From positions 57,760 to 121,759 of the forward strand of contig NZ_PGTB01000003.1 in assembly GCF_002786325.1 (NCBI RefSeq): DNA of 64,000 nucleotides. Direction: 5' to 3'. Below are positions 1 through 64,000 of the stretch, piece by piece (within the stretch, counting starts at the first letter, position 1; each line of letters begins with the position of its first letter). This stretch comes from Pseudooceanicola lipolyticus. GTDB taxonomy: Bacteria; Pseudomonadota; Alphaproteobacteria; Rhodobacterales; Rhodobacteraceae. The translations under genes were made by a program, and so were the position numbers. The notes under the pieces were generated by a model that did not search any database, was not told the DNA's origin, and was given only the letters and a program-made list of their open reading frames with translations.

Positions 1-1
1 G

Positions 2-559
2 CTGCCCAAGCTACAGCGGCGAGTCAACGCCCTTTCACGTACAAGAATCAAGGAAGTCCGACAGCTCGGCAGACAGCTTAGCGAACAGCTGCATGAACGG
101 CAGGTCAATCCGACCGGACTGCTACCGGCCGGAGCGAGTTTTAGAGAGCTTGAGCACGTCCGCAGGAAGATTTTCCGCCTGAAGTTCTTCATCAAGGCCC
201 TCAACAATTTTCTAACCGCGCTGACCCCATTCCTGTTCTACTCATTGGGAGGATATTTCGTCATCGAAGGGCGTATTACACTCGGTGCCCTGGTGGCCGT
301 CCTAGCCGCACACAAAGACTTCTCGGCACCGCTTAAAGAACTCTTCAATTACTATCAGACGCTGGAAGACACGCGGATCCGGTACCACGAAATCACGACC
401 TTTTTCAACAAATCGATCCAGCAATCCGCAATTGTTCAAGCAGACAACACCATGCCGCAGGAGGTCAGTCAATTCGAGCAAGCCCAACTGAGATACCCGG
501 CTTCGTCTCTAAAAAGGCAGGGGGCCATCGCAACATCACGAGAGAGTTTGATAGTATGA
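2..559 (+). pseudogene. ABC exporter membrane-domain fragment, no ATPase domain
   Basis: The frame is open from the window edge. It reads like the last helices of a type-I ABC exporter permease domain: a charged loop, then FLTALTPFLFYSLGGYFV and ITLGALVAVLAAHKDFSAPLKELFNYYQ, the usual end of an ABC_membrane domain. In the family an ATP-binding domain of about 200 residues with Walker A, signature and Walker B motifs should follow. Here the frame runs into an unrelated tail and stops at 559. The 5' part lies outside the window. I read it as a truncated, probably non-functional exporter gene. Its lower GC and its position beside other broken genes fit a decayed, transferred segment. A separate membrane subunit is possible but unlikely, because no NBD gene follows. 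Confidence 0.7.
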
Positions 560-996
560 AATGGGCAGCGATATTTTTTGCTCTGGTCGCCGTCGCTGCA
601 GCAGTATGGTTCATTGTGCAACCGAGCCACACTCGGACGGGCGCCCAGAGGCAGGACAGCATCGCGCTTCCCGCGGGTGCTCTCGCTACTGTCAAGCTAC
701 CAAACAGTTTCACAGAGCAGGAGCAAATCGGCGCAAGCGCTTATGATGCGGTCTGTTCCGCTTGCCATGGCCGAAACGCGCAGGGCCAAGATGGCGTCGC
801 TCCTCCGCTTGTTCACAAGATCTATGAACCCAGCCACCACGGCGACATGGCGTTTGTCCTCGCAGCGCAGAATGGAGTTCGGGCGCACCACTGGGAATTT
901 GGCAACATGCCAGCGGTTGAAGGCGTGACGCGCTCAGACATCCTTGCTATCGTGGCGTACATTCGAGCTTTGCAGCGGGCCAACGGAATTGACTAA
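556..996 (+). CDS. Periplasmic class I-type cytochrome c, membrane-anchored
   Basis: This is a 146-aa c-type cytochrome. An uncleaved or cleaved N-terminal hydrophobic segment (residues 3-20) is followed by a CSACH haem-binding motif (about residue 69) and a distal Met in GNMPAVEG. Its start overlaps the stop of the ABC fragment (ATGA). It is a clear paralogue of the 146-aa cytochrome at 26751-27191: both have HKIYEPSHHGDMAF, NGVRAHHW and end in QRANGI. That copy sits next to a multicopper oxidase, so a role in periplasmic electron transfer tied to metal handling is likely (inference). Family and haem motif are sure; the partner is not. Confidence 0.9.
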   Translation: MKWAAIFFALVAVAAAVWFIVQPSHTRTGAQRQDSIALPAGALATVKLPNSFTEQEQIGASAYDAVCSACHGRNAQGQDGVAPPLVHKIYEPSHHGDMAFVLAAQNGVRAHHWEFGNMPAVEGVTRSDILAIVAYIRALQRANGID

Positions 997-1090
997 GCAT
1001 TTTCGTCGGTCAAAAGAATGGGAGTTGGCGCACGGTCAATCAGCATTTGGTTTGCCACAGAAAAGCAATAACGGTGGGAAAATTCTGTTC

Positions 1091-1433
1091 ATGATTAAAT
1101 ATTCTGCTGCGTCGACTCTGATCCTTGGTGCATTGTTCGCTTCGTCCACCGCATCATACGCGGAGGAAACCGGATTATTCAGATTGACCGACCGCGGATC
1201 ACCTGTTGGCATCAATGCTCGCGAACCATCACTCGCACCCTTGTCGGATGGCAGGGTTTTGCTGAGCTGGACCGAAGAAAGCGGAACCGAAGCGGAAGTT
1301 CGCATGGCCATCCTCAACGGCAGTGAGTGGTCGGACGTCCGCACAATTAATGTATCGTCAAAGACTTACATCAACTGGGCCGACTTCCCTTCGGTAGTGG
1401 CGCTTGCTGGTGGCGGTTTGGCGGCACAATGGC
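1091..1433 (+). pseudogene. Secreted sialidase/BNR-like protein, N-terminal part, cut by IS
   Basis: The start MIKYSAASTLILGALFASSTASYA is a classic signal peptide. About 90 residues follow that resemble the first blade of a BNR/sialidase-type beta-propeller (EPSLAPLSDGRVLLSWTE, then a second repeat GLAAQW). The insertion sequence begins at 1434-1436 and ends the frame. Rejoining across the element gives only about 20 more codons of unrelated sequence, so the rest of the gene is lost and not just displaced. It lies 95 bases after the cytochrome c gene and may have shared its transcript. Substrate unknown. Confidence 0.65.
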
Positions 1434-1435
1434 TA

Positions 1436-2267
1436 GGGTCAGGATGCATTGATTTCAGTTGCGCTGCGTGATTCACGCCTCCGAAAACGGAGCGATGACA
1501 TGAGCGATCTCTTCTGGCTGACCGACGCGCAGATGGCACGTTTGGCTCCCTTCTTTCCCAAGTCACACGGGAAGCCCCGGGTTGATGACAAGCGAGTGCT
1601 GAGCGGGATTATCTTCATCAATCGCAATGGCTTGCGTTGGCGTGACGCTCCTGCTGCATATGGTCCTCACAAAACACTTTACAGCCGCTGGAAGCGTTGG
1701 AGCGAAAAGGGGATCTTCGCGCGGATGATGGCCGGACTGGCGGCGGAACACGGTGAGAAGACGACCGTGATGATCGACGCGACACACCTCAAGGCTCACC
1801 GAACGGCGACCAGCATGGCCGTCAAAAAGGGGGGCGTGGTCGCCTGATTGGTCGCACCAAGGGCGGCATGAACACCAAGCTGCACGCCATCTGCGACAGT
1901 CAGGGACGACCGATCGACCTGTTCGTCACCGCTGGACAGGTCAGCGACTACATCGGCGCACGGGCGCTGCTCGGTGGCCTGCCAAACGTCAAATGGCTAC
2001 TCGGGGATCGCGGCTATGATGCTGACTGGTTCAGAGAAGCGTTGCAGGACAAGGGGATACGTGCCTGCATCCCAGGACGGAAGAAACGCAAGACGCCGGT
2101 CAAATATGACAAGCGGAGATACAAACGGCGTAACCGCATCGAAATCATGTTCGGCAGGCTCAAGGACTGGCGGCGCGTCGCGACCCGCTATGACCGATGC
2201 CCCAAGGTGTTCCTCTCAGCCATCGCCCTCGCGGCTCTCGTCATTTACTGGTTATGAATCCTGACCC
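1436..2267 (+). mobile_element. IS5-family (IS427-type) insertion sequence, 832 bp
   Basis: The two ends are inverted repeats: GGGTCAGGAT at 1436-1445 and its complement ATCCTGACCC at 2258-2267. They are flanked by a TA target duplication (1434-1435 and 2268-2269) inside CTAG. Length, the TA duplication and the two overlapping transposase frames fit the IS427 group of the IS5 family. It interrupts the sialidase-like gene. Both ends and both frames look intact, so the copy may still be mobile. Confidence 0.92.
1500..2257 (+). CDS. IS427-type DDE transposase made by programmed -1 frameshift
   Basis: Two frames make one transposase. OrfA (1500-1847) holds the DUF4096-type N-terminal domain and the first catalytic Asp in VMIDATHLKAH. 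OrfB (about 1835-2257) carries GDRGYDADW (second Asp) and RRNRIEIMFGRLKD (the Glu). The switch is expected at the A5G6 run at 1824-1834. A -1 slip there leads into GRTKGGMNTKLHAI, the usual sequence of intact IS427 transposases. Arrangement and residues are seen directly; the use of frameshifting is known for the family. It needs no neighbouring genes. Confidence 0.9.
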
Positions 2268-2301
2268 TAGCGCAAGATTTCACCATAGAAATCTTCCTCT
2301 A

Positions 2302-2715
2302 TCACCTCCCTGCGGAAGATTTCCTGGCGGCGCCGGCATAGCCGGTGCCGCCAGCGTTTGGTCGATAATCCAAGAAGAGTTCGCCGGTATCCTTCATGGC
2401 GACACTTTGCGGACGAAACCCATCATCGCCCTGACCAGCTTTGCCCGGCTCTGTCGTCTCCAGCACTTGTTGGTAGTCGTAAGCCGCGGCTCGCGCATCA
2501 TCTCTGATCCGGCCCGACGTTTCGTTCAGACAGTTCAGATAATCCTCGACCTCGCTGAAGTAGCGCCGAAACTCCGCCCGTACCTCAGCACCGGAAAGCC
2601 CGGCATCGAGAAGGTGTGCAGCCTCTGGCCTGATAGGCTCGATACACAGTTCTTGGGCCGTCCCAGAAACCGTGAGAGCAGCCACGATGGCCGCCGATAA
2701 GATGAGCGGTTTCAT
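2302..2715 (-). CDS. Unknown secreted protein downstream of repC
   Basis: A 137-aa protein with a clear signal peptide (MKPLILSAAIVAALTVSGTAQE). The mature part is mostly charged helix with three Cys and no motif I recognise. The C-terminus is Gly/Ala rich. Its ATG overlaps the repC stop (TGATG), so it is translated with repC, and AGGAGG lies a few bases upstream. It ends 35 bases from the IS. A link to replication is only suggested by the coupling; a periplasmic location makes a direct role in replication unlikely. Confidence 0.6.
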   Translation of the reverse strand: MKPLILSAAIVAALTVSGTAQELCIEPIRPEAAHLLDAGLSGAEVRAEFRRYFSEVEDYLNCLNETSGRIRDDARAAAYDYQQVLETTEPGKAGQGDDGFRPQSVAMKDTGELFLDYRPNAGGTGYAGAARKSSAGR

Positions 2716-3941
2716 CAGCGCCTCCTGCTCCGTTCATTCAGCCCGATCAGGCTTCCCATGATGTTCAAAGAACCGGTCCGCTGCGCCCGCACCATACCGC
2801 GCAGATACGCCCCTGCCGAAAGGATGGTGATCTCCGGATCGGCAACCTTGGCATCGGTGATCAGAACACAAAGCATCGCTGCATCCTCCTCAAGCACGCC
2901 CACGGCCTCATCCCAGGCAGATTGGTGGATACCCAACTCAGGTAGACGCTTCTGCGCGGCGATCACGAAGGAATGGAAATCCAGCCTGCCGCGCTTCTGT
3001 CGCTCGATGTCGAGCCACATCTTCATCTCTTCGGAACAAAGGCCGTACAGACGGTCACAGCCAAGTTTCTGAATGAATTTGGACTTGTGCGCCTCGCTGG
3101 CCACCCCATCCTGTCTTTCTAAGCAACGGACGCGGCCGCTAGGCTGCGGCCCAGAAACGGTGGATCGCGTGGGCTTGCCCACGCTCCGCGTATCGTTATG
3201 GTCGTTACAAGGTACTTCGTTAGAATCTTGAGTTGTATCTTGTATATGAGAGCGCTCGTTGTCGAGCGATCGATCATGCGTTTCGTGCAGCAAGTTAGAC
3301 GCAGAAATCGTCAGCGCTTCGGCTTCAGCCTCGTGGTTCTGAAGCTCTTCGAGCGACATCCGATGAAGCGCCTGGCCTGACGGCCACCCTGCGAAATTCT
3401 GATGGATGCGCTCGACCTCTGCTGCCAGCCTATGACACCCGACCAGCTCGCGCAGGATACCTTTTAGGTGCCGCTTATGCGAGCTGCGCTGCCCTCGCAG
3501 GCGGGCATGAGCCCTGCGATCTGCCTCGATCTCGTCGCGCAGAGACAGAAACTCTTCGACGCGCGCGATCGCCACGCCGAAGAAGACGCCGCAACCGGAG
3601 AAGCCGGACCGCGCCCCATTGGCCATGGTCCGCTTCTCGATGAGCCCCGCGCGGACAAGCGCCGCCTCGTGTTGCCGGATACGACAGGCCGTGACGCCAC
3701 GCTTGTGCGCGATCTCGTTCTGGCTGAGGTAACAGCAGGGTTCATCTACGCCGCACTTGAACGCGCTCGGCCTGGTCGACGCAATCATGGTGCGAAAGGT
3801 CATCATCGCGGCAGCACCGACGCCAAGGCAGGAAGCAACCGCGTCCACAAGCGCGACAAAGCCGTCACGCTCCATGCCGCGTGGAAGCGTTGGTTTGACG
3901 GCCTCGCACCGTCGGGCAGGCAAAGATTGGGGTACATGCAT
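2715..3941 (-). CDS. repC: RepC-type plasmid replication initiator
   Basis: A 408-aa protein of the RepC family, which starts replication of repABC-type and lone-repC plasmids in alphaproteobacteria. The N-terminal winged-helix region contains LSQNEIAHKRGVTACRIRQH followed by LVRAGLIEKR. The C-terminus has AGAYLRGMVRAQRTGSL, close to the conserved RepC ending. I chose the ATG at 3941 because GAGGA stands about 9 bases upstream; an upstream ATG at 4025 has no better site. No repAB lies directly upstream, and parAB is some 34 kb away, so this is a lone repC in the window. In the family the origin usually lies within repC. Confidence 0.85.
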   Translation of the reverse strand: MHVPQSLPARRCEAVKPTLPRGMERDGFVALVDAVASCLGVGAAAMMTFRTMIASTRPSAFKCGVDEPCCYLSQNEIAHKRGVTACRIRQHEAALVRAGLIEKRTMANGARSGFSGCGVFFGVAIARVEEFLSLRDEIEADRRAHARLRGQRSSHKRHLKGILRELVGCHRLAAEVERIHQNFAGWPSGQALHRMSLEELQNHEAEAEALTISASNLLHETHDRSLDNERSHIQDTTQDSNEVPCNDHNDTRSVGKPTRSTVSGPQPSGRVRCLERQDGVASEAHKSKFIQKLGCDRLYGLCSEEMKMWLDIERQKRGRLDFHSFVIAAQKRLPELGIHQSAWDEAVGVLEEDAAMLCVLITDAKVADPEITILSAGAYLRGMVRAQRTGSLNIMGSLIGLNERSRRR

Positions 3942-4029
3942 CTCTTCGTTCCTCGTTCGTCTGAAGCGAGGCGGCGGCAGGCAAACGTCTACAGGTCGCA
4001 AAAATGCGTTTTGACTTGCCTGCAAGGTT

Positions 4030-4130
4030 GGGAAGCTGATAGGCTAAATCATGATTACGGATGATTACGGGCTTGCCGGCCCTAAGTCCCTCAGCCCCCG
4101 TGGAAGGTTGCCGCCTTCGCGGGGGTTTTA
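4030..4130 (+). ncRNA. Candidate antisense (ctRNA-like) RNA upstream of repC
   Basis: repABC replicons encode a small antisense RNA just upstream of repC on the opposite strand. Here the + strand has TTGACT at 4011-4016, an AT-rich stretch around 4040-4050, a tandem 10-base repeat (4051-4070) and a hairpin with TTTT at 4095-4129, opposite the repC leader. Position and strand fit. The -10 box is poor, so the 5' end is a guess. Confidence 0.35.
4095..4129 (+). terminator. Hairpin with T-run upstream of repC
   Basis: CCCCCG (4095-4100) pairs with CGGGGG (4120-4125) in an imperfect longer stem through GGAAGG/CCTTC, followed by TTTT. It would end a + strand transcript such as the proposed antisense RNA. 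Read on the - strand it also puts a hairpin in the repC leader. Confidence 0.6.
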
Positions 4131-4230
4131 CGCTCTAAAGTCCTTGCTGCTCCTCTTTGTCACGGCCTTCCTGGCCGCATTCTTGCGCCCTTGGCGTACC
4201 CAGCATCGGCGATGCCAGCACCTGCGGTGA

Positions 4231-4935
4231 TCAGTAATTCACCTGCTCGTAGCCATAGTTTCCCTGGTAGTCGGTCCACTCGATGAAGACGGCCCTCCGG
4301 TAGAGGCTCGGACAGCTTTCGCCCCAACTGGTGAGACCTTCGAATGCGTCCGGCAGTGACGTCACCGACCCGCTGTACCAGCTGAAGTCGCCCTGCACCC
4401 CATATGTGCCGACGCGGACCTTTTCGCTTTGGCGACAGTCGCCATCACCGCTTTCTCGTTGCCGGGCATACTCTACGTTGTAGACGCGGATGGAGCGAAC
4501 GAAGTCATACTCAGCCCCGCTGATGTCGACATCGGCCACGCCGTTGTCATCGGCATAATCCGCGATCAGGGACAGCATCTCGTCCCGCTCCGACCTCGGG
4601 GGAAGCACCCCCTCGACAACTGCCGAGAATGGCGGCGGAGCCGAAGGTCTAGGCCTGCCGAACGCCTCATGAAGGAGCGGCAAAGCCCTCTCATCTTCAG
4701 GTGGGCGGTAGCCCACGCCCAAGGGGCAATTCCAGATCTGCAGGGGCGGCTCCACCGGCCAGGGCGTGATCCTGCTGATGAAGACAGATCGCGCCTCGTT
4801 GCACTCGGTGCTTCCGGGCCAGCCTCCCGCCAGACAGATCAGGATCGCGCAGTCTACTTGGTAAGCTTGCGCAGCGGGAGGTGCCGCCAGGAGTAAGCTC
4901 GTACAGGTCAGGGCGGTCGCGGCACCGCGCTTCAT
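4231..4935 (-). CDS. Unknown secreted protein beside the transfer operon
   Basis: A 234-aa protein starting MKRGAATALTCTSLLLAAPPAAQA, a good signal peptide. That is why the ATG at 4935 is preferred over an in-frame one at 4989. The mature region begins with a Cys-rich hydrophobic patch (CAILICLAGGWPGSTEC) and has ARSVFISRITPWPVEPPLQIWNCPLG, followed by an acidic middle and a Tyr-rich end. I do not recognise a named domain. It is divergent from the virB genes, so a periplasmic accessory to transfer is possible (inference from position only). Confidence 0.65.
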   Translation of the reverse strand: MKRGAATALTCTSLLLAAPPAAQAYQVDCAILICLAGGWPGSTECNEARSVFISRITPWPVEPPLQIWNCPLGVGYRPPEDERALPLLHEAFGRPRPSAPPPFSAVVEGVLPPRSERDEMLSLIADYADDNGVADVDISGAEYDFVRSIRVYNVEYARQRESGDGDCRQSEKVRVGTYGVQGDFSWYSGSVTSLPDAFEGLTSWGESCPSLYRRAVFIEWTDYQGNYGYEQVNY

Positions 4936-5249
4936 CGCGTGTCCAAAATATAACAAACCTTCTGGCTCCCTCGGAACTTCACTCGGCATGTCCCCGCCGT
5001 CGCTCCGCTCTCGGGATGGTCACAGCTGGGTGATCATCCTATAGCCGAGGGAGGCAAGGATAGCGCCAAACTTCCAGAGGAAGCGCTATTTGTCAAATAC
5101 GCTTGATGTCACCTAGGCGCTTGTATCAGCTATAGGCGAATTTATGTCTTTTGGCGCTTTTTTCAAATTTGGGCTTTAACGTTGAAAAAAGTCGTGATTC
5201 AAGGATACGCAGCACCTGTCCAGAAAATCCCAACGACAGGTGTCAGCCA
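4936..5249. promoter_or_regulatory. Divergent intergenic region before the virB operon
   Basis: About 310 bases with lower GC than the surroundings separate the secreted protein gene (-) from the transfer operon (+). There are AT-rich hexamers (TATAGG near 5133, TTGATG near 5102), but none at ideal spacing. A promoter for each direction must lie here or nearby. No clear dyad was found. Confidence 0.4.
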
Positions 5250-5534
5250 ATGTGGAACCCACGCGTGATTACGACTGATGCAGTGCAAAACTTCCTCGAG
5301 AAGGGTGGCAAGCTCGACTACCGCCCGATTCACACCCCAAAAGGATGGAACTGGGAGCTCTGGGCTGTTCAGACGAACGGCGCGGCCAGCCCGGTCATTT
5401 CCTCGAAGACTGGCGAAGCCCGCGTCTTCAAGTCTTCCGACGCGCTGGTCAGCTTCCACATGCGCATCTTCCCCGACGCCGAAGGCGTCTGGGTGCCTGC
5501 CCCGAAATCTGGACAAGACGAAGACACCGAGTGA
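5250..5534 (+). CDS. Small unknown protein opening the transfer operon
   Basis: A 94-aa soluble, acidic-ended protein. It has the same design as the 99-aa protein at 42123-42422: a basic start, FLEKGGKLDYRP against FIKRGGRLRYEP, a W.L...W / VWVV strand pair, then FKSSDALVSFHMRIFPD against FRSADAMIQYHRQMCPD. The two are therefore paralogues. The ATG at 5250 has AGGTG upstream; an earlier ATG at 5151 adds a poorly conserved stretch. It overlaps the start region of virB1, so it is probably co-transcribed. No domain recognised; a plasmid regulatory role is a guess. Confidence 0.65.
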   Translation: MWNPRVITTDAVQNFLEKGGKLDYRPIHTPKGWNWELWAVQTNGAASPVISSKTGEARVFKSSDALVSFHMRIFPDAEGVWVPAPKSGQDEDTE

Positions 5535-5556
5535 TCGCCTCGGCGCTGCGCGCTGG

Positions 5557-6222
5557 CTGATCCTCCGACCGCTCTGCGGTTCTCTCCTCTCCCTCTCGAT
5601 CCTTTCCGCATTCACCGTCGGCTCACCGCGCCTTGCGCTGGCTGAGCCCATGAATGCCACCGCGTTCCGGGCCGTCGCCGAAAACTGCGCGCCCGGTGTC
5701 GCCCCCTCCATCATGGAAAAGCTCGTCGCCGCCGAAAGCGGCTTCAACCCGTTCGCCATCGGCGTAAACGGACCGGATCGGGCGTCCTATGCGCCGCGCT
5801 CCGCCAATGAGGCCGCACAGATCGCCGCCCGCTTGATTGCCGAGGGCAAGTCCATCGACATGGGCCTCGGGCAAATCAACAGCGCCAACCTGTCCTGGCT
5901 CGGGCTGACGCCTGCCACCGTGTTCGATGCCTGCCGCAATCTGACGGCGGCGGAAACCGTGCTGCGCGACGGCTATGACCGGGCGCGCGATGCCGGAGCG
6001 GACCAAACGCAGGCCCTGTACCAGGCGCTTTCTTCCTACAACACCGGCTCTTTCACGCGTGGTTTCCACAACGGCTATGTGGCCCGCGTGCTGGGAGAGG
6101 GGTCCGTGACCGCCCCCTCGTACGACAAGCGGTCACCCTCCCTGAGCGACGACAAGGACAGCGCGAAACGATGGGACGTGTTCGGCGCGGCCACCGGATC
6201 GAACGCCTTGGTTTTCCAATAG
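5557..6222 (+). CDS. virB1: VirB1-like lytic transglycosylase
   Basis: A periplasmic muramidase that opens peptidoglycan for assembly of the type IV channel. SLT-type motifs are visible: VAAESGFNPFAIG with the catalytic Glu, MGLGQINSANLSWLG, and YNTGSFTRGF near the end. A signal peptide (LSLSILSAFTVGSPRLALA) precedes the mature domain. The start codon is unclear: no ATG or GTG lies between the upstream stop at 5534 and the signal peptide. I use a CTG at 5557; an in-frame ATG at 5650 would remove the signal peptide, and one at 5278 would overlap the previous gene for most of its length. The product ends about 12 bases before virB2. Confidence 0.85.
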   Translation: MILRPLCGSLLSLSILSAFTVGSPRLALAEPMNATAFRAVAENCAPGVAPSIMEKLVAAESGFNPFAIGVNGPDRASYAPRSANEAAQIAARLIAEGKSIDMGLGQINSANLSWLGLTPATVFDACRNLTAAETVLRDGYDRARDAGADQTQALYQALSSYNTGSFTRGFHNGYVARVLGEGSVTAPSYDKRSPSLSDDKDSAKRWDVFGAATGSNALVFQ

Positions 6223-6234
6223 AAGGACGCAACC

Positions 6235-6522
6235 ATGAAGACCTTTCTGACCCGCCACCGGCGCATCGGCGCCCCGATGTTCCTGGCTGCGGTCCTGACC
6301 GCAGCGGCGCAACCCGCCGCTGCCGCAGGCTTCACCGACTTCCTGAACAACATCCTCGACGAGTTCGAAAGCGCCAAGCAGCCCATTGCCCTGATCGCCC
6401 TCATGTTCATCGGCGCGGGCTGGCTCTTCAACTTCGTCGACCTGCGCCGCGCCGCCTGGGCCGTTGGCGGTGTCGTCCTGATCTACGCCTCCTCCGAGGT
6501 GCTGAGCATGATCACTGGCTGA
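6235..6522 (+). CDS. virB2: VirB2 major pilin
   Basis: A 95-aa prepilin with a long signal sequence (about residues 1-31, ending AAAAG), then two hydrophobic helices (PIALIALMFIGAGWLFNFV and AAWAVGGVVLIYASSEVLSMI) joined by a short basic loop, as in VirB2/TrbC. It forms the T pilus or conjugative pilus after cleavage. AGAAGGA is placed well before the ATG. Gene order virB1-B2-B3 supports the call. Confidence 0.9.
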   Translation: MKTFLTRHRRIGAPMFLAAVLTAAAQPAAAAGFTDFLNNILDEFESAKQPIALIALMFIGAGWLFNFVDLRRAAWAVGGVVLIYASSEVLSMITG

Positions 6523-6541
6523 CCGGCAGGAAGGGCACCAC

Positions 6542-6871
6542 ATGGAAAAGGTGAAGATGAACGAGGACGTGCTGTTCCTCGCCCTCACGCGCCCGGCGAT
6601 GATCTTCGGCATCCCTGTCGAAGCCTTTGCCATGTGCTGCGGCATCGGCGGTCTGGCGATGATCGCCGCGGACTCGATCTTCTACCTGCCCATTGCGGTC
6701 CCCCTGCTCGGCGTCTCTCGCCTGATCGTCGAGCGCGATCAGAACGCTTTCCAAATCCTGTTTCGCTGGCTGGACACAAATGCCCGGTGCCGGAACCGGA
6801 GCCTTTGGGGGGGATCATCGACATCCCCCCTGCGTCTCCGCCGCCTCTACAAGATCGAGGAGATCGACTGA
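6542..6871 (+). CDS. virB3: VirB3 inner-membrane subunit
   Basis: A 109-aa protein with LFLALTRPAMIFGIPVEAF, the typical VirB3 start, and two membrane helices (about 24-65). It is thought to act with VirB4 at the base of the channel. The C-terminal 35 residues are basic and poorly conserved. The stop overlaps the virB4 ATG (TGATG), showing coupling. Confidence 0.9.
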   Translation: MEKVKMNEDVLFLALTRPAMIFGIPVEAFAMCCGIGGLAMIAADSIFYLPIAVPLLGVSRLIVERDQNAFQILFRWLDTNARCRNRSLWGGSSTSPLRLRRLYKIEEID

Positions 6872-9225
6872 TGGGCCTGCTCGACAAGATCAAGACGGAG
6901 AACACGGCAGACCGCTACCTTCCCTTCATCCGCCATTCGGACGCGCACACGATCATCACCCGCAACCGGGGTGCCTTCCAGATGCTGAAGCTGGAGGGCG
7001 TGTCTTTCCGCACGGCGGATACCCAGCTCATCAACACGCTGCACAACCAGCTCAGCCACGCCCTGCGCAACATCGCCGACGACACCGTCATGGCCTATGT
7101 CCATGTGGTCCGGGCCACCGATGACGACTATCCGTCCGGCACCTTCCTCACCGACCTCGCCCGCTGGATCGACGAGAGCTACCGCCGCCGCATCGAGGCC
7201 AAGCGCCTCTTCCGCAACGATCTGTATCTGACCGTCTACATGCAGCCCCGCAGCCTGCCCGGTGGTCGGCTGGCGAAGGGCGTCCGTCGTGCCCGAACCA
7301 GCCAGATCGAGGTGGACCAGGATCTTCTGGACGATCTCGATGACAAGACCACGCAGCTAACCCGCAGCCTCAGCCGTTTTCGGCCCCGGAAGCTCTCGAT
7401 CATCAGGGACCATCGCGACCTGCTGATCTCCGAGCCTGCCAGCGTCCTGAAGCAGCTGATCTCTGGCCGATATGAGCCGGTCCCGCTGGTTCACGGGACC
7501 ATTGGCAATGCGATCTACACTGATCGGGTAATCTTCGGGCGGGAGGCTCTGGAAATCCGCCATGCCGCCGCCAGCACCTATGGCGCGATGTTCGGCATCA
7601 AGGAATACCACGCCCGCACCCGCCCGAACATGTTCGACAACTTGCTGACGGCCCCCTTCCGCTTCGTCCTGACCCAGTCCTTCCGCTGCACCGCGAAGAA
7701 CGAGGCCATGCGCCAGATGACCCTCAAGGAGGGGCGGCTGCGCAACGCGAATGACCCCGCCGTGTCTCAGGCGGACGAGCTGCGCGACGCCCGCGACGAC
7801 CTGATGTCGGGCGAGTTCGTGATGGGCGAGCATAACCTGTCGCTGACGGTCCTGACCGAGGACGCGAAGGAGCTGAAAGCCCGCGCCGCCGATGCGCATA
7901 ACCTGCTGTCGGAATCCGGGGCTGTCGTTGCCCGCGAAGACATGGGGCTTGAGCCGCAGTTCTGGGCGCAGCTTCCCGGCAACCACGCGCACCGGGCGCG
8001 GGTCGCGATGGTGACCAGCCGCAACTACACGGCCATGTCGCCGCTGCACAATTACCCGACCGGCCACCGGCACGGCAACGAATGGGGCGATGCGGTCAGC
8101 AAGCTCCAGACCAGCGCCGGAAGCCCCTTCTACTTCAACTTCCATGTCGGAGATCTCGGCCACACCTTCATCTGCGGCCCCTCCGGCTCCGGCAAGACGG
8201 TCGTGCAGACCTTCCTGCTGTCGCAGCTGGAAAAGTTCGGGGCCAAGCGCGTCCTCTTCGACAAGGATTACGGCGCCGAGATCTTCGTCCGCGCCTCGGG
8301 CGGCTCCTATCTCGATTTCCAGTCCGGTCGCCCGACCGGCTGCGCCCCGTTCATGGCGATCGAGCTTGATGCCGACGGCCAGGCTTTCATGGTCGAGCTG
8401 GTCAAATCCATGCTGGGCGGCGAGCGCGTCACCTTCTCGGCCGAGGACCTCCGGCGGATCGAGATGGCCGTCGCGAGCCTTGCCAACCTGCCGCGCACTG
8501 GCCGCACCGTCTCTGCCCTACGCGAATTGCTGGGGTTCGGCGGCGGCGCGGAAGATATCGGCAACCGGCTGGATCGCTGGCTCAGCAACGAACGGCTCGG
8601 CTGGGTCTTCGACAACTCCGAAGACACCATCGCCTTCGATGCCGACCTGGTGGGCTTCGACATCACGGCCTTCCTCGACGATCCGGAAATCCGCAACCCG
8701 ATCATGATGTATCTCATGCGCCGGGTCGAAAACCTGATCACCGGCCAGCGCATCGCGATCTTCATCGACGAGTTCTGGAAGGCCCTGTCCGACCCCTACT
8801 TCTCGGACTTCGTGAAGAACAAGCTGAAGGTCATCCGCAAGCAGAACGGCATCATCGTGGCCGGGACGCAGTCAGCCTCTGACGTGGTGAACAGCCCCAT
8901 TGCCCGCACGATCATCGAGCAATGCGCCAGCCAGATCTTCTTCGGCACCGACCGCGCCAGCCGCAAGGACCTGGTCGACGAGTTCGGCCTGTCCGAACGC
9001 GAGTTCCAGATCGTGCGCGACGAGCTGCCCCTCGGCCATTTCCTCATCAAGCAGGCGCAGAACTCGGTGGTCTGCGACCTCGATCTGTCGGGCCTCGATG
9101 ACGTGCTGACAGTCCTGTCGGGCCGCACCGCCACCAACGCCATCATGCACGCGCTTATGCAGGACCACCCGGCCCCGAAAGACTGGCTCCCCCGCCTGTT
9201 CCAGAAAAGGAAGGACCTACGATGA
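6871..9225 (+). CDS. virB4: VirB4 ATPase of the type IV secretion system
   Basis: A 784-aa cytoplasmic ATPase that powers pilus assembly and substrate transfer. The N-terminal CagE/TrbE/VirB domain includes TRPNMFDNLLTAPFRFVLTQSF. Walker A GPSGSGKT is near residue 436 and Walker B AIFIDEFWKAL near 630, followed by KNKLKVIRKQNGIIVAGTQS. The length fits the family. The ATG at 6871 overlaps the virB3 stop; the frame continues upstream without family similarity, so that part is not used. The stop overlaps virB5. Confidence 0.95.
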   Translation: MGLLDKIKTENTADRYLPFIRHSDAHTIITRNRGAFQMLKLEGVSFRTADTQLINTLHNQLSHALRNIADDTVMAYVHVVRATDDDYPSGTFLTDLARWIDESYRRRIEAKRLFRNDLYLTVYMQPRSLPGGRLAKGVRRARTSQIEVDQDLLDDLDDKTTQLTRSLSRFRPRKLSIIRDHRDLLISEPASVLKQLISGRYEPVPLVHGTIGNAIYTDRVIFGREALEIRHAAASTYGAMFGIKEYHARTRPNMFDNLLTAPFRFVLTQSFRCTAKNEAMRQMTLKEGRLRNANDPAVSQADELRDARDDLMSGEFVMGEHNLSLTVLTEDAKELKARAADAHNLLSESGAVVAREDMGLEPQFWAQLPGNHAHRARVAMVTSRNYTAMSPLHNYPTGHRHGNEWGDAVSKLQTSAGSPFYFNFHVGDLGHTFICGPSGSGKTVVQTFLLSQLEKFGAKRVLFDKDYGAEIFVRASGGSYLDFQSGRPTGCAPFMAIELDADGQAFMVELVKSMLGGERVTFSAEDLRRIEMAVASLANLPRTGRTVSALRELLGFGGGAEDIGNRLDRWLSNERLGWVFDNSEDTIAFDADLVGFDITAFLDDPEIRNPIMMYLMRRVENLITGQRIAIFIDEFWKALSDPYFSDFVKNKLKVIRKQNGIIVAGTQSASDVVNSPIARTIIEQCASQIFFGTDRASRKDLVDEFGLSEREFQIVRDELPLGHFLIKQAQNSVVCDLDLSGLDDVLTVLSGRTATNAIMHALMQDHPAPKDWLPRLFQKRKDLR

Positions 9226-9938
9226 CAAGGCTCTCCATGCCCGCCGCTGCGCTGGCGATCTCCCTCTCGACTGCGGCTCATGCCCAAGGCGTGCCCGTGG
9301 TCGACACGGCGGCCATCGCCAACGCCAAGGCCGAGTTCGTCAAGGAAATCGCCCAGATGGTCGAAGAGCTGGAGCAGGCCAAGGCGCTCTATGCCTCGAT
9401 CAACGGCCTGACCGACATGGATTCCATCGTCAGCGCTCTGAACTCGCCCGATGTTCGCGAACTGCTCGGGCCGGATGCCATGCAGATCGCCAGCGACTTC
9501 GACATTGATCTCGATGACCTGGGCGATCTGGCAGGCAAGGCGCAGGACGCGGCTGACTTCTCCGCGCTGGATGGGGCCAATATCGACGCCGACGATTTCT
9601 ACCAGAGCGAGCTGGACCGCATTCGCAACCAGTCGGCCCGCGACACCGCTGTCGGGGATCGGATCGTGTCGCTCTCCGATGACCGGCTGGCGGGGCTTGA
9701 GCAACTGCGCAGCAAGATCGGCTCTGTCTCCACCCAGAAGGAGGTGGACGCCCTGAACGCCCGGATCGCGGTGGAACAGGCCATGCTCCAGAACGACACC
9801 AACCGCATTCAGGGCCTCGCCATGCTCCAGCAGGCCCAGGCCAAGGTCGAAGAGCAGCGCCAGACCGAAATCGCCGTACAGCGCCGCATGAGGGAAGAGG
9901 CCGCTTTCGAACGCCTCTATGGGCCCGACGCATTTTGA
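9222..9938 (+). CDS. virB5: VirB5/TrbJ-like minor pilus protein
   Basis: A 238-aa secreted protein with a signal peptide ending AHAQG and a long helical, coiled-coil rich body (VDTAAIANAKAEFVKEIAQMVEELEQAKALY; late repeats rich in Q and R). That is the pattern of VirB5 proteins, which sit at the pilus tip and help contact the recipient. AAGGA precedes the ATG, which overlaps the virB4 stop (ATGA). Position between virB4 and eexN/virB6 supports the call. Confidence 0.88.
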   Translation: MTRLSMPAAALAISLSTAAHAQGVPVVDTAAIANAKAEFVKEIAQMVEELEQAKALYASINGLTDMDSIVSALNSPDVRELLGPDAMQIASDFDIDLDDLGDLAGKAQDAADFSALDGANIDADDFYQSELDRIRNQSARDTAVGDRIVSLSDDRLAGLEQLRSKIGSVSTQKEVDALNARIAVEQAMLQNDTNRIQGLAMLQQAQAKVEEQRQTEIAVQRRMREEAAFERLYGPDAF

Positions 9939-9949
9939 AGGAGATCACC

Positions 9950-10210
9950 ATGACGCCCCAGAACCCCATTCTCGCGGCCTTGACCGCCACCGTCCTGCTC
10001 ATGGGCTGCAAGGAGGAGGAGAACCGGACCGTCGACTATTATTCGTCCAACCCGGAAGAACGCGCTGAGATGCTGGCAACCTGCGAAGTCTCTGATCGGG
10101 CATCTGAGGACGCGAATTGCGTCAATGCCGATTTGGCGGAGCAGCAGGCCAAGCGAGACCAGGATCGCGAAGGCTTCCAAAAAACATTCGGGGACCCTTC
10201 GTTCGACTGA
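9950..10210 (+). CDS. EexN-family entry-exclusion lipoprotein
   Basis: An 86-aa lipoprotein with lipobox VLLMGC and then the family core: RTVDYYSSNPEERAEMLATC followed by DANCVNADLAEQQAKR. EexN/TrbK-type lipoproteins sit between virB5 and virB6 in conjugative operons and stop a cell from receiving a plasmid it already has. The ATG at 9950 has AAGGAG 7 bases upstream; a TTG at 9935 is in frame but lacks a site. The mature protein has two further Cys that may pair. Confidence 0.85.
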   Translation: MTPQNPILAALTATVLLMGCKEEENRTVDYYSSNPEERAEMLATCEVSDRASEDANCVNADLAEQQAKRDQDREGFQKTFGDPSFD

Positions 10211-10235
10211 ACCGGGACACGGAAGGACCGCCACC

Positions 10236-11129
10236 ATGCTGCAAGCGCTCTACGACAATTTTGCTGACAGTCTCACCGACAAGATGAACGACATCAGCAG
10301 TACCATCTCTTCCGAGCTGACTGCACCGCTGACGGCGGCCCTGACGATCTACCTGTTTCTCTACGGCTGGGCGATCATCCGTGGCTCCATCCACGAACCG
10401 CTGATGGATTTCACCCTGCGCGGCGTGAAGCTGGCGATCATCTGGACCCTCGTGTCCAGCGCCGGCGATTACTCGTCCTGGGTCGGGGACACGATCCTCA
10501 ACGGCATCCCCGATTTCGTGGAAACGCTGACCGGCGGCTCGACCGACCTGCCCTCCGATCCCGTCATGGCGATGGCCGGTAAATTGAGCCTCGAGGTTCA
10601 GGAGCATTACGGTTCCGGCCTTGCCGGCTCCATCTACGGATATGTCCTCTCCATCGTTCTGATCCTCATTGCCGTGCCGTTTGCCGCGTTGGCGTTTGTC
10701 GTCAGCTTGGTCGTGCACTTTGGACTGGCCTTGATGGCCGCGATTGGTCCGATCTTCATCGCCTTCGCCCTGTTCGACGTCACACGTGGATGGTTCTTCG
10801 CCTGGCTTAGCCAGTCGCTGAACTTCACCCTCCTGAAGCTCTTGGTGACGGTTCTCATGATGACGATCACGGCCTTCGTCGGGGACGTCTACACGAACTT
10901 CAACATCAACGACGGGGCCGCTTCGATCTCAGCCTTCATGGTCACGATGTTCTGCGGCACGATCTTCTTCTTCCTGCTTCCCTCCATCGCGGCGGCGCTG
11001 AGCGCCGGGGCCGGTGCCTCGACCGGCGCCGCGCAGCGCTTCGTGGAGCGGAAGCTTCTGGGAAATGCGGCACCCCGACAGGGAGGCAGCACCCCCCCCG
11101 CCAGTGGCTCCGCGACACGACAGAGCTGA
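10236..11129 (+). CDS. virB6: VirB6 polytopic inner-membrane protein
   Basis: A 297-aa protein with five or six membrane helices, including LTAALTIYLFLYGWAII, YVLSIVLILIAVPFAALAFVV, FGLALMAAIGPIFIAFALF and ISAFMVTMFCGTIFFFLLPSI. The TRGWFFAWLSQSLNF loop is typical of VirB6/TrbL. It forms part of the inner-membrane channel. AGGAC stands upstream of ATG 10236. It ends in a short Pro/Ser-rich cytoplasmic tail. Confidence 0.9.
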   Translation: MLQALYDNFADSLTDKMNDISSTISSELTAPLTAALTIYLFLYGWAIIRGSIHEPLMDFTLRGVKLAIIWTLVSSAGDYSSWVGDTILNGIPDFVETLTGGSTDLPSDPVMAMAGKLSLEVQEHYGSGLAGSIYGYVLSIVLILIAVPFAALAFVVSLVVHFGLALMAAIGPIFIAFALFDVTRGWFFAWLSQSLNFTLLKLLVTVLMMTITAFVGDVYTNFNINDGAASISAFMVTMFCGTIFFFLLPSIAAALSAGAGASTGAAQRFVERKLLGNAAPRQGGSTPPASGSATRQS

Positions 11130-11175
11130 GGCGGACAAATCCACCTCTTCCACGATTAGACTCCAAGGTTACGCG

Positions 11176-11376
11176 ATGAAGAAACTTGTCCTCCTGATGG
11201 CCGTCCTCAGCATTTCGGCCTGCGCCACGACGACGCCGCTGCCGGATGTGAAAGGCTCGGTCGTCCGCCCTCTGAACCCGACCAAATGGGATTATCAGGC
11301 CGCCGTCCTCGATAAGCAGAAGGAAATCGGCGTCACGCCCCAAATCGCGGACACGCGGGAGGGAGACGACGCATGA
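11176..11376 (+). CDS. virB7: VirB7-like outer-membrane lipoprotein
   Basis: A 66-aa lipoprotein: MKKLVLLMAVLSISAC is a perfect lipobox, followed by a short polar chain ending in acidic residues. VirB7 lipoproteins anchor the VirB9/VirB10 outer-membrane core. Identity rests on size, lipobox and the exact place before virB8. Its stop overlaps the virB8 ATG. Confidence 0.82.
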   Translation: MKKLVLLMAVLSISACATTTPLPDVKGSVVRPLNPTKWDYQAAVLDKQKEIGVTPQIADTREGDDA

Positions 11377-12059
11377 CGGTATCGCAGGATAAGGACCTTG
11401 CCGCCTATCTGAAGGAGGCCCGCAGCTTCGATTATGACAGCCGCCTCGCCGCCGAACGCTCCAAGCGGACGGCCTGGATCATCGCCGGGGCCGCCAGCGT
11501 CATGGCGCTGACCAGCGTCGCCGCTGTCGGCTTCATGGCTCCGCTCAAGGAAGTGGTGCCCTTCGTCATCCGGGTCGATCAAGCCAGCGGTGTGCCCGAG
11601 GTCATGACCCGGCTGAGTGACGGCGAAACCACCTATGACGAGGCCGTCACCCGCTATTTCCTCGCCCGTTATGTCCGCGAGCGCGAAGGCTACACCTATG
11701 CCGAACGGGAAGCGATCTTCCACGAGGTGACGCTGATGTCCTCGCCCGAGGAACAGGCACGCTTCTCGACCTATTACAACGGCTCTAACCCCAAGAGCCC
11801 GCAATACGCCTATGGCACCGACACCAAGGCCGAGATCAAGATCCGCTCGATCTCCTTCCTGAACGACGGACTGGCACAGGTCCGGTTCTACAAGACCGAG
11901 AGCAACGAGCGGGAAAATCTGACGACGCAAAGCCTCTGGGTCTCGACCATCGGCTTCGATTTCGACGCCGATGCGGAGATCAGCACCGAGGATCGTACGA
12001 TCAACCCCCTGGGCTTCATCGTCAGCACCTATCGGGCCGACCCGGAGGTGACGGAATGA
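11373..12059 (+). CDS. virB8: VirB8 inner-membrane assembly factor
   Basis: A 228-aa bitopic protein: a cytoplasmic start with EARSFDYDSRLAAERSKR, one membrane helix (about 33-52), then the NTF2-like periplasmic domain with VVPFVIRVDQASG and YFLARYVREREGY. It nucleates assembly of the channel. Length and layout match the family. GGGAGACGACGC provides the ribosome site; the gene overlaps virB7 and virB9 by 4 bases each. Confidence 0.93.
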   Translation: MTVSQDKDLAAYLKEARSFDYDSRLAAERSKRTAWIIAGAASVMALTSVAAVGFMAPLKEVVPFVIRVDQASGVPEVMTRLSDGETTYDEAVTRYFLARYVREREGYTYAEREAIFHEVTLMSSPEEQARFSTYYNGSNPKSPQYAYGTDTKAEIKIRSISFLNDGLAQVRFYKTESNERENLTTQSLWVSTIGFDFDADAEISTEDRTINPLGFIVSTYRADPEVTE

Positions 12060-12907
12060 TCCTGCGTACAGCCCTCATCACCTGTCTGGCGCTCAGCGCC
12101 GCCGCGCCTGCCTTAGCGCTCGACATTCCGAACCCGTCGCGTTCCGACAGCCGCGTCCGCTCTGTCAGCTACAACGAATGGGACGTGGTCCGTGTCGTCG
12201 GCACCCTGCGAACCTCCGTACAGGTCGTCTTCTCCCAGACCGAAGAAATCATCGACGTGGGCAGCGGTGACACCGTCGCCTGGGAGATCGTACCGCGCGG
12301 CAATATTCTCTACCTCAAGCCGCGCGAGGCCAACCCGCCTACCAACCTCCAGATCGCGACCATGCGCGAGGATGGCACCACCCGGACCTATTCCTTCGAG
12401 CTGATCGTCCGGGACGGCGCGATCACCAACAACTCCAAGGATGTCTATTTCCAGATCAGGTTTGCCTATCCGACCGACGAGGCCAACCGCCGTCGCGCCG
12501 AAGCCGCAGACCAGAAAGCGCGGGCGCAGGAAGAGGCCGCCAAGGCAAGGCTGGCGGAATCCGTGGCAACCTCCGGCTCGAAGAACTGGCGCTATCTGGT
12601 CGCCGGGTCGCATGACCTCCAGCCGTCGCAGGCCTACGACAACGGGGAAATGACGGTTCTGTCCTTCTCGCGGATGAACCGGATGCCCTCGGTCTTTGTC
12701 GTGGACAGCAGCGGCACCGAGCGCATGGCGAACACCACGGTCCGCAAGAACCAGATCATCGTGCATGACGTGGCCCCCGAAATGCGCCTGCGCCTCGGGA
12801 ACCAGGTCACCGCTATCTACAACATGGGTCTGGGATCTTCGCCTGGTGGCTACACCGGCACCGGCACCACCAGCCACTCCGTGCAGCGCGAAATCATCGG
12901 ACAGTGA
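12056..12907 (+). CDS. virB9: VirB9 outer-membrane core protein
   Basis: A 283-aa secreted protein with a signal peptide ending AAAPALA. The N-terminal domain has VRSVSYNEWDVVRVVGTLRT and the C-terminal domain has MTVLSFSRMNRMPSVFVVDSSG, both typical of VirB9/CagX. A charged Ala-rich linker (about 145-175) joins the two domains. It forms the outer ring with VirB7 and VirB10. Confidence 0.93.
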   Translation: MILRTALITCLALSAAAPALALDIPNPSRSDSRVRSVSYNEWDVVRVVGTLRTSVQVVFSQTEEIIDVGSGDTVAWEIVPRGNILYLKPREANPPTNLQIATMREDGTTRTYSFELIVRDGAITNNSKDVYFQIRFAYPTDEANRRRAEAADQKARAQEEAAKARLAESVATSGSKNWRYLVAGSHDLQPSQAYDNGEMTVLSFSRMNRMPSVFVVDSSGTERMANTTVRKNQIIVHDVAPEMRLRLGNQVTAIYNMGLGSSPGGYTGTGTTSHSVQREIIGQ

Positions 12908-12909
12908 TC

Positions 12910-14076
12910 ATGACGACTGAAGAGCAAGCACCGCAGGATGGCACACACGAACCCATGGACAACGGCATCGAGGGCGAGCGCGGCATCTCCTCGATCACCA
13001 GCGCGAAATCCGCCGGGCTCAACGAGAAGAACAAGAAATTTCTCGTCGCGGCTGGCCTGGTCTTTCTTGGCACGATGGCCTTCCTCCAATGGCCCTCCGA
13101 CGAAGAGCCTGCGCCGCCCGAGGAAACCGAGCGCCAGCAGACCACGATCCGGCCTGGGCAGAATTTCGAGCCTGCGGAATTGCCCCAAGAACAGGAGCAG
13201 CAAGCCCAGCCGGAAAAAGCTGAACCCGAACCAGACGCGCCGGTCGGCCCGATCGAGCGCGTGCGCCGGGAAGAACAACTGGCCCCGTCCGAGCCGAGCG
13301 AGGCCGAACAGCTTTACGAGTCCTCGAAGCGCGCGCCCGTCATGGCCTATCAGGGAAACCTGACAGGGCTCGCCGGATCGGCTGCCCAAGCGGGCACCGA
13401 TGCCGGGGCCAATCTCTTTGGCGGCTCGACCGAAGGCGCGGGCGGCAAGCTGACCGGCCTCGCGGCCGAGCTTGTCACCAGCGACCGGCAATCGGAAAAG
13501 GCCACCGTTCTCGCCCATCCGAACCTGACCGTGACACAGGGCACGACGATCCCCTGTTCGCTCGACACGGCGATGGATTCCACGGCCCCCGGCATGGTCC
13601 GCTGCACCGTGACCGACGATGTCTATTCGACCACCGGCGCGGTGATCCTGCTGGATCGCGGCACCCGTATCGTAGGCGAGTACAAGGGCGGGATGCAGCG
13701 GGGCCGCAAGCGCCTCTTCGTCATCTGGACCCGAGCCGAAACACCGAACGGCGTGATCGTGAACCTCGGCTCGCCCGGTGCCGATGCCCTTGGTCGTACC
13801 GGCTTCGATGGCGATATCGACACCCAGTTCTGGACCCGCTTCGGCGGCACGATGATGCTGTCGATCATCGACGATGCCCTGATCGTCGCCACCACCTCCG
13901 GCGATGGCGATGATGACTCCAATGAAAATTCCCGCGCGGCGGCGCGCAGCCTCGCCCAGACGGAGTTGGAAAGCACCATCGACGTGCCCGTGATCCTGCG
14001 AAAGAACCAGGGCGAGGAGGTCTCGGTCATGGTGGCCCGCGATCTCGACTTCTCCGACGTCTATCGGCTGAAATGA
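12910..14076 (+). CDS. virB10: VirB10 envelope-spanning protein
   Basis: A 388-aa protein with a cytoplasmic start, one membrane helix (about 38-55), a Pro/Glu/Gln-rich periplasmic linker (about 60-110), and a TrbI/VirB10 C-domain with GTTIPCSLDTAMDS, GAVILLDRGTRIVGEY and RLFVIWTRAETPNGV. It links inner-membrane ATPases to the outer-membrane core. An in-frame GTG at 12904 is also possible, but ATG 12910 is the likelier start. The gene overlaps virB11. Confidence 0.95.
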   Translation: MTTEEQAPQDGTHEPMDNGIEGERGISSITSAKSAGLNEKNKKFLVAAGLVFLGTMAFLQWPSDEEPAPPEETERQQTTIRPGQNFEPAELPQEQEQQAQPEKAEPEPDAPVGPIERVRREEQLAPSEPSEAEQLYESSKRAPVMAYQGNLTGLAGSAAQAGTDAGANLFGGSTEGAGGKLTGLAAELVTSDRQSEKATVLAHPNLTVTQGTTIPCSLDTAMDSTAPGMVRCTVTDDVYSTTGAVILLDRGTRIVGEYKGGMQRGRKRLFVIWTRAETPNGVIVNLGSPGADALGRTGFDGDIDTQFWTRFGGTMMLSIIDDALIVATTSGDGDDDSNENSRAAARSLAQTELESTIDVPVILRKNQGEEVSVMVARDLDFSDVYRLK

Positions 14077-15110
14077 TGAGTACGCCCGTCCTGCCGCAAG
14101 ACAGGCCCGTGCCCCCGGCGCTGGCCTCTCACATGGCCCCGCTGTCGCCCTTCCTAGACCGCCATGACGTTCTGGAAATCTGCATCAACCGCCCCGGCGA
14201 GGTCTTCGTCGAATATGCCCAAGGGACATGGGAGCGGGTCGAACTGCCCGACCTGACCTACGCCTTCCTGACCGGCCTCGTCGCGACCGTGGGGACCTTC
14301 TCCCGACAGAAGGTCAACGAGACGACGCCACTCCTCTCCGGTTCCCTGCCGCAGGGCGAGCGCATCCAGATCGTGCTGCCGCCTGCCGTCCCGGCGGGCA
14401 CTGTCAGCATTACCGTCCGCAAACCGGCGCAGCGGACCTTCACGCTCGATGAGCTTCTGGGTCAGGGCATGTTCGAGAGCGTCACCAACGCCCCTTCTGC
14501 CTTGTCTGGCGAGGATGAAGCCCTGCTTGACCATCACCGCAACGGCGACTGGAAGACCTTCCTGAACGCCGCCGTGCTGGCAAAGAAGAACATCCTGGTC
14601 TCGGGTTCCACCGGCTCGGGCAAGACGACCTTCTCGAAGGCGCTGATCCCGCTGATCCCGAACGATGAGCGGCTGATCACCATCGAGGACACCGTCGAGC
14701 TGGAGCTTCCGCAGCCCAACGTGGTACGGATGATCTATTCCAAGGGAGGTCAGGGCGAGGCCAAGGTCACGGCCCGCGATCTGCTGGAAAGCGCGCTCCG
14801 GATGCGGCCCGACCGCATCTTCCTGCAGGAGCTGCGCGACGCCTCCGCCTTCTACTACCTGCGCAACGTCAATACCGGGCATGGCGGGTCGATCACCACA
14901 ATACACGCCGACTCCGCCGCGCTGGCCTTCGAGCAGCTGGCCCTTCTGGTGAAGGAAAGCGAAGCCGGGCGCGACCTCAAGCGCGAAGAGATCAAGGACA
15001 TGCTCACCCAGATGGTCGACGTAGTGGTGCAGATCAAAAAGACCGCCGCCGGGCGCAGGGTAACCGAGGTCTATTTCGATCCCCACAGAAAGCTGGGGGG
15101 TGCCACATGA
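14073..15110 (+). CDS. virB11: VirB11 traffic ATPase
   Basis: A 345-aa hexameric ATPase. Walker A GSTGSGKTT is near residue 179, the Asp box ITIEDTVELELPQPN near 205, Walker B RPDRIFLQELRD near 245, and the His box NTGHGGSITTIHADS near 266. It works with VirB4 in pilus biogenesis and with VirD4 in DNA transfer. The gene overlaps virB10 and virD4 by 4 bases. Confidence 0.96.
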   Translation: MMSTPVLPQDRPVPPALASHMAPLSPFLDRHDVLEICINRPGEVFVEYAQGTWERVELPDLTYAFLTGLVATVGTFSRQKVNETTPLLSGSLPQGERIQIVLPPAVPAGTVSITVRKPAQRTFTLDELLGQGMFESVTNAPSALSGEDEALLDHHRNGDWKTFLNAAVLAKKNILVSGSTGSGKTTFSKALIPLIPNDERLITIEDTVELELPQPNVVRMIYSKGGQGEAKVTARDLLESALRMRPDRIFLQELRDASAFYYLRNVNTGHGGSITTIHADSAALAFEQLALLVKESEAGRDLKREEIKDMLTQMVDVVVQIKKTAAGRRVTEVYFDPHRKLGGAT

Positions 15111-17233
15111 TCGTCCAGAACTGGCATCGCCTTGGCACACCCGCGCGGGCTGCCGCCATCTCGGCCGCGGTCGTGTTCGCCGTGGCCGGGGGGCTCATCA
15201 CCGCCGCCTATGTCATGCAGTGGGGGCTGAAGGTTCCGCTCCACCTGCCCCGCGACCTGTTGCTCTGGCCGCAGGCTGCGCTGGCCGGATACACCGATCC
15301 CGAGACGGTCAAATGGATCAAGCTCTCCGGCTATGCCGGGCTGCTGCCGACCATCGTCATCGCTGCCGCCATCCTTAAGGCGCAGCCGAAGCCGGACGTG
15401 CATGGCCGCGCCGAGTTCGCACGCGCCCGCGACATCCGGCAGGCGGGCATGAGATCGAAGGCAGGCCTCATCGCGGGCTTCACCGGCTCTCTGCCCTCCC
15501 GTCACTATGGCAAGCGGATCGACAAATGGGGCCGCGCAGTCGAGCAAGGCGGCGCGGTCAAGATCCAGAAGGCAGGGCATCTGACGCACAAGAACCTGCT
15601 GGTGTATGGCGGCGACGAACACGTCCTGCTCTATGCCCCGACCCGCTCCGGCAAGGGCGTCGGCGTGGTGATCCCGAACCTCCTCAACTGGCCGGACTCT
15701 GCCGTGGTCCTGGACATCAAGAAGGAAAACTGGACCCTGACCGCAGGCTTCCGCAAGGCAGGCGGCCAAGAGGTGTTCCTGTTCGATCCCCTAGACCCGG
15801 ACGGTCGTACGCATCGCTGGAACCCGCTTTCGACGGTTCGGCGCGGCACCGATTACCAGATCGAGGATCTTCAGCGGCTGGCCGATCTGTTCATTCCGGT
15901 GGCCTCGAAAGACCCGTTCTTCGACCGGGCGGCACAGACGGCCTTTGTCGGCGTCGGCGGCTATCTGGCCGAAACGCCGGAACGGCCCTTCACCTTGGGG
16001 GAAATCTATCGCCAGCTCACCCTGACCCCGGACTTCGTCCAGACCTTCCGGAAGCGGATCGAAGTCAGGAAGGCCTCCGGGCGTCCGCTGTCGCTTCAGA
16101 CCGTCTCGACCCTCAACGACTTCCTCTCAAAAAGCGAAAACACCTTCGAGAGCGTGAAATCCACCATCACCGCCAATCTTGGCGTCTTCGCCAACCCGAT
16201 GCTCGACCGCGCGACCGCCGCCTCGGATTTCGCCTTCGCCGATCTGCGCCGCAAACGGATGACGATCTATGTCGGCATTACCCCCAACAACCTCGGTCGC
16301 CTCGGGCCGCTGATGAACCTCATCTTCCAGTCCTGCGTCGATGCGAACATGCAGGAGCTGCCCGAGCACAATCCGGCGCTGAAACACAAAATCCTGCTCT
16401 GCATGGACGAGTTCGCCTCGGTCGGGGAGCTTCCGGCCTTCAAGCGCGGCATCGGCTATTTTGCAGGTTACGGCATGAAGGTCCTGACCATCGTCCAGAC
16501 CCCGGCCCAGCTGGCCGACATCTACGGCCAGGACGGCGCCGATGCCTACATGGACAACTCCGGCGTCAGCATCGTCTTCACCCCGAAGGGGGTGAAAGAG
16601 GCGCGCAACCTGTCGGAACGGCTCGGCACGCATGGCGTAGAGGCCCGCAGCGAGTCCAAGTCCAAATACCTCGCCAACCGCAAGGGCACGACCGTCAGCC
16701 ACAGCGAGCAGAAACGCTCCCTCATGCTGCCGCAGGAGCTGCTGCAAATGGACCAGAGCGAGGCCCTGGTTTTCGTCGCCGGACACCCACCGATCCGGGC
16801 GAAGAAGATCAGGTTCTATGCCGAAGCGGCGCTTCTCGAACGCTCCAAGGTGCCGCCGCCCGTGGTTCCCAAGATCGACCGCAACGCCTTGGCTGAAGCT
16901 GTGGCTTCCCTGAGAGACGAGAACGCGATGCTGCGCGAGAGCGTCTCCACCCTGCAGACCAACTTCGACAAGCTGGCCGGTCTGAAAGCCTTCCAAGCCG
17001 CGAACGTCGCCAATGGCGAACCTGCCGAAGTGCCGATGACCGACGAAGAGATCGCCAACCCCGACGGCATCTCCTTCGACCGGCTGGCACTGAGCGGGCA
17101 GAAGGCACAGGCGAAAATCAAGGAGCTGAACAAGGCCGGACAGGTCGGAACACGCAAGGGCGCGGCGGACATCCTCGCCGCCCTCGGCTGTGACGTCGCC
17201 CCCGCCAAAGCCGAAAGGAAACGGAATGCCTGA
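15107..17233 (+). CDS. virD4: VirD4-type coupling protein
   Basis: A 708-aa membrane ATPase that brings the relaxosome to the channel. Two N-terminal membrane helices (about 16-37 and 65-85) are followed by Walker A APTRSGKGVGVVIPN (near 176) and Walker B KILLCMDEFASVGELPAF (near 430), then TPAQLADIYGQDGA. The last 130 residues form a helical, partly coiled tail (LRDENAMLRESVSTLQTNFDKL), longer than in short TraG proteins and a likely substrate-recognition region. It overlaps the LPD7 gene. Confidence 0.95.
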   Translation: MIVQNWHRLGTPARAAAISAAVVFAVAGGLITAAYVMQWGLKVPLHLPRDLLLWPQAALAGYTDPETVKWIKLSGYAGLLPTIVIAAAILKAQPKPDVHGRAEFARARDIRQAGMRSKAGLIAGFTGSLPSRHYGKRIDKWGRAVEQGGAVKIQKAGHLTHKNLLVYGGDEHVLLYAPTRSGKGVGVVIPNLLNWPDSAVVLDIKKENWTLTAGFRKAGGQEVFLFDPLDPDGRTHRWNPLSTVRRGTDYQIEDLQRLADLFIPVASKDPFFDRAAQTAFVGVGGYLAETPERPFTLGEIYRQLTLTPDFVQTFRKRIEVRKASGRPLSLQTVSTLNDFLSKSENTFESVKSTITANLGVFANPMLDRATAASDFAFADLRRKRMTIYVGITPNNLGRLGPLMNLIFQSCVDANMQELPEHNPALKHKILLCMDEFASVGELPAFKRGIGYFAGYGMKVLTIVQTPAQLADIYGQDGADAYMDNSGVSIVFTPKGVKEARNLSERLGTHGVEARSESKSKYLANRKGTTVSHSEQKRSLMLPQELLQMDQSEALVFVAGHPPIRAKKIRFYAEAALLERSKVPPPVVPKIDRNALAEAVASLRDENAMLRESVSTLQTNFDKLAGLKAFQAANVANGEPAEVPMTDEEIANPDGISFDRLALSGQKAQAKIKELNKAGQVGTRKGAADILAALGCDVAPAKAERKRNA

Positions 17234-18773
17234 GACGGACAAGAGCACGAGCTTCACGCTCTCCTATGCGCATATCGACAAGGAAGAGCGCTTCACCTCG
17301 GCCGCCGCCGCAGGGCGTGCCTTCGCGGATGCCGATGCCAGCCAGCACCCGCGCGTGATCGAGGCCACGGATAAAGGCGCGCGCACCGTCGCCCACACGG
17401 TCACCATCGGGAGGGACATCCAGAAGTCCGTGCCCACGCTCGACAGCGTCCGCAAGGATCTCACCGACCTCAACCGCGATGGCGCGGCCCCTTCCCGCAT
17501 GACGCAGACCAACATGGACTTCTGGACCGGCTATCATGATCAGATCGCGGAGAAGGCCAGCCCGGAAAAGCAACCCAAAGACCACGGCTCGATCACGCCA
17601 AACGAGAGACCAAAGGCCAAACCGGATCAGGATCGCTTTGACCTGCCCGTCAGCTACCACGACAGGTTTCTCGTCACGAAGGCGAAGGGGCAGCAGGACC
17701 TCTACCGTTCCTATGATGACGCCCGGCCTGCGATCATCGACAAGGGCGACCAGCTCAGCACCCGCAATGCGGATCGCGGGACAGCAATGGACATGATCGA
17801 GCTTGCCTCGCATCGCGGCTGGCAAGGCCTGAAGGCGAAAGGGCCGGAGGAGTTTCGGCGCGAGATGTGGGTTGAAGGCACTGCCCAGGGCCTGAAGGTT
17901 CAGGGCTATCGTCCCACCGAAAAGGACCAGGAAGAAGCCAACCGCCGGTCCCAGATGATCGGAGAACGCGCCATCGAGCGGACAGACCGCGCGCCCATTT
18001 CCGCCAATGGCAAAACGCCCGACCGCGAAGACCAGCATGCCGCGCCACGCCAAAGCTACTCTGACGGCATCTCCGGCAAGATCACCGACATCGGCACCAC
18101 TCCCTATCGCAACCGCGAAGGGGCGGACCCCGTGCCCTTCGTCGCCCTGACCAACACGGCAGGCAAGGAAGAGCATATCTGGAGCGTCACCCTTCCTGCT
18201 GCGCTCGAAAAACATGACCTGAAAGTCGGCGACCGCGCGACCTTCTTCTCTCCCGGCGTCGAGCCCGTGACCTACAAGACCAGGGATCAGAAGACGGGAG
18301 AGGAAGTCGAACGCCAGGGACACCGCCGCCTCTGGGACGCCAAAGACATCGAGCGTGAAACACCGCCGCAACGGGCGTCACAGGGAAAATCTGCGGCAAA
18401 GGCAACCACTGAGGAAACACCTATGGCCGACAAGCAGCGCGAGCAGGACACCAAATCCGATCGGCTAGAAGACCGCATCAAGCGCTACGAACCGGGGGAT
18501 CATGCCGCCAAAGGTCCGGCCAGCGTTCTGGCCCAAATGGACGCGCGGCTCCGGGCTGAAGGGGTTTCGGAAAAGGACCGTGAGACTGCCCGCGACTATG
18601 CTGCCAAGCTGCTATCTCAAGGCATGAAGGCCGGAAGGCATATCCCCGTCCAGAGGCTCGCCAACGTCACCAAGGAGCAAGAGGCCCAAGTACACGGAGC
18701 GACCACCAAAGAGGCGAGAGTTGTTCCTGAGCGCAAGATATTGGATCAAACCAAGGGTAGCCGCTCTAGATAG
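17226..18773 (+). CDS. LPD7-domain protein of the transfer operon
   Basis: A 515-aa hydrophilic protein. The middle (about 135-240) matches the LPD7 domain often found at the C-end of TraI-like relaxases: DRFLVTKAKGQQDLYRSYDD, then IELASHRGWQGLKAKG and REMWVEGTAQGLKVQGYRPT. A second part (about 280-395) has a ligand- or DNA-binding-like beta region. No relaxase HUH motif is present; the nuclease is the separate gene at 35183. It overlaps virD4, so it probably helps relaxosome-VirD4 contact (inference). An ATG inside (about 18423) could produce a short C-terminal product. Confidence 0.75.
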   Translation: MPETDKSTSFTLSYAHIDKEERFTSAAAAGRAFADADASQHPRVIEATDKGARTVAHTVTIGRDIQKSVPTLDSVRKDLTDLNRDGAAPSRMTQTNMDFWTGYHDQIAEKASPEKQPKDHGSITPNERPKAKPDQDRFDLPVSYHDRFLVTKAKGQQDLYRSYDDARPAIIDKGDQLSTRNADRGTAMDMIELASHRGWQGLKAKGPEEFRREMWVEGTAQGLKVQGYRPTEKDQEEANRRSQMIGERAIERTDRAPISANGKTPDREDQHAAPRQSYSDGISGKITDIGTTPYRNREGADPVPFVALTNTAGKEEHIWSVTLPAALEKHDLKVGDRATFFSPGVEPVTYKTRDQKTGEEVERQGHRRLWDAKDIERETPPQRASQGKSAAKATTEETPMADKQREQDTKSDRLEDRIKRYEPGDHAAKGPASVLAQMDARLRAEGVSEKDRETARDYAAKLLSQGMKAGRHIPVQRLANVTKEQEAQVHGATTKEARVVPERKILDQTKGSRSR

Positions 18774-18801
18774 AGCGAAGTATCGACTTCACATAGTCGT
18801 C

Positions 18802-18823
18802 AGCTTCCAGCAACTGGAGGGCT
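18802..18823 (+). promoter_or_regulatory. Candidate CueR/HmrR-type copper operator
   Basis: A CTTCCAG-CAA-CTGGAG dyad lies about 65 bases before the first copper-island gene. It resembles the MerR-family copper operator (ACCTTCC...GGAAGGT) and shares CTTCCAG....TGGA.G with the dyad at 24923-24944. -35 and -10 boxes around it are weak. Confidence 0.45.
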
Positions 18824-18885
18824 TCTTCCTACTTGACGGCCGACCGCCGGGAAGTGTTTATCGTCGATGGACGAAAGGAAACTGT

Positions 18886-19239
18886 GTGCTCGGTAGGGTC
18901 TTCATCATTCTTGTTGCATTGCAGCTCGTTGTGACGAGTGCATTTGCGCATGTGATGCCGATGGCCGAACATTGTGCAGAGCCTGCGGCTCAGCACGTGC
19001 ATGGTGACGAAATATCCGTTCTTCAGGATCAGGTGGTCGACACTGCATTCGAGACTGAGCAGCAGCCCAAGCCAATGGGACTGCTTCATTGTGCCAGCGT
19101 TGCTTGCACAGATCAGTCTGGAAATACGTCTGCTGTCGACCTGCACAAAGATTTCCGGATCGCGGACCTGAATCCAGCCGAACCGAGCATGCCTCTGCAG
19201 TCCGTTCTTCGTTCCTTCCTTCGGCCTCCTCTGGCCTGA
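18886..19239 (+). CDS. Small secreted His/Cys-containing protein before copA
   Basis: A 117-aa protein starting at GTG 18886, with AAGGA about 7 bases upstream. Signal sequence GRVFIILVALQLVVTSAFA is followed by His, Cys and Met: HVMPMAEHC, HVHGD, HCASVACTD, and a hydrophobic RPPLA end. Similar small proteins at 27280-27600 and 34213-34572 have the same plan and Pro-Pro near the C-terminus. This is the pattern of copper-island leader or sensor proteins (CopL-like, DUF2946-like), but I cannot assign a family with certainty. It probably binds copper in the periplasm or controls the genes behind it. Confidence 0.6.
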   Translation: MLGRVFIILVALQLVVTSAFAHVMPMAEHCAEPAAQHVHGDEISVLQDQVVDTAFETEQQPKPMGLLHCASVACTDQSGNTSAVDLHKDFRIADLNPAEPSMPLQSVLRSFLRPPLA

Positions 19240-19419
19240 GCGCGCCTGTCCGGCGTTGATTGCGGCGTGCCCGAGCGGCTATGTCTGGCAATCCGATCAT
19301 TTGCGGCCTTCTTCAGGTTCTAACCTCTGGCCCACCTGATCCTTCTCCCTCCCTTCGCTGCTCGGCAGTGATCTCCTCTTTGCGAGGCCATCTTTTTGGT
19401 CCGCGCTCACGGAAAACAC

Positions 19420-21174
19420 ATGAAACACACGAACTTCCTGCGGCCTCTCGCCGTAGTGCTGGGGCTTGCCCTCGGCCTGCCCGCGCAGGCTGGCACCTAT
19501 GACATCACTGTCGACAAGGTCCGGATTGACACCGGAACCTTCAAGAAGAACGGCATCGGCTACAACAACAGCCAGACCCCGACCATCCTGCACTTCCAGG
19601 AAGGCGAAGACGTCGTCATCCGCGTGAAGAACAATCTGCGCGAAAGCACGTCCATCCACTGGCATGGCCTGATCCTGCCGTTCCAGCAGGACGGCGTGCC
19701 GGGCATCAGCTTTAACGGCATCAAGCCCGGCGAAACCTTCACCTACCGCTTTCCGATCGAACAGGCCGGCACCTACTGGTTCCACAGCCATTCGGGTTTC
19801 CAGGAGCCCGACGGCGCCTACGGCGCCATCGTGATCGCCCCGAAAGGCGGCGAGGCCGTGCCGACGGACCGCGACTACGTGGTGCAATTTACCGATAAGC
19901 ATCCGCATAGTGGATCGCGCATCTTCCGAAACCTGAAATCTTCGGCAGACTACTACAACCGTTCGCAGCGTACGGCGCAGGATCTCATCAAAGACGCAGG
20001 TGCGGAGGGTCTGAAAGCCGCCCTTCAGGATCGGAAGATGTGGGGCGCCATGCGTATGATGCCCACGGATATCGAGGATGTTCAGGGCTTCACGCCGCTG
20101 ATCAACGGGGCCAGCACCCAGCAGAACTGGACCGGCATCTTCAAGCCCGGCGAAAAGGTGCGCCTGCGCCTGATCAACTCCTCGGCGACGACCTATTTCG
20201 ACGTGCGCGTGCCCGGCCTGAAAATGACGGTGGTGCAGGCCGACGGCAATGACGTGAAGCCGGTCGTGGTGGACGAGCTGCGCATCGCCGTGGCTGAAAC
20301 CTATGACGTGATCGTCCAGCCGCGCGAGGCCAAGGCCTATTCGATCATCGGCGAAAGTGCGGGCCGCACCGCGATGGTGCGGGGCACCCTGGCACCGTCC
20401 GCAGGCATGGTCGGACCCTACTACAAGATGCGGCCACAGCCTCTGCTCACGATGGCAGACATGGGGGGCATGATGTCCGGGATGGATCATTCGGGAATGG
20501 ACATGGGCGGCATGGACATGTCCGGGATGGACCACTCAGGCATGGACATGAGCGGGTTCGACATGTCCGGGATGGATCACTCCGGCCATGACATGAGCGG
20601 CTTCGACATGTCGGGCATGGACCATTCCGGGATGGATATGGGCGGCATGGACATGTCCGCTGGCATGCCCGTCGTTCCTTCTGAAGGCGCACCGGGCGCT
20701 GCCTTCTATGCACCGGGCAGCGGGCTGATCCCGACGGCGGCCAATGGCGGCAAGTTCCTTGGCTACGAAGACCTCACGGCGCGCAAGCCGCTCTACCGCG
20801 ATCGCCCCGCCACCCGCGAGATCGAGATCCGCCTCACTGGCAACATGGAACGCTACATCTGGTCGATCGACGGCGTGAAATACGAGGACGCCGATCCGAT
20901 CCGCCTGAAGTATGGCGAGCGTGTCCGCTTCAAGTTCGTCAACGAAACCATGATGGCGCATCCGATGCACCTGCACGGGATGTGGTCGATCATCGACACC
21001 GGCAAAGGGGCATACGACCCAGTGAAGCACACGGTCAGCGTCGCACCCGGAACGACGCTCTACACCGAGACCGAAGTCGATGCCCCCGGCCAGTGGGCCT
21101 TCCATTGCCACCTCTCCTATCACATGGCCGGCGGCATGTTCCGCAAGGTCATCGTCGAAGGCGGCCCGTCCTGA
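19420..21174 (+). CDS. copA: CopA multicopper oxidase, copper resistance
   Basis: A 584-aa periplasmic oxidase that oxidises Cu(I) and sequesters copper. Signal peptide is residues 1-24. Copper ligands are HWHG (80-83), YWFHSHSG (119-126), MAHPMHLHGMW (near 510) and HCHLSYHMAGGM near the end. A Met/His-rich insert with repeated DHSGMDM / MSGFDMSG units fills about residues 346-413 (20455-20660), as in CopA/PcoA. The ATG at 19420 has GGA 8 bases upstream. Export looks Sec-type, not twin-Arg, which is unusual for CopA. copB, copC and copD follow. Confidence 0.95.
   Translation: MKHTNFLRPLAVVLGLALGLPAQAGTYDITVDKVRIDTGTFKKNGIGYNNSQTPTILHFQEGEDVVIRVKNNLRESTSIHWHGLILPFQQDGVPGISFNGIKPGETFTYRFPIEQAGTYWFHSHSGFQEPDGAYGAIVIAPKGGEAVPTDRDYVVQFTDKHPHSGSRIFRNLKSSADYYNRSQRTAQDLIKDAGAEGLKAALQDRKMWGAMRMMPTDIEDVQGFTPLINGASTQQNWTGIFKPGEKVRLRLINSSATTYFDVRVPGLKMTVVQADGNDVKPVVVDELRIAVAETYDVIVQPREAKAYSIIGESAGRTAMVRGTLAPSAGMVGPYYKMRPQPLLTMADMGGMMSGMDHSGMDMGGMDMSGMDHSGMDMSGFDMSGMDHSGHDMSGFDMSGMDHSGMDMGGMDMSAGMPVVPSEGAPGAAFYAPGSGLIPTAANGGKFLGYEDLTARKPLYRDRPATREIEIRLTGNMERYIWSIDGVKYEDADPIRLKYGERVRFKFVNETMMAHPMHLHGMWSIIDTGKGAYDPVKHTVSVAPGTTLYTETEVDAPGQWAFHCHLSYHMAGGMFRKVIVEGGPS
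20455..20660 (+). repeat. Met/Asp/His-rich coding repeat inside copA
   Basis: Tandem degenerate units of about 15-36 bases encode DHSGMDM and FDMSGM repeats. They give copper-binding Met/His clusters and are prone to expand or contract by slippage. Confidence 0.85.
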
Positions 21175-21203
21175 TGGGCGCGTATTCCAAGGAAACCAAT
21201 CAC

Positions 21204-21920
21204 ATGAAAAAACGACTGCTTGGAATGGCCCTCGGGCTTCCGCTCGGGCTGGCTTTCACAACTTCTGCGGTGGCAGAGCCGGGAATGTCACCGACCGTCT
21301 GGGGCGTGCGGACCGACAAGCTCGAATACCGGATGGGCAATGAGGAGAACTCCTTTGCCTGGGAGTTCGAGGCCTGGACGGGCAATGACGAGCTGCGGCT
21401 CGTCTGGAAGAGCGAAGGCGCGAAGATCGAAGGTGGCGATTTCGAAGAGATGGACAACCAGATCCGCCTCCAGAAGCCGATCACCGATTTCTTCGATGGC
21501 TTCATCGGGGTCGCCGCCTCCACGCCGGACGGCGCGCCCGAGCGCTACTATGGCGCTTTCGGCGTCACTGGCCTCGCGCCGCAATGGTTCGAAGTCGAAG
21601 CGGCGCTCTACGTTTCCGAATACCCCTACCTCGGGGCGGAGGTGGAGTATGAGGCTCTGCTGACCAACCGGCTGATCCTGACGCCGTCTCTCGAAGTCAG
21701 CCTGCCGCTGGCGGATGATCCCGCGCGCGAAATCGCGGCGGGCGGCGGCTCTGTCGAGCTGGGACTGCGACTGAGCTACGACCTGATCGGCCGCAGCGTG
21801 TCGCCCTATGTCGGCGTGAACTACGAACGCGCCTTCGGCGGCACAGCCGACATTCTGCGCGATCATGGCCATGAAGTCGACGAGCTGACCGGCGTCGTCG
21901 GCATCAACTTCATGTTCTGA
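21204..21920 (+). CDS. copB: CopB-type outer-membrane copper resistance protein
   Basis: A 238-aa protein with a signal peptide ending SAVAEP and the CopB barrel: DKLEYRMGNEENSFAWEFEAWTG, then WFEVEAALYVSE, LGAEVEYEALLTNRLILTPSLE and a final GVVGINFMF with terminal Phe, as in outer-membrane barrels. The Met-rich N-terminal repeats of classic CopB/PcoB are missing; in this cluster CopA carries them. ATG 21204 has AAGGA upstream; an in-frame ATG at 21174 overlaps the copA stop. Confidence 0.92.
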   Translation: MKKRLLGMALGLPLGLAFTTSAVAEPGMSPTVWGVRTDKLEYRMGNEENSFAWEFEAWTGNDELRLVWKSEGAKIEGGDFEEMDNQIRLQKPITDFFDGFIGVAASTPDGAPERYYGAFGVTGLAPQWFEVEAALYVSEYPYLGAEVEYEALLTNRLILTPSLEVSLPLADDPAREIAAGGGSVELGLRLSYDLIGRSVSPYVGVNYERAFGGTADILRDHGHEVDELTGVVGINFMF

Positions 21921-21925
21921 TTTTT

Positions 21926-21967
21926 CTGCGCCCTCTCGGCTCCTCCGAAGCCGCGGAGAGGGCGCAG
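21926..21967 (+). terminator. Strong hairpin between copB and copC
   Basis: A perfect 12-base stem, CTGCGCCCTCTC with GAGAGGGCGCAG, with a small inner stem in the loop, followed by CCTTTTC. It could end copAB transcription or reduce copCD expression. Confidence 0.8.
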
Positions 21968-22002
21968 CCTTTTCAACCTGAACCAACCAAGGGAGCACCC
22001 CA

Positions 22003-22365
22003 ATGAAACTTCGTACTATCCTGACGTCCGCCGCACTGTCGGTCGGTATGGCCCTGAGCGCAGGCGCTGCATTGGCCCACGGCAAGGGCATGATGACCAT
22101 GCCGGGCAACGGCCAGACGGTCGGCGCGGACACCAAGGTCATGCACCTGATGTTCACCGATCCCATGCAGATCACCACCGTCACGATGGCCGCACCTGAC
22201 GGTAAGACCTACAAGATCAACGGTCCTGCCGCGAACCAAGCCGTGAAGACCTGGGAAGGCCAGCTGCCCAAGCTCGCTCCGGGCACCTACAAGATCGACT
22301 GGCGCGGTATGTCGCCGGACGGCCACCCGATGAATGGCAGCTTCGCGTTCAAGGTCGCGAACTGA
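22003..22365 (+). CDS. copC: CopC periplasmic copper chaperone
   Basis: A 120-aa CopC/PcoC domain protein with a signal peptide ending ALA, so the mature chain begins with His (HGKGMMTMPGNG), the usual N-terminal Cu(II) ligand. The family ending is AAPDGKTYKING ... LAPGTYKIDWRGMSPDGHPMNGSFAFKV; the His late in the chain completes the Cu(II) site. It is thought to pass copper to CopD. copD starts 3 bases after its stop. Confidence 0.93.
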   Translation: MKLRTILTSAALSVGMALSAGAALAHGKGMMTMPGNGQTVGADTKVMHLMFTDPMQITTVTMAAPDGKTYKINGPAANQAVKTWEGQLPKLAPGTYKIDWRGMSPDGHPMNGSFAFKVAN

Positions 22366-22367
22366 TC

Positions 22368-23246
22368 ATGGGCGGAGTTCTTGCCGCACTGGAACCGGTG
22401 CAGATCGCCTCGATCCTCGTCAAGGCGGGGATGTATGTCAGTGTCCTGCTTGCGGCGGGCTCCGTGATCAACCTCTGGCTCCTGACGGAGCTGGATGCCG
22501 CTGCAAGCCGTCGCCTCAGGCGGCTTGCAGCATGGTCAGCCGTCGTTGGCATTGTGTTCAGCGCGCTGAACATTCCGCTGCGGGCGGCTTTCTTCTACGG
22601 GGGCTTCGGCGGCGCGCTTGATCCGATGATGCTTCAGGTCGCGCTCTTCAGCCCGCTCAGCCTGTCGGTGGAGGCCGACATTCTCGGCCTTCTGGCCATC
22701 GCGACCATCGCGCTCAATCGCGGTTGGACACGACCTGTGGCGGTCCTTGGCGTCATTCTTGTTGCCATCAGTTTCGCGCTGCGTGGTCACGCGACCGGAG
22801 ATCCGAGGCTGGCGCTTTCGACGCTTTTCGTCATCCACATCCTGGCCGCGAGCTTCTGGATCGGGGGCTTCTATCCGCTCCATGACATGGCTGGCCGCGG
22901 CAACGAGGCAGCCGTGCGCACTGTCGAACGGTTCGGTCAGGCAGCGCTTGTCATGGTCGGGCTGCTTGTCGTGGCGGGCGTCGTGATCCTGGTGATCCTG
23001 GCGGGCGATCCGATCGCGGTCCTGACCCAACCGTGGGGGCAGTTCCTGACGCTGAAACTGGCAGTCGTGGCCCTGCTTCTCGGCCTCGCTGGGCTGAACA
23101 AGCTTCGGCTGACCCCGGCCCTGGCCGAGACCGGAAACCCCGGCCCGCTGAGGGCGTCAATCCGGTGGGAGGTCGCGGCCTTCCTCGTGATCCTACTGGT
23201 CACTGCCACCTTCACATCCACGGTCGCGCCGGAGCACGTTGGCTAA
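22368..23246 (+). CDS. copD: CopD inner-membrane copper protein
   Basis: A 292-aa protein with eight predicted membrane helices. CopD-type features include the first helix region with Lys-Ala-Gly-Met, ALRGHATGDPRLALSTLFVIHILAASFWIGGFYPL in the middle (His pair in the membrane), and the FxTLKLAVVALLLGLAGLNKLRLTP segment. It works with CopC in moving copper across the inner membrane. Last gene of the + strand cop operon; a bidirectional terminator follows. Confidence 0.92.
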   Translation: MGGVLAALEPVQIASILVKAGMYVSVLLAAGSVINLWLLTELDAAASRRLRRLAAWSAVVGIVFSALNIPLRAAFFYGGFGGALDPMMLQVALFSPLSLSVEADILGLLAIATIALNRGWTRPVAVLGVILVAISFALRGHATGDPRLALSTLFVIHILAASFWIGGFYPLHDMAGRGNEAAVRTVERFGQAALVMVGLLVVAGVVILVILAGDPIAVLTQPWGQFLTLKLAVVALLLGLAGLNKLRLTPALAETGNPGPLRASIRWEVAAFLVILLVTATFTSTVAPEHVG

Positions 23247-23259
23247 GCCAGAAAGACAC

Positions 23260-23290
23260 CGGGGGCGTTGCGACGACGCCCCCGTTTCTC
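23260..23290. terminator. Bidirectional terminator between copD and the - strand operon
   Basis: CGGGGGCGT (23260-23268) pairs with ACGCCCCCG (23276-23284), then TTTCTC. It stands between two convergent genes. Confidence 0.8.
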
Positions 23291-23293
23291 ATC

Positions 23294-24055
23294 TCAGCCC
23301 CCGAGGGCGCGCAGGCCCATCCAGAGGCCCATCACGATCATCATCAGGTTCTCGGTCAGGGAAATGAAGCCGAGCGGCACGTTGGAGTTCCCGCCGACGC
23401 AGGCACATTTCAACTCTCGCTTGTCGATGTAGACGGCCTTGAATACGCTGACCGCTCCGACGGTCCCGATGAACAGCGCAACGGGCGCGGAAATCCATGT
23501 CAGGACGCCCGCAGTCATCAGGATGCCAGCCAGCGCCTCGCCGTAGGGATAGACCTTGCCGTAGGGCACCCAACGTTTCGCCAGCAGGTCGTAGTTCAGG
23601 AACATGGTCGAGAACTGCTCGACGTCCTGAAGCTTCTGGATCGCAAGCACGGTCATGGACAGCGAGATGAACCACTGGAAGCTCTGCCAGGTCAGGATGG
23701 TCCCGTACTGATGCCACGCCAGCCCGAGCGCCAGCAGGGCACAGACTGCAAAGATAGCGATGACAGGTCGATACGTCGTGTCGCTCTGGTCTTCCTTGGG
23801 CGGATCGATCCCGAGGAAAATGCGCAGGTCGTCATGACCTCCGATCCGTTCCCCGTCGATGAAGGTCTGCGGCGTGGTCTTGACGTCATGCTCGCGCTTG
23901 AAGGCCTCGGTCTCGTCCTTGGTCTTCAGGTGGTGATCTTCGACGGTGTAGCCCTTGCGCTCCAGCAAATCTTTAGATTTTAGACCAAAGGGGCATGTGT
24001 GCTCAGGCATGACCATGCGGTAGAGAACGGCGGTTTTCGTGGTATCTTTTGGCAT
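23294..24055 (-). CDS. Glutaredoxin-MauE/DoxX-like fusion membrane protein
   Basis: A 253-aa fusion. Residues 1-85 are a glutaredoxin fold: CPFGLKSK as the redox site, TTPQTFIDG with the cis-Pro, then GGHDDL. Residues 95-250 are four membrane helices of MauE/DoxX type with KVYPYGEALAGILM and a CAC motif in the loop KRELKCACVGG. It probably handles thiol redox or electron flow at the membrane. ATG 24055 has GAGGA 8 bases upstream. It is in the same direction as the DUF305 gene 11 bases upstream, so one operon. Confidence 0.85.
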   Translation of the reverse strand: MPKDTTKTAVLYRMVMPEHTCPFGLKSKDLLERKGYTVEDHHLKTKDETEAFKREHDVKTTPQTFIDGERIGGHDDLRIFLGIDPPKEDQSDTTYRPVIAIFAVCALLALGLAWHQYGTILTWQSFQWFISLSMTVLAIQKLQDVEQFSTMFLNYDLLAKRWVPYGKVYPYGEALAGILMTAGVLTWISAPVALFIGTVGAVSVFKAVYIDKRELKCACVGGNSNVPLGFISLTENLMMIVMGLWMGLRALGG

Positions 24056-24066
24056 GATCATCTTCC

Positions 24067-24891
24067 TCAATTCGTGCAGGCGTACTGACCGCGGAAACCG
24101 GCTTCGTAGTCAGGACCCGCGCTGATGACGAAGTCCTGGAGGCCATCATCTTCCGTGTCGCGCACCTGTATCGTGATCGGGTCAGCCGTGAAGCTTTCTC
24201 CCGCACCATCGAGGCGGACAAGATCCCCGCTGATCTTGACCAGGGCAGTGTCGTTGCCGGACGCGAACACCGGCGGGCTCGTTTCAGTGTAGGTGAAGCT
24301 GCACGCGACCCCATCCGGGAAGACCTGGGCGATATCTGCCTGCGTCAGGAACTCCGGATCGACCTTGGAAACGACCTCGCTGGACAGGGCGTCTTGAGCG
24401 GATTTCAGTTCGGCAGCCGGTTCCTCCCCGGCGGGGGTCGCCTCTCCATTCGCCGATATATCCGCGATCAGATAACGCATCTCCGCGATTTCCTTATCCT
24501 GGGCGTAGATGATGTCATCGGCCAAGGTGCGCACTCTGGGATCGGTGAGTTCTGCACGGGACGACGTCATGATGGCGATTGAATGGTGTGGGATCATCGC
24601 CCGCATGTAGGCGCGGTCCTGCACAGTTACCTGACTGCGCACCAGCCAGAGCGCCCCTGCGAAAACGATGATGGAGCCAGCAAAGATCGCAATATTGAGC
24701 GTGCGGTTCTTGTACATGCCGAGCATGAAGGCCAGCATGACGAAGGCCATGACCGCCCCCATGACGATGGCCATATAGGCGCGTGTTTCTGACCAAAAGA
24801 TATGGCTGACCAGATACGTGTTCAGGTACATCAACCCGAACATCAGGACCGTAGACACGGCAATCATCAGGAAAAAGCGGGAATAGGCCAT
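24067..24891 (-). CDS. DUF305 membrane protein with extra C-terminal domain
   Basis: A 274-aa protein with four N-terminal membrane helices (about 5-100), a DUF305 signature RAYMRAMIPHHSIAIMTSSRAEL with the His pair thought to bind metal, and a C-terminal domain of about 110 residues with conserved Cys (GVACSFTYTE, GQYACTN) likely in the periplasm. DUF305 proteins are common in copper islands. GGAGG is 5 bases before ATG 24891. A CueR-like dyad stands just upstream. Confidence 0.85.
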   Translation of the reverse strand: MAYSRFFLMIAVSTVLMFGLMYLNTYLVSHIFWSETRAYMAIVMGAVMAFVMLAFMLGMYKNRTLNIAIFAGSIIVFAGALWLVRSQVTVQDRAYMRAMIPHHSIAIMTSSRAELTDPRVRTLADDIIYAQDKEIAEMRYLIADISANGEATPAGEEPAAELKSAQDALSSEVVSKVDPEFLTQADIAQVFPDGVACSFTYTETSPPVFASGNDTALVKISGDLVRLDGAGESFTADPITIQVRDTEDDGLQDFVISAGPDYEAGFRGQYACTN

Positions 24892-24922
24892 CGTCACCTC
24901 CGAGTTCGTTTAGGGGAATAAC

Positions 24923-24944
24923 AACCTTCCAGTGGGTGGATGTT
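24923..24944 (-). promoter_or_regulatory. Candidate CueR/HmrR-type copper operator before DUF305 gene
   Basis: AACCTTCC-AGTGGGT-GGATGTT, 32 bases upstream of the DUF305 gene. The left arm matches the copper-regulator half-site well; the right arm has two mismatches. Spacing equals that of the 18802 dyad. Confidence 0.45.
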
Positions 24945-24968
24945 CCCTAAAAGTTGACTTTTTTCGGC

Positions 24969-25373
24969 CTATTCCTGCTGAGTTCTTTCACGTTGATAGG
25001 CGCGTTCGCGCTCGGGCCAGGTGGATTTAATGTAGTCGAGGATCGCTCGGATCTCCGCATCGGTCAGCGCGTCGCCAAAGCCGGGCATGTCACTTGCATA
25101 GCCCCCGCCGACCACCGCGGCAGTCCCGTCCCGCGTGATGCGGAACAGGATCTCGTCGCCATGATGCCAGGTGTGGCCCGTTGCATCATGGGGTGGCGCG
25201 GGAAGGCGGCCGTCGGGGCCGGGGCTGTGCCAGTCCGGCTGCCCCTGAAGTTCTGCCCCATGGCAGGATGCGCAGTTCTCCTGATACAGAGCTGCGCCAT
25301 CCATGCCTTCCTCTGCCGCAACGGCCTGCGCCCAGCTTGCAAGAATTGCTGCAAGTGCGATCAGGCCCTTCAT
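24969..25373 (-). CDS. Small periplasmic cytochrome c
   Basis: A 134-aa secreted monohaem cytochrome: signal peptide ending AVAAEE, haem site CASCH (about residue 35), HSPGPDGRLPAPPHDATGHTWHHGD, and distal Met in SDMPGFGD. ATG 25373 overlaps the stop of the multicopper oxidase gene (ATGA), so the two are co-translated. A natural reading is that the cytochrome accepts electrons from, or supplies them to, the oxidase (inference). The C-terminus is charged. Confidence 0.9.
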   Translation of the reverse strand: MKGLIALAAILASWAQAVAAEEGMDGAALYQENCASCHGAELQGQPDWHSPGPDGRLPAPPHDATGHTWHHGDEILFRITRDGTAAVVGGGYASDMPGFGDALTDAEIRAILDYIKSTWPERERAYQRERTQQE

Positions 25374-26749
25374 GTGACCATGATCCAGTTCGTCATGCCC
25401 GACGCTGCGTGCCCCAGCATGTGGCAATGCAGCAGCCACTTTCCCGGATTGTCGGCAACGAAGGCAATCTCCGTCGTCTCGTCGGGCATGACCAGAACCG
25501 TATCACGCAAAGGGCCAAGGCTGCCGTCCGCCTTGCGCACCCGGAAATGCATCCCGTGCATGTGCATCGCGTGCGGGAAGATCGTGTCATTGGTCATGCG
25601 GATGCGGGCCGTTTCTCCGCGCGACAGGGTGGTAAAAGGTGTCTCCCCCAGCCCAGCCTGTCCAGCAAGGGCCCAGAACTGTCCTTTCTGAACCAGCTCC
25701 TGCCAGCCCAGCCTTTGCCCGTTAAAGGTTGCGCTCTCCACGCCGCGCATCGCACCGCCCTGTAGCGGCATCTCAAGGACAGACGCGGAGTCGATGCCTG
25801 TGACCTCCATCCCCGGATTGCGCGGCAAGGGCTGAGGCGCACCGCGCGGCACTGACGCGGCACGTCCTTCGACAGAAACTTCAGCCAGTACGCGCCAAGT
25901 ATCATCCGCTGAGGCAAAGAGAAGTCCTGCGGTTTCCCCTTCCTCGGCGGTGACATCGACAATCAGATCCATGCGCTGTGCCGGCGCAAGCACAAGCGTA
26001 TCCGTCACCGGTTCTGGCGTATCGAGAGGCATACCGTCTAGAGCCACCGTCCAGCCGGTCAGCCCTTCCAGTTTCAGACCGAAGATCTGGGCATTGGCCG
26101 AGTTGATCAGCCGCAGCCTCAGCCGCTCGTTCTGCCGGGCTGGAAGCCTGTAATCATAGCGCCCGTTCACGCCCACGAGGTTGCCGATCTGGCCTCCGTG
26201 GCTGCGCGTCATCGGCGCTGCGAAATCATCGACAAACAGGCCCGTGTCGGGGTCCAGCAACCAATCGTCGATCATCAGGACTTCGTCCCGATCCACATCA
26301 GGCGGCGTCGCCTCTTCGATGATCAGGGCTCCGGAAAGCCCCCGCGCGACCTGTTCCATCGAATTGGTATGGGCGTGATACCAGTAGGTTCCCGCATCGG
26401 GCAGATCGAAGGCATAGTGGAAACTCTCGCCGGGCGGCACCGCGTTCTGGGTCAAACCCGCGACACCATCCATGGCGTTGTCGATACGGATGCCATGCCA
26501 ATGAACCGAGGTCGGAACCTCCAGCGTGTTCACAAGTCGCCGCTGCAACCGGCTGCCCTGAGCAGCGCGGATGACCGGGCCAGGGATCGTCCCGTCGTAG
26601 CTCCAGACCGGCGTCGCCGGATAGCCATCCGGGGCAAGCTGCACAGTAGCTGCCCTGGCGGTCAAGAGGGGCATGTCCTGAGCCTGTACAGGGCGTGCCA
26701 GCGGCGCCAAGGTCAGACCTGCGCAGAACGCACGTCGCGTCATTTTCAT
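25370..26749 (-). CDS. Second multicopper oxidase (CueO/FtsP-like)
   Basis: A 459-aa laccase-type oxidase. Twin-Arg-like leader MTRRAFCAGLTLAPLARPVQA; copper ligands HWHG (near 83), WYHAHT (near 123), HAMHMHGMHF (near 398) and HCHMLGHAASGM with axial Met near the end. It lacks the Met-rich insert of CopA at 19420. The gene starts immediately after the stop of the upstream cytochrome c and overlaps the downstream one, so an MCO sandwiched by two cytochromes forms one operon. The probable function is Cu(I) oxidation; another substrate is possible. Confidence 0.92.
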   Translation of the reverse strand: MKMTRRAFCAGLTLAPLARPVQAQDMPLLTARAATVQLAPDGYPATPVWSYDGTIPGPVIRAAQGSRLQRRLVNTLEVPTSVHWHGIRIDNAMDGVAGLTQNAVPPGESFHYAFDLPDAGTYWYHAHTNSMEQVARGLSGALIIEEATPPDVDRDEVLMIDDWLLDPDTGLFVDDFAAPMTRSHGGQIGNLVGVNGRYDYRLPARQNERLRLRLINSANAQIFGLKLEGLTGWTVALDGMPLDTPEPVTDTLVLAPAQRMDLIVDVTAEEGETAGLLFASADDTWRVLAEVSVEGRAASVPRGAPQPLPRNPGMEVTGIDSASVLEMPLQGGAMRGVESATFNGQRLGWQELVQKGQFWALAGQAGLGETPFTTLSRGETARIRMTNDTIFPHAMHMHGMHFRVRKADGSLGPLRDTVLVMPDETTEIAFVADNPGKWLLHCHMLGHAASGMTNWIMVT

Positions 26750-26750
26750 T

Positions 26751-27191
26751 TCAGTTGATCCCGTTTGCGCGCTGTACTTCGCGGATGTAGGCGATGATCG
26801 ACGTCACATCCGCACGGGTCACCCCGGGCTGCGGCGGCATGTCTCCGAATTTCCAATGGTGCGCGCGTACGCCATTCGCAGCCGCCATCTGGAAGGCCAT
26901 GTCGCCATGATGCGACGGTTCGTAGATCTTGTGAATCAATGGCGGAGCGAACCCCATTTTCCCGGCGGCATTGTCACCATGGCAATCAGCGCAGACCGCA
27001 TCGAAAGCCCGCTTCCCCATCGTCCCCTCGGGCGACAGCGTATCGGGAAGAGTGACGGCAACCATGGGCGCGCCCTCCGCTGGCGCCATGGTTTCCTGCA
27101 CGGGGGCGGTTTGCTCGGAGGAGCGAGTGACTGCATAAGCACCAAGCGCCACGACAAGAATCGCGGCCCCGGCGAGGGTGAATTTGTTCAT
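26751..27191 (-). CDS. Membrane-anchored cytochrome c, paralogue of the 556 gene
   Basis: A 146-aa cytochrome with an N-terminal anchor (about 3-20), haem motif CADCH (near 69), HKIYEPSHHGDMAF, RAHHWKFGDMPPQPG (distal Met) and the end QRANGIN. The frame is open further upstream, but AGGGTCAGGA in front of ATG 27191 and the same length as the paralogue fix the start. First gene of the cytochrome-MCO-cytochrome operon. Confidence 0.92.
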   Translation of the reverse strand: MNKFTLAGAAILVVALGAYAVTRSSEQTAPVQETMAPAEGAPMVAVTLPDTLSPEGTMGKRAFDAVCADCHGDNAAGKMGFAPPLIHKIYEPSHHGDMAFQMAAANGVRAHHWKFGDMPPQPGVTRADVTSIIAYIREVQRANGIN

Positions 27192-27279
27192 GATAGTATC
27201 CTGACCCTGCACGGCTTTGCGGGCCGCGCGCTCTGATGATGGGTCGATCGGAAACGACCCAGGTTCAACTGGAGCTGGC

Positions 27280-27600
27280 TCAGGCGCGAGGAGGCGGGAG
27301 GTCAAGGGACAGACTGATCGTCGTGCCACTTCGTGGCTCCGGCCACGCATGACGGAGGCGTGGCGGGTTGGCGCTATGGAGAGGCTGACTGGTATCGACA
27401 AGGGCCCAGCCTGCGCAGGTCGCCATGTCAGAACAAGGCGCGTCGACCTGGTGCCGGTGCGCCGGGGCCTGCTGATTTGCATCGATGATCGCCTCTGGGC
27501 AGGCCGCGCATTCATGCATCGCGGGCCCAGCCGCAGACATTTGCGGGAAGGCAGCCAGCATCACGAGGCTGGTCAGGACGATGATGGCGAGCAGGCGCAT
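27280..27600 (-). CDS. Small secreted Cys/His-rich protein
   Basis: A 106-aa protein with signal sequence LLAIIVLTSLVMLAAFPQMSAA, then MHECAACPEA, HRHQVDAPCSDMATCAGW and a LPPPRA end. AAAGGT precedes the ATG. The plan equals that of the proteins at 18886-19239 and 34213-34572: export, CxxC or HxH motifs, Pro-Pro tail. It stands 88 bases before the cytochrome/MCO operon in the same direction, so a metal-binding leader or sensor for that operon is plausible. Family not assigned. Confidence 0.6.
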   Translation of the reverse strand: MRLLAIIVLTSLVMLAAFPQMSAAGPAMHECAACPEAIIDANQQAPAHRHQVDAPCSDMATCAGWALVDTSQPLHSANPPRLRHAWPEPRSGTTISLSLDLPPPRA

Positions 27601-27749
27601 GGGGACCTTTCGTCGTCAGCCAGCAAGATGGGATCTCGCGACACAATGGTCACTACTGTCCCCCGTACACTGCGTTTTCCAGGCGTGTACACCTATCCCG
27701 CAGACTGCGGTCTGCCGACTATAACCTTGTTTCAGGACTACGTTATTCA

Positions 27750-29078
27750 TCATTCATCGCGGTTGCCATACTGCGGAGCGAGCCAATTCGATAGATAGCT
27801 CCTCTCGAAGAAGAAGACAGTGAAGATCCCCGCGCCGGCGAGGATGACGATCATGGGATCGCTCTGCAACTTCATTGCCGTAAATGCAGTTAGCACGATG
27901 GCGTCGAAGCACAATGCCGCTATCAAAATCGGACTCCGGGCTCCGATGTCTTCCCGGCGGAAACGCCATACGCCCCAATGGACCACCATGTCCATGACCA
28001 GATAGAAGAACGCACCGAGTGATGCGATCCGGCCTAGGTCAAAGAACACTGCCAGCCCTGAGGCAACCACCACCGTATAGACAAGGGTGTGGCGCTGGAT
28101 CGGGCCCGTCATGCCGAAATGGCTGTGCGGGATCATCTTCATGTCAGTCAGCATGGCCAGCATTCGCGACACCGCGAAAACACTGGCTAGGACGGCCGAA
28201 GCAGTGGCCACGACCGCGAGCAAGACGGTCAGGAGGAACCCCGCCTCGCCAAGGGCGGGCTTAGCGGCCTCGGCCAGAGAATAATCCCGAGCGTCAACGA
28301 TTTGGTCGATGGTCAGGCTCGAACCGACGCCGAAGGCCACTAGGAGGTACACCACGACACACAGCGCGATCGAGATGGCGATTGCCCGGCCGACGTTACG
28401 ATGGGGGTCGGTGATCTCAGCGCCGCTATTGGTGATTGTCGTGAAGCCTTTGAAGGCCAAGATGGCGAGTGCGACGGAGGCCATGAACCCAGTGGCGCCA
28501 TGGGCACTGATGTCTTCCGTGCCCGCAGCGAAGTCAAACCCGCTTGACCAAAGAGCTGCAAACCCGAAAATGGCAATACCGCCGATCTTGATCGCAGCCA
28601 TCACCAGAGAAAAAAGACCAATCGAACGGTTTCCCGCGATATTCACCAGGAATGCGAATAGGATCACGCCTACCGCCAAGATCGGCACCAGTGGTCCACC
28701 GTCAATGTTGAAAGGACGCAGAAGGTAGGCAGCGAAGGTCCGGGCGACTAGGCTTTCGGCGATGACCATGCTCAATGCCATCAACAGAGCAGCACCAGCG
28801 GCCACTGCTCCGGGGCCGTAGCACTTCTGCAGGATCATCGCGATGCCCCCTGCCGAGGGCCAGGCATTCGACATCTTTACATAGCTGTAGGCACTGAAAC
28901 CGGTAACAATTGCGCCGACGATGAAGGCGATTGGGAACAGGGTCCCTGCCAACTCGGCAATCTGGCCAGTCAGGGCAAAGATGCCAGCACCGATCATGAC
29001 CCCAGTACCCATCGCAACCGCGCCGCCGAGTGTGATCGAGCCAGCCTTGTAGTCGCCGCCCCCATGGTTGTGTTTCAT
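27750..29078 (-). CDS. APC-superfamily amino acid permease
   Basis: A 442-aa permease with about 12 membrane helices. The first, GSITLGGAVAMGTGVMIGAGIFALTG, holds the GxGIF substrate-binding motif of the APC family; later GFTTITNSGAEITDPHRNVGRAI is typical. Amino-acid or cation-amine transport is likely; the substrate is not deducible. GGAGGTG lies before ATG 29078. It is odd in a copper island, but related clusters pair such permeases with DUF302 and P-type ATPases. It follows a possible 36-aa ORF with 4-base overlap. Confidence 0.88.
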   Translation of the reverse strand: MKHNHGGGDYKAGSITLGGAVAMGTGVMIGAGIFALTGQIAELAGTLFPIAFIVGAIVTGFSAYSYVKMSNAWPSAGGIAMILQKCYGPGAVAAGAALLMALSMVIAESLVARTFAAYLLRPFNIDGGPLVPILAVGVILFAFLVNIAGNRSIGLFSLVMAAIKIGGIAIFGFAALWSSGFDFAAGTEDISAHGATGFMASVALAILAFKGFTTITNSGAEITDPHRNVGRAIAISIALCVVVYLLVAFGVGSSLTIDQIVDARDYSLAEAAKPALGEAGFLLTVLLAVVATASAVLASVFAVSRMLAMLTDMKMIPHSHFGMTGPIQRHTLVYTVVVASGLAVFFDLGRIASLGAFFYLVMDMVVHWGVWRFRREDIGARSPILIAALCFDAIVLTAFTAMKLQSDPMIVILAGAGIFTVFFFERSYLSNWLAPQYGNRDE

Positions 29079-29185
29079 GATGACACCTCCGTTATCGGGG
29101 AGCGCTTCAGCGCCTTGTCGCCGAGGTGGGATGTTGCAATCAACGCGGCGAGGGAAATCGCGGCGTTAGTGAAGAAATCGTTCAT
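29075..29185 (-). CDS. Possible 36-aa membrane peptide coupled to the permease
   Basis: ATG 29185 opens a short frame with one hydrophobic segment (TNAAISLAALIATSHLG) whose TGA overlaps the permease ATG (ATCATGA). The overlap is typical of translational coupling. The ribosome site is weak and I know no homologue, so it may be only a leader. Confidence 0.3.
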   Translation of the reverse strand: MNDFFTNAAISLAALIATSHLGDKALKRSPITEVSS

Positions 29186-29215
29186 GTTTTCGCCCATTTC
29201 TGGCTATTGAAATCG

Positions 29216-29602
29216 TCAGATAGCAGCAACCACGCCAGCCAGCCTGTCACGAACCTTGCCCGCTACGGCGGAGAGTTCGGTGTTTTCGATGGCCTGCATC
29301 GATGCCTGCGGATCGACGGCCGAGACTTCGACGCCGCCGGGTATTTTGCGCAGGATCACATTGCAGGGCAGCATCGCACCCACCTTGGGTTCCAGCCCGA
29401 TTGCCTGCCGAGCCATCCCGGGGTTGCAGGCACCAAGGATCAGGTAGCCATCCATGTCCTTGTCGAGCTTCTTCTTCATTGCCGCCTTCACGTCTATCTC
29501 TGTCAGGACGCCAAAGCCCGCGTTGGCCAGCGCCTGCCGTGTGCGAGCTTCAACCTCGTCTAGGTTGGCGCCCTCGAAGAAACGGTCGATTGAATAACTC
29601 AT
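29216..29602 (-). CDS. DUF302 domain protein
   Basis: A 128-aa DUF302 protein: KLDKDMDGYLILGACNPGMARQAIGLEPKVGAMLPCNVILRK is the family core, with the two conserved Cys. DUF302 proteins accompany heavy-metal and sulfur oxidation genes; biochemical role unknown. No signal peptide, so cytoplasmic. It follows the 34-aa membrane protein by 14 bases in the same direction. Confidence 0.9.
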   Translation of the reverse strand: MSYSIDRFFEGANLDEVEARTRQALANAGFGVLTEIDVKAAMKKKLDKDMDGYLILGACNPGMARQAIGLEPKVGAMLPCNVILRKIPGGVEVSAVDPQASMQAIENTELSAVAGKVRDRLAGVVAAI

Positions 29603-29616
29603 CTGACTTCATTCGG

Positions 29617-29721
29617 CTATTTGCGCAGGTACTTCACAAGTGCCGCGATTGCGAGCACAACCAGGATCAAGATCAGGATCATCCAGATCCCGCCAATTCC
29701 CATTCCGAATCCGCCCATCAT
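29617..29721 (-). CDS. 34-aa single-helix membrane protein
   Basis: A tiny protein: a Gly/Met-rich start MMGGFGMGIGGIW, one hydrophobic helix, and a basic end KYLRK. AAGGAAGG is 6-7 bases before the ATG, and the start overlaps the stop of the methyltransferase gene, so it is very likely translated. Such short Gly/Met-rich membrane peptides recur in metal-resistance operons; a regulator or partner of the P-type ATPase is a guess. Confidence 0.6.
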   Translation of the reverse strand: MMGGFGMGIGGIWMILILILVVLAIAALVKYLRK

Positions 29722-30404
29722 GTTTCACCTTCCTTTGAGCCCCGAACTCGCGAGCTTGATCTACTGGGGGGAGCAATTTTTTGGGGAATGAATGCAGGGA
29801 CGCTTGCAGCATAGCGCTCCCAAGCTTCGCCGAAACTGGCGCGACTGTCGGCTTCCTCGCTCCTCGCCAGGCGCACATACATCCACACCAAAACCGGAAA
29901 CATCGCGAGCGTCAGCAGAGTCGGCCACTGCACGAGAAATCCAGCCATGATGAGAATGAATGCTGCGTACTGCGGATGGCGAATCCTTGCATAGGGTCCT
30001 GTCGAGGCCAGGCGTCCTTGCCGCTGCGCCGTCCAGAGATGATGCCAAGCCACAGAGAGCAGCCAGAAGCCGGCACCGACCAGGAAAAAACTTAGGAGGT
30101 GAAATGGTCCAAAGTGTGGATTGGTGCGCCAGCCCATGATCATCTCTGGCAAATGCCCGCTGTCGTGAGCGAACCAGTCGATACCGGGCCAGTGCGATTG
30201 CAGCCACCCGGAAAGCACAAAGATCGTCAGCGGGAAGCCGTACATCTCAGCGAAGAGCGCGACAATGAACGCACTGAATGCACCGAAGCTTCGCCAGTCC
30301 CGCGCAGTTTGCGGTTTGAAGAAGCTAAGGGCGAAGATGATAAACACCGCCGAGTTGACGAAGACGAGGAACCAAAGACCATAAGAGGCGCCGGTATCTG
30401 TCAT
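29718..30404 (-). CDS. ICMT/PEMT-like membrane methyltransferase
   Basis: A 228-aa protein with five or so membrane helices. The C-terminal ICMT/PEMT signature is visible: LASTGPYARIRHPQYAAFILIMAGFLVQWPT and EEADSRASFGEAWERYAASVPAFIP, with the RHP motif and Glu that bind S-adenosylmethionine. The family methylates lipids or isoprenyl cysteines; the bacterial substrate in metal operons is unknown. Overlaps DUF2933 by 4 bases. Confidence 0.85.
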   Translation of the reverse strand: MTDTGASYGLWFLVFVNSAVFIIFALSFFKPQTARDWRSFGAFSAFIVALFAEMYGFPLTIFVLSGWLQSHWPGIDWFAHDSGHLPEMIMGWRTNPHFGPFHLLSFFLVGAGFWLLSVAWHHLWTAQRQGRLASTGPYARIRHPQYAAFILIMAGFLVQWPTLLTLAMFPVLVWMYVRLARSEEADSRASFGEAWERYAASVPAFIPQKIAPPSRSSSRVRGSKEGET

Positions 30405-30658
30405 GATTTGTCATCTCCGTGGCCGTGGCCTCCGTGCCCCCCATGCATAAAGAAGTGCATGCCCACGCAAACGAGTAGCGGCAACCAGAGGAGCCAATCG
30501 CTCGCGAGTATGTGGACCCGATGTTCGTACCCCAGAAGCACCCCGGCAATCCCCAGGGCAACGATGAGATAGACTCCGCCTCGCGAACGCCAGAAGGAAG
30601 GAGGTCTCGCCTCCTCATTGCTTTTCTTCTCGTCGATGTGCTTGGTATGTAGTGCCAT
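30401..30658 (-). CDS. DUF2933 small membrane protein
   Basis: An 85-aa protein with two membrane helices (about 28-45 and 52-70) and a His-rich end (MHFFMHGGHGGHGHGDD). This matches the DUF2933 family, usually next to Cu/Ag P-type ATPases. The tail probably binds metal. The gene lies 17 bases after the P-type ATPase stop, same direction. Confidence 0.85.
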   Translation of the reverse strand: MALHTKHIDEKKSNEEARPPSFWRSRGGVYLIVALGIAGVLLGYEHRVHILASDWLLWLPLLVCVGMHFFMHGGHGGHGHGDDKS

Positions 30659-30675
30659 TTCCGCACCTCTCTCGT

Positions 30676-33090
30676 TCAGATACTTGTCTTGCGAAGTCGC
30701 AAGGAATTGAGCACCACCGAGATCGACGATGCGCTCATGGCGAAGGCGGCAAACATCGGACTGATCAGGATGCCGAATAGCGGGAAAAGCACACCGGCAG
30801 CGATCGGCACGCCGGCGGCGTTGTAGATCAGCGCAAAGAAGAGATTCTGACGGATATTGCGCATGGTTGCGCGGGCGAGACGGCGAGCCCGGACGATGCC
30901 GTCTAGGTTGCCCTTGACCAGCGTGATCCCCGCGCTCTCGATGGCGACATCCGCTCCGGTTCCCATCGCGATCCCGACATCGGCCTGAGCCAACGCGGGG
31001 GCGTCGTTGACGCCGTCTCCTGCCATCGCGACACTCCTACCCTCGGACTGCAACTCCCTGATGATCCGCGCTTTGTCTTCGGGCAGCACGTCCGCCCGGA
31101 TTTCGTCGATGCCGAGCCTTGAGGCGACGGCTTTTGCCGTGCGCTCATTGTCGCCAGTCGCCATGATGATGCGAAAGCCAAGGTCGTGAAGCGCCTTCAG
31201 TGCCTCTGACGTCGTCTCCTTCACCGGGTCGGCAACACTGACCATACCCGCCACCCTGCCTTCTACGACCACGAACATGACCGTTTCGCCTTCGTCACGT
31301 CGTGCGTTCGCCTTATCGGCCAGCTCGCCAGCGTCGAGACCGAGATCCTGGATCAGCTTGAGGTTCCCGAGCGCGATGCGTTTTCCGTCGACCGTTCCCA
31401 TAACCCCCTTGCCGGTGACGGCTTCGAAATCCCCGGCGTCGCCAAGTTTCATACCCCGCTCTTGCGCGCCCTCCACGATGGCCTCGGCGAGCGGGTGCTC
31501 AGAGCCCTTTTCAAGCGTGGCCGCCAACCGTAGCACCTCGGCTTCGTCATGGCCTGCTTCCGGCAAGATGCCGACCAGCCGCGGTTTGCCCATGGTCAAA
31601 GTGCCGGTCTTGTCGACGATCAGTGTATCAATCTTCTCGAACCGCTCCAGAGCCTCGGCATTCTTGATCAGCACCCCTGCCTGAGCGCCGCGCCCAGTGG
31701 CCGTCATGATCGACATCGGCGTCGCAAGACCAAGCGCACAGGGGCAGGCGATTATCAGGACTGCGACCGCTGCGATCAGGGCATAGGAGAGTGCTGGAGC
31801 TGGCCCCCAGATGGCCCAGCCGATGAACGAAAGGACCGCAATGCCGATGACTGCGGGCACGAAGTAGCCGGAAACCTGGTCGGCATACTTCTGAATCGGG
31901 GCCCGAGAACGCTGAGCATTGGCCACCATCTCGACAATCTGGCTCAGCATCGTGTCGCCCCCTACGCGCCGTGCTTCGATGATCAGCGATCCGGTCCCGT
32001 TAATCGTAGCGCCGGTGACCGGCTCACCTTCAACCTTTTCGACCGGGACAGGCTCGCCAGTGATCATGCTTTCATCGACTGCGGATCGGCCATCGAGCAC
32101 AACGCCATCAACGGGAATCTTGTCGCCCGGTCGGACCCTCAGCCGGTCGCCGACCTGGACATCCTCAAGCGGGATTTCTTCCTCCCTGCCGTCCTCTCGA
32201 ATGATCCGTGCGGTCTTGGCGGCGAGATCGAGCAGCGCTCTGATTGCCTTGCCGGTCCCCTCACGAGCGCGAAGCTCCATGAGTTGGCCCAAAAGAACCA
32301 GCGTGACGATGACTGCCGCCGCTTCGAAGTAGACCCCGACATGGCCCTCCGCACTACGGAACCCGTCCGGGAAGATATCAGGCAGGAGAACCGCAACGAT
32401 GCTGAAGAGCCAGGCGGCCATGACGCCCATGGCGACCAGCGAGAACATGTTCAGCTTCATCGTACGGAAGGACGTCCAGCCACGCTGCAGGAATGGCCAG
32501 CCGCACCACCAGACCACCGGTGTGCCGAAGAACAGTTCGATCCAGAGCGTGGCTCGCTCGCCAAACACCTCGCGCACGCCCGGGGCCCCCAAATAGGGGC
32601 CCATGGTGAAGACCAGCAAAGGGACTGTCAGCCCGGCTCCGATCCAGAAGCGCCGGGTAAAGTCGATAAGTTCGGGATTCGGCTCATCGGCAGTCATTGT
32701 AGCCGATTCAAGCTCCAGCCCCATGCCGCAAATTGGACAAGAGCCAGAGTGAGTCTGGCGCACCTCAGCATGCATGGGACACGTATAGACCGGACCGTGA
32801 TACCCGGCTGGCACCGTATCGTAGGAACCACCCGAGGCAGCCAATCCGACATACGTTTTGCGCCCTATGTGATCAGGGCCTGCCGTAGACGCATGGTGAT
32901 GACCACTGTGCGACTTGTGGCTGTGGCTGGCGTGCGCCGTCGCCTGACCTTCAGGCACCAGATGCATCCCGCATTTGGGGCAGTCACCCGGTTGGTTTTG
33001 CCGGACTTCGGGGTGCATTGGGCAAGTCCAGAATTCGTCTGCGGTCTGGTTCTGATTGTGATTGTGATTGTGACTTTGGCTGTGGGGCAT
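30676..33090 (-). CDS. Copper-exporting P1B-type ATPase
   Basis: An 804-aa pump. His-rich start, two YHS-like heavy-metal binding domains ([22 protein letters not shown] at 23-44 and [23 protein letters not shown] at 104-126), eight membrane helices with CPC ([13 protein letters not shown], near 456), phosphatase TGEPVP, phosphorylation site DKTGTLT, hinge GDGVNDAP. It moves Cu(I) (perhaps Ag) from cytoplasm to periplasm. The lack of CxxC HMA domains and the presence of CPMH domains fit the CopB/CopF-like group. First gene of the operon down to DUF302. Confidence 0.95.
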
Positions 33091-33331
33091 GTGGAAGACT
33101 ATACCTCGTGAGGGTGATAGGTGATGCTATTGGGCACCTGCAGTTCGCGAATAATCGGTAGTCTGATCGGGATCCTGGTGGCCCGAAAGACGATATTTCT
33201 GGCGGACTAGAGGGCTAAGGATGGCGCTGTCGGCCTCAACAAAGGTGAGCGGCGACATTGCCACGTTCTCTTTCCCGGTTTGCTGTCCTGTGCGGTGCGA
33301 ACCTCGCCCCGCACAGGGCCCAGAGGCGCTT

Positions 33332-33967
33332 TCAGTTGCCCGAGGATCCGGAGCCATCCATCATCCCCATGGGCCCGTCCATCGTATTTCCGGTACCGCT
33401 CATCGGACCGCCAGAGCCGTTCATCTCCATCCGAAGTGCGGGACGACCCATCTCGGCTTCGGAGATCTTCGCATCGCCGTCAGCGTCAAGATACTGAAAG
33501 CGGCGGACCATGACCTCCCGGGTCATCGCCAGGTAGAGGGCTTCAAATTCAGCGAGTGACAACGTGCCATCGCCGTCCTTGTCGAACTCCTCCAGCCGGG
33601 CGAGCATAGTCTTGCGCCCCGTCTCCGGGGTCATGGCTCCCATCATGTCCGGACCCATCATCATGCGCATCATTGCGCCGTCCATCATCTCCATCTCGCC
33701 GGGGCCGACGCCCATCATGGCACCATCCATCGCGCCCATGCCGCCTGGGCCAGAACCCATCATTGCACCACCCATCATCTGAGCGTGCATGCGCAGCATC
33801 ATCGGCATCATCTCCTGCATCATGTTCGCCTTACCTGCGGCCGCGGGATCTTGTTCCATGCCGATCGGGCCGGCAAAACCATGGCCGTGATCGCTATCCG
33901 CGACGGCGAGTCCCGCGCCGGCCATGGTCAGAACCAGCGCAGTGGCGATCGTGTTGTACAGTTTCAT
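33332..33967 (-). CDS. Secreted Met-rich EF-hand protein
   Basis: A 211-aa protein with a signal peptide ending AVADSDHGHG, then a long Met/Gly-rich stretch (about 45-110, repeated GAMMG / MMDGAMM) that can bind Cu(I) by thioether groups, and two EF-hands: DKDGDGTLSLAEFE (near 133) and DADGDAKISEAEM (near 162). AAGGAAG is set well before the ATG. Likely a periplasmic copper buffer; calcium binding is suggested by intact EF loops. Confidence 0.82.
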   Translation of the reverse strand: MKLYNTIATALVLTMAGAGLAVADSDHGHGFAGPIGMEQDPAAAGKANMMQEMMPMMLRMHAQMMGGAMMGSGPGGMGAMDGAMMGVGPGEMEMMDGAMMRMMMGPDMMGAMTPETGRKTMLARLEEFDKDGDGTLSLAEFEALYLAMTREVMVRRFQYLDADGDAKISEAEMGRPALRMEMNGSGGPMSGTGNTMDGPMGMMDGSGSSGN

Positions 33968-34212
33968 TTTGTTCTTCCTTGAATCCCAAAGGGGGGGGGA
34001 AGCGGCTGAAAATGCGCATCGCGTCCCTTTTCGATCAGCTATCGTGGCTGTTCTCTTGCTGATAGCCGTCGATGGAGAAGTTCTGGGACCGGTGCTTCAA
34101 CCGCTAAGAATCCTGTAAGCGCCAGAAGTTCAGTGGCGTTACATGTTCACTGATCGTGCATCCGTTGACCCAGAGAGGGCCGTAATCTTCTCGATACACG
34201 ACAAAGGCCCTG

Positions 34213-34572
34213 TTAGGATTTGGGAGGGTGATCGAGCCTAAAAACCAGCGCCGACGTCCCGCTGCGCTGTTCGATGGAAAAGGGCCCGCGACAAGTACTC
34301 GGCACAGAAAACGGTATACAATCCGGCACAATCGCGCTCAGGCACGATGTCCCCGAAGCGCAATGTCCATCGATAATTGCGGCCCTTGGCGCATGAGCGC
34401 CGACGTGATCTACGCCTGCATATACGATCGTCTGAGATGATGGATAAGAGAGCGTATCATGCGCATGAGCTGCATGAGGAATAGAACTAAATCCGACAGT
34501 TAGTGCCACGACAATCATTGCGACTGTTCGCAAGACCACAACACACAGATTTTTTGATCGATTCCAGCGCAA
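34213..34572 (-). CDS. Small secreted His/Cys protein with TTG start
   Basis: A 119-aa protein. AAAGGAG stands 6 bases before TTG 34572, the only good start. N-terminal signal (VVVLRTVAMIVVALTVGFSSIPHAAHAH), HVGAH, CASGTSC, a late Cys pair and a DHPPKS end. It is the third protein in the window with this plan (see 18886 and 27280). It precedes the EF-hand gene and the Cu ATPase in the same direction. Function unproven; copper-responsive leader, sensor or scavenger are candidates. Confidence 0.5.
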   Translation of the reverse strand: MRWNRSKNLCVVVLRTVAMIVVALTVGFSSIPHAAHAHDTLSYPSSQTIVYAGVDHVGAHAPRAAIIDGHCASGTSCLSAIVPDCIPFSVPSTCRGPFSIEQRSGTSALVFRLDHPPKS

Positions 34573-35182
34573 GGGGAACTCCTTTGGTCAAAGCTACCCG
34601 ACCATCGCCTTCTTTCCTTGATCTAAATCAACACTGATGAATCCAGGAGCTTTCGCCAACTCTTGACCCTGGACTGGAGCGCATATTCAATATGCGGCGA
34701 TTTCTGCGGTCATGTCGATCCTTGCTTGCGCAAGGTGGTAGTAGCTGATGCCAGAGTGGTGGCCGTACCAGCCCTCCAGAACTTCTGGTGGTGCCCGCAT
34801 AGCCGTCCATCAAGCCGCTTATGGCCGCTTCCGTGGAAGAAAACCCGTTCGCTTGTGCAGAAACAGGCCACTTGGAAAGGGCGCGAGTGCCCTTCCCGTC
34901 AGGGCTGATCGATGGAGCGAAGCAGGTGGCTCTGTGGTGTACGATCCTCGAGTGAGAACTCGCAAAACAGCGCTGGCTGCACCTTCTGCCCCGGCCCCAT
35001 CCTTGCCAGTTCCTTCCACACTATACGGGAAGTGAAACATATCCAAAGGGTCTTAAATCAGGGGCGATTTTTCACCAACATGGGCTCAAATTTGCCGTTC
35101 GCCGCAGATCGCCCGGACGGCCGATTCTTAAATTTGCGAGGCCGTCGAAGTGCTTCGTAGTCCTCGCATGCCGCAACATCCT
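34573..35182. other. 610-base stretch without a convincing gene
   Basis: Short open frames exist on both strands, but they lack ribosome sites and known motifs. A small perfect stem, AAGGGC with GCCCTT, lies near 34877-34894. AAATTTGC occurs twice (near 35088 and 35133). Probably the border between the copper island and the mobilisation genes. Confidence 0.5.
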
Positions 35183-36364
35183 CTATCTTTGACGCCCACC
35201 CCTGTCAGGACTTCCTTTTGACAGGTCCTGCTGACGCTCTGGGCTATCGGTCGGTTTTCCGCGCTCGCGAGGCGCAGAACGCGCTGCATCCTGCCCCGCT
35301 AGAGAACGGGCCATCTCGGCACGTTGCGTCGTCGTCTCGGTCAGCCGCGCTGCGAACCGTTTGGTTTCCCGCGCCAGGTCACGGTCGTTCGGGTCCGCTG
35401 ATCCTGCCAAGATCGTTGCGGCTTGGTCATACGTTGCCATCACCCTGTTGCGCCGCGCGATCAACGCGTCATCCCATGCCTTCTGCGGCAGACGTCCACC
35501 GTTGTCTTCGAGATCGCGCCGAACTTGGCGCATCTTCCGGGCATCGGCCAAGGGCTTACCGCCCCGTTGCCTGATCTTGTAGACAGGCGTGACCTCTCCC
35601 CGGCGCGTCACGCCTCGGGCATGGCGCGGGGTGGATTCCGCCTCGATCCCGCGGGTCCGGAGCTTCTCGGCGAACGTGTCCCGCAGGCGTTGCAGATCAG
35701 CTTTCCGCAGATTCAGCTTCTCGCCGTCCTCGCCCACGGTGCGAAGCGTCAGGTGCACATGGGGATGATGCGTATCCGTGTGCAGGGCCATCGCGTAGTC
35801 ATGCCGCCCTTGGAACTCCTGCCTTGCCAGCGCCCTGACCGCGTCTTTCACCGCTTCCGCATTCGCCGTACCGGGCATCGAGAACACGATGCTGGTCGTG
35901 ATCCTCGTCCGGTCCGTGGCAGAGCCTTCGCGTCGATCCTCGTCGTGTTTCTCTATCCACTCGCGATAGATCGCGCCAACCTGCGTACGGCCGTTGAAGG
36001 CCTCCCCGCGATCATTCTCGACCTCAATCTTGCCGTTTCGGCTGATATAGGCGAGATGCTCCGAGGCCCTGACCGCTTCTGATGCTCGGCTGACCTTGAT
36101 CGGATTGCCGGACTTGTCGTTCTTGGCGGGCTTGGACACCTTCACCATGACCTCCGGCGCGCCTTTGACGATACGGGCCAACCGCGCCTTATCAGCCGCC
36201 GAAATCGTCTGCGCCTGCGCAGTTGCACGATCCGCATCCTGGGCGCCAGCCTTGCGCTTTCTGCCCCCGCTGTCGACGGATCCTCCAGCCGGCTTATTCA
36301 GCTTTCTGTTGGCCTCTGAATCCCAGCAATCCTGGAACCCCAGCTCCGACTTGAAGTCGCTCAT
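35183..36364 (-). CDS. MOBP-like relaxase (mobilisation nuclease)
   Basis: A 393-aa relaxase that nicks oriT and pilots the strand. The Tyr of motif I is likely in HLAYISRNGK (near 105); motif III is ALHTDTHHPHVHLTLR (near 200), the His triad that binds the metal. The C-terminal half is basic and low-complexity. It is shorter than VirD2/TraI because the LPD7-type region is in a separate gene at 17226. ATG 36364 overlaps the mobC stop (ATGA). Confidence 0.87.
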   Translation of the reverse strand: MSDFKSELGFQDCWDSEANRKLNKPAGGSVDSGGRKRKAGAQDADRATAQAQTISAADKARLARIVKGAPEVMVKVSKPAKNDKSGNPIKVSRASEAVRASEHLAYISRNGKIEVENDRGEAFNGRTQVGAIYREWIEKHDEDRREGSATDRTRITTSIVFSMPGTANAEAVKDAVRALARQEFQGRHDYAMALHTDTHHPHVHLTLRTVGEDGEKLNLRKADLQRLRDTFAEKLRTRGIEAESTPRHARGVTRRGEVTPVYKIRQRGGKPLADARKMRQVRRDLEDNGGRLPQKAWDDALIARRNRVMATYDQAATILAGSADPNDRDLARETKRFAARLTETTTQRAEMARSLAGQDAARSAPRERGKPTDSPERQQDLSKGSPDRGGRQR

Positions 36365-36915
36365 GACTGATCATCTTCCCCTGACTGAAACCGGAAGCGA
36401 CCTTCTGCATAGACGCTGAGCGCCATGCGCAACTTGGCGACGTCCTGGCGCAGGATCTCGACCTCAGCCTTGGTCAGTTCTGCGCCCGCGCCCGTGAGCA
36501 CACCTCGGTTCAGCGCATAGGCAATCTGGTTGGCGTTGACGGCCAGGCCGCGAAGCTGGCGGTAGGCCGCGCGAACGCCCCGTCTCTCGCCCGCAACCAT
36601 CTGCGGTGCATTGCGCATCCGGGCCGACAGCAAAGCGGCAGCCCAAGTGGATGCCGTGACGCCTTGGGACTGCGCCTCTTCCTCCAGATCCTGCCGCACA
36701 TCGGCAGCCAGTCGCACAGTCACCTTGCCCTCTCGCCGCGCGCGGGAAGTCGGACGGCTGGGCGGCGGCGCGGCCTCGTCCCCATCCAGCGCCAGACTGA
36801 TCAGGCGCCCCAAAAGGACCGACACTGTTTGCCCTTCTGATGCCGCCAAGGCCGCCAGCTGCGCATGGCGATCAGGCGGCAGATAGGTCATCGCGGCTTT
36901 CTTCTTTGTCGGCAT
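36361..36915 (-). CDS. mobC: MobC-type relaxosome protein
   Basis: A 184-aa DNA-binding accessory of the relaxosome. A ribbon-helix-helix-like region VTVRLAADVRQDLEEEAQSQGVTASTWAAALL (near 65-97) is followed by YRQLRGLAVNANQIAYALNRG, the MobC signature. It binds oriT and loosens the nic region for the relaxase. Coupled to the relaxase by a 4-base overlap; the candidate oriT lies just upstream. Confidence 0.88.
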   Translation of the reverse strand: MPTKKKAAMTYLPPDRHAQLAALAASEGQTVSVLLGRLISLALDGDEAAPPPSRPTSRARREGKVTVRLAADVRQDLEEEAQSQGVTASTWAAALLSARMRNAPQMVAGERRGVRAAYRQLRGLAVNANQIAYALNRGVLTGAGAELTKAEVEILRQDVAKLRMALSVYAEGRFRFQSGEDDQS

Positions 36916-36939
36916 TCTAACTCAAAGGTACATTACGTG

Positions 36940-37005
36940 CTGGCGCTTAGCCTATCCTGCATTAGTCACAACCCTAGCCCCAAACGTGGTCCGGGACCAC
37001 GTTTT
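36940..37005 (+). other. Candidate origin of transfer (oriT) with nic core
   Basis: TATCCTGC at 36953-36960 equals the nic core of IncP/VirD2-type (MOBP) origins, with cleavage expected after TATCCTG (36959/36960). It lies about 40 bases upstream of mobC and the relaxase. A perfect inverted repeat, AACGTGGTCC-G-GGACCACGTT, follows at 36983-37003, with a related GGTCCCAGACC near 37053. Motif and place fit; cleavage is not proved. Confidence 0.6.
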
Positions 37006-37095
37006 CCGCGCTCTTCGTCAAGGCTGGGCAAGATGCCGCCGCGGGCGCGAGATGCGGTCCCAGACCACATCGAAAGCACCGTGATCCGACGCTGG

Positions 37096-37133
37096 TCGCA
37101 AAGAAAAACGCACCGTCCGGAGGCGGTGCGTTT
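37096..37133 (-). terminator. Terminator of the par operon
   Basis: AAACGCACCG (37106-37115) pairs with CGGTGCGTTT (37124-37133); on the - strand it is followed by TTCTTTG after a T-run. It stands just after the last gene of the parAB transcript. Confidence 0.85.
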
Positions 37134-37160
37134 CGATCCGTCAGGCCCGCGTTCCGAGGG

Positions 37161-37448
37161 CTAGCCCCAGAGGAAGAGCAGTCGATTGCGCGGGGTGACA
37201 CGGAAGACGAGGCTGTCGAGATAGAACGACAAAGCGCTCAGGACGACGAACACGCCGGCCATCAAAACCGGCGCGATGACTCGATAGACGAACGGGATCT
37301 GATCGGCGGCAGCAACGCCGTAGCCGGTAAAGATCATCACGGCCCCGGCCAGCGCGGCGACCAAGTGCAGCACCATCAGCACCGTGAGAGCCGCCTGAAC
37401 CGGCGTGCGGATCAGCAGCATTGCGTTCCAAAGCGCGATCTTCACCAT
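37161..37448 (-). CDS. Small three-helix membrane protein after parB
   Basis: A 95-aa protein with three hydrophobic segments (about 17-40, 48-60 and 62-80), basic at both ends. No domain recognised. It lies 12 bases downstream of parB and before the terminator, so it belongs to the partition operon. A link to entry exclusion or membrane positioning is speculation. Confidence 0.6.
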   Translation of the reverse strand: MVKIALWNAMLLIRTPVQAALTVLMVLHLVAALAGAVMIFTGYGVAAADQIPFVYRVIAPVLMAGVFVVLSALSFYLDSLVFRVTPRNRLLFLWG

Positions 37449-37460
37449 CTCTTTTCCTCC

Positions 37461-38501
37461 TCAGTTCCGGAGCAGTTCCACTAACTCGACCTCGGCCAGC
37501 GGCACCTCCGCCAGCCGCCCCTCCCCCTCGAAACGGATCAGGACAGACTTGGTGTTCGAGGCAGGCTGATCGAGCAAGGCCCTGCCAACCTGTCCCGCGT
37601 GACGGACCAAAAGGGCGGGCGAGGCGCTAACGTCGCGAGGCCGGGGCGCGGTCTGAGAAGCTGCCGCAGTCGCTTCACCTGGCTCGCTTCCCTGCCCTTC
37701 CGCGTCCCTCCTCTCGGCGCTCGCATCAGAGGTACCTCTCGGGGCTTCCACTTGAGGTCCGAAGGGTTCAGGCGGTGCGGTCGCACTCATGTCGTGCGCG
37801 GCCTGTTTGGCTTCGATCTCTCCCCGCAGACGCTCGACGGTCACGCGAGAAATATCCCCCGCCTCGGTTTCACTGAGAAACTGCCGAACGGCGGCTTCGT
37901 CCTTCTTCCAGAGCGTGTTCAAGTCCGACAGGGCGCGGATCGGAGCGTTCCGGGCGGCTACATCTCGCAACGCATCCGGCATCTTGGCCAAGGCGGCGAA
38001 GCGCGACACCTCACCTTCGTTCCAGCCAAGCGCCTCGGCAATCGCGCTGCGCGACTGGCCCGCTGCCCGCATCGCGGCAACGGCCTCCGCGACCTCCAAA
38101 GTCGTCAGGTCGGCCCGCTGCACGTTCTCGGTCAGCTGCGCCATGCGCAGCGCGTCCGTCATCTCGCGAACAACGGCGGGGATCCTGGTCAGCCCGGCCA
38201 GCTTCGCAGCCTGAAAACGCCGCTCACCCATGATCAACACGTGCTTCCCGGCGGCGTCGGCCGGCTGCACCGTGATCGCCTGAAGCACCCCCTGGGTCCG
38301 GATGCTCTCCGCCAGCGAGGCCAGCTGATCCTTGTCGAAATGCCGACGGGGCTGCTCAGGGTCAGGTACGATGGCGTCGAGCGGGATGTCACGCTGCCCG
38401 GCCTGCGCCGGTTTGTTCTTCCGCGTCAGGGCCGCGAGATCGCCGCTCTTCTTGAGACGGTCGAGCGTCTGCATCGTGCTGCCAAATTTCTTCTCGGCCA
38501 T
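37461..38501 (-). CDS. parB: ParB-type partition protein
   Basis: A 346-aa ParB/RepB protein. ParB/sulfiredoxin-like CTPase domain: IPLDAIVPDPEQPRRHFD, GVLQAITVQP, GERRFQAAKLAGLTRIPAVV. HTH domain: LTENVQRADLTTLEVAEAV ... QSRSAIAEALGWNEGEVSRFAALAKMP. A Pro/Ala-rich linker leads to a short dimerisation end. It binds centromere sites and loads on DNA with ParA. Starts 3 bases after the parA stop. Confidence 0.92.
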   Translation of the reverse strand: MAEKKFGSTMQTLDRLKKSGDLAALTRKNKPAQAGQRDIPLDAIVPDPEQPRRHFDKDQLASLAESIRTQGVLQAITVQPADAAGKHVLIMGERRFQAAKLAGLTRIPAVVREMTDALRMAQLTENVQRADLTTLEVAEAVAAMRAAGQSRSAIAEALGWNEGEVSRFAALAKMPDALRDVAARNAPIRALSDLNTLWKKDEAAVRQFLSETEAGDISRVTVERLRGEIEAKQAAHDMSATAPPEPFGPQVEAPRGTSDASAERRDAEGQGSEPGEATAAASQTAPRPRDVSASPALLVRHAGQVGRALLDQPASNTKSVLIRFEGEGRLAEVPLAEVELVELLRN

Positions 38502-38504
38502 GGC

Positions 38505-39245
38505 TCAATCCTCCTTCTCGATAGCCTCGATGAACCAGTCAAAGAAGGCGCCGAACTCGGCGGCGGCCTCCTTGCCGCTGGCGGTCGGCACCTCGAACAC
38601 CGGGATCCCTTCCGCTTCTGCCGCTTCGTACCCGACCCGGTTCCGGATGGCGTGCGGCACCAGAAGGTTGGAATAAGACTCCGCAACGGCCAGCAGCGTC
38701 TCGCGCTCGCTCTTCTTTACGGCGTCGAAGCGCGACGGCAGCAGGCCCAGGAACTGGATGCCCTCGTTGATCTCCTGCACCTGCACGAAGGCTTTCAGAA
38801 CGCCCTCGACGCCATCCAGCGAGAACCGTTTCAACTCGATGGGCGACAACATGAAATCCGCCGTCAGAAGCGCGCCGTAGACCAGCGCCGAGAATGTCGG
38901 CGGCGTATCCACGATGCAGAAGTCCGCGCCGTCCAAGCCGTCCAGCGCCGCAACGGTGCTTTGCAGCACCGCATCGTCCGAGCTGACAGGCACGTCGCGG
39001 TCCCCTTCGATCAGGACGACCTCGCCGGGGTCGACGGAAAAACTCGGTGCTTCGCCACCCTCCAGCATCTGTAATGCGTTTCCGACGACCCGCGTGCCGC
39101 CCAGGGCGCTGGTGAGGTTGCGTTGCCCGTCCAGATCAACGGCGATCACCGAATAGCCTGCGCGACCAAGGTAAAAGGCAATCTGGCTCGCTACGGTCGT
39201 TTTGCCGACGCCGCCTTTGTTATTCGCGATGACGATCGTCTTCAC
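38505..39245 (-). CDS. parA: ParA-type partition ATPase
   Basis: A 246-aa ATPase with deviant Walker A NNKGGVGKTTVA (residues 8-19), Walker A' VIAVDLDGQRNLT and Walker B FCIVDTPP. It lacks a long N-terminal HTH, so it is the short type Ib-like ParA. GTG 39245 has AAGGAG 7 bases upstream; an upstream ATG at 39293 would overlap more of the small regulator gene. Autoregulation is therefore likely by the small RHH protein, as in ParFG-type loci. Confidence 0.92.
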   Translation of the reverse strand: MKTIVIANNKGGVGKTTVASQIAFYLGRAGYSVIAVDLDGQRNLTSALGGTRVVGNALQMLEGGEAPSFSVDPGEVVLIEGDRDVPVSSDDAVLQSTVAALDGLDGADFCIVDTPPTFSALVYGALLTADFMLSPIELKRFSLDGVEGVLKAFVQVQEINEGIQFLGLLPSRFDAVKKSERETLLAVAESYSNLLVPHAIRNRVGYEAAEAEGIPVFEVPTASGKEAAAEFGAFFDWFIEAIEKED

Positions 39246-39408
39246 GGTCTGCTCCTTCCTCGTCAGTCTTCTGGCGCAAGCCCCAAAGCTCAAGCGCCTC
39301 TAGGACGATCTCGCCCATCGTCGTTTCCCGCTCGAAGGCCTCGCGCTTCAGGGCGCGATGCACGTCAACGGGCATATTCATGGAAAACATGCGTGTTGGA
39401 TTGCGCAT
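39220..39408 (-). CDS. Ribbon-helix-helix regulator of the par operon
   Basis: A 62-aa protein: MFSMNMPVDVHRALKREAFERETTMGEIVLEALELWGLRQ is a typical RHH/CopG fold. GGAGAGG stands before ATG 39408. It overlaps parA by 26 bases. A small RHH protein upstream of a short ParA suggests a regulator of the locus, perhaps also a centromere-binding factor. A nested inverted repeat upstream (39561-39588) is the likely operator. Confidence 0.7.
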   Translation of the reverse strand: MRNPTRMFSMNMPVDVHRALKREAFERETTMGEIVLEALELWGLRQKTDEEGADREDDRHRE

Positions 39409-39560
39409 CGACCTCTCCGCAAAACGCAGTCGGATTTCGGCTGACATATGCGCGGCACCCTGATGCAGGGCGACTGACCTCGGCCCTGGGTCGCCGCGGC
39501 GAGACGTCTGTCTCGGCGCGGCAAATTTTTCCTGGGGCCAGGCCGCGTGCCTGTAGTGGC

Positions 39561-39588
39561 GTCCATAGAGTCATACATGTGTATGGAC
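39561..39588. promoter_or_regulatory. Nested inverted repeat, candidate par operator/centromere
   Basis: Outer arms GTCCATA (39561-39567) and TATGGAC (39582-39588); inner arms CATACA-TG-TGTATG (39572-39585). All perfect. It sits about 155-180 bases upstream of the RHH-parA-parB operon, where an operator for the RHH protein is expected. Confidence 0.6.
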
Positions 39589-39599
39589 TTCAAACAGGT

Positions 39600-39621
39600 G
39601 GGGCCCGCGAATGCGGGCCCC
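39600..39621 (-). terminator. Hairpin after the ardC gene
   Basis: GGGGCCCGC-GAAT-GCGGGCCCC, perfect 9-base stem, 23 bases beyond the ardC stop. The T-run is weak. Confidence 0.65.
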
Positions 39622-39643
39622 TTGCGAAGTCTTGCCGATCTGC

Positions 39644-40525
39644 TCAGGCGGCGCGTAAAGCCCCGCCGACGGCGGCGGCCTCCAGAACAAAGTCTGCGGC
39701 CTTCTGCGCGGCGCTCGCGGCCTTGAAGATTGCCCGCTTGTCCTCTTTCAGCACCCCGAGCCAGCTATCGAGGTAAGATGCGGCTTCATCGATGGTCGGC
39801 TCGACGCCGATGCGCGCGCCAAGGAAGCAGCTGCCAATTTCGGCAATCAGCTCTTCGCGGGCATAGTCGGCCTTGGTGCTACCGACCTTGAAGCGATCCA
39901 GCCGCGACCGATGCCCTGTCCAATGCGTGACCTCGTGGCAGAGCGTTGCCGTGTAGTGCTGCGCCGAGATGAACGCGGACACGGGCGGCATCTGGATCCG
40001 ATCCTCCGCCGGGATATAGCACGCCCTTACACCGCCATGCGTGACATTCGCCCCGACCGCTTGGAAGAAAGCATCAACTTCCGGCAGGGGACGGGTGCCA
40101 AGATCCTCCTGCACCTCCGGACGGGTGTAAAACTGCTCGGGCAAGCCTTCAATCTGGTCCGCGTTGAAGACGCGATAGGCGCGCGCATAGGGGATCGCGA
40201 CCGCCTCGCCGTCATTATTCTCACGCTCGACGGTCCCGTATTTCACCACCGTCGAGGACTTCTGCCCCTTGCGCACATGCGCGCCAAGGTCCTTGGCCTG
40301 CTTGAAGGTGAACCAATGCGCCGAAGCAAACCCGTTGGCATGGGCGGCAAGCCAGAGCATCAGCACATTGATCCCCCGATAGGGTTCGCCATTTGCCCGC
40401 AGCGGGAATGTGCCGCCCTGCTCGCCGCCGGTCCACGGCTTGCGCCACGGCGAAACGCCCGCCTCCATCGCCTCGATGATCTGGTTGGTGACGTGCTGGT
40501 AGATGTCGAAATCCGATTTAGCCAT
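39644..40525 (-). CDS. ardC: ArdC-like anti-restriction protein (zincin fold)
   Basis: A 293-aa protein. N-terminal ssDNA-binding ArdC_N part: IYQHVTNQIIEAMEAGVSPWRKPW, RGINVLMLWLAA, THWFTFKQAK-like region with HVRKGQKSSTVVKY. The C-terminal metallopeptidase-like part has LCHEVTHWTGH (HExxH), YAREELIAEIGSCFLGARIG with the third ligand Glu, and a YLDSWLGVLKEDKRAIFKAA end. It protects incoming DNA from restriction during conjugation. AGGAGG is 7 bases before ATG 40525. A decayed relative lies at 58150. Confidence 0.9.
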   Translation of the reverse strand: MAKSDFDIYQHVTNQIIEAMEAGVSPWRKPWTGGEQGGTFPLRANGEPYRGINVLMLWLAAHANGFASAHWFTFKQAKDLGAHVRKGQKSSTVVKYGTVERENNDGEAVAIPYARAYRVFNADQIEGLPEQFYTRPEVQEDLGTRPLPEVDAFFQAVGANVTHGGVRACYIPAEDRIQMPPVSAFISAQHYTATLCHEVTHWTGHRSRLDRFKVGSTKADYAREELIAEIGSCFLGARIGVEPTIDEAASYLDSWLGVLKEDKRAIFKAASAAQKAADFVLEAAAVGGALRAA

Positions 40526-40956
40526 TTGTGGCCTCCTGACTGGTGGGACGGGGAGGCTTGGAGCCCTCCTTCCGCCGATGGGCTGCGCCTCGGCCACCTG
40601 ATCCGACCGAAAACGCATGTTTTCGGCGGAACAGAGTGGGAGAGGGCGAAGCCCGACCCACGGGCCTGAACCGGAAAGTCAAAGGATCGGAGACGAGGTT
40701 GGTGCGGCCCGCAGGCCGGAGGCCGAGGACACGGTCCTCGTCGGAGACGACGCGTCTGCGCGGCGCTTGTCTTTTGACTTTCCGGGGCAGGTCTGTTGGG
40801 CGGACCAGACCAAAGAAAACTGCCAGGGCGGGGGTGAGCGGGCGCAAGCCCGTCGATCCCCTGTCCTGACCTCTGAACACATGTGACCCGCGCAAACTGC
40901 GCGGGTCTCTTCTGATCTTTACGGGAAGTTCAGCTAGCCGAGGCCGGCGGCCGCCA
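40526..40956. other. 431-base structured non-coding stretch
   Basis: No credible gene. It holds CCGAAAAC-GCAT-GTTTTCGG (40607-40626), a wider perfect 13-base inverted repeat CCGGAAAGTCAAA (40671-40683) / TTTGACTTTCCGG (40773-40785) around an 89-base centre, and a further 9-base stem at 40885-40907. This could be a structured RNA, a leader, or protein-binding sites. Confidence 0.6.
40885..40907. terminator. Hairpin terminator-like element
   Basis: GACCCGCGC-AAACT-GCGCGGGTC, perfect 9-base stem; + strand continues TCTTCT. It lies 50 bases past the end of the 50-aa gene (- strand). Confidence 0.6.
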
Positions 40957-41109
40957 TCAGCCCTCCTCCGGAGGCCGATCCAGGTTGCGGGAGTAGCTGA
41001 CCTCGACCTTGAGGAAACCGGGGACGCTGAGCGCAACCGAGATCTTGAGGTTCGCTTTGGTGGTGAGGCTTCGCAGGATTGAGCGCAAACGGGCGATGAT
41101 CTTGTTCAT
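40957..41109 (-). CDS. 50-aa basic amphipathic protein
   Basis: MNKIIARLRSILRSLTTKANLKISVALSVPGFLKVEVSYSRN is a basic N-terminal helix and two beta-like strands. AAAGGAG is 8 bases from the ATG, the strongest sign that it is real. No homologue known to me. A hairpin follows the stop. Confidence 0.5.
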   Translation of the reverse strand: MNKIIARLRSILRSLTTKANLKISVALSVPGFLKVEVSYSRNLDRPPEEG

Positions 41110-42118
41110 TGTGGTGCTCCTTTCGGTGCTGGATGATTTCGGGAGATCACAGCGACGGCCCAGACCGGACGGGTGCACCGCCTGCGGTCGCAACGAAGCG
41201 CAGCACAGTGGAGAAGGGCTTGCCCTTGCACCGGGACGTGGCCGGCGCACGCTCTCCCAATCAAATCGCCACACCGCGAAGGCGCTTTCGCACACTGACG
41301 GATGCCCGAACCTGCGCGTTCCTTCCTACGAGGCCTTGCCTCCCGAACCGACCGCGAAATGCGGGCCAGACCTTTGGCCGAGACGGAGGCCCCTGAGCGA
41401 CCATTCGGCCGTGCTGAGGGCTGGCTCGGAGAGACTGACCGCAGCGCCCTTGGCCGAAGGGAGCGCGGGGGTGTCCGGCTCGGGGTGGAGGGCGGCGCCG
41501 CCGACCGGAACCTCGGCACGCGGTCCCGCGCCCACGCGGGATTCGCCCAGAACCGACGTCCCGCCGCGGTTTCCCACAGGCCCCTCTCTCGAGACTTGGG
41601 GTCTCGTTCGGGGCCTGCTCCGGCCTGGAACTCCGCTCCCAAGGTCGCTCCGTTCCAGGCTGGAAAACCGCTCGCCCCCATCCGTCCGTCGCACATAGCC
41701 CCGGCGGAAATTTGGAGCTGAATTGCAGTCGCAGCGCGCGCTCCAAACGAGGAATACACGGAGAAGCTGATCTTCAGCCTTTCCCAGAGCTGAGACACAT
41801 TCAAAAACATATCGACTTTCAGTGGCTTGCCCTGACGTTGATTGGCGTCTTTCCGCGCAACGATGGAACAGCGAGGTTCAACCTCAGACTGTTTCAAAGT
41901 AGCAATTCCGGGCTTGGTTCTTGGTGGTGAATGCCCAGGATGACCGCTTTTCGCGACTGCCTCAGTGAGGCCGCGAAGACCGGCGTCATGGGCTCCTGAC
42001 CGAGAGCCAGCATGACGTTCTCAGCCAACCGCGTCTTCCCGAGCGGCGAGCCGACACGACCCGTTGCGCCGCCGGGTACCCAACCTGTGGCACGACACAG
42101 ACGAACCAAGAAGGAGGT
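41110..42118. other. 1-kb GC-rich stretch without a clear gene
   Basis: Frames are open on both strands, but they are rich in Arg, Pro, Ser and Gly and have no ribosome sites or motifs; that is what random GC-rich sequence gives. No dyad as strong as in the neighbouring non-coding parts. It may contain control elements for the gene at 42123. Confidence 0.45.
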
Positions 42119-42122
42119 ATGA

Positions 42123-42422
42123 ATGGACCAATCGAGCGAGTCTGTCCGACAACCGAAGCGCGCCCTGCTACTCGGCAACAGGGTGCGCCAGTTCATCAAA
42201 CGCGGGGGCCGCCTGCGCTACGAACCCCATAAGGATCCTGCGAACGGCAAAACCGTCTGGGTCGTCATGGGCGTCTTCCCCGACGAGACGGAAGAGCCGG
42301 TGTTCACGACGTCGTCCGGCGAGCACAAGCACTTCCGCTCGGCCGATGCCATGATCCAATATCACCGACAGATGTGCCCGGATGAGGATGTGCTGATCGT
42401 TCCGATGCCCACGAGCCATTAG
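42123..42422 (+). CDS. Small unknown protein, paralogue of the 5250 gene
   Basis: A 99-aa protein with AAGGAGG 5 bases before the ATG. FIKRGGRLRYEPHKDP, VWVVMGVFPDETEEPVF, HFRSADAMIQYHRQMCPDEDVLIVP are shared in pattern with the 94-aa protein that opens the transfer operon. Two copies near transfer and ArdC/SLOG genes suggest a plasmid-specific role. Not assigned to a known domain. Confidence 0.7.
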   Translation: MDQSSESVRQPKRALLLGNRVRQFIKRGGRLRYEPHKDPANGKTVWVVMGVFPDETEEPVFTTSSGEHKHFRSADAMIQYHRQMCPDEDVLIVPMPTSH

Positions 42423-42434
42423 CTCACGGATTGG

Positions 42435-42456
42435 AATGGCCCCTCCCGGGGCCATT
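42435..42456 (+). terminator. Terminator after the 99-aa protein gene
   Basis: AATGGCCCC-TCCC-GGGGCCATT, perfect 9-base stem, then TCG, 13 bases past the stop. Confidence 0.7.
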
Positions 42457-42691
42457 TCGCCGCGGCAGCGGCTCCCGCGCGGACAGCGCCAGTCCTGCCG
42501 GGACAGGGCCTCGGGCCCTGACGCGGCAGGACACCAAAGGGCCGCCTCAAACGAAATGACCCCACCGAAGCCGAGCCGGAACGCCCTCTCGCCGGTCAGG
42601 GAAAATCATCCTCAGCCCATCTCTTCCAACGGCTGGCAGGCAACGCGAAAGGGCCGGAAGGAAGGGCCGCCCGAAGGCGACCCTCTCTCGG

Positions 42692-43621
42692 TCATTCATC
42701 CGATGCCTTCTTCGCAGGATCGGCGACCCGCATCACGGTCAAACCCTTCGCCTCGGCCTTCTGCCCGAGGTTCAGCGCCACCCCGTTGCCGCCGAAGAGC
42801 ACAACACCCGTCGCGGCGAACTTGTCGTCGAGCATCTCATCGTTGCATTTGAACGGCGCCGCCCGTCCATGTGCGGACCAGCGCGGATCGAAGCGCGCCT
42901 GCGCGACGCCGCGCGCCCGCGCCCACCGTGCCGCGATCATCTCGGCACCATGCTTGCCGCCCTTGTGGCAGAGGAAGATCTCCTGATTGCGGTTCTGCCG
43001 GATGCGCTCCCGAACCTTGTCGAGCGTGTTGAAGATGACGTCGATATCAGTCCAGTCGGTGGCACCCGAGACGATCAGGGGCACCCCCTCGACCTTCGAC
43101 TTCGTAGCCGTTTCGCGATCATGCTGTTCCAGGAGCTGCTGTGCCTCGAAGACCGCCCCGGTCTCCTGCGCCCGGACGCTCGCCCGCGAGCCTGCGGCCG
43201 GGATGAAGGCATGGCCGGTCTCGACCTCGTAGCATTCCGCCGCCGCCTCGGCCATCGTCTCGACGGCTCCGACGATTTCCCTCAGCTGCAGGAAGCGGAC
43301 CTGGGCCTCTTCCAGCGCAGTCTCCGCAATCTCCGATCCGTCGTGCGATTTTGCGAGTGCTCCGATCTTGTCGGCGGTGCGGTCAAGCTCCTTGCCGAGG
43401 GCGACCTTGCGACGCTGCAGGATCGTGGCGAACCCATGCGCGAGCGGTTCGATCTCGCCCTCGAGCCCGGTGCCGCGCAGCTGCCCGAGCAGCGCCTCGA
43501 AGGTCTCGCGGGTGATGCTGTCCCTCAGGATGTCGTCTTCGGGGATCGGCAGGACGGCGCCCTTCTCCGTCAGCCCGAAGAGTTCGATGGTCTCGTAGGC
43601 GGTTGCGTTGTCGTAAGCCAT
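42692..43621 (-). CDS. DUF2493/SLOG-family protein
   Basis: A 309-aa protein. The C-terminal part (about 175-300) is a Rossmann-like DUF2493/YspA SLOG domain: VPLIVSGATDWTDIDVIFNTLDKVRER, IFLCHKGGKHGAEMIAARWARARG, VVLFGGNGVALNLGQKAEAKG. SLOG domains bind nucleotide ligands. The N-terminal 170 residues are helical. Such genes are common on alphaproteobacterial plasmids next to the DUF736/ParB-like block. GGAG is 9 bases before ATG 43621. Confidence 0.85.
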   Translation of the reverse strand: MAYDNATAYETIELFGLTEKGAVLPIPEDDILRDSITRETFEALLGQLRGTGLEGEIEPLAHGFATILQRRKVALGKELDRTADKIGALAKSHDGSEIAETALEEAQVRFLQLREIVGAVETMAEAAAECYEVETGHAFIPAAGSRASVRAQETGAVFEAQQLLEQHDRETATKSKVEGVPLIVSGATDWTDIDVIFNTLDKVRERIRQNRNQEIFLCHKGGKHGAEMIAARWARARGVAQARFDPRWSAHGRAAPFKCNDEMLDDKFAATGVVLFGGNGVALNLGQKAEAKGLTVMRVADPAKKASDE

Positions 43622-44500
43622 GTCGCTATCTCCAGATGGTTGTGGAGCCACCACGTGAGTGTGGGGGCATGGCCGTACGTCTGGTTCACCGAATCTGTCC
43701 GGGTCAGGGACGGCGAAGCCGCCGGCTTGCCGGGCGCAAAAGTTTTCCGGGCGCGCCGCCAACCACGGGCGCGCCGTCGATCACTGGGCTGACACCTCCG
43801 CGCGCACCGCCCTTGCCGAAAAGTTTTGCGATCCTTGAGGCGGGCTGATTTGGGGGCCATCCGGAGGATATGCTTCCGCGCTCATGTGTGTGTGTTTGAC
43901 GGTAGGTTTGCCCGACACGAGCAGGCAAACGCCGCGACCGGACGCGGGAGACGGATGAAGCGGAGGGATGGTTTTGGCCTCTGGCCAAAACAGACTGGAG
44001 CGCAATCCGGCGGAGCGGCCGGGGCGCGACGTGCTCGCGAGGCGGGCAAACCGGGATGCCGGGTGCGACGCCGCGGTGAGGCCGCATGGCCGAATGCGCG
44101 ATCGGCCAAGGGCCGATATCTCCCCTGCGACACGCGAAGCCGAGCAGGGGAGGCCGTCAGGCATCTGGCACCACATTCGGAGCGATGACCGCCGCTCGTA
44201 TTCTGTCCCGAGCTGATTTCGGTTGTCCAAGCGAGCCAAGTGAACCAAGACGCAAACAAAGAGGAAGGGTATGTTCCATGACACCGAAGTGGCCTGAAAT
44301 AACGGAGGGCCATCGGGACGGTTTTACATTGCTCTGTCCTAAACTTCATAAGCACTGCGTCTGACCAGATTACCACGCCGCAGCGGACGTTCGCTGCGGG
44401 AGGCGCGAGCGTCGTTAGTGCGGACTTTCCTGACTTTCGCTGCGACTGCGCGGTGTGAGGTTTGTGCAGTGGCCCCACAGCGATCCTGAGATCGGCGCCG
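43622..44500. other. 880-base non-coding region with several perfect stems
   Basis: No gene with support. Perfect inverted repeats: GTTTTGGCC-TCT-GGCCAAAAC (43971-43991), ATCGGCC-AAG-GGCCGAT (44101-44117), CTCCCCTGC (44120-44128) / GCAGGGGAG (44144-44152). A short frame at 44278-44364 has GAGGAAGGG before it but encodes only 28 residues. Could be an origin-like or structured RNA region. Confidence 0.55.
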
Positions 44501-44968
44501 TCAGGCAGCCTCGTAGCTGGAGAAGATTTCCGTCCTGCCATCTCCGAGGATCAGGAACACGTCGTAGGCTTCCCGCTCATCCTCTGGCCCCATGCCCGGT
44601 GATCCGTAAGGCATCCCAGGCACGGCGAGACCGACGGCATCGGGGCGCTCGGATAGCAGCCGTCGAATGTCGGCCGTCGGCACGTGTCCTTCGATCAGGT
44701 AGCCCTCGATTTCGCCGGTGTGGCAGGAGGTCATGTTCTGGGGGATGCCGTTCTCGAGCTTGTGCCGGATCAGGAGGGTGCCGAAGCTGCGCTCGGTGGT
44801 GACCTTAAATCCGTTCTCTTTGAGGATCTCGATCCAAGCTGTGCAGCAGCCACAGTTCGGGTCTTTCAGAACGTGGATCGCGGGAGAGCTTTGAGACAGT
44901 CCGGCGGTCGGTGCCGTCGCGGCGAAGCAAGCGGCGGAGGCCATCACGGCGCGGCGGGTGAGGGTCAT
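44501..44968 (-). CDS. DUF411 periplasmic metal-binding protein
   Basis: A 155-aa DUF411 protein with a Tat-like leader MTLTRRAVMASAACFAA and the core HVLKDPNCGCCTAWIEILKENGF (CxCC), NMTSCHTGEIEGYLIEGHVPTADIRRLLSERP, AVPGMPYGSPGM. DUF411 proteins are linked with copper/silver handling in the periplasm. GAAAGGAACC precedes the ATG. It lies downstream of the P-type ATPase remnant. Confidence 0.9.
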   Translation of the reverse strand: MTLTRRAVMASAACFAATAPTAGLSQSSPAIHVLKDPNCGCCTAWIEILKENGFKVTTERSFGTLLIRHKLENGIPQNMTSCHTGEIEGYLIEGHVPTADIRRLLSERPDAVGLAVPGMPYGSPGMGPEDEREAYDVFLILGDGRTEIFSSYEAA

Positions 44969-44979
44969 CAGGGTTCCTT

Positions 44980-45330
44980 TCAGGTCTTTGCGGCGGCGCG
45001 ATCGGGGCGTGTCTCAGCGGTCAGATCGACGTGACCCGCAGGTTCAGGCGTGCCGGTAGGACGGAAGAACAGCAGCCGCAGGGCGTTCATCGTCACCAGC
45101 AAGGTGGCACCGGTATCCGCGAGGATTGCGATCCAAAGGCCGGTGATCCCGAGCACGGTAGTCACGAGGAATATCGCCTTGAGGCCGAGCGCAATCGCGA
45201 TGTTCTGGCGGATGTTCGAAATGGTCGCACGGGAGAGGCGGATCTTGCCCGGCACATCGGTCACACGGTTGCGCAGGATCGCCGCGTCGGCCGTCTCGAG
45301 CGCCACGTCGGTGCCCGAGCCCAAGCGTGC
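44980..45330 (-). pseudogene. C-terminal remnant of a Zn/Cd/Pb P1B-type ATPase
   Basis: Homology begins in GSGTDVALETADAAILRN, the hinge end of CadA/ZntA/PbrA pumps, and runs through the last two helices (IAIALGLKAIFLVTTVLGITGLWIAILADTGATLLVTMNALRLL). The whole front, with the phosphorylation site and CPC, is gone. The frame extends upstream without similarity. lspA begins 38 bases away, so a deletion has fused the tail to this spot. With lspA and the CDF gene it marks a decayed pbr/cad-type module. Confidence 0.88.
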
Positions 45331-45367
45331 TGTCGATGCCCTTTGCGGATGGAATGCTGGACATCGA

Positions 45368-45868
45368 TTATTTCCCCGTAACGTTTTCTTCTCGGTGGTT
45401 ACGTTCGGGCTTGTTCTGCGCCGAGCGGAAGCTGTCCCAGAACAGCAGGGCCGCACCGCAGAAAATCGCCACATCCGCAAGATTGAAGGACGGCCAGTGG
45501 TATGTTCGGTAATGGAAATCCAGAAAATCCGGGACGGCCTGATAACGCAGCCGGTCGAGGACATTGCCGAGCGCGCCGCCGATGATCAGACCGAGAGCGG
45601 CAGCCGTCAGCCTGTCCGGCGCGCGCCACAACCAGATCAGCAGCCATGCCACGATCACGCCAGCAAGCGCGATGAGACCCCACCAAGGCACGATCCCGCC
45701 CAGCATACCGAAGCTGACTCCATCGTTCAGAACCCGCACGAGATTGAGAAAGGGTAGAACCTCGACGCCGCGCTCAAGCGCCGGTGTGTTCAGCGCAAGC
45801 GCCTTGGTACCCTGATCGAGGCCGAACGCCGCGATCGCGCAGAGCCCGCCCAGAACGCGGCTGTTCAT
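45368..45868 (-). CDS. lspA: Signal peptidase II (LspA/PbrC-like)
   Basis: A 166-aa membrane peptidase that cleaves prolipoproteins. Four helices; catalytic Asp pair in GGALGNVLDRLRYQAVPDFLDF and FNLADVAIFCGA; VLNDGVSFGML is the third motif. Plasmid lspA copies next to P-type ATPase and CDF genes are known from lead/cadmium operons. ATG 45868 overlaps the CDF stop. Confidence 0.92.
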   Translation of the reverse strand: MNSRVLGGLCAIAAFGLDQGTKALALNTPALERGVEVLPFLNLVRVLNDGVSFGMLGGIVPWWGLIALAGVIVAWLLIWLWRAPDRLTAAALGLIIGGALGNVLDRLRYQAVPDFLDFHYRTYHWPSFNLADVAIFCGAALLFWDSFRSAQNKPERNHREENVTGK

Positions 45869-46719
45869 GCCGCTGCCTTCAGATCGGCCCGCGCATCGCG
45901 GATGATTGCCCAAGACGAGTGCAGGAACAGTCCGGCGATGCCGAAGGCGACGATGAGGTCCGGCCAGGCGCTGCCCAGCCACGCCACGAGACCGGCGGCA
46001 ACGACAACCGCCGCATTGCCGATGGCGTCGTTGCGCGAGAATAGCCAGACGGCCCGCATGTTCGCGTCGCCCTTGCGGAACCGCAGCAGCGGCAGAACGG
46101 AGATGACGTTGACGACAAGGGCGATCATGCCAAGCAGGCCCATTAGACCTGCATCCGGCGTCGTCCGTTCGAAGACTCGCACGATGGTCGTGCCGAGGAC
46201 GCCAAGGCCGAGCAGGCCGAGGAAGATGCCTTGGATCAAGGCCGACCGTGCCCGCCAGGCGAGGCTCCAGCCGATGGCCAGCAGGCCAAGGAAGGTGATC
46301 GCGCCGTCGCCGATGAAATCGAGCGCATCGGCCTTCACGGCCTGCGATCCGGAAATGAAACCGCCGATCATTTCGAGGACCCCGTATCCCACGTTCAGGA
46401 TCACGACGATCCAGAGGGCACGGCGGTAGGCCGGGTCCTGATGGGCGGGATTCGGCGGAATGTCTTCATCGCCCTCGATCCGGTCGAAGCCATAGCCTGT
46501 CACCGCGACTGCCTTTTCGATGTCCGGCAGGCGCACTTCGGGTGCAGTCAGTGTCATGATGTGCGTCGCGGCCGACACTTTCACATCGCCGGGCGCGACC
46601 CCGGCTGCCTGTGCCGCCCGCTCGATCTGCGCGGCATCCTTGGCGCAATCCATACCGGAAACCCGGTAACGGACGGGCGGGACATCTGCCGTCGATCCGG
46701 CATTTTCGGTGTTGGCCAT
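45865..46719 (-). CDS. CDF-type cation exporter with HMA-like start
   Basis: A 284-aa transporter. Residues 15-75 look like a heavy-metal-associated domain with YRVSGMDCAKDAAQIERA; the second Cys of CxxC is missing. Then six helices with QAVKADALDFIGDGAITFLGL and RAVWLFSRNDAIGNAAVV, the metal sites of the family. Zn, Cd or Pb export by proton exchange is likely. AGGA is 9 bases before ATG 46719. Divergent from the ArsR-type gene. Confidence 0.9.
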   Translation of the reverse strand: MANTENAGSTADVPPVRYRVSGMDCAKDAAQIERAAQAAGVAPGDVKVSAATHIMTLTAPEVRLPDIEKAVAVTGYGFDRIEGDEDIPPNPAHQDPAYRRALWIVVILNVGYGVLEMIGGFISGSQAVKADALDFIGDGAITFLGLLAIGWSLAWRARSALIQGIFLGLLGLGVLGTTIVRVFERTTPDAGLMGLLGMIALVVNVISVLPLLRFRKGDANMRAVWLFSRNDAIGNAAVVVAAGLVAWLGSAWPDLIVAFGIAGLFLHSSWAIIRDARADLKAAA

Positions 46720-46756
46720 GGTCGCGCTATTCCTGCTAGGATGAATCGAAGAACAA

Positions 46757-46778
46757 CATATCAGCGAGGAGTGATATG
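46757..46778. promoter_or_regulatory. Candidate ArsR-type operator between CDF and regulator
   Basis: Perfect CATATCA (46757-46763) / TGATATG (46772-46778) with 8 bases between, reaching the ATG of the regulator gene. ArsR/SmtB proteins bind such AT-rich dyads. Confidence 0.6.
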
Positions 46779-47120
46779 GCGCAATTGGTCGATGACCGCA
46801 AGAGCGCAACCATCGAGCGACGGGCGAAGCTGTTCCGCGGCTTCGCGGACCCGAGCCGCCTGGCCATCCTCGGTGCACTTTGCAACGAGCCATTGGCCGT
46901 TCACGAGCTCGTCGAGCGGACCGAACTATCGCAACCCAACGTCTCCAACCATCTGAGGTGCCTGCTGGACTGCGGGCTTGTCGCCAGCGACCGCGAAGGG
47001 CGCTTCATCCGTTACCGTATCAGCAACCCGCGCATCACGGTCCTTCTGAACGATGTGGACGCACTTCTCGACGTGGTCGCAAAGGGTGTTGAGGCGTGTG
47101 ACAATTATCGTGAGGCGTGA
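46776..47120 (+). CDS. ArsR/SmtB-family metal-responsive repressor
   Basis: A 114-aa winged-helix regulator: RAKLFRGFADPSRLAILGALCNEPLAVHELVERTELSQPNVSNHLRCLLDCGLVASDREGRFIRYRI. Cys residues in ALCNE and HLRCLLDC resemble the CmtR/CadC type of Cd/Pb sensors. It would repress itself and the divergent CDF-lspA genes until metal binds. AGGAG precedes the ATG and is inside the dyad spacer. Confidence 0.9.
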   Translation: MAQLVDDRKSATIERRAKLFRGFADPSRLAILGALCNEPLAVHELVERTELSQPNVSNHLRCLLDCGLVASDREGRFIRYRISNPRITVLLNDVDALLDVVAKGVEACDNYREA

Positions 47121-47305
47121 GTCAGAACGGACGGCCGGTCGACTCGGCGCAGATCGGTTGGAAAGATGTTGTCCGTGTGCAGGGTCCGACCGGAATCCTG
47201 CTGAGGTTCGACAAGCTGGCTTCGGAAGAGACACCATTCATGTATCACTGCCACATCCTCGAACACGAGGATGCGGGCATGATGGGGCAGTTTACGGTCA
47301 CATAA
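47117..47305 (+). pseudogene. C-terminal remnant of a multicopper oxidase
   Basis: After about 15 joined residues the frame reads IGWKDVVRVQGPTGILLRFDKLASEETPFMYHCHILEHEDAGMMGQFTV, the last copper-binding segment (HCHxxxH, axial Met) of a CotA/FtsP-like oxidase. All earlier copper sites are missing. It overlaps the ArsR stop by chance of the junction. Likely non-functional. Confidence 0.85.
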
Positions 47306-47624
47306 CAGGACCCCACCCGCTCGACACCGGGCGTCGTCAAGAGCTTACGTCTTCTTGCGGCGTTCTATCAGGTGCCGGTGTCGCCTTGTTGAAACGCATT
47401 ACGGAGTATGTCTAGACCCGAACGGAGAACACCTCGCTAAGCTGCGGGTCCGCCGAAGCGGCCGTCCAGTCGCTCGGCAGCATTCGTCAAAAAGGGCTCG
47501 GACCCGGCCTTCGCCGTAGGCTACCTGAACGGCGGCTTCGGCGCTAACGAGACAATCTCGGCGCGAAATCGAGCTTCCGCTCCCTCGTGCAACCCGCCAA
47601 CCACGTCCTGAAACGCCCGCGACC
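47306..47624. other. 319-base stretch with a possible gene scrap
   Basis: No intact gene. On the + strand, 47477-47612 reads AAFVKKGSDPAFAVGYLNGGFG before it loses sense, which looks like a coding remnant of unknown family. Confidence 0.35.
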
Positions 47625-48131
47625 CTAATCGTCCAACATCCCCGCCGCGCGCATGCTGAACACAGCCTGCTCCCGCCCGAAGCCGACGATGAGGTGATCG
47701 TGGACGGTGATGCTCATCACCCTGCAGGCGTCAACGATCTTCCGTGTCATGTCGATGTCGGCCTGGCTTGGCTGCGGATCGCCAGAGGGGTGATTGTGAC
47801 AGAGGATGAGAGCAGAGGCATCAAGCACGAGAGCCGAACGCATGACCTCGCTGACATAGACCGGGACGTGATCGATGCTGCCCCGTGACATGATCTTGTC
47901 ACGGATCAGCTTGTTCTTCCGGTCCAACAGCAGCACCCGGAACACCTCGACCCGTTCGCGGACGGCGTTCAGAGCCAGATAGTCGGTCAGCATCGTCCAG
48001 GACTGCAGCGCGGCGGTGGCCCGGGCATGCCTGCGCAGGATATCGCGAGCGGCGTCGATGGTCGCGATTTCGGCCTCCGACAAACCGGGCGCAGGCGGAT
48101 CGATGATGTCGATGGGATCATGTCGTGTCAT
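47625..48131 (-). CDS. RadC/JAB-domain plasmid protein
   Basis: A 168-aa protein with the MPN/JAB metal site of RadC-type proteins: ALILCHNHPSGDPQPSQADIDMTRKIVDACRVMSITVHDHLIVG (His-x-His ... Asp). The HhH start of chromosomal RadC is absent, as in most plasmid copies. Role unknown; often found in plasmid anti-restriction or maintenance blocks. It begins the 47.6-58 kb block on the - strand. Confidence 0.88.
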   Translation of the reverse strand: MTRHDPIDIIDPPAPGLSEAEIATIDAARDILRRHARATAALQSWTMLTDYLALNAVRERVEVFRVLLLDRKNKLIRDKIMSRGSIDHVPVYVSEVMRSALVLDASALILCHNHPSGDPQPSQADIDMTRKIVDACRVMSITVHDHLIVGFGREQAVFSMRAAGMLDD

Positions 48132-48171
48132 GTCGGTTCCAATGGTTTGAGAGTGGCACGGCGGGCGGCAT

Positions 48172-48402
48172 TCAGATCATCCCGGAGATGACGAGGCCGG
48201 ATTTCATGGAAGCGCGGCCGCAGGCCTCGCAGAAGCCGGCGCGCTGATCTGGTTCGAGATCGGCGGTGTGATCGCAATCGGACGCCACGCAGATCGCGGG
48301 CACGATGCTACCGACCGCATGGTCTTCCAGGAAGTCCGCGACCTCGGCGTAGCCTTCGGCCTCGGCGAGCTTGACCAACTTGGGATGGGAGAGATTGAAC
48401 AT
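48172..48402 (-). CDS. 76-aa Cys-rich small protein
   Basis: MFNLSHPKLVKLAEAEGYAEVADFLEDH, then CVASDCDHTADLEPDQRAGFCEACG: four Cys in two pairs suit a zinc knuckle. AAAGGA is 9 bases before ATG 48402. No named family known to me; similar small proteins accompany DUF736 genes on alphaproteobacterial plasmids. Confidence 0.65.
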   Translation of the reverse strand: MFNLSHPKLVKLAEAEGYAEVADFLEDHAVGSIVPAICVASDCDHTADLEPDQRAGFCEACGRASMKSGLVISGMI

Positions 48403-48430
48403 CTATCTATTCCTTTGATGGGATGAAACG

Positions 48431-48464
48431 AAAAGAGGGGAGCCGCGCTGCTGCGGCTCCCCTC
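48431..48464 (-). terminator. Terminator after the tandem DUF736 gene
   Basis: GAGGGGAGCCGC (48435-48446) pairs perfectly with GCGGCTCCCCTC (48453-48464); on the - strand TTTTCG follows. Confidence 0.88.
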
Positions 48465-48551
48465 ACGGGGCGTGCCTCTTGGGGACAGGGGGCACGGGTT
48501 TCAGGCGCCCCGATTGCTCGGGACGCCCTTTCGCTAGAATACTGCGGTTTG

Positions 48552-49280
48552 TCAGCTCACCAGGGCGAGGCCGGTGTTCTCCGACCTCTCCTGGCCAGCG
48601 CTCTCGACGAACGGGATGATCGAGAAGGTCTGGCCGCCGCGCTGCTCCTCATTCTGCACCGCGTTCACCCGCAGGTCGCCATCCGGCGTGTTGATGAGGA
48701 GCGATACGTAGTCGTTCCCGGTGCGATTGCTCTTCGCCATCCAGGCCGATCCGACCCGGATCGGGTGGCCCTTCGGCGAGCTCACCTCGATGCGGTAGTC
48801 GGGATGGGTCTCCTCGGTCTTGAAGCTGTTCTCGATGAGCATGAAGTCGAGATCGAACATCATGTTGGCGACGTAACCGGCGAAGGCGTTGTCCGCATCC
48901 ATCGCCGTCAGCTCGCCCGAGATGGATCCGGATTTCATAGTGCAGTTCGAGACCAGCGGGATGATCTCGTAGTCATCGCTCTGCGCCTCCCGCGCCACCT
49001 TGCTCTGCACCGCATTGACGCGGAACGGGCCGAGGCCCACGTCGATCTGCATCGAGAGGTAGGGATTGCCGGTGGTATTGCCGGTCTCGTTCCAGGCCGT
49101 GCCGATGCGCACCTTGCGCCCGGACTTGTTGACGGCCGTCACGTCGAAATCCGGGCTCCGCTCGGACATCTTGGTCCGGGCCTCAAGCTGGATCGCGATG
49201 TCGAACCGGGTGGAGTGGATCATGCCGGTAAAGGCTGCGGCTGCGGTGTCGGCGGATTTGGTCAGAGTTCCTGCGAACAT
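48552..49280 (-). CDS. Tandem DUF736 protein
   Basis: A 242-aa protein with two copies of the DUF736 fold. First: FTGMIHSTRFDIAIQLEA ... SPDFDVTAVNKSGRKVRIGTAWNETGNTTGNPYLSMQID. Second: GELTAMDADNAFAGYVANMMFDLDFMLIEN ... HPDYRIEVSSPKGHPIRVGSAWMAKSNRTGNDYVSLLIN. Most DUF736 proteins have one copy of about 100 residues, so this is a duplication. DUF736 genes are markers of conjugative elements; function unknown. Confidence 0.85.
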   Translation of the reverse strand: MFAGTLTKSADTAAAAFTGMIHSTRFDIAIQLEARTKMSERSPDFDVTAVNKSGRKVRIGTAWNETGNTTGNPYLSMQIDVGLGPFRVNAVQSKVAREAQSDDYEIIPLVSNCTMKSGSISGELTAMDADNAFAGYVANMMFDLDFMLIENSFKTEETHPDYRIEVSSPKGHPIRVGSAWMAKSNRTGNDYVSLLINTPDGDLRVNAVQNEEQRGGQTFSIIPFVESAGQERSENTGLALVS

Positions 49281-49398
49281 GGGTCTTCTCCTTGGGATTG
49301 CCGCTGCCCGGCTTCCTGCCTGAGCGCGCGGGATTGCTTTTCCGACCCCTCATGGGATCGCAAAAACCCAAAGCCTCCTCTCCTTTCTCTCCTGCCCG

Positions 49399-49677
49399 TC
49401 AGCCCGTCCCGGCGTCAGGATGGCCCTCCGACGTCGCCCCTCGCACCTCCCTTCCCTGCTCCCCGTCTGCTCCACGCGTGGACACCGATATGAAGAAGTC
49501 GGCCTCGGCCCCGTTCAGACGACGGCCACTCCGGTCGGTCAGACCGATTGTGCTGCCGTTCGACACATAGGTGATGAGGTATTGGCCGAGGGTATCGCGG
49601 TGCACCCGGTAGCCTTCGTTCGCCCAATGGACGGATTTGCCGGCATCCACGGCGGCCTTGATCTGCGTGACGTTCAT
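49399..49677 (-). CDS. 92-aa unknown protein
   Basis: Starts MNVTQIKAAVDAGKSVHWANEGYRVHRDTLGQYLITY, followed by STIGLTDRSGRRLNGAEADFF. The beta-rich pattern suggests a small domain that recurs on plasmids of this type. GGAG is close to ATG 49677. The C-terminal 30 residues are low complexity. No function known. Confidence 0.65.
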   Translation of the reverse strand: MNVTQIKAAVDAGKSVHWANEGYRVHRDTLGQYLITYVSNGSTIGLTDRSGRRLNGAEADFFISVSTRGADGEQGREVRGATSEGHPDAGTG

Positions 49678-49885
49678 TTTGATCTCCAGTTCCAGTTTTG
49701 ACCTTGGCAATGCGGCGCGCTCAGCCCGCTATGTCGGCATCATGCCCGCAACGCTGGCCCGGCATCGGTGATGTGACGACGCCTCGCCTCCAGGCCGGGG
49801 CGAGGCGCCCGGGACAAAAACCCGTCGCGGCGCGCGGGCGTTAATGCCGCCGTCCACGTTCGATTGACCGGCACCGCTCAACCGC

Positions 49886-52800
49886 TTAGGCGGCGCGATC
49901 TGCCACCCTCGGAGAGCCCGCCCCCACGATCCGGCCGAGGATCGCGGCGGTCTCGACACCCTCCCCGTGCGGCACGAAGACCCGGAGCTGGTAGGCGATA
50001 ATGTCGGTGAAACAGCCCAGAGCTTTCAGCCCGTCGATCGCACCCCGATCGGCCCCGTCGATCTCGAGACGGGCCGCGCCCGCGACCCGGCGGCGGGTGA
50101 GCGTGAGGCCCCGGCCCAGGTCGACCGGCGCGGTGGAGCCGAGCGCCGCCGTCAGCATCTCCTGCGGGGTCTTCGGTGTCCCCACCATGAACCGGGCACG
50201 CAGCGCGGCCGCACCGTCTTCGCTGACGGTCCGGCCGATCATGCTGCCCTGCCCTTCCGGCGTGACCCGGTAGATGCGCTCGTTGCCCGAAGGGATGTCC
50301 TTCCAGATCGGCAACAGGAGCCCGGTGAGGAGATAGAGCTTCGTCGTGGTGGTTTTCGGCAGGCTGTCGGCCTCCGCGTCCCAGAGACGCAGGAACTCGG
50401 GACGCGCGATCTCCTCCCAGGCCGAGGCCTGGTACTTCCCCTCCTCGACATAGGTCGATCCCGTCGGCCGCGTGACCTTGCGCATCAGCGTGACGATCTC
50501 CTCGTCATAGATCTGCATGGGCCGCGACGAGATCAGCGCCGCGCGCCCCGAGGCGCGATTGACCATCGGCAGCTTGTCGTGGTTTCGCTCCATCGCGTCA
50601 TCCCCCGCGAGGACATGGACGGGGTCCGTCACCTCGAGCCCGATGATCCGCGTCACAGCCCCGGACCGTGGACAGGTCCAGAGGTCTTCGGCAGAGACCT
50701 GCTCGATCCTCTCGCCGCGCAGGGTCTCGACCCCGAGGTCGAGCGTGCCCGCGGCCCGCGCCCGTTCGGTCTGATTGGCAATCCGGGTCATGAACTCGGC
50801 GAAGAGCGCGTTCTGCATATGGATCGGCAGTGCCAGCACCCGGTTGAGGAAGCGCTGGATTGGCGGCAACTCTTCCAGCAGCACGCCGTCCTGATCAAGC
50901 AACCGAAGCGCGGTCCAGTCCGCGAAACGCTCATAACTCATCGCCCCGGCACGGCCAGCGGCAAGATCGGCGTAATAGCCGCGCAGTGCGGCCCGCGCGA
51001 TCGGGCTTTCGAGATTATCCTCCTCGCGGAACATGCCCTGCGAGCCGGTCTCGCGCTGCCCCTTGGTGAGCGCCCCCAATTGGTCGAGCCGCCGGGCGAT
51101 CGTCGAGGTGAAGCGCTTCTCGCCATGGACATCCGAGGTGCAGACCCGGAAGAAAGGCGCGCTGACCTGGGCCGAGCGATGCGTGCGGCCGAGCCCCTGG
51201 ATCGCAGCATCGGCCCGCCAGCCGGGCTCCAGCAGGTAGTGCCGCCGCCGCTTCTGGTTCTTAGCCGATCTAGCGGCATGATAGGACCGGCCCGTGCCCC
51301 CGGCGTCCGAGAAAATCAGGACGTCCTTCTCGCCCTCCATGAAGGCCCGGGTTTCCGAGGAATTGCTGCTGGCGGACCGCTTCTCGGTGAAGAGCGCCCC
51401 GTCCGGCGACTTCAGCGGCCGGACTGAACGCCCCGTCACCTCGGCCACCGCCTCGTCGCCAAAGGCCCAGAGGATCTGATCGAGCGCGGAGGGGATCGGT
51501 GCCAGGGCCATCAACTCCATCATCGCCGCATCGCGCAGGGCTTCGGCCTCGCGCGAGACGACCAGAGCGCCATCGGCGTCGCGAAGCGGCTCTGCCACGA
51601 CATTCCCGTCGATCTCGACGAGTTTCTGGGCGTGAATCGGAAAAGCCTGTTCGAGGTAGCCCAGGACGTAGTCGCGCGGGGTCAGCGCGCCCTGCGTCAA
51701 CTCATCCTCGGGGTCCATCGCCTCCAGACGCCGCTTCAGGAGGCTCTCGCCGGTGGAGACCACCTGGATGACACAGGCATATCCATCCGCCAGATCCTCG
51801 CCGATGGCGCGGATGATGCTCGGGGCCTTCATGCCGAGGAGCAGGTGGTTGAAGAAGCGCTGCTTGGTGCTCTCGAACCGTGATTTCGCAGCAGACCTCG
51901 CCGCAGAGGCGTTCGTCTGACCGGAGGCGTCGTTGACGCCGGTCGCGGTCAACGCCGCCTCGAGATTGTGATGGATCGTCCGGAAGGCACCGGCATAGGC
52001 GTCGTAGATCTCGATCTGGGAGGGCGTGAGCGCGTGTTCGAGCACGTCATATTCCACGCCGTCGAAGCTGAGCGCTCGAGCTGTATAGAAGCCGAGTGTT
52101 TTAAGATCGCGCGCCACCACCTCCATCGCTGCCACCCCGCCGGCCTCCATCGCGGAGACAAAGCTCTCGCGGCTCGGGAAGGGATATTCCGGTCCCTGTC
52201 CCCAGAGACCGAGGCGGGAGGCATAAGCCAGATTGTGCACGCTCGTGGCCCCGGTCGCAGAGACGTAGAAGACCCGTGCCCGGGGCACTGCCAACTGCAA
52301 GCGCAGCCCGGCGAGACCCTGCTGGGAGGGTTTGACGCCCCTGCCCGCCTCAGACCCAGCGGCGTTCTGCATCGCATGTGCCTCGTCGAAGGCCAGCACG
52401 CCGTCGAACCCCTCGCCCATCCAGTCGAGGATCTGGCCGAGGCGCGTCGTCCCACATTTGCCCGCCGAGCGCAGCGTCGCATAGGTGACGAAGAGGATGC
52501 CGTCGCCCATGGATATCGGCTGGTCCGGCTTCCATTTCGAGAGCGGCTGGATATCTGCGGGCGAGCCGCCAAGATCGGTCCAGTCGCGGATCGCGTCCTC
52601 GATGAGCGTGGCGGATTTAGAGATCCAGACCGCCTTGCGCCGCCCCGCGAGCCAGTTGACCAGGATGAGCCCCGCGCATTCCCGGCCCTTGCCACACCCC
52701 GTCCCGTCGCCGAGGAAATAACCAAGGCGATAGGCCCGTGCGTCCGGATTATCGTCGGCGCGGGTCATCCGGGACTGGTCTTCGTCGATCGTAAACCTGC

Positions 52801-54142
52801 CCGGCAGGTCGCGTTCATGCGCGTCGTTCGCCATGAGGATGGTGTCGAGCTGAGCCTCGGAGAGATGGCCCTCCTCGATCAGGCGACCGGGAAGGCGCAG
52901 GTCAGCAGCGGCGGCGATCGACGGCACCGGCGGGGCCACCGAGGCCATGGCGATACTCTCAACCAGCGGCGTGGGATGCTCCTGCGCGCCCACAATCTCG
53001 ATCCGCTGGGGACGATAGCGGGCATAGATATCCGAAACCGGGGTGTTTTCGCGGGGGGTGTCGAGGGCGGTGAAGGCCAGCGGGACGGCTGCCTGGGCTT
53101 TGGGTTTGCAGGTAGAGCTTGCGACAACCCGTCGATTGCGCGCGCCGGAAACGCCGACCTGACGCGGGATGGCCCGGACCTGTGCACGCGACTGAAGCGG
53201 AGCGTCAGATCGGGTCGCGGCGATATCATCGACGATGTGCTGCGCCGCCTCCAGATCGGCCGCAACCGCGCGGACGAACGCGACCTCCTCCTGCACCTTG
53301 TCGAACACCATGAGCTGGGTCTCAGCCGTGGTGCCGAGTTTGCGGTAGACATGACCCGGGATCGTGAGAGCGAGACGCGGCTTCGCGATGGCCGTGGCCC
53401 GCGCCCAATGGGCCGCATCCCGCTCCGGCGAGAATCCCGTCGGCATGATCGCCACGAGCCTACCGCCGGGGGCGAGCCGCTTGGCGGCGGCGATCATATG
53501 CTTTGCCGCGACATGCCTGTCGCGCGACCGATCGACCGAGGAGGCGAAGGGCGGGTTCATCACGATGACGCCCGGAAGATCAGCCGTGGCCAGAAGATCG
53601 TCGATATGCTCCGCGTCGTGACCGGTCACCTCGACCGAAAAGACCGCCTCGAGAAGCGCGCGGCGGAAGGGATCGATCTCGTTGAGCATCGGCTTGCCGC
53701 CCGCGCGCAGGGCAAAACCGGCCAGCGCGCCGGTGCCGGCCGAGGGTTCGAGGAAGGTCTCACCAGAACGTATGGCCGCAGCGCGAGCAACCAGCGCGGC
53801 ATAGGACAACGGGGTGCTGAATTGCTGCAGACGGATTTGCTGCTCAGAGCGCCGCGTCTCGGTCAGGAGCCGCGAGGCCAGCAGTCCGGCAGAGCTCAGC
53901 GCGTCTTGGCCAGTTCTCTGCACAACCTGCAGGACCGCAGCGGCCTGCATCGCGTCATAAGCCATGCGCCAGGACCAGACGCCACCGGCATCGCTGCCGC
54001 CGAAGGTCTCACGCATGAGCCGTGCCAGAGACGAGCTCCTGAGCGGTCCTTCGGCGAGCGCGCTGCCGATCAGAGGCAGGGCCTGCCTGAGCCGAGCAAG
54101 TGATGGGATAACGGCGTCGGTGTTCATCCTACGATTGATCAT
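49886..54142 (-). CDS. Giant methylase-helicase (strawberry-notch type)
   Basis: A 1418-aa fusion. Residues about 95-290 form an N6-adenine-methylase-like domain: QQFSTPLSYAALVARAAAI, FLEPSAGTGALAGFAL, VIVMNPPFASS (NPPF, near 195). From about 470 a superfamily 2 helicase of the strawberry-notch type: YFLGDGTGCGKGRECAGLIL (Walker A), VLAFDEAHAMQNAAG (DEAH, near 583), VFYVSATGAT, and the C-terminal SNO part with IFSDAGGTGRSYHA and GLGRTHRSAQ. Cofactor and helicase motifs are intact. Such proteins are frequent on alphaproteobacterial plasmids, probably for defence against or evasion of restriction. AGGA is 9 bases before ATG 54142. Confidence 0.92.
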   Translation of the reverse strand: MINRRMNTDAVIPSLARLRQALPLIGSALAEGPLRSSSLARLMRETFGGSDAGGVWSWRMAYDAMQAAAVLQVVQRTGQDALSSAGLLASRLLTETRRSEQQIRLQQFSTPLSYAALVARAAAIRSGETFLEPSAGTGALAGFALRAGGKPMLNEIDPFRRALLEAVFSVEVTGHDAEHIDDLLATADLPGVIVMNPPFASSVDRSRDRHVAAKHMIAAAKRLAPGGRLVAIMPTGFSPERDAAHWARATAIAKPRLALTIPGHVYRKLGTTAETQLMVFDKVQEEVAFVRAVAADLEAAQHIVDDIAATRSDAPLQSRAQVRAIPRQVGVSGARNRRVVASSTCKPKAQAAVPLAFTALDTPRENTPVSDIYARYRPQRIEIVGAQEHPTPLVESIAMASVAPPVPSIAAAADLRLPGRLIEEGHLSEAQLDTILMANDAHERDLPGRFTIDEDQSRMTRADDNPDARAYRLGYFLGDGTGCGKGRECAGLILVNWLAGRRKAVWISKSATLIEDAIRDWTDLGGSPADIQPLSKWKPDQPISMGDGILFVTYATLRSAGKCGTTRLGQILDWMGEGFDGVLAFDEAHAMQNAAGSEAGRGVKPSQQGLAGLRLQLAVPRARVFYVSATGATSVHNLAYASRLGLWGQGPEYPFPSRESFVSAMEAGGVAAMEVVARDLKTLGFYTARALSFDGVEYDVLEHALTPSQIEIYDAYAGAFRTIHHNLEAALTATGVNDASGQTNASAARSAAKSRFESTKQRFFNHLLLGMKAPSIIRAIGEDLADGYACVIQVVSTGESLLKRRLEAMDPEDELTQGALTPRDYVLGYLEQAFPIHAQKLVEIDGNVVAEPLRDADGALVVSREAEALRDAAMMELMALAPIPSALDQILWAFGDEAVAEVTGRSVRPLKSPDGALFTEKRSASSNSSETRAFMEGEKDVLIFSDAGGTGRSYHAARSAKNQKRRRHYLLEPGWRADAAIQGLGRTHRSAQVSAPFFRVCTSDVHGEKRFTSTIARRLDQLGALTKGQRETGSQGMFREEDNLESPIARAALRGYYADLAAGRAGAMSYERFADWTALRLLDQDGVLLEELPPIQRFLNRVLALPIHMQNALFAEFMTRIANQTERARAAGTLDLGVETLRGERIEQVSAEDLWTCPRSGAVTRIIGLEVTDPVHVLAGDDAMERNHDKLPMVNRASGRAALISSRPMQIYDEEIVTLMRKVTRPTGSTYVEEGKYQASAWEEIARPEFLRLWDAEADSLPKTTTTKLYLLTGLLLPIWKDIPSGNERIYRVTPEGQGSMIGRTVSEDGAAALRARFMVGTPKTPQEMLTAALGSTAPVDLGRGLTLTRRRVAGAARLEIDGADRGAIDGLKALGCFTDIIAYQLRVFVPHGEGVETAAILGRIVGAGSPRVADRAA

Positions 54143-54182
54143 GGGATCTGTCCTTCCAGTCAGGTTACGGGCCTGACAGGAC

Positions 54183-54222
54183 AAAAAGCCGCCTTTCCAC
54201 TTTCGGCAGTGGGGAGGCGGCT
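54183..54222 (-). terminator. Terminator upstream of the giant helicase gene
   Basis: AGCCGCC (54187-54193) pairs with GGCGGCT (54216-54222), inner pair CCACT/AGTGG; - strand ends TTTTTG. It closes the 218-aa gene at 54252. Confidence 0.85.
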
Positions 54223-54251
54223 CAATGTTGGACAGATGATGTTGGCGGTTG

Positions 54252-54908
54252 TCAGGAGCCCCTACCAACGAAGAACTCGGCCAGGACGGGGCTCGTCGCA
54301 CCCTTCGCCGAGCTGAGACGTTCCGATCCGGCCAGCGAGGCCTTCGGCAGACGCACGAGACCGCCGGTTTCCTCGATGCGGTAGCACCGGCGCTTTTGCC
54401 CTCCACGCTGGTAATGGGTGACAGTCACGATCTGGCAGGTGCTGCCGTCGGTCAGCGTGACCGGCGCTGCAAGCCGTATTCGGTCCCCCTCGTCGTAGTC
54501 CGGGATTGCCGCCCAGTCCCGGCAGCGCTGGCGCCAGGCATGGGCATAGCTGTCGGGATCCTTCAACTCGGAGAGCAGGGCCAGAAGGCTGACGGGCGCC
54601 CGCGACTCCACCGGGTCGGAAGTCTCCTCCATGTCCTTGTAGCCCCAGCATCCATCGTCATAGCGCGTTAGGAAGACGGCCCCGAAGGTGATCGACCCGT
54701 CGGCATCGGGCAAGTAGGTCGCATCCTCAACCGGCGCGCCATCAAGTGTCGTTATCCTGGCCGCGGCATACCAGGTCGAGCCCACCTTGCAGGCCTTGAG
54801 CAGGACTGTCTTGCGGGTTTCGGTCTCAAAGCTACAGAGCCGGGCGATCTCCGCCTTCTCGTCCGCGTAGGTCCTCACGCGGCGGTCGGTGTAGAAGAGC
54901 CAGCCCAT
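54252..54908 (-). CDS. 218-aa unknown plasmid protein
   Basis: Begins MGWLFYTDRRVRTYADEKAEI and contains KVGSTWYAAARI, FGAVFLTRYDDGCWGYKDMEETSDP and DGSTCQIVTVTHYQRGGQKRRCYRIEE. This pattern recurs next to ParB-like nuclease genes on alphaproteobacterial plasmids (possibly the DUF6927 family, unsure). Soluble, mixed alpha/beta. Starts at the stop of the upstream gene, so coupled. Confidence 0.75.
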   Translation of the reverse strand: MGWLFYTDRRVRTYADEKAEIARLCSFETETRKTVLLKACKVGSTWYAAARITTLDGAPVEDATYLPDADGSITFGAVFLTRYDDGCWGYKDMEETSDPVESRAPVSLLALLSELKDPDSYAHAWRQRCRDWAAIPDYDEGDRIRLAAPVTLTDGSTCQIVTVTHYQRGGQKRRCYRIEETGGLVRLPKASLAGSERLSSAKGATSPVLAEFFVGRGS

Positions 54909-55501
54909 TATGCCACCCTCCGGTCGTCGACCTCGATCAGCGCGTCGAGCGGCACCCGGTAGGGCAGCATCTCGTCGAAACCCTCGCAGTTGCCGCGGTT
55001 CTGCACGAGCGCCTGCGTATCGGTTATGTCCATGAGGATCACCCGGAACGTGCCTCCGAGACCGGAGGGGACATCATAGGTGCCGCCGATCAGGTAGTCG
55101 GCCGCACCGCGCGCAAAGACCCGGATCGTGTGACCATCGGTCGCCAACCGAATGGTGTCGTGTCCGCGGTCGATGAGCATCTGCACGTCGTCGAGAATGT
55201 CGGTGTAAAACTGGCCCGTCAGATCACGAAACGCCGCTTGCCGGGCCCCCATCCAATCGGTGTCCCGAAACGGGTTGATGTCTGCGGCGAAAGCATAGGA
55301 GGGGTCGGCGCGTTCCGTCGTGACGATCCGCGTGGAGGAGCCATCAATCCCGTTCGAGCGCAGATGGACACCATTGCCGACGATCAGGATCAGCGCGGGG
55401 TTGCCGACCGGGCCATTCCAGTTCGGCAGGAAGGTGGAGCAGCCGCGCGCATGCGCGATCTGGGCCGCGACGTCCGCGGCGGAAAAGCTGAGAAGTGCCA
55501 T
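54908..55501 (-). CDS. 197-aa unknown plasmid protein
   Basis: MALLSFSAADVAAQIAHARGCSTFLPNWNGPVGNPALILIVGNGVHLRSNGIDGSS, later FYTDILDDVQMLIDRGHDTIRLATDGHTIRVFARGAADYLIGGTYDV. No domain recognised. ATG 55501 has AGGT upstream. One of the conserved members of the accessory block; function unknown. Confidence 0.7.
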   Translation of the reverse strand: MALLSFSAADVAAQIAHARGCSTFLPNWNGPVGNPALILIVGNGVHLRSNGIDGSSTRIVTTERADPSYAFAADINPFRDTDWMGARQAAFRDLTGQFYTDILDDVQMLIDRGHDTIRLATDGHTIRVFARGAADYLIGGTYDVPSGLGGTFRVILMDITDTQALVQNRGNCEGFDEMLPYRVPLDALIEVDDRRVA

Positions 55502-55530
55502 GGGATTTACCTGTGAGTTTGAGAGAGGTG

Positions 55531-55560
55531 CGACCCGCACCGGCAATGCGGTGCGGGTCG
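55531..55560 (-). terminator. Long stem after the ParB-like nuclease gene
   Basis: CGACCCGCACCG (55531-55542), loop GCAATG, CGGTGCGGGTCG (55549-55560): perfect 12-base stem 10 bases past the stop, but no T-run on the - strand. Confidence 0.65.
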
Positions 55561-55569
55561 GCTTCAGGG

Positions 55570-57519
55570 TCAGGCCGCTTCGGCGACCTCGGTTTCGCCT
55601 TCGGACGGCTCGGTGCCCGAGGTCTGCATCATCGGCGGGCACCAGGCCGCGACCGCCGCCCGCTGCGCCTCCGTCAGGGTGGCGAAGGGCTCGGCGAAGA
55701 GCTTGTCGCAGAAGGCGACGACCTCCTTCTTGGTCGAGGACGCCAGGGTCACCGCCTCTTGCGTGAGTCCCAGCTCCTCGCCGAGGATTTTGAGGAGCCA
55801 CGCCTTCTTAAAGCGGTTGAAAAGCGCCGCGTTCGGTGTCCAGTGCGCGCGGATGTCCGGCATCACCTCGATCTCGAAATCATGCATCAGGCTGTCGCGC
55901 TGCCGGTCCCGCGCCAAACAGGACTGCGTGGTTGCTGCCGTGGCGTAGGCCACGAGCTTGGCTTTCTCGCCCGCATTGAGGGCTCGGAACATGGCGAACT
56001 GATCGGCGGGAGATTTCGCATCATCCGCCCAGGAGAGATCGAGCGCGTCATGCGCGGCAGCCACCTGTTCGAGCGAGGTGCCATCGATCTCGCCCATCTT
56101 GGCGTGGGTGCGATACTCTTGGCGCGCATCGAGTTTGATCGCCTGCGTGACGCCCATGCCGTGGCCCAGCACATCGGTGACAAGTTTGAACAGCGTGAGA
56201 TCCAGCGTCGCCTCCGGGTGCATCGTCATGGCTGCGCCAAGCGCCATCGCCCGCTCGGTCTTGAGGTCCTCGGTCAGCGAGGCGGGGTAGGTGATCTCGT
56301 CGCTGTCCGTCGCGCCCTCTTCCGCAGAGGTACCGGGCGCTTTGCCGAACCTCTCCGGCTGATCTTCGGGACGCACCAGCCCGACATGCAGGGAGATCCT
56401 GCCCTGCGACCAGGTGGCGATCACGCCGGAGCGAGCAAGATCCTCGGCGCTGTAGGCCTCATGCAGATCCCGTGCCTCGGCCTCAAGCAAATCCACGCGT
56501 TCGTAGAGCGCATTGTAAGCCTCGTCCGCGAGTTCCTCGTTCTCCATCTCGCGCTCAAGCTTCTCCAGCTCGGCGGTGATCTCGTCGACGCGTTGCTGGC
56601 CGCTTTCATCGGGCTCGATCGGCCCCGGATAGACCCGACCGAATTCGGCCATGGCGGCGTAATCGTACTGGATGACCGCATCGGCCCAAGCGAAGCCCAT
56701 CTCCGCGCGCGCCTCTTCGGCCGCGGCGGTGAGTTTCTCGAGGAGAATGGTCTCGACCAGCGCAGAATCCTCGAGCACGGAATGCTCGTCCAGGAGGTCC
56801 GCTGCGATGGCACCGCCACGCGCCTCATAGTCCTTCCGCACGAAGGCCCCGATATCGTCACTGACCTGCACGCCACGAGACTTCAGCGCGTTCCGGACCG
56901 TATAGGCCTGCAGGTAATTGCTCTCCTTGGTAAGCGCCTCGAAAACGTCTTTCTGAACTTCCTGGCTAGGGTGATCTGCGAAGGCTTTCATCACGTCGAG
57001 CGTGATCGCCTTTGCGCGTGCCGCCGCGCGGATCTCCGGATGGATGAGCCCATAACGCAGCCGGCCTTTGACCGCTGCGACCGTGGTGCCGAAGGTCTTC
57101 GCGATGGTCTCTGGCGTCTGGCCGTCGACCTCCATCATCCGCGCGAAGGCCTCGAACTCGTCGATGGCATTCATCGGCGCCTGGGTGATGTTCTCGGCGA
57201 GCGACAGCGCGGTGGTCACGTCGCAATCGCCCGGGACTAGGCGGCAGTCGATCTTGGTACGATTGGTGAACCCCTTGGCAGCCTTGTCCGCGACCAGTTC
57301 CATAAGGGCCGCATGACGCCGACCGCCTGCGAGGACCCCGAACTTGCCATCGATTTGCTGAACGAGCAGCGGTTGGAGGAGGCCCAGCACCGCGATACTG
57401 GCCTTCAGGTGCGCGATGTTGTCGGAGGCGTAGGCCTCAGGGGACTGAGCCCGCACATTCGCGGGATGGGCTACGAGATCGCCGATGGCGATGGAAATGG
57501 GTTGGAGGGCTTGTGTCAT
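55570..57519 (-). CDS. ParB-like nuclease-domain protein of the plasmid accessory block
   Basis: A 649-aa protein. N-terminal ParB domain: ISIAIGDLVAHPANVRAQ, LGLLQPLLVQQIDGKFGVLAGGRRHAALMEL, then ALSLAENITQAPMNAIDEFEAFARMMEVDGQTPETIAKTFGTTVAAVKGRLRYG (HTH). A coiled-coil (about 275-345) and a helical C-terminal half of no named fold follow. It is not the partition ParB (parAB is at 37.4-39.3 kb). GAAGGAC is 8 bases before ATG 57519. Confidence 0.88.
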   Translation of the reverse strand: MTQALQPISIAIGDLVAHPANVRAQSPEAYASDNIAHLKASIAVLGLLQPLLVQQIDGKFGVLAGGRRHAALMELVADKAAKGFTNRTKIDCRLVPGDCDVTTALSLAENITQAPMNAIDEFEAFARMMEVDGQTPETIAKTFGTTVAAVKGRLRYGLIHPEIRAAARAKAITLDVMKAFADHPSQEVQKDVFEALTKESNYLQAYTVRNALKSRGVQVSDDIGAFVRKDYEARGGAIAADLLDEHSVLEDSALVETILLEKLTAAAEEARAEMGFAWADAVIQYDYAAMAEFGRVYPGPIEPDESGQQRVDEITAELEKLEREMENEELADEAYNALYERVDLLEAEARDLHEAYSAEDLARSGVIATWSQGRISLHVGLVRPEDQPERFGKAPGTSAEEGATDSDEITYPASLTEDLKTERAMALGAAMTMHPEATLDLTLFKLVTDVLGHGMGVTQAIKLDARQEYRTHAKMGEIDGTSLEQVAAAHDALDLSWADDAKSPADQFAMFRALNAGEKAKLVAYATAATTQSCLARDRQRDSLMHDFEIEVMPDIRAHWTPNAALFNRFKKAWLLKILGEELGLTQEAVTLASSTKKEVVAFCDKLFAEPFATLTEAQRAAVAAWCPPMMQTSGTEPSEGETEVAEAA

Positions 57520-57603
57520 GAAATGTCCTTCTCTGGGTTCTGCGCCACCCGGACATCCCGAGCGGCCTGACCGATCCCCGGATCCGGGAACCAAAAGGGC
57601 AAA

Positions 57604-57638
57604 AGGCCCACTTTCCCTTTCAATGGGTCGGCGGGCCT
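57604..57638 (-). terminator. Terminator after the DUF3768 gene
   Basis: AGGCCC (57604-57609) with GGGCCT (57633-57638); - strand ends TTTTGCCC. Confidence 0.7.
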
Positions 57639-57669
57639 CTCGAAGTTGGTGAAGGGGTTGCGGCACACC

Positions 57670-58059
57670 CTACCAGTCGTGCGCCATCATGATGGTCAGG
57701 ACACGCGTGGTCGTCTCGGGGTTGCCGGGATCCTCAGCACCATAGCGGAAGTCGGAGTCCGCTTCGTAGAGATCGAGTTTCCAGAACACGGTCTCCCCAC
57801 GGATCGTGACCGCCCCGAAATCGTGCCAGCCCTCGGGATCGTTCTCAGGTTCAAAGATCTCGAACTCCCCCGTCGCCTTCACAGCCTCGGCCATGAAGTC
57901 GTCGCCGGCCTCCATCAATGCCCGTGTCACATGTACCCGGCCCTGGACGGGCCGATCCGGTGGCACCCCGAGGCAGGCAAGTTTGCGGAAGGCGTCGTTC
58001 AGCGCAGCGATGGCGGCCGCGTCGGGCGGGGTGAACGCGAGGGGTTCAGGATGGCTCAT
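57670..58059 (-). CDS. DUF3768 domain protein
   Basis: A 129-aa protein; IAALNDAFRKLA, GRVHVTRALMEAGDDFMAEAVKATGEFEIFEPENDPEGWHDFGAVTIRGETVFWKLDLYEADSDFRYGAEDPGNPETTTRVLTIMMAHDW is the whole family pattern in pieces. Cytoplasmic, function unknown. ATG 58059 chosen because the family begins near here. Member of the accessory block. Confidence 0.88.
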   Translation of the reverse strand: MSHPEPLAFTPPDAAAIAALNDAFRKLACLGVPPDRPVQGRVHVTRALMEAGDDFMAEAVKATGEFEIFEPENDPEGWHDFGAVTIRGETVFWKLDLYEADSDFRYGAEDPGNPETTTRVLTIMMAHDW

Positions 58060-58149
58060 GGGTCTGTCCTTTCCGGATGGGTTGAAACCACCAGACCCAA
58101 GGCCTCCTTTCACTTTCCCCAGGGGTCACAGTCGCAATGGTTTCCTGCC

Positions 58150-58290
58150 TCACGCGGCCCGTTCACCCTGCCCCGCCTCCAACGCGGCGACCAGATAGTC
58201 GCAGGCGCGCTGCGCATCCGCCGCTTGTCCGACCGAAGCACACGCAGCCAGTTGTCGAAATAGGCCACGTTCAGCTCCAGCGTATGCGTG
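58150..58290 (-). pseudogene. Frameshifted ArdC C-terminal remnant
   Basis: In one frame VAYFDNWLRVLRSDKR (about 58271-58225) and in the next QAADAQRACDYLVAALEAG up to the stop at 58150 together match the C-end of the intact ArdC (YLDSWLGVLKEDKRAIFKAASAAQKAADFVLEAA). A frameshift near 58235 and loss of the front make it non-functional. Confidence 0.75.
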
Positions 58291-58604
58291 GAGAACCCCA
58301 GCTTCTGGCCAAGAAAAACCGTACAGAGTACGCGATGCGGTCCGTACGGACCGCCCGCAATCATGAGCCGGCGACTTCAAGAGCTTGCAAGCTTGGCAAT
58401 TCAATAAAATTGGCCCGCGCTCAAAAAAGAACGGCCGAGACAGAGCTCGGCCAAAGTCCAACAGGGAGGTATGGCGGTCTTGGGCACGATGGCCACGTCC
58501 ACCATAGAGAAATGTAAGCGTTTCGCGAGCGTCTCTCAAGCTGAGCTTATTGGATCTGAAAAGTGATTGCTGACGTCTGCGCAAGAGCCGTTTGAAGGAT
58601 TACA

Positions 58605-58994
58605 TCAGATCGACGTCCTTGGCCTGTATTCACGCTTGCGCTTGAGGGCATCGTGGGCCTTCATCGCGTCCATCGCCGAGTGTTCGTCCGGATGCCGCTC
58701 GATCAGAGACTGGCCGCGACAACCAATCCTCCCCCACTCTCGCACAAGGTCCACGCCTCCAAACAAGTCCGGTTGCAAGCTCATGTGATAGTACCGCCGC
58801 ATGTTCAACGACGCATCGATGCGCCTCAGGTCAACAGAACGAGATGAGCCATTACGGCTCGGATATTGTTCGAATACGCTGGGGACATCGTCCATGAAGC
58901 GAATGTATCTGAAGCGTCGTGTTACGACAACATGTTCTTCTTTAGTTCTAGGCTGCGCCCTCTCCCAGCTGTAAATGGAACGCCGAGCGCGCAC
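58605..58994 (-). CDS. WGR-domain protein
   Basis: A 129-aa frame starting at GTG 58994. The C-terminal half is a WGR domain: MRRYYHMSLQPDLFGGVDLVREWGRIGCRGQSLIERHPDEHSAMDAMKAHDALKRKREY. WGR domains bind nucleic acid ends in PARPs; small plasmid WGR proteins have no known task. The first 60 residues are not conserved, so the true start may be later (an in-frame ATG lies at 58895). Confidence 0.75.
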   Translation of the reverse strand: MRARRSIYSWERAQPRTKEEHVVVTRRFRYIRFMDDVPSVFEQYPSRNGSSRSVDLRRIDASLNMRRYYHMSLQPDLFGGVDLVREWGRIGCRGQSLIERHPDEHSAMDAMKAHDALKRKREYRPRTSI

Positions 58995-59217
58995 AGGCAG
59001 TTTGAGTATACTTTGCTTTGACTAGGCCCCAATGCTGCAAGTGCTATGTGATTGAATAAGAACGGGCCATTGTCGTGACCTGTACGCAGCGAACGACGCA
59101 GTGCTCAAAACGATCTCAGAGTGAGCCGGACACCGATGATATCGCGATGCAATTTCGCGCGGTTGACAATCGTGTCCACGACTGATCCCAAGGCAATCCG
59201 TATTGGGCGGCCCGGCG

Positions 59218-60522
59218 CTACTTACCCCGCAAATTCATGCGAAACGTTTTCTCGATACGGCTCACATCAGAATGCTCAACACCCGCCCGTTCAGCGAACT
59301 CGTGCCACTGCGCGACCGCGCCCAGGATTTCCTCAATAGCTTGGTTCGCCCTGTTGGATTTCAGCCCCACGTTCGAAGCAAAAACCATGAGGTCGCCATG
59401 AGTGAAATCGTTTCGCTTTCCAGCTAGGCTCATTTGATGGTCGCGCGTCCATGAGCCAGAAGGATTGTAGGAATAGGCCACGTCATAGGCTGGGAACAGT
59501 CGCCAAGTGCCGGACCGGCCCATGAGGAAGGAGATGTTCTTGACGTGGTCATCTTGGTTGCGAGCGACAACGTTGAAGACAGCGCGCTTGTATTGTTGCT
59601 CCACCACATCCATTCCGAGCCCAAGATCCCTAATCGTCATGATGGCCTGCTCGTAGGAATAAGAGGCCGGGTCATTGAAGTCGAAATGCTGTATCGCGCC
59701 GAGCGATTGCATGTGGACCTTGCGCCCTCGTTCGTCCCGGTCGAACCGACGCGTCATGAAATGGCTTCGTCCGCCTTCATGGTGAAGCCTGCATTCCGAC
59801 ATGTCGATGCCCGCCGCCGTCGCCATCAGGTAATATGCGTACTCGATTTTTCCGAAGCCTTGGGGATCGGCTAGCTCCTTATCTCGATTGTTGGACACGC
59901 CGTCGAACTTCAAGAGCCAGTGCTCGTATCCCTCGTCGACTTTGACTTGGCCTGACCTGAACTCCCCGGTGTCTCGGTTCCAGGCAAGCACCGCCTTCGC
60001 GCGCGCGCCACCCGCCGAAGTCCCGACGCTCAAAATATCTTCGAGCGCCTCTGCGTCGTCCTCGCCTCCGAGCCTGCCGGCAAGGTTCTCGCGCTCGCTT
60101 AAGACCCTGTTGGCCAGATCCACCAACTGAGCCACTTCCAGCTTTTTGGACCGGGTCGCTTTACGGACCGTTGGCTCGAATTCCAGTGCCCCGATTCCGC
60201 GGTTGCCGATGTAGCAAAGCCGATCCACTGGGCTGAACCGGCCCGCGCTTCGCCCCGTTTCTGCAAGCCACGCATCGATCAACCGGTTCCCGAACTTGTC
60301 CGGCAACGCGTCGGCCAACATGCCGGGTAACCCTTTGAACGTTTCCTTCGGAAGGGCGGGAAACTCGTAGGGTGCTTCCCGAACTGGCATCTTCAGGGGC
60401 GCGACCTCAATACCCGCGCCCACAAAGGCCGGATCGTATTGAAAGATGCCGAGTGCGCGTGCTTCATCCCAACTTACGGCACCGATGCGCCGACCCCACA
60501 ATATTATGCTCGCATCAGTCAT
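59218..60522 (-). CDS. hipA: HipA-type Ser/Thr kinase toxin
   Basis: A 434-aa kinase. N-terminal HipA_N domain with FKGLPGMLADALPDKFGNRLIDAWL; ILSVGTSAGGARAKAVLAWN is the Gly-rich loop; HWLLKFDG holds the ATP Lys; catalytic NQDDHVKNISF and metal-binding PAYDVAYSY; STR-like MSLAGKRNDFTHGD near the end. The full set suggests an active toxin that phosphorylates a translation component. Its start overlaps hipB by 8 bases. Confidence 0.92.
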   Translation of the reverse strand: MTDASIILWGRRIGAVSWDEARALGIFQYDPAFVGAGIEVAPLKMPVREAPYEFPALPKETFKGLPGMLADALPDKFGNRLIDAWLAETGRSAGRFSPVDRLCYIGNRGIGALEFEPTVRKATRSKKLEVAQLVDLANRVLSERENLAGRLGGEDDAEALEDILSVGTSAGGARAKAVLAWNRDTGEFRSGQVKVDEGYEHWLLKFDGVSNNRDKELADPQGFGKIEYAYYLMATAAGIDMSECRLHHEGGRSHFMTRRFDRDERGRKVHMQSLGAIQHFDFNDPASYSYEQAIMTIRDLGLGMDVVEQQYKRAVFNVVARNQDDHVKNISFLMGRSGTWRLFPAYDVAYSYNPSGSWTRDHQMSLAGKRNDFTHGDLMVFASNVGLKSNRANQAIEEILGAVAQWHEFAERAGVEHSDVSRIEKTFRMNLRGK

Positions 60523-60853
60523 CTACGTCGTCACCCCAGGTCCATGATGATTTTTTGGGTTGTTCCGATGCAGGACTCGCTCTCCTGCGTTCCTTCCCCT
60601 TCTGTGAGACGCGTTCAATTGGCCTGATGTCTCCCTCTGGTAACACAGAGAGTATCGCATGCTCCAAATCGAGCGCAGCGGCGACGCGAAGAAAGGTGTC
60701 CAGTGTGGAAGGATCCCCAGCCTCAAGGCGACGCAGGGTGCGGACTCCGATGCCCGCCTTCTCGGCGAGGTCAGTTTGGGTTACGTTGCGCGCGAGGCGC
60801 AGACGCGCAAGACGCTGCCCGATTTCATGTTCGATTTGTTGTGACGTCGCCAT
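60515..60853 (-). CDS. hipB: HipB-type XRE antitoxin
   Basis: A 112-aa DNA-binding protein. HTH: IGQRLARLRLARNVTQTDLAEKAGIGVRTLRRLEAGDPSTLDTFLRVAAALDLEHAI. The C-terminal 40 residues are basic, then acidic (SSWTWGDDVDD), perhaps the kinase-binding part. ATG 60853 is used; an upstream TTG in frame has no site. It should repress the promoter upstream and neutralise HipA. Confidence 0.9.
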   Translation of the reverse strand: MATSQQIEHEIGQRLARLRLARNVTQTDLAEKAGIGVRTLRRLEAGDPSTLDTFLRVAAALDLEHAILSVLPEGDIRPIERVSQKGKERRRASPASEQPKKSSWTWGDDVDD

Positions 60854-60911
60854 TGCTTCTCTAAAGGCCAAACGTTGCCGATTAAGCTAGTTAACTCGCC
60901 ATAGTCGGTCA

Positions 60912-60941
60912 CATATGGCCCTTTGTAGGTTAATTTGTCAA
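60912..60941 (-). promoter_or_regulatory. hipBA promoter
   Basis: Perfect -35 TTGACA (60941-60936 on the - strand), 18-base spacer, -10 CATATG (60917-60912). GGCC-containing repeats (CATATGGCC at 60912, AGTGGCC at 60951, CATACGGCC at 60990, spaced about 37-41) overlap it and are candidate HipB sites. Confidence 0.55.
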
Positions 60942-61221
60942 CAGGTCTCAAGTGGCCTCTTGTGGCGCAAGATCGTCATCAAGCGGCCGCATACGGCCTT
61001 TTAATCACGATTTCCGATTTCGCACTGGTGAGTTGTTGGGGAATGGACCCAAGCGAACCCGAGGTCCCTCCGGCGGAAGCCGCGAACCGCATCGAACCTG
61101 CAACGAGGTGCTGCCAGCTCATTTAGGCAAACTCCGCATGCCCATAGCAGGAGTGATGGCAGCACCGGAAGCCCCGAATTCATTGCGTCAACGCCTCACG
61201 GTAGTTCAGAAGCCCATTGCA

Positions 61222-61271
61222 CCCAACTTATCCGTTGTGTACTTGGCCACAACATAAAAGTTGGGTATATT
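61222..61271 (+). promoter_or_regulatory. Symmetric promoter-operator of the ImmA/IrrE gene
   Basis: Nested perfect dyad: CCCAACTT (61222-61229), GTTGTG (61234-61239), CACAAC (61248-61253), AAGTTGGG (61258-61265). Inside it lies a promoter, TTGGCC (61243-61248), 17-base spacer, TATATT (61266-61271). Transcription would begin around 61278, at the gene start. Confidence 0.75.
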
Positions 61272-61276
61272 GAGGC

Positions 61277-62599
61277 ATGACCATGAACGGAATCACCCTG
61301 AACGAAAAGGAAGCACGGGAAGCGCGCGCGCGGATTTCTCGTCTCTCCGAGGCACTTCACTCGGAGCACGCTATGGAGCCGGTCGTGGCCGGCCTGCCGC
61401 CTGAGGTGGTTTCTCAAGTCTCGCGAATGATGAAGGCCGAACGCGAGCGCCTGACCCGAGCAGTCGAGGCTTATGAAGTGGCCAAGGAAACACAAAAGCC
61501 CACAGCACTAAAGGCCCTTGTAAACCAAGAGCCAGGTTTGATGCTGATCGTCGCTAGGATAGCCAACGGTTACTCCCAGAAAGACCTGGCTTGGCGCCTC
61601 GGAGTGAAAGAACAGCAGGTCCAGCGTTGGGAAGCTGAGCGATACGCCCAGATCAGTCTCAAGAATTATAACCGTGTCGCGGCGCTGCTCGGTGTTCGCC
61701 TGACTGCCGACATGCCCGACCAACCTGCCTTCCGTGGGCTGGACAAAGTGATTGACGGGGTTTCGAAATCGGAAATCAAGAAAATCCTCAAGCATGGACG
61801 CGAGAACGGCTGGTTCGCCGAAGACTTCACTGAGGCTGAGCTTCGCCGCTACATCGCCGAGAACCGGATCGACTTCGGAAGCCCGGGGCTTCTCCGAACT
61901 GGCCTCAACGTTGTGGATCACACCGAAGACGTGCTGCTCCATGCTTGGCGCGCCAGGGTCACAGCGAGGGCGCGCGAGGCTTTCGCAGGCGTCGAGGACA
62001 TTCATGAGCCGCTTGAACTCAAGTGGATGCCCGAACTGGTCCGTCTGAGCAATGATCCCCGCGGACCGCTCCGGGCAGTGGAAGTGCTCGCCATTCGTGG
62101 AATCGTCTTGATTGTGGAGCCACAGATCCCCGGCCTCAAGATCGATGGCGCGGCGTTCATCGTGGATGGGAGACCGGTCATCGGAATGACCGTCAGGACC
62201 GACACGGTGGACAACTTCTGGTTCACGCTGATGCATGAACTTGCCCACGTCACTCTTCACTTCTCCACCGGTCTGGCCGTAGGCTTCTACGATCAGACCG
62301 ACCAAGAGACATCGGTCGATGAACAGGAGGAGGAGGCCAACCGCTTCGCCTCAAACTTGCTTATCCCAGAAGAACGCTGGCGGCGCTCTACCGCCCGTAT
62401 CGCGAAGTCGGCTGCGGTCATCGAGCGCTTCGCCAATGAGCTAGGCATCCATCCGGCGATTGTGTTCGGGCGGATACGCAAGGAACGGGGCGAGTGGTCC
62501 CTGTTCGCAAACAAGATCGGGAGGAACACCGTAAGGAAACTGTTTGTGGGTGAAGCCCAGAAAGGAAAGAGTGATGCTCCCATACTACCCGGCTCTTAG
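61277..62599 (+). CDS. XRE-ImmA/IrrE metalloprotease regulator
   Basis: A 440-aa protein. N-terminal helices, then an XRE HTH (IANGYSQKDLAWRLGVKEQQVQRWEAERYAQISLKNYNRVAALLGV, near 95-140), a long middle, and the zinc protease site LMHELAHVTLHF (near 317) with EANRFASNLLIP as the third-ligand region. Proteins of this kind pair with a toxin or regulator and cleave a repressor. The predicted start of transcription suggests a leaderless message at ATG 61277; ATG 61283 has GAGG 7 bases upstream. It overlaps the beta-family gene by 26 bases. Confidence 0.9.
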   Translation: MTMNGITLNEKEAREARARISRLSEALHSEHAMEPVVAGLPPEVVSQVSRMMKAERERLTRAVEAYEVAKETQKPTALKALVNQEPGLMLIVARIANGYSQKDLAWRLGVKEQQVQRWEAERYAQISLKNYNRVAALLGVRLTADMPDQPAFRGLDKVIDGVSKSEIKKILKHGRENGWFAEDFTEAELRRYIAENRIDFGSPGLLRTGLNVVDHTEDVLLHAWRARVTARAREAFAGVEDIHEPLELKWMPELVRLSNDPRGPLRAVEVLAIRGIVLIVEPQIPGLKIDGAAFIVDGRPVIGMTVRTDTVDNFWFTLMHELAHVTLHFSTGLAVGFYDQTDQETSVDEQEEEANRFASNLLIPEERWRRSTARIAKSAAVIERFANELGIHPAIVFGRIRKERGEWSLFANKIGRNTVRKLFVGEAQKGKSDAPILPGS

Positions 62600-63665
62600 G
62601 GCTAAGCCCGGTGAGTTCGCTGCCTGCGGTAGGCTGGCCGCCCGTTATCAGGGACACGTGTGCCCTCGCTTCGTGGTGCCGCCTCCTACCGAGTCAGACC
62701 CCGAAAAGGGGCGCGTGCCAACGCTGGACGAGATCGCCTACATGATGGGGGAGCGCCTCGGAAAGAGCTGGCCCCACCGGCGTGCGTTTCTTGACCCGCA
62801 ACTGGCCGCGGCGGCCCTGGGCGACGAGGGTGTGGCGACGCTCTTCCGCATCGCCACGGCGGTAAACTCCCGCCTGCTTCCCGTTCTGACTGTTGCCGAT
62901 CTGAGCAACCCGGCCCGGCAGGGCCTTATTCGGGGCGGCGACGTGCGGGCAGGCATCTACATGGACTTCGAGGAAGTTGATCCCGCTGCCCTGGTCAAGG
63001 CGGTGGAAAAGGCGGGCGTCCGGCCGGAACAGTGTGTCCTCTTCGTAGACTTCACCGGGGCGCCCCTGGGCGCTGACTTCGCGCCCGCCATCGGCGAAAT
63101 CTTCGATCAACTGGACGGCGCGGCGCGGTGGAGCAAAATCGTCTACCAAGCGTCAGCGTACCCGGACAAGCTGCCGGTCGGAGCTAACGAGCGCACGTTG
63201 GTCGCAAGGGCGGAGTGGACCACTTTCTTGGCGGCTCTCAAAGAGACTGGTGTCCAACCAAATCGACTGGCCTACGGCGACTTCGGCGCGGATTGCGGGC
63301 GAATGGTGTTCCCGAAGGGTAAGGGCGGTGGACGACCGAGGCCGCACCTTCGCTACACCGGTAAGACCCACACCTTGGTGATCAGGGGCAGCGACTCGGG
63401 AGCCTTCACGCCGACGATGCGCGAAGTCTGCAGGCAGATCGTCGAGAGCAAGGAGTACTGCGGCAGAGGCTTCTCCCCCGCAGACGACCGGATCTGGCGC
63501 AACGCGAAGGGGCTGACAGAAACCTGCGGCGACGCGACTGGCTGGCGGGAATTGAACACCGCGCATCACCTGGTCAGGGTTGTTAGGGACCTGGGTGCCA
63601 TGTCGGGCATCGAGTTCGAAGAGGATGCTGTCGCTGAGTACTCGGAGCAAGAAAGTTTGTTTTAG
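62574..63665 (+). CDS. Beta family protein, possible effector of the pair
   Basis: A 363-aa soluble protein resembling the 'beta family' (phage T4 beta protein-like): MLPYYPALRAKPGEFAACGRL at the start, LLPVLTVADLSN, QCVLFVDFTGAPL, RLAYGDFGAD, then KTHTLVIRGSD and REVCRQIVESKEYCGRGFSPADDRIW at the end. Known only as a protein class; no activity established. AAGGA precedes ATG 62574, which lies inside the protease gene, so both are made together. That arrangement looks like a toxin/regulator pair. Confidence 0.8.
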   Translation: MLPYYPALRAKPGEFAACGRLAARYQGHVCPRFVVPPPTESDPEKGRVPTLDEIAYMMGERLGKSWPHRRAFLDPQLAAAALGDEGVATLFRIATAVNSRLLPVLTVADLSNPARQGLIRGGDVRAGIYMDFEEVDPAALVKAVEKAGVRPEQCVLFVDFTGAPLGADFAPAIGEIFDQLDGAARWSKIVYQASAYPDKLPVGANERTLVARAEWTTFLAALKETGVQPNRLAYGDFGADCGRMVFPKGKGGGRPRPHLRYTGKTHTLVIRGSDSGAFTPTMREVCRQIVESKEYCGRGFSPADDRIWRNAKGLTETCGDATGWRELNTAHHLVRVVRDLGAMSGIEFEEDAVAEYSEQESLF

Positions 63666-63771
63666 AGTTCGACCACGAAAATTACCTAGTCACGGATCAC
63701 TGTTCCGTTTGGGAAGCTGCTTCTGCCTCTCGCTACGGGCGTCCGGTCTTTACTATTTTGAGTGAGGAAAA

Positions 63772-63923
63772 ATGCATCTTTCACGGATTCTGATTGAGAA
63801 TTTCCGGAACTTTTCAAAACTAGACGTAGCCCTCGATGGAAACGTTGTTGTGGTTGGCGAAAACAAGGTCGGCAAAAGCAACCTGATGCATGCCCTCCGG
63901 TTGCTGTTTGATCCCTCTCTGCC
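63772..63923 (+). pseudogene. OLD/GajA-like ATPase gene, front only, cut by IS
   Basis: GAGGAAAA stands directly before the ATG. MHLSRILIENFRNFSKLDVAL ... VVVVGENKVGKSNLMHALRLLFDPSLPD is the N-terminal part of an OLD-family (Gabija GajA-like) AAA ATPase with Walker A GENKVGKSN. After PSLPD the sequence leaves the family at the proposed IS end. Catalytic Toprim parts are outside or lost. Confidence 0.8.
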
Positions 63924-64000
63924 TGACCTGCCCCCCGCGAAATCCCTCATCATGATGTAGAGTCTGCCCAACCTTGAAGGAGCAGACGAATGCGAAAGAG
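63924..64000 (+). mobile_element. Probable left end of an IS3-type element (partial)
   Basis: TGACCTGCCCCCC at 63924 looks like an IS3-family terminal repeat. A leader of 66 bases and a new ATG with AAGGAG (63990) follow, as in IS3 orfA. The other end lies beyond the window. Confidence 0.5.
63990..64000 (+). CDS. Start of a gene cut by the window edge, likely IS3 orfA
   Basis: ATG 63990 has AAGGAG 8 bases upstream; only Met-Arg-Lys can be read. Assigned by its place just inside the proposed element end. Confidence 0.4.

Follow-up and report, generated by a model that had tools for sequence, protein, structure and literature searches.

Near the end of the window (the whole 64,000-nucleotide stretch of DNA analysed here), a gene encoding an XRE-type regulator with an ImmA/IrrE protease domain (gene B), a beta family gene (gene C), and the beginning of an OLD-type ATPase gene follow one another in the same direction, next to hipBA. 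Does this arrangement represent one inducible three-gene system, as the initial annotation proposed, or two systems lying side by side? The gene positions, the 26-base overlap of the B and C reading frames, the 106-base gap between C and the start codon of the ATPase, and the proximity of hipBA were all confirmed when the coordinates were rechecked on the window sequence (Table 1). The single-system claim was not supported, because the ATPase is, by its model matches, a GajA with its own GajB, and hence part of a separate Gabija. The locus is thus made of two systems, the B–C pair and this Gabija, and the two-gene core is more interesting than the three-gene form.

Table 1. Features of the locus, in window positions.
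Feature	Position	Strand	Detail
hipBA toxin-antitoxin genes, divergent neighbour	59218..60871	-	domain matches
Upstream palindrome CAAC-N6-GTTG (CAACTTATCCGTTG), putative operator 1	61224..61237	.	kept in close relatives
-35-like hexamer TTGGCC	61243..61248	+	TTGACC or TTGACA in several relatives
Downstream palindrome CAACATAAAAGTTG, putative operator 2	61250..61263	.	within the 17-base -35/-10 spacer
-10-like hexamer TATATT	61266..61271	+	five bases ahead of ATG
Gene B, XRE HTH + ImmA/IrrE (Peptidase_M78)	61277..62599	+	440 aa
Zinc-protease motif HELAH (H320 E321 H324)	62234..62248	+	alignment
Gene C, beta protein (PF14350)	62574..63665	+	363 aa, predicted TIM barrel
gajA 5' part (~50 codons), insertion-cut	63772..63923	+	GajA model match
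Repeated-element end (TGACCTGCCCCCC...), read as insertion sequence	63924..64000		

Putative functions of the pair were assigned from domain and defence-system models. B carries an HTH_3 domain (residues 93-143) and a Peptidase_M78 domain (residues 289-389), shows no hydrophobic peak in its hydrophobicity profile, and yielded an AlphaFold model with a mean pLDDT of 83.1. It matched the PADLOC model PD-Lambda-2_B with an E-value of 5.4e-69, the match being confined to model positions 155-398 of 402, while weaker matches to CapP (4.3e-14) and RmrA (7.3e-14) both ran through the protease domain. The residues H320, E321, and H324, together with E351, were invariant in 42 of 42 aligned sequences, including all 13 rows from loci without a partner gene upstream of B (hereafter “A-less”, after the first gene, A, of PD-lambda-2). 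C matched PF14350 (Beta_protein, E 4e-48) and PD-Lambda-2_C (2e-22), and AlphaFold models it as a TIM barrel carrying invariant polar residues. Among viral models in BFVD, the sole close fold match to beta was an uncharacterised protein of Gordonia phage Powerball (A0A5J6TRS2, E 3.6e-18, TM 0.78).

These matches place the pair closest to PD-lambda-2, in which an XRE-ImmA/IrrE gene is likewise followed by beta in one operon. In the excerpted text of Vassallo et al. 2022 (PMC9519451), the first gene of the E. coli system, A, encodes a HigB-like protein that neutralises B; B on its own is toxic, and defence against lambda-vir requires C, which is dispensable for neutralising B. The window pair, however, lacks a HigB-like gene A, which sets it outside PD-lambda-2, and has its promoter directly before B. 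Its class also differs in the HTH (17% mean identity between A-less and HigB-class HTH) and in a promoter palindrome found in A-less loci and in none of the 15 HigB loci examined. Next to B–C, the window showed no HigB-like, DUF6932, or sce7726 gene: a six-frame search of positions 59000-61500 returned no HigB profile match at E up to 1 (control 1.3e-29), and the best scores upstream of B were 1.3 bits for DUF6932 and 1-2 bits for DUF6932/sce7726 (controls 1e-29 or better). A six-frame piece beyond gajA scored 10 bits with the DUF6932 profile (E 0.003, for a very small set) and was taken as noise, as it lies antisense in gajA. On these comparisons, B–C is best described as an A-less, apparently self-regulated variant related to PD-lambda-2.

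Two other known systems resemble the pair less closely. RosmerTA, which had been suggested at first as a possible relative, also combines a protein bearing an HTH and an ImmA protease with a partner gene, as outlined in an excerpt of PMC10440598. Yet the best RmrA match of B, with its best stretch in the shared protease domain, falls far below that to PD-Lambda-2_B, and a RosmerTA-like assignment was not supported. At E up to 1, C matched PD-Lambda-2_C models and no others, in a library that may lack RmrT models. The beta protein of the gop-beta-cII system of phage P4 belongs to the same Pfam family (E 4.3e-56); according to the excerpted report by Rousset et al. 2022 (PMC9122126), gop shows toxicity when beta is missing, and the complete gop-beta-cII system confers protection from lambda and P1. 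P4 has Gop, small and with a hydrophobic N-terminus, where the window has the XRE-protease, and a cII gene (annotated sce7726) convergent with beta, whereas the window has neither. The gene preceding beta is B rather than a Gop-like toxin, and C is followed by gajA on the same strand, with no sce7726 match in the next 6 kb of the contig join, nor in any of the 28 other A-less loci. The P4 cII gene (L196:1746-2540), of the sce7726 family and convergent with beta, shows the arrangement of the DUF6932 modules described below.

How conserved is the pair itself? A profile search of species genomes with the B alignment provided 80 loci, the best 80 of 529 relatives and therefore a sample biased towards near kin. 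C followed B in 79 of these best 80 of 529, some of the C genes being cut by contig ends or split, which argues against a chance pairing and agrees with the original view of a conserved defence-type operon under a single promoter. The expectation that beta genes mostly accompany ImmA/IrrE was also borne out: PF14350 surveys, restricted to ORFs of at least 320 aa outside the window and counting genome G085, drawn in two surveys, once, provided 31 full-length beta genes, 23 of which had an ImmA/IrrE-type protease directly upstream. A further layout consists of a small membrane-type protein, a short standalone ImmA/IrrE protease, and beta (L032, L033, L035, L038, L175, L176, L187, L190, L191, and others); P4 Gop likewise has a hydrophobic N-terminus and likewise precedes beta. 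Neither PF14350 nor DUF6932 was named in the limited collection of papers searched.

We classified 101 B proteins (the best-80-of-529 loci plus plasmid and survey loci, minus duplicates and broken genes) by the gene upstream of B, which was HigB in 15, DUF6932-type in 57, and absent in 29, with Pfam confirming DUF6932 in two members and HigB in two and the rest assigned by profiles from three seeds each. Within 3 kb of B, HigB recurred in 14 of the 15 HigB loci, and DUF6932 and sce7726 in 53 and 51 of the 57 DUF6932 loci, where further groups of 19 and 16 loci resemble overlapping frames of the same genes. Across 28 A-less loci, the commonest family was a Gabija-like helicase (5 loci), the next being found in 4; beyond B–C, these loci have no strongly conserved neighbour. 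In 51 of 57 loci, from Bacteroidota to Chloroflexota (L109-L160 and others), DUF6932, XRE-ImmA/IrrE, beta, and a convergent sce7726 gene form a four-gene module. A GS...DxD stretch is present in 54 of 63 DUF6932 rows, which we take to resemble nucleotidyltransferases, and one DUF6932 member matched the PADLOC candidate PDC-M63A (3.9e-8). On an Acinetobacter pittii plasmid (L085:3294-5201), a DUF6932-B module with a truncated beta is followed by an IS30-family gene and a blaNDM-1 region.

When the A-less and DUF6932 classes are compared, the HTH and protease of B share 43% mean identity each, versus 18% for the N-terminal 80 residues and 17% for the middle part. We read these two variable parts as putative partner-specific regions; since they differ so strongly between classes, toxicity may not carry over to A-less B.

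Trees of B and C were used to ask how the A-less class arose. The B tree, a quick tree with SH-aLRT support only, omits duplicates (L056, L057, L062, L069, L070, L077, L093, L048, L049), the window's own copies (L001, L002), and loci with a broken B (L095, L161). In this tree, HigB rows form one clade (support 100), and A-less rows, window included, form one clade of 28 (support 96), the exception being the lone B L084. The A-less clade is joined to a set of DUF6932 rows at 84% support, and its nearest sister is L110, a long-branch DUF6932 row. In the C tree, 27 A-less rows form one clade (support 99), whereas neither the HigB nor the DUF6932 rows group as one clade, and long branches come together at two points. 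From these patterns we infer one loss of A from a DUF6932-type ancestor, although the B and C trees alone would fit either gain or loss. Members of the A-less clade come from alpha- and betaproteobacteria and from one Acidimicrobiales genome bin, and B and C have stayed paired across it. The lone B from Paracoccus alcaliphilus (L084:4001-5260), which has neither A nor C and carries HQLGH in place of HExxH, may be read as a decayed or regulator-only copy.

The A-less loci are further distinguished by their promoter. CAAC-N6-GTTG occurs at only two sites in the 64 kb window, at 61224 and 61250, both just upstream of B. Between -900 and +330 of the called B frame (best-80-of-529 set plus added loci), the palindrome was found in 27 of 29 A-less and 36 of 57 DUF6932 loci, versus 0 of 15 HigB loci. 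In the DUF6932 class, it mostly lies 458-495 bases ahead of B, i.e., just before the DUF6932 start, and is nearer B in seven loci where the B frame begins further upstream; in four A-less loci, too early a call of the B frame places it after the called start. A looser CAAC-N4-8-GTTG within 120 bases of the called B start was detected in 23 of 29 A-less loci and in none of the 57 DUF6932 or 15 HigB loci, against a background of 1-2% of shuffled 240-base stretches. Given that the ATG follows the -10-like hexamer so closely, the B message is probably leaderless; given that the palindrome fills the -35/-10 spacer, and considering its co-occurrence with the class, B probably binds it and represses its own promoter.

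We favor, at slightly less than even confidence and by analogy with relatives, the reading of B–C as a two-gene, A-less relative of PD-lambda-2 that acts as a minimal autoregulated abortive-infection module. B would sit on the palindrome between -35 and -10 and shut down its own leaderless message, while also being a potentially toxic protease. C, via its conserved barrel pocket, would restrain B, or would sense a phage-made change and then license B. Once freed, B would cleave a target, perhaps itself, in which case self-cleavage would lift the repression, and the infected cell would stop ahead of phage release. ImmA-type proteases cleave XRE-type repressors, as stated in excerpts of PMC2701414 and PMC10440598. 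In E. coli PD-lambda-2, B is neutralised without C, and the proposed role of C as a check on B is therefore an extrapolation; A-less B may also simply be non-toxic. A broader and more tentative proposal is that the protease and the beta TIM barrel together form a self-sufficient two-protein immune core to which different lineages add first partners (HigB, DUF6932, or a small membrane protein). Beta would then be the hub, an enzyme or ligand-binding barrel detecting infection, and the A-less clade the minimal self-repressing form, with repressor, switch, and killer in one polypeptide.

A rather unlikely competitor to the abortive-infection module is that B–C is a stress or plasmid-maintenance regulator, in which B represses itself until relieved upon DNA damage, as with IrrE-DdrO or ImmA-ImmR, and C senses a host signal through a TIM barrel of metabolic type. 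The relationship of both B and C to parts of a tested defence system, the presence of the beta family in P4 gop-beta-cII, and the rank of Gabija-like helicases as the commonest recurrent neighbour (5/28) all speak for defence instead. We consider it distinctly improbable that the pair is a degenerate PD-lambda-2 remnant, i.e., functionless cargo decaying after the loss of A. Individual copies do look damaged, including the lone B L084 with its HQLGH and no C, the C of L051, split in two frames, and the B of L095, also in two frames. However, the clade has kept B and C together from alpha- and betaproteobacteria to an Acidimicrobiales bin, with the catalytic residues unchanged in all 13 aligned A-less rows and the operator geometry preserved.

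The last question is whether the neighbouring ATPase takes part. The window ends where contig C303 ends, and the remainder of gajA lies at the start of the same contig: GajA model positions 1-52 correspond to C303:121531-121686 and positions 50-595 to C303:77-1732. The AAA_15/GajA-like frame is interrupted at 63924, its remainder carries an OLD-like TOPRIM, and a 593 aa GajB with UvrD domains adjoins it downstream (remainder and gajB together at C303:77-3509, outside the window), followed by ScpB, a recombinase, and RepC. Because the two parts of gajA sit at opposite contig ends, the gene is interrupted on an apparently circular replicon. The last 71 bases of the window have exact copies in six further contigs of the genome and thus represent the end of a repeated element, which we read as an insertion sequence, presumably of IS3 type (TGACCTGCCCCCC...), and TGCC flanks the break on both sides. 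All this is most simply explained by a single recent insertion into gajA on a plasmid, inferred to be circular, that the assembly opened at the repeat. Of the first description of an OLD-type ATPase broken by an insertion, the ATPase, now GajA-like, and its disruption therefore stand, and its membership in a three-gene system is not supported: as judged from these matches, it is the GajA of an ATPase-TOPRIM and UvrD-like Gabija pair, broken here and probably independent of B–C.

Comparison with relatives indicates that these modules are exchangeable. A Phaeobacter plasmid encodes a GajA and a helicase ~96% identical to the GajA and GajB of this genome, and the 16 kb of it that were covered contain neither B nor C. 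Conversely, in plasmids of Roseovarius, Sulfitobacter, and Pseudosulfitobacter, hipBA-B-C (91-95% protein identity for HipA, B, and C) is followed by a different, convergent ATPase-UvrD pair. All three marine plasmids have this distant second ATPase(TOPRIM)-UvrD pair in the place following B–C (L047:10611-14803), its helicase being split in L049. The GajA families found after B–C are unlike each other (~27% identity over 173 residues) and occur in both orientations. The Flavimaricola marinus locus (L094) has uninterrupted B, C, GajA, and GajB in the order and direction of the window, so the window order is not unique and the modules are exchangeable. The OLD ATPase anticipated beside the pair was thus nearly absent from relatives in this same-direction form, which was seen in 1 of 28 other A-less loci and comes close to refuting the three-gene set; any Gabija-like pair, of varying orientation and unlike families, was seen in 5 of 28. 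Within 7 kb of B, such pairs were detected in 5 of 28 A-less loci (window excluded), 2 of 57 DUF6932 loci, and 0 of 15 HigB loci, many stretches covering less than 7 kb per side and many less than 6 kb or ending with the contig; the difference between A-less loci and the others (2/72) gave a Fisher p of 0.017 that ignores kinship and uneven flanks. L095, left out of this count because of its broken B, has hipA and a GajA2-type gene downstream and would add one. HipA is also present at L045, L047-L049, and L095, and was not found at L036, L037, L040, and L094, L092 being uninformative with only 236 bases upstream; hipBA is thus probably a passenger beside the pair. That B, C, and the OLD ATPase form one inducible system, or that Gabija works only with the pair, is very improbable despite the intact Flavimaricola order, the excess in A-less loci, and L095, as GajA has its own GajB, near-identical GajAB stands apart from B–C in 16 kb of the Phaeobacter plasmid, 23 of 28 A-less loci showed no Gabija-like pair (many on such short or contig-ended stretches), and the GajA neighbours are unlike in family and orientation.

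Overall, counterparts of PD-lambda-2 B and C can also form a stand-alone pair that carries a conserved operator of its own, and since B–C is found without A, the parts of this system are separable. A natural A-less system provides a test of whether B needs an antidote and of what beta does, and the predicted TIM barrel offers a structural handle on beta, a family found in P4 and in several defence-type operons.
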